From positions 6,358 to 41,301 of the forward strand of contig JAJBUL010000281.1 in assembly GCA_020860365.1 (NCBI GenBank): DNA of 34,944 nt. Direction: 5' to 3'. Position numbers and translations under genes: made by a program. How positions within the stretch are numbered: the stretch's first letter is position 1; every line of letters begins with the position of its first letter. Source of the DNA: Clostridiales bacterium. GTDB lineage: Bacteria; Bacillota; Clostridia; Lachnospirales; Lachnospiraceae. Below the pieces are notes generated by a model. It did no database searches. It was given only the letters and a program-made list of their open reading frames with translations, and had not been told where the DNA came from. Of this stretch, positions 1 through 34,944 are shown piece by piece.

Positions 1-1761
<1,761 letters not shown>

Positions 1762-1830
1762 ATCCTACCTCCTGAGGTTTCTTATGAAAGTAACTATGAG
1801 ATTTCATAGCTACGAAAACACATTGTTGTT

Positions 1831-1859
1831 AGTATAAAACAATCCCGGCGATAATTCAA
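1831..1859 (-). promoter_or_regulatory. Putative sigma70/SigA promoter for the nfnA-gltA operon
   Basis: Minus strand TTGAAT - 17 nt - TATACT. Confidence 0.55.
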
Positions 1860-1921
1860 CGGTAAATTTTCGGGATTCAATAATTTCACGTCTGAGCATT
1901 TCACGTCTGATTTCAAACCAG

Positions 1922-3196
1922 TCAATTCTTTAAACATCCGATCGGCACAACACAAACCCCATCCGATCGGCGATAGGCATAGTCTCCGGTACCTGTCAGT
2001 ACCATTAGGAAAGAGGGAGCTTTCATTTTCGTGGTATCAATCTTGGACTGCAGTGTCCGCAGGGCCGCTGCCCCTTCCTCTATCAGCCTGTCACCGCCAA
2101 GCTTAATCTCCGTCAGACCATATTTCCCATTTCTCAGATGAATCACTGTGTCGCACTCCAGCCCATCCCTGTCACGGTAGTGATAGACGGAACCATTTAT
2201 AGCTTCTGCATAAACACGGAGATCTCTCACACACAAAGTTTCAAACAGAAATCCAAACGTCTTTAAATCAGAAAGAAGATCCTCCGGACCAACTCCAAGG
2301 GCGGCTGTAGCAATAGACGGATCAATGTAATAACGGGTATCAGCGGAACGGATCGCGGTTTTCGAGCGAAGATTCGGATTCCATGCCGGCATGTCTTCTA
2401 CTACAAAAATTTTTCTAAGAGCGCTCAAATATGAGGCGACTGTCTCTTGATTTACCGCTCCCTCGCTATTTCCAGCAGTATCCTGTGCAATCACGGTATT
2501 CGGTACCTGGCTTCCCTGATTTCTGGCGTAAGAGCGCATCAGCCTCGTTACTCGCTCAGGATCTTTGCGAATATTGTCTGCACGGTTGATGTCCGAATGA
2601 ACAACCGCTTCATAATAATCATACGCCTGGTCCAGAGCAATCTCGTCGCGCATACCAATTGCCTGCGGCCATCCACCGCGACAGACAGAAAAAGCCAGAC
2701 GTTCAATATCCATACTGGAAGCGCCATCGATCTCATTCTTCTCCTCAAAGAGTTCTTTCAGGCTGACATCACCTGTAGACTCGCCGGATTCAAATAAAGT
2801 CATTGGCCGCATAGTAAGCCAGGTAAATCTGCCTGTTCCAGAATGCGTAATATCTTTGGTATCAGGTGGAACGGCGGAACCCGTAAGAAGGAACTGCCCC
2901 ATCTCCCCGCGGTGATCCACTTCAAACCGAATGGCATCCCATAGCTTTGGGGCAAGCTGCCATTCATCGATCAGACGCGGGGTTTCACCTTTCAGCAAAC
3001 GGCCGGGACTCAATTCGGACATCGTTATGTTCTGTTCTTTTTTCTCAGGGTCATCCATATAAAGAACGCTTTGGGCAATCTGCTCTGCTGTAGTCGTTTT
3101 GCCGCACCATTTCGGTCCTTCAATCAGCACCGCGCCCTTTCCTTCCAGCTTTCTGGCTAAGATGTCATCTGCAATCCTTTTTCTATATTCTTTCAT
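1922..3196 (-). CDS. AAA family ATPase with DUF4143 domain
   Basis: MKEYRKRIADDILARKLEGKGAVLIEGPKWCGKTTTAEQIAQSVLYMDDPE...LIDEWQLAPKLWDAIRFEVD...FLLTGSAVPP: Walker A GPKWCGKTT and DEWQ Walker B. RBS AAGGAG sits before the ATG at 3196, so the ORF track start (3319) is probably too long. Confidence 0.85.
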   Translation of the reverse strand: MKEYRKRIADDILARKLEGKGAVLIEGPKWCGKTTTAEQIAQSVLYMDDPEKKEQNITMSELSPGRLLKGETPRLIDEWQLAPKLWDAIRFEVDHRGEMGQFLLTGSAVPPDTKDITHSGTGRFTWLTMRPMTLFESGESTGDVSLKELFEEKNEIDGASSMDIERLAFSVCRGGWPQAIGMRDEIALDQAYDYYEAVVHSDINRADNIRKDPERVTRLMRSYARNQGSQVPNTVIAQDTAGNSEGAVNQETVASYLSALRKIFVVEDMPAWNPNLRSKTAIRSADTRYYIDPSIATAALGVGPEDLLSDLKTFGFLFETLCVRDLRVYAEAINGSVYHYRDRDGLECDTVIHLRNGKYGLTEIKLGGDRLIEEGAAALRTLQSKIDTTKMKAPSFLMVLTGTGDYAYRRSDGVCVVPIGCLKN

Positions 3197-3305
3197 AAAC
3201 GGTACTCCTTCCATGTTCAATGGAAACATATAATTTTGCAGGAAAAATCTGCGCCGCATTGCTTTCTCTCGATGCGGTTCTGAATTGCTGCCAGTATTCT
3301 CATTT

Positions 3306-3334
3306 ATTATAGTATACATAAATCAAAAGCACAA
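3306..3334 (-). promoter_or_regulatory. Putative promoter of the DUF4143 ATPase gene
   Basis: Minus strand TTGTGC - 17 nt - TATAAT. Confidence 0.65.
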
Positions 3335-3340
3335 GCTGCA

Positions 3341-3524
3341 ATCCGATAATAGTCATTCATTTGCTCCGATGTTTTGCTTGAAAGAAGACCTATGATTCGA
3401 AAATATATGTTCCTATGAATAGTGCATTTTTATTCCGATGAATAGCAGTTTTTTATTCCGATAAATAGAAACTTTATATTGCGATGATTAGCATCTTTTC
3501 ATTCCGATGTTTTCTTATATTGAC
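3341..3524. repeat. Degenerate tandem repeat array, eight units of exactly 23 bp, core TTCCGATGAATAG
   Basis: Units start at 3341, 3364, 3387, 3410, 3433, 3456, 3479 and 3502; the first ~13 nt of each unit is conserved and the last ~10 nt is AT-rich and variable. Confidence 0.88.
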
Positions 3525-3548
3525 ATCCCGTTCTCTCAGTTTTAAAAT
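3520..3548 (+). promoter_or_regulatory. Putative promoter of pyrC
   Basis: TTGACA - 17 nt - TAAAAT, upstream of pyrC. Confidence 0.6.
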
Positions 3549-3644
3549 AAGCTGCAAAGGTTTGCCAACGCCATACCCAGTCAAGTTCTCTATGGCAGCC
3601 TTTTTAAGTCTCAGCAGAATCTGTCAGAAAAGGAGCATATTCCC

Positions 3645-4955
3645 ATGATTATCAAAAACGGTACTATACTATCCCCCGGTACGCAGGAAGCATATTCGGC
3701 GGATCTGCGGATCACAAATGGTCTGATTGCCGGAATTGCCAGCCCCGGATCTCTCTCCCCGGATTCCGATGAAGAAGAAGTCCTGGATGCTACCTCTTGC
3801 GTGATCGCTCCTGGGCTGATTGACGTTCATGTGCATTTTCGCGATCCCGGCTTTACCTGGAAAGAAGATCTGCACACCGGCGCACGCGCTGCCGCCGCAG
3901 GAGGCTTTACCACCGTTATCTGCATGGCAAACACGAAGCCGCCGGTCGATCACCCGGATACCCTCTCTGATCTCCTTCTACGCGCACAAAAGGAAGCCAT
4001 CCGCATTCGTTTCACCGCTGCTGTCACCAAAGGTCTCGCGGGAAAGGAACTGACCGATTTTGAAACTCTTGCCGGACTCGGCGCATGCGGTTTCACTGAT
4101 GATGGGATTCCGTTGATCAACGAAAAGCTGACCGAGCAGGCCATGCGCCGGGCAAAAGCACTCGGACTGCCGCTCTCCTTCCACGAAGAAGATCCTGCTT
4201 TTATCGAAAAAGCCGGCACAAACCGCACCGCGCCCGCGGTCGCCGAAGATGTTCTGGTTGCCCGCGACTGCATGTTATCCAGATATACAGGAGCAGTCAT
4301 TAACATCCAGCACATCAGCTCCGGAGCCTCTGTCGCGCTCGTGCGTACAGCCAAAGCCCTGGGTGCTCCTGTATTCGCAGAGGCGACGCCACACCATTTT
4401 TCACTGACCGAAGAAGCGGTTGAAAAATTCGGAACCTGTGCAAAAATGAATCCGCCGCTGCGGACAGAGGCGGATCGCCAGGCAATCATTGAAGGACTAA
4501 AAGACGGCACGATCGATATCATCGCAACCGACCACGCGCCCCACAGCACAGCGGAAAAGCAGAAGGAAGACTTCTTCGCAGCGCCTAGCGGCATCATCGG
4601 ACTTGAGACCTCCCTTGGCCTTGGCATCACAAACCTCGTAAAGCCCGGCCATCTCACGCTGATGCAGCTGCTTGAAAAAATGACGGTCAATCCGGCCCGT
4701 CTCTACCGGATCAACACACAGGCAATGCCTGGTATGGGATCCGAGGCATCGCTCTATGGTTCTATACTACCCGGCCGTGTGGCAGACCTCGTCATCTTCA
4801 ACCCGGACGAAGCCTTTACAGCGGGCAATTACCAGTCCAAATCCGAAAACTCACCCTTCACCGGGATGGAACTTCATGGAAAAATCCACTATACCATCTG
4901 CGCCGGACAAATTGCGTGGGACTCCTCAAAGCACACGGACCGGCCTTGCGCATAA
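3645..4955 (+). CDS. pyrC: Dihydroorotase
   Basis: MIIKNGTILSPGTQEAYSADLRI...GLIDVHVHFRDPGFTWKEDLHTGARAAAAGGFTTVICMANTKP...ATDHAPH; metal-binding HVHFRDPG motif. Confidence 0.96.
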   Translation: MIIKNGTILSPGTQEAYSADLRITNGLIAGIASPGSLSPDSDEEEVLDATSCVIAPGLIDVHVHFRDPGFTWKEDLHTGARAAAAGGFTTVICMANTKPPVDHPDTLSDLLLRAQKEAIRIRFTAAVTKGLAGKELTDFETLAGLGACGFTDDGIPLINEKLTEQAMRRAKALGLPLSFHEEDPAFIEKAGTNRTAPAVAEDVLVARDCMLSRYTGAVINIQHISSGASVALVRTAKALGAPVFAEATPHHFSLTEEAVEKFGTCAKMNPPLRTEADRQAIIEGLKDGTIDIIATDHAPHSTAEKQKEDFFAAPSGIIGLETSLGLGITNLVKPGHLTLMQLLEKMTVNPARLYRINTQAMPGMGSEASLYGSILPGRVADLVIFNPDEAFTAGNYQSKSENSPFTGMELHGKIHYTICAGQIAWDSSKHTDRPCA

Positions 4956-4956
4956 A

Positions 4957-4994
4957 AAAATTCCCCGAACCATCAAACACGTTCGGGGAATTTT
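4957..4994. terminator. Bidirectional intrinsic terminator between convergent pyrC and yqeG
   Basis: AAAATTCCCCGAAC-catcaaacac-GTTCGGGGAATTTT. Confidence 0.85.
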
Positions 4995-5007
4995 CATAAA
5001 TCTCAGA

Positions 5008-5517
5008 TTAGCCTGCCTTCCGTTCTACCTGCTTCCTGTAAAAATAAAGCACAATCCGCTCCAGCTTCCTCTTAAACACAATCTGAATCTCTTCCTTCGG
5101 ATGAATCGGCTTCACCAGAATCGAGTACAGACCTGTCCGACGCGCACCGTACACATCCGTAAACAGCTGATCCCCGACAAACAACGTCGTAGAGCGGGTC
5201 GTGCCCATCGTCTCCATCGCCCGCTCATACCCTCTCCTGGACGGCTTATGTGCATCCTCAATGAAATGCACCCCAATCTCCCGGTTAAACATCTCCACCC
5301 GCTCCCGCTGATTATTCGAAAGCAGACAGCACGAAAAACCCAGCGATCCCAGATAAGAAAACAGCGCCCGCGCCCGCTCATCCGCCGGCGCCCCATGCGG
5401 TACCAGCGTATTATCAATATCAAAAATAATCCCCCGATACCCCCGCCGATAAAAATCCGCATAATCAATCACATACGCAGAATCCAGATATTCATCCGGG
5501 TAAAACATCTCAAACAT
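5008..5517 (-). CDS. yqeG: YqeG family HAD IIIA-type phosphatase
   Basis: MFEMFYPDEYLDSAYVIDYADFYRRGYRGIIFDIDNTLVPHGAP...VGDQLFTDVYGARRTGLYSILVKPI; HAD motif DIDNTL. Confidence 0.92.
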   Translation of the reverse strand: MFEMFYPDEYLDSAYVIDYADFYRRGYRGIIFDIDNTLVPHGAPADERARALFSYLGSLGFSCCLLSNNQRERVEMFNREIGVHFIEDAHKPSRRGYERAMETMGTTRSTTLFVGDQLFTDVYGARRTGLYSILVKPIHPKEEIQIVFKRKLERIVLYFYRKQVERKAG

Positions 5518-5521
5518 ATTA

Positions 5522-8500
5522 TCACTCCATCATATCAAAGATCGACAACTGATTCGTCTCCGGCAGCCCGTCGAGGATTTTGAGATCAACGAGCAGATCC
5601 GTCATCGTCTTCCCGACCTTGGCGCGCGTCATGAAATCATCCTTTGAGAGGAATGGCCCGTCCTTGCAGGCGTCCACGATGGATGCGGCCGCCTTATCGC
5701 CCAGTCCGGAGATGGAGCTTAAGGACGGCATGATGTCATTCCCGACAATCTGGAAGCGCGTCGCCTGCGCCTTGTAAATATCAATCGGCACAAAATTCAG
5801 CCCCCGCGCGTACATCTCCAGCACGCTCTTCATATCTTTATAGGTATCCTGTTCCTTCTTGCTCAGGGTATCCATACGTTTTTCAAAATCCGCCATATGG
5901 TAGAGCAGCTTTTCTTTTCCCAGACACATCAGTTCATAATCAAAGCCCGACGCGCGGATGCTGAAATACGCGGCATAATAAGCCTGCGGATAATTGATCT
6001 TGCAGTACGCGATACGCCACGCCATCATCACGTATGCCGCTGCGTGCGCTTTCGGAAACATGTATTTGATCTTTTTACAGGACCAGATATACCAGTCCGG
6101 CACGTCGTGCGCGATCATCTCTTCTTCCCACTCCGGCTTCAGGCCTTTACCCTTGCGGACGCTCTCCATGATGGTAAAGGATAGTTCACTGTCCATGCCC
6201 TTGCTGATCAGATAGATCATGATATCGTCTCGGGTACAGATCGCCGTGGAAATGGTCGCCTTCCCTTCCTGGATCAGCGTCTGTGCGTTGCCCAGCCACA
6301 CATCGGTACCGTGCGCCAGTCCGGCGATGCGGACGAGATCAGAAAAATATTTCGGTTTTGTGTCAATCAGCATCTGCATGGCGAACTCAGTGCCAAACTC
6401 TGGAATGCCCAGAGAGCCGAGCGGCACGCCGCCGATGTCGTCCGGCGTAATCCCCAGCGCTTCCGTGCTCGTAAACAGGGACATGACTCCCGGGTCATCC
6501 AGAGGAATGTCTTTCGGATCCAGCCCCGTCAGATCCTGCAGCATACGGATCATGGTCGGATCATCGTGTCCGAGAATGTCAAGCTTGAGCAGGTTGTGGT
6601 CAATCGAGTGATAGTCAAAATGCGTCGTCACGATGTCCGTCGTCATATCGTTCGCCGGATGCTGCACCGGCGTAAAGGAATAAATCTCATCCCCGATCGG
6701 CAGGACAATGATTCCGCCCGGATGCTGCCCGGTCGTCCGGCGCACGCCGACACAGCCCTGTACAATACGGTCAATCTCACAGTTTCGCTTATGGACATTG
6801 CGTTCTTCAAAATAGTTTTTCACATATCCGAACGCTGTCTTATCCGCCAGTGTGCCGATCGTCCCGGCGCGGAAGGTCTGTCCCGCCCCGAATATAACTT
6901 CCGTATACTTATGTGCCTTACTCTGGTATTCACCGGAGAAGTTCAGGTCAATATCCGGCTCCTTGTTTCCCTTAAATCCCAGGAACGTCTCAAACGGAAT
7001 ATCAAACCCTTCCTTTTTCAGCTTTGTGCCGCAGTTCGGACAGATTTTGTCCGGCATGTCGCAGCCGGCCATACCGGCATACTTTTTGACTTCCTCCGAA
7101 TCAAAATCACTGTAATGGCAGTTTGGACAGATATAATGCGGACTTAACGGATTGACCTCTGTGATTCCGGACATCGTCGCCACAAAGGACGAACCGACCG
7201 AGCCTCGCGAGCCAACCAGATACCCATCCGCGTTTGATTTCCACACCAGCTTCTGCGCAATAATATACATGACGGCAAAGCCGTTGGAAATGATGGAATT
7301 CAGCTCACGCTCCAGCCGCTCCGATACAATCGGCGGCAAATCCTCTCCGTAAATCTCATGCGCTTTCTCATAGCACAGATTTCGCAGAATCTGATCCGAG
7401 TTCTCGATGACAGGCGGACATTTATCCGGACGTACCGGAGAAATCCGCTCACACATATCCGCGATTTTATTGGTATTTGTGACGACAACCTCGTAGGCCT
7501 TTTCTTCCCCAAGGTATGTAAATTCCTGCAGCATCTCTTCCGTCGTGCGCAGATAAAGAGGTGCCTGCTCATCGGAATCCTTAAACCCGCGGCTTCCCAT
7601 GATGATCCGCCGGTAAATCTCATCCTGCGGATCCAGAAAGTGGACGTCGCAGGTGGCCACGACTGGCTTATGGTACTGCTCTCCCAGCTCCACAATCCGG
7701 CGGTTCAGATCCTGCAGCTCTTCTACTGTCTTGCGATCCTCATAGTCTTCCCGGGTCATAAACATGTTATTGCCAAGCGGCTGAATCTCCAGATAGTCAT
7801 AAAACTCGACCAGCCGGGCAATCTCCGGCGCGGAAGCGCCGCGGACCAGAGCCCGGTACAGCTCTCCCGCCTCACAGGCAGAACCAAGCAGCAGTCCCTC
7901 CCGGTACTGTTCCAGCACACTTTTGGGAATGCGCGGATGGCGGTTGTAGTAATCAATGTGCGACCATGATACCAGCCGATACAGATTCGTCCGCCCGACC
8001 TCATTCGCAGCCAGTATAATCGCATGGTAGGTTGGCAGCTTTTTGATCTGATCCTTCGACGAATGCCCCAGCTCATTGAGCTGCGCAAGTGTCGTAATTT
8101 CCCGTTTGCGGAGCATCCCTAAGAATTTTTCAAAAATCTCCGCCGTACATCCCGCATCGTCTACCGCGCGGTGATGATGCCCCAGCGGCACACCGACTGC
8201 TTTCGCGACCGTGTCCAGCTTGAACCGGTTCAGGGCTGGAAGCAGCACACGCGCCATCGCCACCGTATCCACCGCCGTCTTATCACAGGGGATGGACAGC
8301 CTGCGGCAGTTTTCTTCGATAAAGCTCATATCAAAGGAGGCGTTGTGCGCTACCATCACACAACCCTCGCTAAATTCCATAAATTCCGGCAGAATCGTTT
8401 CAATCGTGGGCGCGTCCATGACCATGTTGTCATTGATACTGGTCAGTTCTTCAATCCGGAAGGGGATCGGAACCTGAGGATTGACAAAGGTGCTGAATTT

Positions 8501-10093
8501 GTCCGTAATCTTTCCATTCTGCACTTTCACCGCGCCAATCTCAATGATCCGGTTGTTCTGCGGAGAAAATCCAGTTGTCTCCAGATCGAAGACAACAAAA
8601 TCTGCGTCCAGGTCCTGCCCCTTTTCATTAACCGCAATTTCTTTCTGATCATCCACAAGATAAGCTTCTACCCCGTAGATGACCTTAAAATCGCTGTCCT
8701 TCGGCACAGCATGATTCGCGTCCGGGAAGGCCTGTACCGCTCCATGGTCCGTAATCGCAAGCGCCTTATGTCCCCAACTGATCGCCCGCGCAATAATGTC
8801 TTTCACATCCGAGACGCCATCCATATCGCTCATCTTGGTATGGCAGTGCAGCTCCACACGTTTTTCAATGGCATTGTCGGCACGCCTGACGCGAAAGTCC
8901 GCAATCTTTTTGATTCCCTGGACATTGCCGATCGTCAGCTGACTGTCAAACCGGTCAATCGTCGTCACGCCGCTGATCATCAGAAAAGCGCCCTTCGTGA
9001 CAGCGGGAGCGATCTCTTCCGCCTGTTCCTTTGTCAGAAACATTTTGACATTGATCGAGTCCGTAAAGTCTGTAATTGTGAAAATGAAAAGGATTTTCCC
9101 AATCCGCAGCTCCCTCTGCTCCACATTGAGTACCTGTCCGCGGAGCAGTACGCTGCCGATCTCACCGGTCACCGTCTCAATCGATATCGGTTCTCCCTCA
9201 AAATCTCTTCCATATATCACTTCCGGGTTGTCCGAACGGCGAAAACCGCCCGCGCGATCCCGATAGAAGCCACCTCCGGCTTTGTTCGGGTCTTTTGGAA
9301 ACTTCCCGGCAGAAGCATTTCCACGGTTGTCCGTTCCACGCAAGCCACTGTTTTCCCCGCCAGAGAAGGATTTGCCCGGCGCGCCCCCTTTCGAAGCGTA
9401 TTTTGCTCCATCCTTCGCTGCAGTTTTTTCCCTGCCATTCGCTGCACGTTTTGCATAGCTGTCCGATCTCTGGGCATCCTGACTGCCATTCTCCTCTTCG
9501 TCCGCTCTGACCCGGGCATAGTTCCTGGAGATTGCCGCCACCTCCTGCTCCAGTTCCAGTTCAGCCTGTTCACGTTTCCGGTTTCTTATCGGTTTTGTCC
9601 GCTCGGAGCTCACATGAAAATTCATTCCGCAGCGTTCGCAGAATATTTTTTCCAGAATCTCCAGCAGTTCCTTCTCTTTTCCATCCGCGACCACAGAATC
9701 GGGAATCTGAAGCTTTAACGTGTCCTCATCTGTAAATTCTTTGTTAGACTGGACAAACAGCGTATAGAGGAGCGCATTATAGTTTTTCAGCTCCAGGGAA
9801 ATACTTTCCTCGTAAATCGGCATCAGACGCTTAGGCGTATATTGCCTGGAAAGGTGAAATTTTTCAATTACCTTCACGGTCAGATAAGCATCCGGAAAAA
9901 GCTGGTTTTTGATATCATCCTCCAGCTCCAGCACGTATTTCTTAAAAACAAGCCGGTCACTCGCGATATAAACGTGCATAAAGTCCCGTCGGCTGTTCAT
10001 CGTCACACGCTCAACCGTCACGTATTCCAATAGACCCGCCAGAGAATCACTCACATCCAGAGCCGGAAACACATCTGTAAATGACTTACTCAA
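5522..10093 (-). CDS. polC: DNA polymerase III subunit alpha, PolC type
   Basis: 1523 aa; PHP domain (ELHCHTKMSDMDGVSDVKDII), DEDD exonuclease (FVVFDLETTGFSPQNNRIIEIGAVKV), Zn motif CPNCHYSDF...CPNCGTKL, catalytic PDIDLNFSGEYQ. Confidence 0.97.
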   Translation of the reverse strand: MSKSFTDVFPALDVSDSLAGLLEYVTVERVTMNSRRDFMHVYIASDRLVFKKYVLELEDDIKNQLFPDAYLTVKVIEKFHLSRQYTPKRLMPIYEESISLELKNYNALLYTLFVQSNKEFTDEDTLKLQIPDSVVADGKEKELLEILEKIFCERCGMNFHVSSERTKPIRNRKREQAELELEQEVAAISRNYARVRADEEENGSQDAQRSDSYAKRAANGREKTAAKDGAKYASKGGAPGKSFSGGENSGLRGTDNRGNASAGKFPKDPNKAGGGFYRDRAGGFRRSDNPEVIYGRDFEGEPISIETVTGEIGSVLLRGQVLNVEQRELRIGKILFIFTITDFTDSINVKMFLTKEQAEEIAPAVTKGAFLMISGVTTIDRFDSQLTIGNVQGIKKIADFRVRRADNAIEKRVELHCHTKMSDMDGVSDVKDIIARAISWGHKALAITDHGAVQAFPDANHAVPKDSDFKVIYGVEAYLVDDQKEIAVNEKGQDLDADFVVFDLETTGFSPQNNRIIEIGAVKVQNGKITDKFSTFVNPQVPIPFRIEELTSINDNMVMDAPTIETILPEFMEFSEGCVMVAHNASFDMSFIEENCRRLSIPCDKTAVDTVAMARVLLPALNRFKLDTVAKAVGVPLGHHHRAVDDAGCTAEIFEKFLGMLRKREITTLAQLNELGHSSKDQIKKLPTYHAIILAANEVGRTNLYRLVSWSHIDYYNRHPRIPKSVLEQYREGLLLGSACEAGELYRALVRGASAPEIARLVEFYDYLEIQPLGNNMFMTREDYEDRKTVEELQDLNRRIVELGEQYHKPVVATCDVHFLDPQDEIYRRIIMGSRGFKDSDEQAPLYLRTTEEMLQEFTYLGEEKAYEVVVTNTNKIADMCERISPVRPDKCPPVIENSDQILRNLCYEKAHEIYGEDLPPIVSERLERELNSIISNGFAVMYIIAQKLVWKSNADGYLVGSRGSVGSSFVATMSGITEVNPLSPHYICPNCHYSDFDSEEVKKYAGMAGCDMPDKICPNCGTKLKKEGFDIPFETFLGFKGNKEPDIDLNFSGEYQSKAHKYTEVIFGAGQTFRAGTIGTLADKTAFGYVKNYFEERNVHKRNCEIDRIVQGCVGVRRTTGQHPGGIIVLPIGDEIYSFTPVQHPANDMTTDIVTTHFDYHSIDHNLLKLDILGHDDPTMIRMLQDLTGLDPKDIPLDDPGVMSLFTSTEALGITPDDIGGVPLGSLGIPEFGTEFAMQMLIDTKPKYFSDLVRIAGLAHGTDVWLGNAQTLIQEGKATISTAICTRDDIMIYLISKGMDSELSFTIMESVRKGKGLKPEWEEEMIAHDVPDWYIWSCKKIKYMFPKAHAAAYVMMAWRIAYCKINYPQAYYAAYFSIRASGFDYELMCLGKEKLLYHMADFEKRMDTLSKKEQDTYKDMKSVLEMYARGLNFVPIDIYKAQATRFQIVGNDIMPSLSSISGLGDKAAASIVDACKDGPFLSKDDFMTRAKVGKTMTDLLVDLKILDGLPETNQLSIFDMME

Positions 10094-10214
10094 ACCAAAC
10101 TCCTGCCTTTCTGCTCATTTCGTTTCTTTTTCGCCTGATGTCTGCCTGACCGATTTCATATCATCCGCATCTTCCGTACTGTCCTTTTTTGAGCGGGCGC
10201 ATGAACGTAAGCTC

Positions 10215-11273
10215 CTATGCATTCCAGTGCAGCAGTTCCTCCCGAAGCACGGAAAGCAGCTCCGCCTCCGGCACCTTGCGGATTACCTCGCCCTTTTTGA
10301 TCAGGAGTCCTACGCCTTTGCCGCCGGCAATGCCAATGTCTGCTTCCTTTGCCTCGCCCGGCCCATTCACCACGCATCCCATGACCGCTACCTTCAGATC
10401 CAGCGTAATATCCTCGACCTTCTGTTCCACCTGGTTTGCCAGGCCAATCAGGTCAATCTGCGTACGTCCGCAGGTCGGGCAGGAAACGACCTCAATCCCG
10501 CCTTTCCGAAGCCCCAGCGTCCGCAGAATCAGCTTTGCTGTCCGCACTTCCTCCAGTGGATCGCCGGTCAGGGATACGCGAATGGTGTCGCCGATCCCCT
10601 CAGAGAGAATAATACCAAGCCCGACCGAGGATTTGATATTTCCGGAATACAGCGTGCCCGCCTCTGTAATGCCGACGTGCAGCGGATGGCTGGTTTTCTG
10701 CACCAGGAGACGGTGCGCTTTGACACAGAACATCACATCCGATGCCTTGATGCTGATCACCAGGTTGTCATACCCCATGTCCTCGATCACTGCCGTCTGC
10801 CGCAGTGCGCTCTCCACAATGCCCTCCGGCGTCACGCCGCCATCCCGCTCGACAATCTCTTTTTCCAGAGAGCCGCTGTTGACGCCGATACGGATTGGGA
10901 TGTTCCGCTCTTTCGCAACCGATACGACCGCACGGACACGGCTTTCATCGCCGATATTTCCGGGATTAATCCGGATTTTATCCGCGCCCGCTTCCATCGC
11001 GGCGATCGCCAGCTTATAGTCAAAATGGATGTCCGCTACCAGTGGAATCGAAATTTGTTTTTTGATTTCCTTAAGCGCCTGCGCCGCCTCCATCGTCGGC
11101 ACCGCGCAGCGGATAATGTCACAGCCCGCGGCGGTCAGCGCCTGAATCTGCGCAACCGTCCCGGCCACATCCTCCGTCTTCGTATTTGTCATGGACTGAA
11201 TCAGAATCGGATGACCGCCGCCAATGATGCGGTCGCCAATCTTTACCGTCTTTGTCTGTTCTCTGTAATCCAT
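10215..11273 (-). CDS. ispG: (E)-4-hydroxy-3-methylbut-2-enyl-diphosphate synthase
   Basis: MDYREQTKTVKIGDRIIGGGHPILIQSMTNTKTEDVAGTVAQI...CPTCGRTQIDL...GCVVNGPGEAKEADIGIAGG. Start chosen at the internal ATG at 11273. Confidence 0.95.
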   Translation of the reverse strand: MDYREQTKTVKIGDRIIGGGHPILIQSMTNTKTEDVAGTVAQIQALTAAGCDIIRCAVPTMEAAQALKEIKKQISIPLVADIHFDYKLAIAAMEAGADKIRINPGNIGDESRVRAVVSVAKERNIPIRIGVNSGSLEKEIVERDGGVTPEGIVESALRQTAVIEDMGYDNLVISIKASDVMFCVKAHRLLVQKTSHPLHVGITEAGTLYSGNIKSSVGLGIILSEGIGDTIRVSLTGDPLEEVRTAKLILRTLGLRKGGIEVVSCPTCGRTQIDLIGLANQVEQKVEDITLDLKVAVMGCVVNGPGEAKEADIGIAGGKGVGLLIKKGEVIRKVPEAELLSVLREELLHWNA

Positions 11274-11292
11274 ATCGTATCCCCGATCATTT

Positions 11293-13467
11293 TTACACAT
11301 CTGCCTGCGCCGGCACAAACCGTCTGGTTTTTACCGGATCAGATGCTTCCTCGTGCGCCTTCTTTGCTTCTTTTGCTTCGCGGATTGCCTCTTCACAGAA
11401 ATACTCCTGCGCGCAGAGCAGCTCCTTGCCGCGCCGGTCAATCCGTTCATAGGTTCCATCCGGCTGCAGTACCTGTGCCTTTACGTTGTCGTCCAGCTGA
11501 ATCTGCAGAATGTGTCGCACCCGTTCCTGAATGTCCGGATCTTCGATTGGGAAAAGGATCTCCACGCGCTTATCCAAGTTGCGCGGCATCCAGTCGGCGC
11601 TGGCCATATAAAATTCTTCATTCTCATCATTTAAGAAATAGAAAATACGGGCGTGCTCCAGGAAGTTACCGACAATCGAGCGCACACGGATCGTCTCGCT
11701 GACGCCGGGGATTCCTGTCTTCAGGCAGCAGATGCCGCGGACAATCAGGTCAATCTGTACGCCAGCGGCGGAGGCCTCATACAGTGCCGCGATGATTTCT
11801 TTATCACACAGAGAGTTCATCTTGGCAATGATGCGGGCAGGCAGCCCATTCTTCGCGTGCTGCGTCTCACGGCGGATCAGGTACAGGAAACGGTCGCGCA
11901 TCCAGAGCGGCGCGAGCACCAGACGGTTCCAGTGCTTCGGCTCTGAGTAACCGGAGAGCATATTGAAGACCGCCGTCGCATCCTCTCCGATCGGCTCGGA
12001 ACAGGTCATGATCCCACAGTCTGTATACTGCTTCGCAGTCGAATCGTTATAATTGCCGGTTCCCAGATGCACATAGCGGCGGATGCCATCCTCTTCACGC
12101 CGCACCACCAGCGTAATCTTGCTGTGCGTCTTTAAGCCAAGCAGGCCGTAAATCACGTGGCAGCCCGAGTTCTCCAGCAGCTGCGCCCAGTTGATGTTAT
12201 TGGCCTCGTCACAGCGGGCCTTCAGCTCCACGAGTACGGAAACCTGTTTGCCATTCTCTGCCGCCTGCGCGAGTGCGCGGACGATCGGGGAATTGCCGCT
12301 GACGCGGTACAGGGTCTGCTTTATCGCAAGCACATCCGGGTCGACAGCCGCCTGTTTTACAAACTGAACCACCGGTTCAAACGTCATATACGGATGATGC
12401 AGAAGAATATCCCCTTCGCGGATCTGCGCAAAAATATCAATAGAATCTGTCATCCCCGGTACCGGCTGCGGCTGGTACGGCTTCTGCCGGTACGCCTCCA
12501 TGCCTTCCAGGCCGTATAATTTCATCAGAAACGTCAGATCCAGCGGTGCGCTGAGTTTGTAGATATCCTCATTTTTGACATCCAGCTCCTGCTTTAAAAT
12601 CTTCAAAAGCTTCGGATCCATGCCTTCCTCGATCTCCAGACGGATTACCTCGCCCCACTGGCGCTTTTTCAACTGCTTCTGGATTTCCTTTAGCAGGTCA
12701 GAAGCATCATCCTCGTCGATTGTCAGATCGGCATTCCGCATAATCCGGTACGGGTGCGCACAGACGACATTGTAATTGGAAAACAGCTGATCAATATTCC
12801 GCTCAATCAGCTCCTCCAGCAAAATCACACACTTTGCGCCTTCCGCAGTATCCGGCAGACGCACAAAACGGGGAAGTACAGATGGAACCTGCACCGTCGC
12901 AAATTCCGTCTTTCCATTTTTTCCCTTTTCTCCTTTCTCGCTCTTTTCCTCTTTCCTTGCAATCAGCGCTCCGATATTCAACGCTTTGTTGCGCAAAAGC
13001 GGAAACGGGCGGGAAGGATCCATCGCCATCGGCGTCAGCACCGGATAGACCGTCTCCTCGAAATAACGATCCGCTACCTCCGCCTGCTCGGCAGTCATCT
13101 TTTCATGTTCCGTCACAATCTCCAGTCCGCACTGCTTCATGAGCGGCAAGAGCGAACGGTTATACGTCGAATACTGCTGCTTTACCAGTTCATGTGCCTC
13201 CTGTGAAATCAGATCCAGCTGCTCCTGCGGCGTCATGCCGGAAATATCCTTTTTGGTATATTTCGCATGTACCATATCCTTCAGTGAGGCAACCCGGATC
13301 ATAAAGAGCTCATCCAGGTTTGACGCCGTGATGCTCAAAAATTTCAGCCGTTCCATGAGCGGATTTTCCTTATCACGCGCCTCTCCCAGTATCCGGGCGT
13401 TAAACTTCAGCCAGCTGCTCTCCCGGTTCGTATAATATTCCGGTTTATCAAATGCTGTATCTGCCAT
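11293..13467 (-). CDS. ppk1: Polyphosphate kinase 1
   Basis: [48 protein letters not shown]-like N-terminus; [61 protein letters not shown]. Confidence 0.96.
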   Translation of the reverse strand: [724 protein letters not shown]

Positions 13468-13622
13468 ATCCCTTGCACCTCTCTCCCTCAAATTGCTCTC
13501 GGTTCCATTTTCCCAGACTCCCGTTTTTTTTCCTTCGTTTCAAAGCACCAGACACTCCACCTCTGTCCGCAGAAAATCACTGCTGTCAAACGTTTATTCC
13601 CGCGAAGCGGCGCCATCACACA

Positions 13623-15221
13623 TTAAAAGGACTTCTTCTGCTTCAAAACCGGACGCACATTAAACATCTCCTCAAAGAAATCCACTTTCTCGTTAAAAGC
13701 GCCGCGCTCCAGCGAGAGATCCTGCTGGCTGGCCACAGAAATCTTTAATTCATGTTCTTTTAACGTCACCGTGACATTTGAACATTTCTGGTGATGTGTG
13801 CGATCCAGGGAATTCGCCACACGCAGGATTGCCGTCAGCTTTCCGGTAATCATATACTCCTTGGCGGAAAGATCGGTGCGTTCTTTTAATTCCTCATAAT
13901 AAATGAAGGGACTGGTGTTGTATTTCACTGTGTAGGCGACAATCGCCCGGTCTTCCTGGGAAAGTCCGATGATCTCTGTCGCGAGAATGATATTATAAGC
14001 GCAGTCGGAAATATCGGTCAAACTGATAAATTTCCCACAGCTGTGCAGGATCACCGCGATCTGCAGCAACAGCCGTTCGTGCTGCCCTAGGCCATGAACC
14101 TTTTTCATGTGGTCAAAAATCTGCACCGCAATATCGCCAATGTTCCGGATATGGCTCTGGCTGGTCTTATAGCGCTTCGCAATGCTGCGGGCAGCGGCCA
14201 GAATATCCTCGTCAAAGCTGTGGCGACGTGTCACAAGCCCCATGCGCACGCCATAATCATAAGAGACGCCGTCATTCAGGGAAAATCCGGGCATCCACAC
14301 AACATCCACATCAAAATTCTCAATCAGGCTCCGGCAGATAATGGCCGAAGGAACGATCGCATCCGTCATATCAGAGGGCAGGTCGTATTTCGCAGCAATC
14401 TCTTCCGGCGTCTGCGCGATCATATCCCTGTAAATACGCTCGAACTGCTCCTTCGTCAGGGAAGGAAAATCCGCGACCTTTCGATTCTCGGTGTCATCCT
14501 TCGGGGCGGAAACCGATGCCTCCTGCAGCTCCAGGAAATTTTTCATCGGCATCATCTCGTTCAGGCTGCCGCCCAAAACAATCAGGTTCCGGATCTTGCG
14601 GTCCTTCTGGTAAAGCTTCGCGAATCCGGCAAGCTCGTAGGCCATCAGTTCCCGCACCAGTTTTTCAAAATGCTCTCCATTTTTCGCGAGCGGAAGCAGG
14701 TTTTCCCTCGTTGTAATATTGCCCACGCGGATGTTCTGCGTAGTGATCAGCTTATCCTTGTCAAAGAGCGAAATCTGTGTGCTGCTCCCACTGATATCCA
14801 CGATCGCAGTCGCATTCTGGATGATCGTCTCAAACTCCGCCGAGGTCGAAGCGATCGCCTGATAATCCACAAAACGCTGCTCCGCGTTTGTGAATACATC
14901 GATCTCCAGACCGGTCTGTTTTTCAATATAGTCACAGAGAATCGTGTGGTTCCGCGATTCCCGAAACGCACTGGTCGCAAAAACGCGGTAAGCCGCAACC
15001 CTGTATCCGGCCATCGTGCGTTTGAAATCATTCAGTACATCGCAGAGCTCGTCGATGTGTTCCCGGCTGATACGCCCCTGCTCGTAGACGTCCAGACCAA
15101 GATTGATGCGAGTCGAGACGCACTCGATTTCCCGCATCGACCGCCGCTGGGTAAATTCAAAAATCTTCATTTCTGTCACGGCTGAGCCAATGCTCACAGC
15201 CGCGAAGGTTTTCAGTGCCAT
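13623..15221 (-). CDS. ppx: Ppx/GppA family exopolyphosphatase with C-terminal HD-like domain
   Basis: MALKTFAAVSIGSAVTEMKIFEFTQRRSMREIECVSTRINLG...AIVDISGSSTQISLFDKDKL; GGAGG RBS before the ATG at 15221. Confidence 0.88.
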   Translation of the reverse strand: MALKTFAAVSIGSAVTEMKIFEFTQRRSMREIECVSTRINLGLDVYEQGRISREHIDELCDVLNDFKRTMAGYRVAAYRVFATSAFRESRNHTILCDYIEKQTGLEIDVFTNAEQRFVDYQAIASTSAEFETIIQNATAIVDISGSSTQISLFDKDKLITTQNIRVGNITTRENLLPLAKNGEHFEKLVRELMAYELAGFAKLYQKDRKIRNLIVLGGSLNEMMPMKNFLELQEASVSAPKDDTENRKVADFPSLTKEQFERIYRDMIAQTPEEIAAKYDLPSDMTDAIVPSAIICRSLIENFDVDVVWMPGFSLNDGVSYDYGVRMGLVTRRHSFDEDILAAARSIAKRYKTSQSHIRNIGDIAVQIFDHMKKVHGLGQHERLLLQIAVILHSCGKFISLTDISDCAYNIILATEIIGLSQEDRAIVAYTVKYNTSPFIYYEELKERTDLSAKEYMITGKLTAILRVANSLDRTHHQKCSNVTVTLKEHELKISVASQQDLSLERGAFNEKVDFFEEMFNVRPVLKQKKSF

Positions 15222-15320
15222 AAGGCGTACCTCCATTACAAAACAAGTTTGCTTTGCTGCGTTTTCTGCCATGCAGGCCACAGGCCGTTTGCTAAGCAAA
15301 CTATCCGCTGCTTTACTGCT

Positions 15321-16739
15321 TTACTGCATGGCAGAGATGTAGTCGACAAACTGTTGCGCTGTTCTGCCCGAAAGCCCGCCGTGGCTCAGCTCCCACTTGT
15401 TGGCTTCCAGCAGCAGCTCTTCTTCGGGCATAGTGATCCCATAGCGGGCCGCCAGGGTGCGCACGATATGCTGGAACTGCTTTTTGTCCGGCGAACCAAA
15501 ATAGATAGTGACCCCGAACCGGGAGGAGAGCGAGAGCTTTTCCTGCACCGTATCAGAAACATGCAGGTCGCCCCCGTGCGTCGCGTGAATCTCGGCCGGT
15601 TTTCCGATATCACCCTCCATGTTGTCGCCAAACTGTTCCCGAATCAGATGGCGGCGGTTGGATGTCGCGTAGATCAGTACGTTTTCCGGCTTTCGCTCCA
15701 GTCCGCCCTCGATCACCGCTTTCAGGTATTTGTACTCAATCTCAAACTCCTCAAAGGACAGATCATCCATGTAAATGATAAACCGGTAATTGCGGTTCTT
15801 GATCTGGGCGATCACCTCGTTGAGATCCTGAAACTGGTGTTTGTAAATCTCAATCATGCGCAGTCCGCGGTCATAGTACTGATTCAAAATACCTTTGATG
15901 CTGGAGGATTTTCCTGTTCCGGCGTCGCCAAAGAGCAGGCAATTATTCGCGGTTTTTCCCTGGATAAATGCTTCGGTATTATCAATGAGTTTCTTTTTTT
16001 GAATCTCATATCCCACCAGGTCATCCAGCTTCACGTGCGCAATGTTCGTGATCGGCAGGATCTGGACCCCATTCTCATCATGTGCAATTCGGAACGCTTT
16101 ATGCAAGCCAAACCTTCCTACGCCAAATTCCTGGTAAAAATGCATCATGTGTGCCGCAAATTCCCCCAGTCCGGCTGTTTCTGCGTGTGAAACGTTTTCT
16201 TCATAGCCGTCACAGGCTGCCGCCCTGCTTTCGAAATGGGGCGTTTTCACATCGTCTCCTGCTGCGGAGTCCGCAGCCAGCTGTGCGCCGAGTTCGCAGA
16301 TGCGGTCTCGGATGCGCCGATTGAAGACCTTGCCCTCGACACTTCCTCTTTTATAATGTAAGATTTCTTCAAAAAATCCCACCTGCAGCTTCTGCTCAAG
16401 TTCCGAAAAATCCAGGCGGTACAGCTGCATAAAAATCTGGAAATCATGCTTCGCAATCTGCAGCAGGCTTCCGTCCGTCTTTCCACTGATCTCACAGGAA
16501 GTACTGAATACATTCTCATTGTTTACCAGAAGCAGAGTCAGGTAATTGTGCCAGAGATTTCCCTCAAAGCCATAGGTGCCAGCCAGATCAATCAGCGCAT
16601 GCATGCAGGAATAAAAACGGACTCGTATTTCGTCCCTGAACTCTTCCTGATCCATATGCGTGAATACCCAGTCCATATCTTCCAGAATCTGCCCGTTCTC
16701 AAAATTCCGGTACAGGATCAGTTCATCCGATACTTTCAT
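15321..16739 (-). CDS. DUF815 family AAA ATP-binding protein
   Basis: LVGYEIQKKKLIDNTEAFIQGKTANNCLLFGDAGTGKSSSIKGILNQYYDRGLRMIEIYKHQFQDLNEVIAQIKNRNYRFIIYMDDLSFEEFE: Walker A GDAGTGKSS and Walker B. Confidence 0.88.
   Translation of the reverse strand: MKVSDELILYRNFENGQILEDMDWVFTHMDQEEFRDEIRVRFYSCMHALIDLAGTYGFEGNLWHNYLTLLLVNNENVFSTSCEISGKTDGSLLQIAKHDFQIFMQLYRLDFSELEQKLQVGFFEEILHYKRGSVEGKVFNRRIRDRICELGAQLAADSAAGDDVKTPHFESRAAACDGYEENVSHAETAGLGEFAAHMMHFYQEFGVGRFGLHKAFRIAHDENGVQILPITNIAHVKLDDLVGYEIQKKKLIDNTEAFIQGKTANNCLLFGDAGTGKSSSIKGILNQYYDRGLRMIEIYKHQFQDLNEVIAQIKNRNYRFIIYMDDLSFEEFEIEYKYLKAVIEGGLERKPENVLIYATSNRRHLIREQFGDNMEGDIGKPAEIHATHGGDLHVSDTVQEKLSLSSRFGVTIYFGSPDKKQFQHIVRTLAARYGITMPEEELLLEANKWELSHGGLSGRTAQQFVDYISAMQ
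16187..16256. repeat. Diverged copy of the dispersed 'ETPPRES' GC-rich repeat, inside the DUF815 coding sequence
   Basis: Ungapped hand alignment to 23612-23681, about 54 of 70 nt identical; translated minus strand DDVKTPHFESRAAACDGYEENVS. Confidence 0.7.
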
Positions 16740-16819
16740 TTGTTTTCTCCTCAAGCTATCATTTTCTTATCTTACGATTTCTTATCCTTTAAAGAAAAAT
16801 ACCTGCGTTTTCCAGGGAC

Positions 16820-17950
16820 TCAATAGTTTCCCAGAATTTTCATATTCGTTGCTTCCTCGCGGATGCCCCGCAGCGCATTTTTGACTGCACTGTCCATAAG
16901 GTTTCCATCAAAGTCCACAAAAAAGCGGTACTCCCAGTTCTGCCCGGGGATCGGTCGGGACTCGATCTTCGTCATATTCAGATTATTATAGATAAAATGC
17001 GACAGAATATGGTACAGCGACCCGCTGTGGTGCGGCACCTCAAAGCAAATGCTGATCTTTTTCGCATCGCGCCGGAAGACACGCTGGTTCGTAACAACAA
17101 TAAAGCGCGTCGAATTCGCCTGGTTATAATAAATCTTTTCTTCCAGAACCTCAAGGCCAAACGTCTCCGCCGCAAACAGGCTTCCCACAGCCGCCTGCGT
17201 CGGATCCCCCTCTTCCGCCACTTTCTTTGCCGCCCGCGCCGTATTGTCAAACGGAATCAGCTGCCATTCGGGATGGCGGTACAGATATTCCTCACACTGG
17301 GAAAGCGCCTGCTGATGAGAATACACCCGTCTGATATTTTCAAGCTTTGCGCCCGGAAGGCCGAGCAGCGCGTGCTCGCATTTCACAATCTGCTCCCCGA
17401 CAATATAATTCTCAAAGTTCACCAGCAGGTCATAATTGTCCGCCACGATCCCGGCCGATGAGTTTTCTATCGGAAGCACCGCATAGTCCGCGGACCCCTC
17501 CGCAATCGCCTCCATCGCATCGCGAAACTTCCGCACATGGAAACAGTTCACATCGTTTCCAAAATACTCGCGCATCGCCGCGTGGCTGTACGCACCTTCG
17601 ACCCCCTGATAAACGACTCGAATATTCTCCCGGTCAATGTCCTCTACCTCGATAAACGGCAGGCGGCCGGCCACACCGTTCTCCTCCAGCAGCTGATACT
17701 GCAGCTTGCGGCTCATCGCCATAATCTGGGAAAAAAGCTCCTGTACCCCATGGCGGTTAAAGTCATTGTGCGCCATCGCGCCGAGTGTCTCCAGCTTACT
17801 CTGCTCACGTTCCTTATCAAAAACCTTACGGCCATTTTCGATTTTGAAGCGCGCGACCTCCTCACTGATCTTCATTCTTCGCTCAAACAGTTCCGTTATC
17901 TGTGCGTCCACGAGGTCAATCTCATCTCTTAATTCCAGCAAGTCCCTCAT
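16820..17950 (-). CDS. pheA: Bifunctional chorismate mutase / prephenate dehydratase
   Basis: MRDLLELRDEIDLVDAQITELFERRMKISEEVARFKIENGRKVFDKEREQ (AroQ mutase) followed by VVYQGVEGAYSHAAMREYFG...DYAVLPIENSSAGIV and C-terminal ACT-like ESRPIPGQNWEYRFFVDFDG. Confidence 0.95.
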   Translation of the reverse strand: MRDLLELRDEIDLVDAQITELFERRMKISEEVARFKIENGRKVFDKEREQSKLETLGAMAHNDFNRHGVQELFSQIMAMSRKLQYQLLEENGVAGRLPFIEVEDIDRENIRVVYQGVEGAYSHAAMREYFGNDVNCFHVRKFRDAMEAIAEGSADYAVLPIENSSAGIVADNYDLLVNFENYIVGEQIVKCEHALLGLPGAKLENIRRVYSHQQALSQCEEYLYRHPEWQLIPFDNTARAAKKVAEEGDPTQAAVGSLFAAETFGLEVLEEKIYYNQANSTRFIVVTNQRVFRRDAKKISICFEVPHHSGSLYHILSHFIYNNLNMTKIESRPIPGQNWEYRFFVDFDGNLMDSAVKNALRGIREEATNMKILGNY

Positions 17951-17996
17951 AAATTGCAATCCTCTCCAGGTATTTTTCCTTGTTCCATTTTTGGAT

Positions 17997-18045
17997 TTCA
18001 GAGCTGCATCCAGTCAAATCAACCAGCCTTGACTGCAGCTCTGAA
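17997..18045. repeat. Long intergenic hairpin between pheA and the aldo/keto reductase, possible processing site or terminator
   Basis: TTCAGAGCTGC-ATCC-AGTCAA ... TTGACT-GCAGCTCTGAA: 11 bp + 6 bp stem with a 4-nt bulge. Confidence 0.6.
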
Positions 18046-18053
18046 GTATTCTT

Positions 18054-19166
18054 TTATTTTTCAAAAATTTTCGCTGTCTTCTTCAGCCAGTCGGTCACCT
18101 TCAGATGCTGCGGACATACACCCTCACACTGTCCGCATTCGATGCAATCGGAAGCCTTGCCGTGCTCTTTGGAGAGCTCTCCGTAACGTGCCGCATGCGC
18201 AGGATTGTCCCGATCCTCCAGTTCCGCGTTATAAAGCGCAAAGTAATCTGGAATCGCGATATCCATCGGGCAGCCTTCCACGCAGTAACGGCAGGCCGTG
18301 CAGGGAATCTTCGCCGCCTCGTGAATGATATCGACCACCTGCCCCAGAAGCAGATTCTTTTCCTCTTCCGTGAGTGGCTCCATATCCTGCATATAACCGC
18401 TGTTGTCCAGCATCTGCTCCATCGAAGACATCCCGCTTAAAACAATCATCACATTCTCAAGGCTCGCCGCAAAACGGATCGCCCAGGACGCGTTCGACCA
18501 GTCCGGATGAACCGCGCGAAGCAGCTTTTCTGCCTTTTCCGGCAGCTTTGCCAGCGTACCGCCCTTGACCGGCTCCATGACGACAACCTTCTTGCCATGC
18601 TTTACCACTGTCTCATAGCATTTGCGGGACTGCACCCTTGCATCCTCCCAGTCGAGGTAATTCAGCTGCAGCTGCACAAACTCTACTTCCGGATGATCCG
18701 TCAGAATCCGGTCAAGCACTTCTGCCTTGTCATGGAAGGAAAACCCGATGTGGCGAACCTTCCCTGCCGCCTTTTTCGCGGAAATAAATTCAAATCCGCC
18801 CAGACGCTCTACCAGATCATAGCGGTCGCCGCTCACCGCGTGCAGAAGGTAGTAGTCAAAAAAGTCCTGTCCCGTCTTTTCCAGCTGTTCATTAAAAATA
18901 CGCTCCATATCCTCCTTCTTTTCCAGCTGAAAAAGCGGAAGCTTCGTCGCCAGCGTATAGCTGTCACGAGCATAACGCTTCGTGATCACATCCTTCACTG
19001 CGCGCTCGCTCTCATGATCGTGATACATGTATGCGGTATCAAAATACGTAAAGCCGCGCTCGAGAAAGGTATCCGCCATCCGACAGACCTGCTCTTTGTC
19101 GATACTTTTCGAATCATCCGCGTTTAAAAGCGGAAGCCGCATCAAACCAAAACCTAATTTTCCCAT
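18054..19166 (-). CDS. Aldo/keto reductase with C-terminal 4Fe-4S dicluster
   Basis: MGKLGFGLMRLPLLNADD...YFDTAYMYHDHESERAVKD...CTACRYCVEGCPMDIAIPDYFALYN...CIECGQCEGVCPQHLKV. Confidence 0.92.
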   Translation of the reverse strand: MGKLGFGLMRLPLLNADDSKSIDKEQVCRMADTFLERGFTYFDTAYMYHDHESERAVKDVITKRYARDSYTLATKLPLFQLEKKEDMERIFNEQLEKTGQDFFDYYLLHAVSGDRYDLVERLGGFEFISAKKAAGKVRHIGFSFHDKAEVLDRILTDHPEVEFVQLQLNYLDWEDARVQSRKCYETVVKHGKKVVVMEPVKGGTLAKLPEKAEKLLRAVHPDWSNASWAIRFAASLENVMIVLSGMSSMEQMLDNSGYMQDMEPLTEEEKNLLLGQVVDIIHEAAKIPCTACRYCVEGCPMDIAIPDYFALYNAELEDRDNPAHAARYGELSKEHGKASDCIECGQCEGVCPQHLKVTDWLKKTAKIFEK

Positions 19167-19259
19167 TTTCATATCCTCCTTAATCATTATACAACTGCTT
19201 CGATGAGCAGCCGATTACCAGAACCATTCTTTCCTGATTTCCTGTTTGCAGAAGAATTT

Positions 19260-20612
19260 TTACAGTAAGAACTCGGCCATCACCTGGTTGCTCAAATCCA
19301 GGCCTCGCGCTGTCAGGGAAATGCGCCCACACTGTCTCTTTAGCAGGCCAGGAGAAATCATCCGCTCAATCACATCAGCATATACCTGATCGACCGGCAG
19401 ATGAAAACGGTCAGAAAATTCCTCTTCGGAGATACCGGAAAGCATCCGCAGTCCGAGAAACATAAACTCAGACATTTCGTCCTCCGCAGAAAGAATCTCA
19501 TAATCGCCATCGTGCTCTTCCCCGCTGCTTTCCTTCGCGGCGCACGGATGAAGCATCGTAGAATCAGAAGCACTCTGGATGTTGCCATGCACAGCAGTTC
19601 GCCATCTCTCCCTTATCAGTTCCTCATACGCGGCAGCTTCTGTCGGGTTTTGACAGCGCACACTCCCCAGAGATCGCTGAGCCAGATCACCGCTCTGTTT
19701 CCTGCGGTATCGAATCAAAGATGAGGCTCCCAGACCAAATCCCATGTATTCCGTTCCCCGCCAGTAGCCGATATTGTGACGGCATGCAAACCCCGGACGG
19801 GCATAGTTCGAGATTTCGTAGTGCTCATATCCCGCCTCACCCAGCAACTGCTCCGTGAGGACATACATCCTGCGCTCCTCCTCCTCGGAAGGCAGATACA
19901 ATGGCTGTTCTCCATTCTCACGAAGTATATCATCTTCATGATATTTCTGATAAAACGGAGTTCCTTCCTCAATGATTAAACTATACGCCGAAATGTGTTC
20001 CGGCGCAAGCATTAAAATTTGCCGCAGCGTATTCTCCCACGATTCTGCCGTTTGCCCAGGCAGAGCCGACATCAGGTCTATATTAATATTTTTATACCCA
20101 GCCGCCCTGGCCGCCTCATAGGAGTCAAGGAACGTCTCCCAGGTATGGATCCGGCCAAGGATGGCAAGCTCTGTATTATCCGCAGACTGAAGGCCAAAAC
20201 TGATGCGATTGATGCCGCAGGCCAGATAAGCCTCCAGTCTCTCTTTCTGTGATGCCGCATCAGCCAGACGAAGAGTCCCCGGATTACACTCAATCGTTAT
20301 TTCACATATCTCTGAAAAGCAAAACATCTCACGCAGTGCTTCCATGATCCTGGCTATCTCTGATGCCGGAAGAATCGATGGCGTACCGCCTCCAAAAAAC
20401 ACACTGGTAACTATGTATTCCTCCCGCTTCACACATTCCATTCTTTCAGACAACGCGGATGCACTGATCGGCATTCCGATCTGGATTTCTTTTATCAATA
20501 CCTGAACATACCGCTCGCGCTGTTCTCGCCCTGCAGGAGCAGAAAGGAAATCACAGTAAGCGCATTTTCTTACACAAAAAGGAATGTGAATATAGATTTC
20601 CAGTTTTCGCAT
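19260..20612 (-). CDS. hemW: Radical SAM heme chaperone HemW / coproporphyrinogen III oxidase-like
   Basis: MRKLEIYIHIPFCVRKCAYCDFLSAPAG (CxxxCxxC), SVFFGGGTPSILP, ECNPGTL, RISFGLQS, NINIDLMSALPGQT. Confidence 0.95.
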   Translation of the reverse strand: MRKLEIYIHIPFCVRKCAYCDFLSAPAGREQRERYVQVLIKEIQIGMPISASALSERMECVKREEYIVTSVFFGGGTPSILPASEIARIMEALREMFCFSEICEITIECNPGTLRLADAASQKERLEAYLACGINRISFGLQSADNTELAILGRIHTWETFLDSYEAARAAGYKNINIDLMSALPGQTAESWENTLRQILMLAPEHISAYSLIIEEGTPFYQKYHEDDILRENGEQPLYLPSEEEERRMYVLTEQLLGEAGYEHYEISNYARPGFACRHNIGYWRGTEYMGFGLGASSLIRYRRKQSGDLAQRSLGSVRCQNPTEAAAYEELIRERWRTAVHGNIQSASDSTMLHPCAAKESSGEEHDGDYEILSAEDEMSEFMFLGLRMLSGISEEEFSDRFHLPVDQVYADVIERMISPGLLKRQCGRISLTARGLDLSNQVMAEFLL

Positions 20613-20680
20613 AGCATATTTACCTTCTTAAAATTCTCTGTTTTTAAACTACTCTGTCTTTCCACGTTATCTGCGTGTGT

Positions 20681-20717
20681 AAAAATCCGCAGGGTATTTT
20701 TATCCCTGCGGACTTTT
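20681..20717 (-). terminator. Intrinsic terminator downstream of the RelE-type toxin gene
   Basis: TCCGCAGGG-TATTTTTAT-CCCTGCGGA, followed on the minus strand by TTTTT. Confidence 0.8.
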
Positions 20718-21040
20718 CAGAAATTTATTTTAAGAAGAAGTGGTTTTGCATTCACAAGCATATGCAGAACTCTCAATATATACACAGTATGTTCTGTAAA
20801 ATTTATATAGAAATATATTTTATAATTTTTATAGTAGCACTTACGAATTCCCAGTGCCGCCAATTCATCATCTTCATCCAGCTCATGCTTGTCTGGCATA
20901 AATTCCAGTTTGGCAATTTTATTCCTGAAACCTGCAGATAATTTCAGAGCTGTCTCAGGAGACCTCTTCTCAAAAGCAATATAATCTGTATTATCCTGAA
21001 TATCATTCTCAGCCAGGGGAAGCGTGATCACGCTATACAT
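20717..21040 (-). CDS. RelE/ParE family toxin
   Basis: MYSVITLPLAENDIQDNTDYIAFEKRSPETALKLSAGFRNKIAKLEFMPDKHELDEDDELAALGIRKCYYKNYKIYFYINFTEHTVYILRVLHM. Start overlaps the antitoxin stop. Confidence 0.85.
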   Translation of the reverse strand: MYSVITLPLAENDIQDNTDYIAFEKRSPETALKLSAGFRNKIAKLEFMPDKHELDEDDELAALGIRKCYYKNYKIYFYINFTEHTVYILRVLHMLVNAKPLLLKINF

Positions 21041-21209
21041 TTGCACTTTTATACCTGCTTTCCAATTCAGAAAAAAAGTCTTTATAATCCCTGCCTTTTC
21101 CATCAAGCATATCCTGATAGCTGTTCATTACCATTTTGCGAACTTCTTTTTGGTTCGCTTCCATTGCAGCTGTATAAATCACCTGTTCCTTATTTGATGT
21201 AATTCCCAT
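21033..21209 (-). CDS. Antitoxin partner of the RelE/ParE toxin
   Basis: MGITSNKEQVIYTAAMEANQKEVRKMVMNSYQDMLDGKGRDYKDFFSELESRYKSANV; 8-nt overlap with the downstream toxin gene. Confidence 0.7.
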   Translation of the reverse strand: MGITSNKEQVIYTAAMEANQKEVRKMVMNSYQDMLDGKGRDYKDFFSELESRYKSANV

Positions 21210-21317
21210 AGAAAGATCCTCCTTCGGGTCAGTTCTTCTTTCAGAAACATATGTATCATAACACATTTGAGTATAAAACGCCACCCCGATTTTTCACTTC
21301 AGCGATTTTTCAAATGC

Positions 21318-22706
21318 CTATTTGTTTTTAGCATCGCTGTTTTGGCGATCCCCATCTTCTCCGGCAAGCCCAAATTTTCTCCGAAACACCAGAAACAGCA
21401 CAATACAGATCACTGCGGAAAGCGCAGACCCGGCCGGCGCCGCCATGCCCATCGGGAACAGCGTATCCGGGAACAGTTTTGTCGCCAGATACGCGCCTGG
21501 AATCCGCACCAGCAGGACGGAAGTCAGGTTGTGCACGAAAGAAAAGCCTGACAGACCATATGCGCAAAAGAATCCGCTGAAGCAAAAGTGAATGCTCGCC
21601 ATGATACAGTCAAAGGAGTAAGAACGCAGGTACTGTCCGCCCAGCTCGCGCACGACGGCTTCACTGGAGAACAGACCGACAAACTGTTCCGGCACAAACT
21701 GACAGAGCACAAAGCAGACAAATCCAAACGAAACGGATACAAGGATCGCATATTAAAGCGTTGTTCTCGCCCGTTCATGCTGATTTGCTCCCCGGTTCTG
21801 CGCCGCAATCGCGGAGACAGAGGAAAGCATCGCGGAGGGAACAAGAAACAGGAAACTGATGATTTTTTCCACAATACCGACGCTGGCCGCCACGTCCACC
21901 CCACGCTGATTCGCAATCATTGTAATCACAAGGAATGAAATCTGAATAAACCCGTCCTGGCAGGCCACCGGCACACCGACTTTGAGAATGTCTGAAAATA
22001 CGGAGCGTTCCGGTCGAAAATCCGCTTTGGTAAGCTTAAGACCTGACATTTCCACATAGCGTTTTCTCGTCAGAAACACGAGCGCAAATACGACACTGGC
22101 TGCCTGCGACACCACCGTGCCATACGCAGCGCCCGCCGCCCCCATTCCAAAGCCGCCGATCAGCAGAAAGTCCAACGCTACATTCAGTACACACGCGACT
22201 CCGACAAAGTACATCGGACTTTTGGAATCACCCATGCCACGGTAAATGCAGCTGATCACATTGTACGCTGTGATAAACGGAATCCCTGCAAAACAGATCG
22301 TCAGGTAATCCTTTGTCTGCGAGATCGCCTCAACAGGAACCGACATCACGGTGATGATTCCATTTCTTGCAAACATCAGCACAACCATAAGAGTCACGGA
22401 ACCGATGGCGAACAAGGTTACCGTATTCCCAATAATGCGGGATGCGCGAAAATTATGTTTACTCCCGATCGCCACACCCAGGCCGACCGTAGAGCCCATC
22501 GCGAGGCCGACAATCACAACCGTCAGCATATGCATCACCTGACTGCCGATCGACACTGCTGAAGTCGCGGCGGCGCCGTTATATTGCCCGATCACATACA
22601 AATCCACCATCCCGTAAAAAGTCTGCAAAAAAGAAGAAAGCAGGTACGGCAGGGAAAACCGCAGCAATACTTTCAGCACACTTCCTTTTGTTAAATCCTT
22701 TTCCAT
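21318..22706 (-). pseudogene. MATE family efflux transporter interrupted by a single in-frame stop
   Basis: N-terminal ORF 21753..22706 and C-terminal ORF 21318..21710 share one frame; joined reading ...HERARTTL*YAILVSVSFGFVCFVLCQFVPEQFVGLF... with TAA at 21755-21753. Confidence 0.88.
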
Positions 22707-22769
22707 CCTGATCTCCTGTTTTTTTGATCGCTTTCTTTAATCTGAGCGGTACTTTTTCTTTCCGTTCAT

Positions 22770-23738
22770 TTAGTCATCTTTTGGCCCGGTCTCATACTCA
22801 TCCAGAAAATGATGCCGCACTCCATCCTTCTTCCAGCCAATGATTGTATTCAGGTTCACATTTTCCGCACTGCGAAAAATATTACTCTCAATCACCGGAT
22901 CCCGCTCGGCCAGAAATGCGATTAGCTGCTTGATTTCCGCACGTTTCGAGCCTTTCTCTGTGCCGCCGCAAGTTGCGCAGTTCTCGGTAAACCGACATGC
23001 GCACTGAATGAAATGCAGGTCGTTATACTCCGCCCAGTGAATGATATCCTTCTCCCGGATCAGATACATTGGGCGAATCAGCTCCATTCCTTCGAAATTA
23101 TTACTGTGCAGCTTTGGCATCATCGTCTGCATCTGCCCACCATACAGCATTCCCATCAGAATTGTCTCAATCACATCGTCATAATGATGGCCAAGTGCGA
23201 TTTTGTTACAGCCGAGCTCTTTTGCCTTACTGTACAGATAGCCACGGCGCATTCTCGCGCAGAGATAACACGGAGAACTCTCTTCCGACGCTACGATGTT
23301 AAAAATTTCCGACTGGAACACCGTAATCGGGACATTCAGAAGCTTCGCATTGTCGAGAATCCGCTGATAATTCGCGTCATTATACCCCGGGTTCATCACC
23401 AGGAAAACAAGCTCGAAATTTCGTCTTCCATGGCGGTACAGTTCCTGAAAAAGCTTCGCCATCAACATAGAATCCTTGCCGCCGGAAATGCAGACCGCAA
23501 TCCGGTCCCCATCCTGAATCAGCTCATATTCCTGCACCGCCTTCGTAAACCGGCACCAGAGTTCCCGCCGAAACTTTTTAATAATACTGCGCTCTGCTGC
23601 GGCAGCCAAACGCGAAGCGTTTTCTGCATGGCTGGCGCAAGCTGCCGCCGAGCTTTCGCGAGGGGGCGTTTCCACCGCGTCAACGCAAGCTGCCCTCGCC
23701 GGGTTTTGCCCCAATCTTTGATTGTGGGGCGTGGGCAT
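22770..23738 (-). CDS. TtcA-like tRNA 2-thiocytidine biosynthesis ATPase, N-terminal ~50 aa derived from a repeat
   Basis: SIIKKFRRELWCRFTKAVQEYELIQDGDRIAVCISGGKDSMLMAKLFQEL (PP-loop SGGKDS) ... CYLCARMRRGYLYSKAKELGCNKIALGHHYDDVIETILM. Confidence 0.88.
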   Translation of the reverse strand: MPTPHNQRLGQNPARAACVDAVETPPRESSAAACASHAENASRLAAAAERSIIKKFRRELWCRFTKAVQEYELIQDGDRIAVCISGGKDSMLMAKLFQELYRHGRRNFELVFLVMNPGYNDANYQRILDNAKLLNVPITVFQSEIFNIVASEESSPCYLCARMRRGYLYSKAKELGCNKIALGHHYDDVIETILMGMLYGGQMQTMMPKLHSNNFEGMELIRPMYLIREKDIIHWAEYNDLHFIQCACRFTENCATCGGTEKGSKRAEIKQLIAFLAERDPVIESNIFRSAENVNLNTIIGWKKDGVRHHFLDEYETGPKDD

Positions 23739-24100
23739 CCTCGCCTTTCAGGCGGGATATCCGCCGAGTTTTCGCGAGGGGGCGTTTCCATCGCCGCGCA
23801 AGCTGGCATATTCTGTAACTGATACCTCAGGTATTCCCGATATCCACCCGCAATGCTGTACGCGTCGTACCCTTCTTCTCCCAGTTCATACGCCAGTTCA
23901 TCACTTTCATCGCCTGTATAACACAAAAAACAGAGCGGGCGATCCTTTGGCAGAATCTCCCTGCTCTCTCTGATCCCGGACGCATCTATATGGATCGCAC
24001 CAGGAAACGTTCCTTTGTTATAGTCCTTCTGCGAGCGCATATCTATCACAATGCCAGTGATATTCCCCCGCAGAAGGTCTTTTATTGTGACTCGTTTCAT
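23519..24100 (-). CDS. Rhodanese-like domain protein with repeat-derived C-terminal extension
   Basis: MKRVTIKDLLRGNITGIVIDMRSQKDYNKGTFPGAIHIDASGI...PLCFLCYTGDESDELAYELGEEGYDAYSIAGGYREYL; active-site C in CYTGDES. The tail from ~aa 107 runs through the repeat. Confidence 0.82.
   Translation of the reverse strand: MKRVTIKDLLRGNITGIVIDMRSQKDYNKGTFPGAIHIDASGIRESREILPKDRPLCFLCYTGDESDELAYELGEEGYDAYSIAGGYREYLRYQLQNMPACAAMETPPRENSADIPPERRGCPRPTIKDWGKTRRGQLALTRWKRPLAKARRQLAPAMQKTLRVWLPQQSAVLLKSFGGNSGAGLRRRCRNMS
23612..23681. repeat. Dispersed GC-rich repeat, copy A
   Basis: GCGAAGCGTTTTCTGCATGGCTGGCGCAAGCTGCCGCCGAGCTTTCGCGAGGGGGCGTTTCCACCGCGTC; reads AVETPPRESSAAACASHAENASR on the minus strand. Confidence 0.8.
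23761..23794. repeat. Dispersed GC-rich repeat, copy B (core)
   Basis: CCGCCGAGTTTTCGCGAGGGGGCGTTTCCATCGC, 32 of 34 nt identical to 23645-23678. Confidence 0.85.
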
Positions 24101-24206
24101 ATTACAATTCTATCCATTTCTGTATTCCATCTGTCTTGCCAAAACACAAATCCATATAAGACCAGAATTCTGATACGCTCTTTCTTTCAGATTATACTGC
24201 CCCGTA

Positions 24207-25229
24207 TTAATATGCCTTGCCCGCCAGAATCTCCTTATAGTCCTGCAGATTTTTTGCCAGCAGCGTCGGCGTATCAAGATGATATGGGCATTTACTCTTA
24301 CATTTGTTGCAGTGCAGGCATTCCTCAATCTTCATCATCTTCGCCTGCATCTCGGGCGTCAGCTGCGCTTCTGAAGGCGCACGGCGAATCATCAGAGACA
24401 TACGCGCGCAGTTGTTGATCTCAATGCCCGCCGGACACGGCATGCAATAGCCACAGCCGCGGCAGAATTCTCCCATCAGCTCCTGCCGGTCTTTCGCAAT
24501 CAGCGCACGGATCTCGTCCGTCATCACCGGGGGACAGACAATATAAGAAAGGAACTCTTCCAGCTCACGCATCCGCTGTACACCCCAGATCGGAAGGACA
24601 TTGTCAAACTGTGCCTCAAAGGCATAAGCCGCAGCAGAATTCGTAATCAGGCCGCCGGAGAGCGCTTTCATCGCGATAAATCCCATGTCTGCCTCCTGGC
24701 AGGCCGCTACCAGCTTTTCATCCTCCTCCGTTGCCAGATAGCAGAACGGGAACTGAAGTGTCTCATACAGACCGGATGCAATCGCCTCATTCGCCACCTT
24801 CAGGCGGTGGTTCGTGATCCCGATATGCAGAATCTTCCCCTGCCGCTTCGCTTCCAGCATACACTCATATACACCACTCTCATCCCCAGGCTTTGGGCAG
24901 AAAGAAGGATTGTGAAACTGGTAAATATCCAGATGATCCGTCTTCAGATTCGTAAGCGTCGTCTCCAGATCCTTCCAGAAATCCTCCGGCCGCACCGCCG
25001 CTGTCTTTGAGGAAATAAATACATGCTCCCGCACATCCGAGAGCGCCAGCCCCAGCTTATGCTCACTGTCCGTATAAAACCGCGCTGCATCAAAAAACGT
25101 AATCCCCTCGTCATACGCTCTGCGGATGATTTTCACCGCGTCCGCATCACTCACCCGCTGAATCGGCAACGCACCAAATCCATTTTTATTCGTAACAATC
25201 TCCGTTTTTCCGAGTCTTACCGTATCCAT
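24207..25229 (-). CDS. Aldo/keto reductase with C-terminal 4Fe-4S dicluster
   Basis: MDTVRLGKTEIVTNKNGFGALPIQRVSDADAVKIIRRAYDEGITFFDAARFY...CRGCGYCMPCPAGIEINNCARMS...CLHCNKCKSKCPYHLDTP. Confidence 0.92.
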   Translation of the reverse strand: MDTVRLGKTEIVTNKNGFGALPIQRVSDADAVKIIRRAYDEGITFFDAARFYTDSEHKLGLALSDVREHVFISSKTAAVRPEDFWKDLETTLTNLKTDHLDIYQFHNPSFCPKPGDESGVYECMLEAKRQGKILHIGITNHRLKVANEAIASGLYETLQFPFCYLATEEDEKLVAACQEADMGFIAMKALSGGLITNSAAAYAFEAQFDNVLPIWGVQRMRELEEFLSYIVCPPVMTDEIRALIAKDRQELMGEFCRGCGYCMPCPAGIEINNCARMSLMIRRAPSEAQLTPEMQAKMMKIEECLHCNKCKSKCPYHLDTPTLLAKNLQDYKEILAGKAY

Positions 25230-25481
25230 CTTCGATATATCCTCCGTTCTTTTCCAGTGCCGGGCAATCCAGGGAGGCGTTTCCCCGCCCTTTTCTTTCG
25301 CAACTATCTTTTCCCGCATGATCCATGCAAAAATTTCATTCCGATTTTAACACGCATATGCCCCTGCATCAAGCGCAAATTTCGCTTCCATTCTCATCTG
25401 CATTCCATACGTTACTGGTCAAACCACGACCAAATGTTTGTTATCTTAGCCACTACTGGTGTGCCCTATAACGGCATCCCC

Positions 25482-26630
25482 TTATTCTGGATCTATCTCA
25501 TACAAAATCCTGATTTCCTCATAAATCTGCGCAAAATCGACCCTGCATTCCCCATCGTAAATACCCACCGGAACAATGGCGTCAAATCCATAAAGAGCCG
25601 CGGTATCCCCTTTTTTAAACGCATATACCAGTACCGTCTTCCACTTCGGATCTACGATCCAGTACTCCCGGACTCCGGCTCTTTTATACTTACTCAGCTT
25701 CAGACTGCGGTCTTTCCTTGATGTTGCCGGGGAGAGTACCTCCACCACGAGATCCGGAGCTCCGTATACGCGTCCCTTACGCACCTTCGACAGGTCGCAG
25801 AGAATCAATACGTCCGGCTGCACCATCGTCCGGTCATCACAGTCCAGCTGTACGTCAACCGGAGACGTAAATGCTCTGCATGTACCATGCTTCTCACGTA
25901 TATAATGATTGAACAGTGCCTGCAAGCTGTCCCCGATTGCCTGATGAATCAGAGTCGGAGATGCCATGTCATAGATCACACCATCGATCAGCTCCACCCG
26001 CCGTTCTTCCGGAAGCGCAAAATAATCCTCCAGGGTATAGTCTCCCTGCTGTTTCCGGTGTGCATACTCCGCCAGGGCTTCGGAAACCAGATAAGTTTCA
26101 GCAGGCGAAACCGTTCCGGAAAAAGAGCTTCCTGACATATGAGCCGCTTCCAGCTTCAACAGATGCTCCTTCGCATCCATTCCACAGCCAAAACCGGTCA
26201 GACTGCCATTTTTCCCTATCACACGATGGCAGGGGATCAAAATCAGTATCCGGTTTTTATTATTTGCACCGCCGCCCGCACGACAGGCCTGCGGCTGGCC
26301 GATTCTTACGGCGATATCCGCATAGCTTCTCGTCTCTCCGTAAGGAATCTCGCGCAGTGCATTCCACACTTTTTTCTGAAACGAGGTTCCCTGTGGATGC
26401 AGCGGAAGATCAAACTCCGTTCTTCTGCCCAAAAAGTAATCCTCCAATTCATCACAAGTACGCTTCAGCAGTTCAGAAGCCCTGCTATCTTCTGCCGTTC
26501 TATTATCCTGTGACAGATACGAGACAGGATACAAAGCCGTCAATGCCTCGCCGTCATCCTCCAGGCAAAGCCCGCCAATCGGCGAATCATAATACATCCT
26601 GTGCAGAGCCATTCTTTTTTCTTCTTTCAT
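25482..26630 (-). CDS. Fusion: methylated-DNA-[protein]-cysteine S-methyltransferase (Ogt/MGMT) + Uma2 family (DUF820, PD-(D/E)XK) nuclease
   Basis: N-terminal half: SFQKKVWNALREIPYGETRSYADIAVRIGQPQACRAGGGANNKNRILILIPCHRVIGKNGSLTGFGCGMDAKEHLLKLE. C-terminal half: YTLEDYFALPEERRVELIDGVIYDMASPTLIHQAIGDSL...VQPDVLILCDLSKVRKGRVYGAPDLVVEVLSPATSRKDRSLKLSKYKRAGVREYWIVDP. Confidence 0.9.
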   Translation of the reverse strand: MKEEKRMALHRMYYDSPIGGLCLEDDGEALTALYPVSYLSQDNRTAEDSRASELLKRTCDELEDYFLGRRTEFDLPLHPQGTSFQKKVWNALREIPYGETRSYADIAVRIGQPQACRAGGGANNKNRILILIPCHRVIGKNGSLTGFGCGMDAKEHLLKLEAAHMSGSSFSGTVSPAETYLVSEALAEYAHRKQQGDYTLEDYFALPEERRVELIDGVIYDMASPTLIHQAIGDSLQALFNHYIREKHGTCRAFTSPVDVQLDCDDRTMVQPDVLILCDLSKVRKGRVYGAPDLVVEVLSPATSRKDRSLKLSKYKRAGVREYWIVDPKWKTVLVYAFKKGDTAALYGFDAIVPVGIYDGECRVDFAQIYEEIRILYEIDPE

Positions 26631-27033
26631 TCTTATCCCCCAGCATTTTTTTCTCTCTGATCTGATGGTGAACTTCCCATTGTCTAAAGCCAACGGGATT
26701 GTGGTCGACCTATTTCAAAAGCTCCCGATCATCAGAAACAGCCCGTGCTCTCCCCAATTGCTACATGAAGCTTCTGTTTCAGATTTCCGGAATTTTTTGT
26801 TATCTTAAGTTTATAAATGCATATTACAGCATAGCCAATCGATTGTCAAGACGTTTCTTAACCATTATGGATTTATTTTAAACTATATTTTAAATTCATA
26901 TTGCTTTATCGTTATATGTGACAATTCACCTGCAGCTTTTTATTCATTCTGGCAATCCTTGCCACGATTTTCCGTTCCCTTCTCAGGGAATGCTTCCTTA
27001 ACTCTTTTGTTACATCCGTATCCTTTTTAAATA

Positions 27034-27064
27034 AAAAGCCCTGAGTCGTTAAACCCAGGGCTTT
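27034..27064. terminator. Bidirectional intrinsic terminator
   Basis: AAAAGCCCTG-agtcgttaaacc-CAGGGCTTTT. Confidence 0.75.
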
Positions 27065-27147
27065 TATCTGAAATCTTCTTATCTGCATAGCTGACCATCG
27101 AAATCATCATGATCGTTCTGATTTTACCATAGCTGCCAAAACGGTTC

Positions 27148-27330
27148 TTATAACAGACTTCCCGCCACATTGGCCGTACCCGCTGTAACAGTGGCCGACA
27201 GGACGACTTCACTGATATCCGTACTGTCATACACCGTCGCCGGAGAGGAAACCGTCATGCCCGACACAGCAGGCGTCGCCTGCGAGATCGTAAACGTAAG
27301 TGAAACGGTACCGATGTAGCTTTTTTCTCC
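27148..27330 (-). pseudogene. 3' fragment of a surface/adhesin Ig-like repeat protein
   Basis: Minus-strand translation KVTGEKSYIGTVSLTFTISQATPAVSGMTVSSPATVYDSTDISEVVLSATVTAGTANVAGSLL*, resembling bacterial Ig-like repeat segments; no complete gene around it. Confidence 0.4.
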
Positions 27331-27517
27331 CGTGACCTTTTGCCATCTCCTACTTCCTGTTATTTCAAATCTGCTTGCTATATAACTTTAGCTTCCAAAC
27401 TTCTACAGTTCGCTGCATAGAAAAAGACAGATCGCATCTACGACCCATCTTTTTTAGTTCAACATATTCACTTGGTTTTTTGGTAAACGCTGGCCACTAT
27501 TTCAATAGCTCACTTGA

Positions 27518-28422
27518 TTATTTGTAATCAAAAACATCTGATGACGCAACGACCGCAATCCCATCTTCTATCGCTTTCTCATATGACATTTCTTCATACA
27601 GAAGCTTCTGAGTCACATTTACGTAATCAGCTTTATAGTACCTACTGTTGATAATTTCTCCCAACATTGATGGGATATCATATTCTGGCTGCGCAGACGG
27701 ATTATTTTTGGATTGCATCCGATCCTCTCTGACTGTTCTTACCAATTCTGTTAGTTCAGAATTAAAATCAATTTCAGGCAAAAGCTTCGCTATGTCATAC
27801 AAGTGCCTGGATACCCTGTCATGCAAGCCCTGCAGCCGATAATCACAAATTGCAAATACCTTATCTATGAATGTGCGTTCCAGGGACTGTACTTCCATAA
27901 CAGTTGTAGCTGCCTCAAACGGAATCGGTATAGATATCCCTCTTTGATCACAGAATTGCCCTACAAAACTGTGTATTTTACGCCTGCTTACCGGATAAAC
28001 CGACAGGTAAAAATTATTTTCTACAATGATTTCCATTGGAGAACCTTTAAACAGAGAATCACAGGCGAAGACATATTTATTGTAGGAATACCTCGAAAAA
28101 TATCGTCAGGATTTAATAGCACTAATCCAACACACTCAGCAATTGTCTGTATGGCTCTGCTGGCACGCTTTCTTTCTGACTCCGTAAGCTTGTGGCTCAT
28201 AAACAAGTCGATATCCTCTGAAAACCGCTCAATGAGACCGTATACTTTTGACAGCGATGTTCCACCTTTAAAGACAAAAGGAAGGTCTTCTTTCGAAAGC
28301 TGAAATAAAAATGCGGATTAAACCGTATCTTTTTCTACCATCTCCACAGAGCGCCCCGTTTCGCCTGCTACAGTTTCAATTATTTCTTTCCATTCACTAC
28401 GGTTACCATTATACCAGCTCAC
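27518..28422 (-). pseudogene. AbiEii/AbiGii-type nucleotidyltransferase toxin, inactivated
   Basis: GTG-start reading (M)SWYNGNRSEWKEIIETVAGETGRSVEMVEKDTV*SAFLFQLSKEDLPFVFKGGTSLSKVYGLIERFSEDIDLFM...; stop at 28320-28318, then a frame change near 28096-28100, then 27518..28036 continues the family. Confidence 0.78.
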
Positions 28423-29026
28423 CCATCAGCCCTCCTTCATAGATATTACGGTAAACCCTGTCAGGATACAGCGAAATATATTCTTTCACACTCTCAAATG
28501 CCAAAGGCAAGGAATCCGTAAAGGATTTAAGCTTCACCTTCAATTCTTTTCCGGATATTTCGCTGTATCTATCAATTACGCTCATCAGGTCCAAAAATTG
28601 CAGCGCCGCCTTATTATCCTCAGTCACAGTTGCCACTGGCCTATATACAATAACTGTCCTTCCGCAGATTTCCAGCTTCCTTTGTCTGGTAGTTGCCTCA
28701 TTAGAGCAGACTTCATAACAGGCTGGATTCTGCGACGTAAAGCCATAAGCATTAGCCAGCTGAAGCCCTGTAATATATCCATTCACCCTGCCGTTTGATA
28801 AAAGATACTTTTTTTCTATATACCGGTCAAAGGATACCTTTCCCTTTGTCCCAAGAATTGTTGTATAAGGTAAGTAGTACACGCCGTTATACAAACGTTC
28901 GAGAGCTCCTTCATCAGCCAGCTTTTTAACCTCCTGGCGTAAATAGTCCTTCGATTTGCGGGGAAGCTCCTCGAGAAAAATAGGTTCTCCGAATTCAAAG
29001 TTCTCCACAATATAATCATAAAGCAT
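28409..29026 (-). CDS. AbiEi-like antitoxin / DUF6088 family regulator
   Basis: MLYDYIVENFEFGEPIFLEELPRKSKDYLRQEVKKLADEGALERLYNGVYYLP... winged-helix N-terminus; overlaps the start of the AbiEii-like reading frame. Confidence 0.72.
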   Translation of the reverse strand: MLYDYIVENFEFGEPIFLEELPRKSKDYLRQEVKKLADEGALERLYNGVYYLPYTTILGTKGKVSFDRYIEKKYLLSNGRVNGYITGLQLANAYGFTSQNPACYEVCSNEATTRQRKLEICGRTVIVYRPVATVTEDNKAALQFLDLMSVIDRYSEISGKELKVKLKSFTDSLPLAFESVKEYISLYPDRVYRNIYEGGLMGELV

Positions 29027-29054
29027 TTCGCATACCTCACATTTTTGAAATTTC

Positions 29055-29618
29055 TTATTTCACTTTTATTATACTGAGTGCCGCAGCTTTGTCAACAAAT
29101 TTTTCCTTAAGAATTTCGAGCATATGGAAAAGGTCTTGAATCATATTCTTTCTTGCAAAAATGTTCACGTTTTCTATGATCTCATCTATCTCTCTGTCTG
29201 TGAAATTGTCATTCTTCGGGAAGATCAGTACCTCATGCACAGAAGATGGTATCAAATAGAATCCATCCGGGCACATAGCAGATATCTGATCCAGCACTCC
29301 CGGATAGAACAAGACACCAGCCCCTCGTAAATTTTCTTTGTTTGACAATATAAAAAGCCCACCATTGCCAATTCCCATATCAGCCGTAAAACTGGGCGAC
29401 ATATCCTCTGTAGAGATTCCGAGCATTTTCTGCATCACACTTTCTAGATCACTTACCTGTGCAGGATAACGTTCCATCGAATTCTTTACAGCCTGGACAA
29501 GAAGTTCCTCAGTTGTTACCCCATAACGTGCTTTCATCTCATTTGTAATCGGAATCGGAATAATACCTTTTTCTCCCCGGTCTATCTCAATCTTATAAAC
29601 AGCCGCAAGATACCTTCC
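29055..29618 (-). pseudogene. DUF5688-like protein, 5'-truncated
   Basis: YLAAVYKIEIDRGEKGIIPIPITNEMKARYGVTTEELLVQAVKNSMERYP...GFYLIPSSVHEVLIFPKNDNFTDREIDEIIENVN; frame joins the VirB4 remnant without its own start region. Confidence 0.6.
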
Positions 29619-29863
29619 AGCATGATCAGCATCCCAATGCCGCTCTGTTCCTCTCCCAGATCCGCAATTCCATAAACCGTCAGGCGGTTCCTCACATTCA
29701 CATTCGTCGGCTTTGAGAACATATCCAGTGCGCCGTTGACGAAGATTTCCAGATCAAGTCTCAGTTCATGCGCCACCAGTTCGTCCTGTTCCCCAAGTTC
29801 GTTATAGAAATCGAGTAAAGTCGGTGCTGCGGTTTGTCTTCCGCTTTTTCAAAATCGGTTCAT
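29582..29863 (-). pseudogene. VirB4-like conjugation ATPase remnant with large internal deletion
   Basis: ATG at 29863 (overlapping the PrgI stop) reads MNRF*KSGRQTAAPTLLDFYNELGEQDELVAHELRLDLEIFVNGALDMFSKPTNVNVRNRLTVYGIADLGEEQSGIGMLIMLEGI; the last part matches the VirB4 interior pattern. Confidence 0.7.
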
Positions 29864-30261
29864 AAACCCGTTTTACACATCGCCCGATCAGAGAACGTTC
29901 CTGCCCGGTAATCTGTCATATAGTTCTCCATCCAGTCACCCATCCGTGATTCTGCACGTTCAAAAACCATAGGGCGGTAACGATATAATGGTGTCTGCGT
30001 TACCTCCCGCCGTCTTTTCAGATACTCGAGCGGCGGCATTCCGTCAATTTTCAGGAATATGGCAGCCGCAAAAGGCAATGCAACCGGGAACACCAGGTAC
30101 AGCGAAACCGTCTGCGGCGATCCCAACACACTGTTGCAAAGAAAATAGCAGTCTATACCGACCGCCAGCGTCAGCACACACATCGTCGTCTGCCTCAATG
30201 TCATACCTTTGAAAAAATCGTCCTTGTAATCGTCTATATCCTTGTTTACTGGTATCTGCAT
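29860..30261 (-). CDS. PrgI family conjugation protein
   Basis: MQIPVNKDIDDYKDDFFKGMTLRQTTMCVLTLAVGIDCYFLCNSVLGSPQTVSLYLVFPVALPFAAAIFLKIDGMPPLEYLKRRRE...; two hydrophobic segments, followed by VirB4. Confidence 0.8.
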   Translation of the reverse strand: MQIPVNKDIDDYKDDFFKGMTLRQTTMCVLTLAVGIDCYFLCNSVLGSPQTVSLYLVFPVALPFAAAIFLKIDGMPPLEYLKRRREVTQTPLYRYRPMVFERAESRMGDWMENYMTDYRAGTFSDRAMCKTGL

Positions 30262-30440
30262 ATTTTTCTTCTCCCTTCGCTGCAGGGCAAAAAAGCAGGG
30301 ATAACGATTTTCACCGCTTCCTCTGCCTGATTTTTTCTCAAATCAAAAATTTCTATTGAATTATCCGCTGCCAAATGATATATTATCGGTAAGGAAAGTA
30401 CCCACTCCAAAAGTAGATGCTCCCGACAAAGGCTTAGATA

Positions 30441-30657
30441 CCTCTCAAAGAGAGGCGCCCATCTCGTTTGCTGACGGGATGGGCATTATTTGTTAGGGTA
30501 TGGCCCTGTTCTCCATTGCGTAGTTTTTCGTTGATCCGAAAAACGGAGCTTTGGAGAACAAATAAACCACCTGCTATGCGGGTGGTTGGGATAGCTTTAG
30601 CGTTGTGTAAAAAACCTCCAGTGATTGAAAAAAGACTGCTATCCGAAGATAACAGTC
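30441..30657. other. Cluster of at least five consecutive strong hairpins, probable structured RNA or mobile-element end
   Basis: Stems at 30441-30455, 30457-30484 (11 bp), 30508-30559 (8 bp + internal loop + 8 bp), 30565-30587 (10 bp) and 30634-30657. Confidence 0.65.
30628..30657 (-). terminator. Minus-strand intrinsic terminator with UUCG tetraloop
   Basis: Minus strand GACTGTTATC-TTCG-GATAGCAGTC-TTTTTT. Confidence 0.7.
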
Positions 30658-31021
30658 CTTTACGTTTGTACCAGAGGAGAAAGCCAAGATACAGTACGGT
30701 TAATTTTTGATGTTGCTGATTAATTTTCTCGTTTTTTCTCATTTCTCACGTCCGGCTTATTTTCTCAATCCGGAAACCGCTTGAAACAAGGCTTTTTTAC
30801 TGGCTTACTGCTCAATGTGCCGCATTGTGGGGAGTGTAAGAAAATGGAATTTTGCAACTGCCCATAACCCGACAAAGCCTTATTTTTCAAGGATTTCCGC
30901 AACTCAGGAACTCGCCTGACTCTCTGAAAATCTACATGTTTTCTGCTCTGTATTGGGCAAATTCTGGGCACTATTTGGGCAAGTCCCAAATGGGCAAAGT
31001 GAGTAGAAATCTGCGTTGGAA

Positions 31022-31231
31022 TTAAAATCCAAACATCCGTCTGATTTCAGCATCAGATGGTTCAGGCTCCTCATTCATATACTTTTCTGCAGTATAATCG
31101 CCCTCGCCGCCATGATCATACTGTTCAAGAAATCTGATTGTTCCAGTAACACCCAGCTTTTCTTGTAATGCACTTAAACCGTTCTTCTGAATCTCCGCAT
31201 TTGTTTTTATATTTAATCTTGTTGCTACCAT
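31022..31231 (-). CDS. Putative antitoxin paired with the PIN toxin
   Basis: MVATRLNIKTNAEIQKNGLSALQEKLGVTGTIRFLEQYDHGGEGDYTAEKYMNEEPEPSDAEIRRMFGF; ATG overlaps the toxin stop (TAATG). Confidence 0.65.
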   Translation of the reverse strand: MVATRLNIKTNAEIQKNGLSALQEKLGVTGTIRFLEQYDHGGEGDYTAEKYMNEEPEPSDAEIRRMFGF

Positions 31232-31671
31232 TAATATAACACCTCCAATAACCACTGATTTGGATTCATGACCCTGGTAAATGTCTCAATCCTGTTACAA
31301 TTATTCATAAATTTTCTATCTGTTGTCAACAATACATCTGCTTTCGCCGCTTCAGCACATGCCAGATGGATGCTGTCCTTATATTTGATATTTGATATGT
31401 GCCTTACCTGTTCTGCCCTGTCCAGAATGTCTTCATTTATCTGTATCTCTTCCGAACACAGGCTATAAACCATTTGCAGCATAGAACGTCTGTATGCATC
31501 TTTTGTTTCATTTATTTCTCTGACAAGCATCTGACTGCCCAACAACAGAATTTCTGAATGCTCTACCAACTCTAAAATCAGCATAATCGAATTTCTTTCA
31601 TAATATATCTGGAAATAACTTCGATCATCCAAAAGCCTGTTAAAGCAGCAATTATCCATATAGACTCTCAA
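31231..31671 (-). CDS. PIN domain ribonuclease toxin
   Basis: MRVYMDNCCFNRLLDD...ILLLGSQMLVREINETKD...KYKDSIHLACAEAAKADVLLTTDRKFMNN; PIN acidic residues present. Confidence 0.82.
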   Translation of the reverse strand: MRVYMDNCCFNRLLDDRSYFQIYYERNSIMLILELVEHSEILLLGSQMLVREINETKDAYRRSMLQMVYSLCSEEIQINEDILDRAEQVRHISNIKYKDSIHLACAEAAKADVLLTTDRKFMNNCNRIETFTRVMNPNQWLLEVLY

Positions 31672-31767
31672 ATCGTCTCGGCCTCCTTGTTTTTACAGTA
31701 TAACGTACTCAAAAGAGTGCGTCAATAATCTTTGAGAAACACTGAAATGTGGCAATAAACAAAATAC

Positions 31768-32133
31768 TCAGACTGAACAATCCCAGTATTCTTCAACTTC
31801 CGCTTTCGCTCTTTCTTCTGATAAATCAAACTGAGCCTTAACCTTCACTACAATTTCATCAAATGATAAGCCTATATCCTTCAAAACTGCCACGACATTC
31901 ATAATTGCAGCATCTCGCGCAACATTAAAATCGTGAACTCGCATGATTTCTTCTCTGTCATATAACGGCATCATAACATCCACTACCTCTCTTTCTCTGG
32001 ATTCCAGATATTTCTTTAACACGTCAAAATCTTTACAAATCTGAATCGCCTGCTGGACTGGGATGTATATTTTATTATACGCCAGAATCACTATACATGG
32101 CAAGCTGATTTTTAAAAGAAGAGGGCTATTCAC
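31768..32133 (-). CDS. Hypothetical protein, possibly a truncated transposon-associated C-terminal fragment
   Basis: Coding-like C-terminus REREVVDVMMPLYDREEIMRVHDFNVARDAAIMNVVAVLKDIGLSFDEIVVKVKAQFDLSEERAKAEVEEYW; N-terminus looks unrelated. Confidence 0.45.
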   Translation of the reverse strand: MNSPLLLKISLPCIVILAYNKIYIPVQQAIQICKDFDVLKKYLESREREVVDVMMPLYDREEIMRVHDFNVARDAAIMNVVAVLKDIGLSFDEIVVKVKAQFDLSEERAKAEVEEYWDCSV

Positions 32134-32653
32134 CCTCTTCTTTCTTCGGCTTACGCTGTGCTTTCAACTTACCCTCCAGATTATCAAATTCACTCTGTTT
32201 CAGTTCCTTCGTGACATCTGTGTAAATATCCATCGTCGTTGAAAAATCCGCATGACCGAGTACATCCTGAACGACCTTCATGTTGACGCCAGCTTCTACC
32301 AGACGAGTTGTAAATGTATGGCGCAGGGAATGACAGGAGAATTTCGGCAGCAATACCGGATTTTTCAGTCCTTTGCTAAGCTGAGCATCATTACACTCAC
32401 GGATTATTCGTCTGAGTGCTTTATTGAGCGTGCCCTGATGCTGCACATTTCCAAATCTATTGATGAAAATAAAATCCGTATATCCGTCAATCACAGACCG
32501 ACATTTTATCTGGTTAAATTCCTGATACGCCTTTTCCATAAGAAAAGCTTCTTTTACTTCCGGTATCATGGGAATGGTACGTGTTCCGGCTCTGGTCTTT
32601 GTCTGATGCACGTTAAAATAGCAGCCATTCTCGGCGTGATTGTAATAAACCAT
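32126..32653 (-). pseudogene. Tyrosine integrase of ICE/Tn916-Tn1549 type, C-terminal part only
   Basis: VYYNHAENGCYFNVHQTKTRAGTRTIPMIPEVKEAFLMEKAYQ...FSCHSLRHTFTTRLVEAGVNMKVVQDVLGHADFSTTMDIYTDV; catalytic HxxR, LGHAD and Tyr present, N-terminal arm/core-binding domains missing. Confidence 0.85.
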
Positions 32654-32668
32654 ATGCCGACATTTTAT

Positions 32669-32743
32669 AAATGCCGATACTTTTTTACCAAGAAGATTGA
32701 ATTGCCAGATGATAGAAACTCTTTGATTTATTTATCGGCATTT
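32669..32743. repeat. 11-bp inverted repeat AAATGCCGATA ... TATCGGCATTT at the recombinase element boundary
   Basis: 32669-32679 and 32733-32743 are perfect reverse complements; ATGCCGA[T/C]A recurs at 32653-32661 and 32789-32797. Confidence 0.75.
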
Positions 32744-32788
32744 CTTACTATAGTGGTTGAACAAAATCTATAGTAGGAGGACAATACT

Positions 32789-34066
32789 ATGCCGATAACA
32801 AACCAGGATTTACACGCATTGACCACCATTCTTGTAGACAAAGTACGTAGCTATGGGATACTTGAGGTATCTATTGGCCAGTACAAAACTGTCTGCAGCC
32901 ACAACTGCTCATTTGCCACCACCAGAAATGTTAATAGCTATTCACCTGAACTTATGGATGAATATCTTGCACATCTGGAAATTAAGATCCAGGAAGGAAC
33001 GGTCAGTTTTGGCTATGGCAGATTCCAAAAGCGGGTTATTCATATGCTGGGTTCACTGGCCGAAACCGGTGAGGTCGACTTCACTGCTGCACACCAGACA
33101 ATAAGAAAATACCCTGTCCCTGAGGATGTCAGTTCTTTGATTGATGCTATCCTGGCGGAAAACCGGATTCCCGGCACTGTCCGCACAGATCTGCTTGCCC
33201 CGATGCGGCATTTGTTTTGGTATGCCGGGCAGCAGGGGTATGAATGGTCAACCCTTGATGATAAGGTTGTGATGAAATACCTTATTACAGAAGTTTCGGT
33301 GTCAAACAGCGGGAGTACGGGGCGGGCACTCAGGTGTGTTAAGTACATCACTGAATATATGAAAGCCAATAAAATCGGGCATCTGCTGCACGATTACACA
33401 AAACTGAAGCTTAAAAATGCACATGTTCGGATTATCCCTGCATTTTCTGAAGAGGAAATCAGTGACATTTCTTCTGCGATAGACACAGCAACTCCGCTGG
33501 GAATGCGGGATTATGCTATCATCCTCCTTGCATATGGAACCGGTCTGCGTGGCGTTGACATCGTTGGACTGAAACTCTCAGATGTTGACTGGCGGGGACA
33601 GAAAGCAAAAGTCTTCCAGTTCAAAACGCATAGCCCGTTAATCGTAGAACTTAATGGTGAAATCCTGAATTCCCTGGCTGATTATGTACTCGCGGCACGT
33701 CCTGAATGTGAAGCCCCAGAGGTTTTTATTACAACGAAAGCGCCGTATCGGAAGCTTTCATCCGGGTTCGCCGGAATGATTGATAAATACTGTGAGAAAG
33801 CCCATGTAGAAAAAATCCCGCTCAGGGCATTCCACAGCCTCCGCCGTGCATTTGAGACTGTCCTGGTTTCGAATGGTGTGCCGATTGAAACGGCATCCCG
33901 TATGATGGGGCACAAAACAGTCACCGAGGACAAGCCCTATATTACCTACGATAAAGAACACACATCCTTCATTGCAATGGGGTTCGCCGATGTCCCCATA
34001 AGGCACGGGATCTATGCTGGCGCTGGCATGCAGCACCAGACTGATGGGGGAGGTGAAGTATTATGA
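32789..34066 (+). CDS. Tyrosine recombinase, first gene of a RIT-like (recombinase-in-trio) element
   Basis: 425 aa with GTGLRGVDIVGLKLSDVDW, FHSLRRAFETVL, MMGHKTV, KPYITYDKEH: a complete R-K-H-R-H-Y set. RBS AGGAGG. Ends in an ATGA overlap with the next recombinase. Confidence 0.85.
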   Translation: MPITNQDLHALTTILVDKVRSYGILEVSIGQYKTVCSHNCSFATTRNVNSYSPELMDEYLAHLEIKIQEGTVSFGYGRFQKRVIHMLGSLAETGEVDFTAAHQTIRKYPVPEDVSSLIDAILAENRIPGTVRTDLLAPMRHLFWYAGQQGYEWSTLDDKVVMKYLITEVSVSNSGSTGRALRCVKYITEYMKANKIGHLLHDYTKLKLKNAHVRIIPAFSEEEISDISSAIDTATPLGMRDYAIILLAYGTGLRGVDIVGLKLSDVDWRGQKAKVFQFKTHSPLIVELNGEILNSLADYVLAARPECEAPEVFITTKAPYRKLSSGFAGMIDKYCEKAHVEKIPLRAFHSLRRAFETVLVSNGVPIETASRMMGHKTVTEDKPYITYDKEHTSFIAMGFADVPIRHGIYAGAGMQHQTDGGGEVL

Positions 34067-34905
34067 CTTTCGAGTCCAGGCTGAATGATGGCTTCGAGCA
34101 GATGATGGCCTACCGTGCCTCCATCGGTTATGCAACTGCCACATATAGAAGTTCTGTCCCTCCGTTTATTAATTTCTGCGTCCTGAATTACCCAGGGGCT
34201 AAGTCTATCACACAGGATATGGTAAACCAGTGGCTGTCGCATTACCCTTATTCGGATAATGGAAGGGCAGTCTTCCTGTCACTGCTGAGGGAATATACGA
34301 AATTCCTCTGTTTTCTCGGCCATGACGATTATATCCCGGATGACGATTATACGGTTATCAGGACAGCATATAACCCTTTCCTGTTTACGGACAGCGAACT
34401 TTTTTCTCTTTTTGATGCCCTCGACCGTTACAGGGGTGACACCAGTGGAAAGAGACTTTTACCTGAAATGGTGCTGCCAGTCTATTCCAGAATGCTGTAC
34501 TGTTGTGGTATGAGGCCGCAGGAACCTCCCGCACTGTTAAAAAAAGATATTGACCTGTCTGTTATGACAAGCTTGTCATATTTACCCTATCCGCCCCAAC
34601 GTTTACGTACCAAACTTCCGACGGTATGGACGGAGGAACAGATTGAAGCCATCGTTCATGCGGTCGACACAACAACGCCTGTCGGCAAAAGGGATTATGC
34701 TATTGTACTCTTGGGTGCAAGGCTTGGTCTCCGGATTGGGGATATACTGAAGCTTACGCTCAATGACATCGACTGGAATAAAAAGCAGTTATCCATTATA
34801 CAGAGTAAGACCAGGGAGCCGCTTACACTTCCGCTACCGGAGGATGTTGGCTGGGCGGTCATTGATTACCTGAAAAATGGTCGGCCGATTGTAAGCGATG
34901 AATAA
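34063..34905 (+). CDS. Second RIT-like tyrosine recombinase, apparently chimeric and lacking the C-terminal catalytic motifs
   Basis: MTFESRLNDGFEQMMAYRASIGYATATYRSSV...VYSRMLYCCGMRPQEPPALLKKDIDL joined to LPTVWTEEQIEAIVHAVDTTTPVGKRDYAIVLLGARLGLRIGDILKLTLNDIDWNKKQLSIIQSKTREPLTLPLPEDVGWAVIDYLKNGRPIVSDE*. Confidence 0.75.
   Translation: MTFESRLNDGFEQMMAYRASIGYATATYRSSVPPFINFCVLNYPGAKSITQDMVNQWLSHYPYSDNGRAVFLSLLREYTKFLCFLGHDDYIPDDDYTVIRTAYNPFLFTDSELFSLFDALDRYRGDTSGKRLLPEMVLPVYSRMLYCCGMRPQEPPALLKKDIDLSVMTSLSYLPYPPQRLRTKLPTVWTEEQIEAIVHAVDTTTPVGKRDYAIVLLGARLGLRIGDILKLTLNDIDWNKKQLSIIQSKTREPLTLPLPEDVGWAVIDYLKNGRPIVSDE
34563..34580. repeat. 18-bp perfect palindrome TATGACAAGCTTGTCATA
   Basis: Self-reverse-complementary; located at the apparent chimera junction. 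Confidence 0.9.
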
Positions 34906-34944
34906 TCCGGCGTATATAAAGTTTCCGTCACCAAGTAGGAAGCC

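What the first reader, a model, noticed from the sequence alone, without database searches (positions are those of the whole stretch)
3341..3524. Eight-unit, exact 23-bp iteron-like array between divergent DUF4143 ATPase and pyrC promoters
Units start at 3341, 3364, 3387, 3410, 3433, 3456, 3479 and 3502 without phase drift. The core is TTCCGATGAATAG (variants ATCCGATAATAG, TTCCTATGAATAG, TTCCGATAAATAG, TTGCGATGATTAG), with a divergent AT-rich ~10-nt half. The array fills the gap between the -35 box of the ATPase promoter (3329-3334) and the -35 of the pyrC promoter (3520-3525). Constant phase with a diverged second half suggests selection for spaced binding of an oligomeric protein, rather than recent slippage. 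The adjacent poorly characterised DUF4143 ATPase, or another regulator, is a candidate ligand.
Basis: partly seen in the sequence, partly recalled or inferred. Interest (0 to 1): 0.78.

Follow-up and report, generated by a model that had tools for sequence, protein, structure and literature searches.

The report
Self-recognition arrays of DUF4143 defence-candidate ATPases
The 23-base repeats are a switch that travels with the neighbouring ATPase gene, one of the commonest untested candidate anti-virus genes in microbes, and sequence co-variation indicates that the ATPase itself grips the repeats, most likely to turn its own gene down.

Summary
The 23-bp array is real, though only 4-5 of its 8 units are well conserved. 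It is neither a random minisatellite nor a pyrC element: close relatives have pyrK|pyrC without ATPase gene or array, and gene plus array is a 1.7-kb insertion. In 73 of 78 homologous loci, from several phyla and with otherwise unrelated flanks, 23 or 46 bp is the best period upstream of the same DUF4143 ATPase (downstream: 1 of 77). The consensus is GCCAATCGTCGGAA (278 units in phase, 2 out), at a fixed distance from the ATPase promoter. Remote homologues (41-56% identity) keep 23 bp exactly but with their own sequences; another DUF4143 clade uses about 33 bp. Residue 251, at the start of a predicted winged-helix recognition helix, is the best protein predictor of core bases 8-12 (E with CGG, D with CCG), and this held in loci left out of the scan. 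So the ATPase (AAA, winged helix, PD-(D/E)XK-like; PADLOC candidate PDC-S01) most likely binds its own private array and represses itself. Binding and repression are inferred, not shown. No published description was found in the library searched.

The parts
3341..3524 (-). 23-bp-period direct-repeat array, 8 in-phase units; on the ATPase sense strand the unit is roughly GCTATTCATCGGAATAAAAAnnn, a diverged form of the family core GCCAATCGTCGGAA
1922..3196 (-). DUF4143 ATPase CDS, 424 aa: AAA_14 P-loop ATPase, winged helix, C-terminal PD-(D/E)XK-like domain; PADLOC candidate PDC-S01
   Evidence: Pfam, PADLOC, alignments, AlphaFold2
3095..3118 (-). Walker A, GPKWCGKT (residues 27-34); G27, G32 and K33 invariant in 62 homologues
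2327..2560 (-). predicted winged-helix DNA-binding region (residues about 213-290; helices 213-225, 233-241, 250-262); residue 251 at 2444-2446 co-varies with array core base 11
1994..2287 (-). C-terminal alpha-beta-beta-beta-alpha-beta domain with invariant E319, D349, E363-x-K365: PD-(D/E)XK nuclease-like signature (residues 304-401)
   Evidence: PMC12988326 describes PDC-S01 as ATPase fused to PD-(D/E)-X-K
3306..3334 (-). ATPase promoter, -35 TTGTGC (3329-3334), 17-bp spacer, -10 TATAAT (3306-3311), directly beside the last unit
3205..3210 (-). ribosome-binding site AAGGAG before ATG 3196
   Evidence: sequence
1891..3627 (.). inserted segment (1737 bp: ATPase gene, array, new pyrC promoter) replacing about 65 bp of the empty site in relatives G010/G035
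3520..3548 (+). pyrC promoter TTGACA-17-TAAAAT; its -35 overlaps the last 5 nt of unit 8 (bystander, possibly affected)
3645..4955 (+). pyrC (dihydroorotase, amidohydrolase family), neighbour, not part of the system
868..1761 (-). pyrK-like (dihydroorotate dehydrogenase B electron-transfer subunit), neighbour, not part of the system

Best explanation
The array is a private operator of the DUF4143 ATPase gene. Copies of the ATPase dock side by side through their winged helix on tandem sites spaced exactly 23 bp (each site two short boxes, GCCAA and CGGAA, about one helical turn apart), forming a cooperative row that reaches the -35 region. This most likely represses the gene's own promoter and keeps a potentially harmful ATPase/PD-(D/E)XK protein at a low, buffered level until something removes or titrates it. 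Gene plus array move between genomes as one cassette, and each subfamily has its own site sequence, so paralogues in one cell should not cross-regulate. Shown by sequence analysis: the array, its phase, its linkage to the gene, the fixed promoter register, the residue-base co-variation. Inferred: actual binding, cooperativity, direction of control, nuclease activity, inducing signal.
For: Linkage: a lag of 23 (69) or 46 (4) is the best period upstream of 73/78 homologues; lag 23 is best in 1/77 downstream, 1/63 far-upstream, 0/80 in-gene and 1/78 shuffled controls; 278 units in phase, 2 out; flanks beyond the array are unrelated (5 of 1378 pairs) while the gene is shared by all. Insertion with empty site. 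Private: clustered sites only at the gene in the genomes searched; four paralogues in genome G062 all have period 23 but different sequences. Period kept at 23 down to 41% identity, in one well-supported clade. Register: TTG of the -35 lies 4-6 nt after the last core in 70/79 loci, 6% in shuffles. Ligand: residue 251 ranks first of 239 variable columns for each of core bases 8 to 12; E/D versus G/C at base 11 is E/G 60, E/C 0, D/G 4, D/C 11; simulated independent evolution on a tree built without the HTH never reaches the observed value in 5000 runs; loci left out of the scan (L140, L141, L142, L168, L215) agree. HTH columns hold 16 of 45 top places, 12% expected. Repression: in many remote members the last unit lies on the -35 or in the spacer, often of a near-consensus promoter (L219, L145, L149, L151).
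Against: No binding or expression data. In the window's own subfamily the last core ends 5 nt upstream of a weak -35 (only 11 of 71 match TTGACA at 5 or more positions), a layout that also suits an activator. The co-variation has 4 D/CGG exceptions, few independent switches (3 pairs on well-supported branches), and the simulation p-value is limited by run number relative to about 2150 residue-base pairs scanned. Many DUF4143 genes in other clades show no array. The window's own array is diverged at its ends.
Confidence: 0.7

Rival explanations
1. Same ligand, opposite sign: the ATPase activates its own promoter from the array (positive feedback, STAND/MalT-like), making expression switch-like.
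For: In the window's subfamily the array-to-promoter distance is fixed, the -10 is near consensus and the -35 is degraded beyond TTG; the fold search finds MalT and other STAND proteins among remote matches.
Against: Other subfamilies have near-consensus promoters with the last unit over the -35 or inside the spacer, where a bound protein should block polymerase; the register differs between subfamilies.
Confidence: 0.2
2. The array binds a different, host-encoded regulator and the ATPase is only the regulated gene.
For: Arrays upstream of promoters usually bind dedicated regulators; no binding data exist here.
Against: The site sequence is private to each ATPase subfamily and travels with it across phyla; no other site clusters in the genomes searched; the best predictor of core bases is a residue of the ATPase's own predicted recognition helix.
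Confidence: 0.08
3. The array is primarily an origin-like or mobility element: the ATPase is an Orc/initiator-like or targeting protein, and the array serves replication, insertion or self-recognition of the cassette rather than transcription.
For: Orc1/Cdc6-DNA complexes are among remote structural matches; iteron-like layout; cassette transfer.
Against: Fixed register to the ATPase promoter; array on one side of the gene only; no terminal repeats or target duplication noticed at the empty site.
Confidence: 0.07
4. Neutral minisatellite formed by slippage.
For: Whole-unit gain or loss between sister species and higher linker similarity within than between loci (0.59 against 0.44) show unit turnover.
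Against: Core conservation between loci (mostly 0.7-0.9 per position in the two boxes against 0.3-0.5 in most of the linker), phase, promoter register and association with one gene family across phyla.
Confidence: 0.02

Closest known systems
RptR repressor of a type I restriction-modification / DarTG2 defence island (PMC12255303)
   Same: A defence-linked regulator represses its own promoter by binding three direct repeats over the promoter; a recognition-helix Glu is modelled to contact a cytosine.
   Different: RptR is a 9-kDa dimer binding 6-bp palindromes and regulates a separate system; here a 424-aa ATPase with a nuclease-like domain would regulate itself through asymmetric 23-bp-spaced sites, with different sites in each paralogue.
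PADLOC phage defence candidate PDC-S01
   Same: The window protein matches PDLC04790 over its full length at 9e-65; ATPase plus PD-(D/E)-X-K.
   Different: Not a difference of protein: the passages read treat its distribution and domain make-up; no operator array, DNA target or regulation is mentioned in them.
Iteron-controlled replication initiators (from general knowledge)
   Same: An initiator gene preceded by about 20-bp direct repeats that its winged-helix protein binds, often also repressing its own promoter.
   Different: No sign of plasmid replication here; chromosomal, many paralogues, different protein family.
STAND / MalT-type ATPase regulators and Orc1/Cdc6 (structural matches)
   Same: P-loop ATPase followed by a winged helix; weak Foldseek similarity.
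   Different: TM-scores 0.2-0.4; no sequence match to any solved structure; extra C-terminal nuclease-like domain.

Membership tests
DUF4143 ATPase family (PF13635 + PF13173) | profile matches above curated cut-offs | tested here: met
   113.7 bits (cut-off 28.1) and 52.6 bits (cut-off 27); all 55 members match both
PDC-S01 (PADLOC) | full-length match to a PDC-S01 model | tested here: met
   PDLC04790, E 9.2e-65, residues 1-422; remote array-bearing members also match
PDC-S01 (PADLOC) | anti-phage activity | not testable with these tools
PD-(D/E)XK nuclease fold | alpha-beta3-alpha-beta core with D and E-x-K | tested here: met
   predicted structure elements 311-332, 335-342, 347-354, 359-365, 369-385, 396-401 and invariant E319, D349, E363, K365; no solved homologue confirms it
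Autoregulatory operator array | repeated sites in fixed register with the regulator's own promoter | tested here: met
Autoregulatory operator array | the encoded protein binds the sites | tested here: inconclusive
   strong indirect evidence by co-variation; no binding assay
Iteron replication origin | gene plus repeats supports replication | not testable with these tools
   no replication data; array sits at a promoter
Neutral minisatellite | no link to particular genes and no conserved core | tested here: not met

The most novel reading that the evidence does not exclude
One of the most abundant candidate defence families carries a general self-addressing system: each ATPase/nuclease binds a private phased array beside its own gene with a subfamily-specific geometry (23, about 33, perhaps 40 bp) and a readable residue-base code, and the array is not only an autorepressor site but the sensor or self-mark of a defence or competition device (for example released when foreign DNA titrates the protein).
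Probability: 0.2. Interest if true: 0.92.

Novelty: new variant of a known kind. Interest (0 to 1): 0.74.

Why it matters
PDC-S01 is reported as the fourth most common defence (candidate) system across prokaryotes (PMC12988326) and the most frequent single locus in the rumen (PMC13356809); I found no reported DNA target, trigger or regulation. A candidate DNA target, a candidate specificity residue, and several different protein-site pairs within single genomes make its biochemistry directly testable. It may also offer a set of mutually independent repressor-operator pairs.

Tried and rejected
A pyrC regulatory element: rejected, pyrC relatives lack the array. A genome-wide regulon: the consensus with up to 2 mismatches gives scattered single hits in the own genome and a cluster only here among the places listed; likewise in 12 other genomes. 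Phage origin: IMG/VR scans with array patterns and with the protein found nothing; only 7 unannotated faecal 'phage' records match the protein, so it may be carried but is not typical. A sigma-28-like promoter reading of CCGATAA, considered from memory, was dropped once the homologous consensus was known. A first script missed most Walker A motifs through a wrong pattern and was redone. No solved structure matches by sequence. Literature searches for DUF4143, COG1373 and PDC-S01 found no mention of arrays.

Full report
Observation. Between a leftward DUF4143 ATPase gene and rightward pyrC lies an array of eight in-phase 23-bp units (3341-3524). Self-match at lag 23 is 56% and at lag 46 53%. 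In 140-position windows lag 23 gives 88 matches against a maximum of 66 in 1000 first-order shuffles and 54 elsewhere in the window. Units 4-7 are well conserved, units 1-3 and 8 are not, so 'exact' describes the period only. The ATPase probably starts at 3196.

An insertion, not a pyr element. In the nearest same-genus genomes with pyrK and pyrC side by side (L010, L011) there is no ATPase gene and no array. Window 1891-3627 replaces about 65 bp of that empty site. A sister species (G065, L139; ATPase 97% identical) shares the insertion, with exactly one 23-bp unit fewer. No other same-genus pyrC upstream region inspected has such an array.

The array belongs to the ATPase gene. From 80 homologous loci (70-85% identity; Lachnospiraceae, Oscillospiraceae, Mogibacterium, Gardnerella, the spirochaete Bullifex and others), 23 bp (69) or 46 bp (4) is the best period in 73 of 78 upstream regions. 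Lag 23 is best in 1 of 77 downstream, 1 of 63 far-upstream, 0 of 80 in-gene and 1 of 78 shuffled controls. A profile gives core GCCAATCGTCGGAA with 278 units in phase and 2 out, mostly 3-5 units per locus. Conservation between loci lies in two boxes, GCCAA and CGGAA; the linker varies but is more alike within a locus (0.59) than between loci (0.44), so units turn over while the core is kept. Flanks just beyond array and gene are unrelated between most loci (5 and 8 similar pairs of 1378), while the gene is shared by all. The conserved unit is therefore gene plus array. Many of the 80 records are metagenome bins, but named strains such as Bullifex porci, Mogibacterium kristiansenii and Gardnerella PSS_7772B show the same.

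Sites are private and change with the protein. Same-genus homologues with 41-56% identity keep 23 bp exactly with other sequences, for example ACTAATAAAATCGGAAGTAAAAT (L146), AAAACATAAAATGAAATGCCGCA (L147), AAAATCAATCGGGTTATAAATCC (L149). Four paralogues of one genome, G062, each have a 23-bp array of different sequence. Period 23 also occurs in plasmid-borne homologues of Bacteroides, Collinsella and Prosthecochloris. The own genome has 19 DUF4143 matches. A separate clade has arrays of 32-33 bp, about one helical turn longer. In the tree the 23-bp label is confined to one well-supported 43-row clade, and other clades show no array by this test. In 12 genomes searched for the 23-bp consensus, clusters of sites occur only at the gene.

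Promoter register. In 70 of 79 loci a TTG lies 4-6 nt (58 at 5 nt) after the last core, against 6% in shuffles, followed by a mostly 17-bp spacer and a near-consensus -10; -35 positions 4-6 are poorly conserved. In other subfamilies the last unit overlaps the -35 (L144, L145, L219) or fills the spacer (L149, L150, L151, L255, L260), several with TTGACA or TATAAT intact. That layout favours repression overall; in the window's subfamily alone, activation would fit as well. The automatic classification is crude and was checked by eye on these examples only.

The protein. It has AAA_14 and DUF4143 matches and a full-length match to PADLOC candidate PDC-S01. The AlphaFold2 model is confident (pLDDT 90.6, pTM 0.91): an ATPase core, three helices 213-225, 233-241, 250-262 followed by short strands, which I read as a winged helix, and a C-terminal alpha-beta3-alpha-beta domain with invariant E319, D349, E363-x-K365, which I read as PD-(D/E)XK. 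PMC12988326 describes PDC-S01 as ATPase fused to that superfamily. Foldseek's best solved matches are remote: archaeal AAA+ 2FNA, plant NLRs, Orc1/Cdc6 on DNA, MalT.

The ATPase as ligand. Across 239 variable protein columns, residue 251 has the highest mutual information with each of core bases 8, 9, 10, 11 and 12. It lies at the start of helix 250-262. E goes with CGG and D with CCG (E/G 60, E/C 0, D/G 4, D/C 11). The tree, built without these columns, needs 8 changes of the residue and 7 of the base. In 5000 simulations of the base evolving independently on that tree none reached the observed association (0.43, maximum 0.23). Because about 2150 residue-base pairs were scanned, that p-value is not fully corrected, and only 3 independent pairs lie on well-supported branches. 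Loci not used in the scan agree: L141, L142 and L168 have D and CCG; L140 and L215 have E and CGG (L139 too, but it is nearly the window's twin). HTH columns take 16 of 45 top places, where 12% would be expected.

Model. The ATPase binds a head-to-tail row of 23-bp sites at its own promoter and most likely represses it. Shown by sequence: array, phase, linkage, private sites, register, co-variation. Inferred: binding, cooperativity, sign of control, nuclease activity, trigger. RptR, a defence-island autorepressor that binds three direct repeats, is the nearest functional parallel found, but an unrelated protein.

Known or new. Searches of an open-access library for DUF4143, COG1373, AAA_14 and PDC-S01 gave no description of such arrays. 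Subscription papers and preprints were not searched. Autoregulatory operator arrays are a known kind; private, phase-fixed arrays throughout this family, with a candidate specificity residue, appear undescribed.

Noticed in passing
L133, L136, L137, L125, L193, L231, L255, L271, L275, L277 upstream of the DUF4143 gene: A second DUF4143 clade carries direct-repeat arrays of 32-33 bp with sequences different in each gene; motifs such as AAAAATGTG recur in several.
   Followed up: partly
L261 and L264, about 40-160 bp upstream of another DUF4143 gene type: Repeats of 40-bp period in which each unit is a near-perfect palindrome (CTGAAAGATTTT..AAAATCTTTCAG; CAACTTGGAAGTAGACTTCCAA), suggesting a dimer-binding variant of the same theme.
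   Followed up: no
L268, about 105-215 bp upstream of the gene: Two copies of a 52-bp direct repeat (AAACACCGTTACTAACTCAG...) upstream of a DUF4143 gene in the Gardnerella genome.
   Followed up: no
G014:C55, G023:C36, G031:C261, G008:C14: Fragments and broken copies of the same ATPase family in same-genus genomes, pointing to rapid gain and loss.
   Followed up: no
L024 (G026:C324), pyrC upstream region: Long tandem repeats of a GC-rich unit (...GATGGTCAACGAGCAACGCAGTTGCGAGTAAGAA...) beside a run of N; unrelated to the 23-bp array.
   Followed up: no
window 3520-3548: In the insertion-bearing species pyrC has a promoter different from that of the empty-site species, and its -35 overlaps unit 8, so the ATPase might incidentally affect pyrC.
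   Followed up: no
window 5522-10093, strand -: A 1523-aa open reading frame downstream of pyrC, not examined.
   Followed up: no
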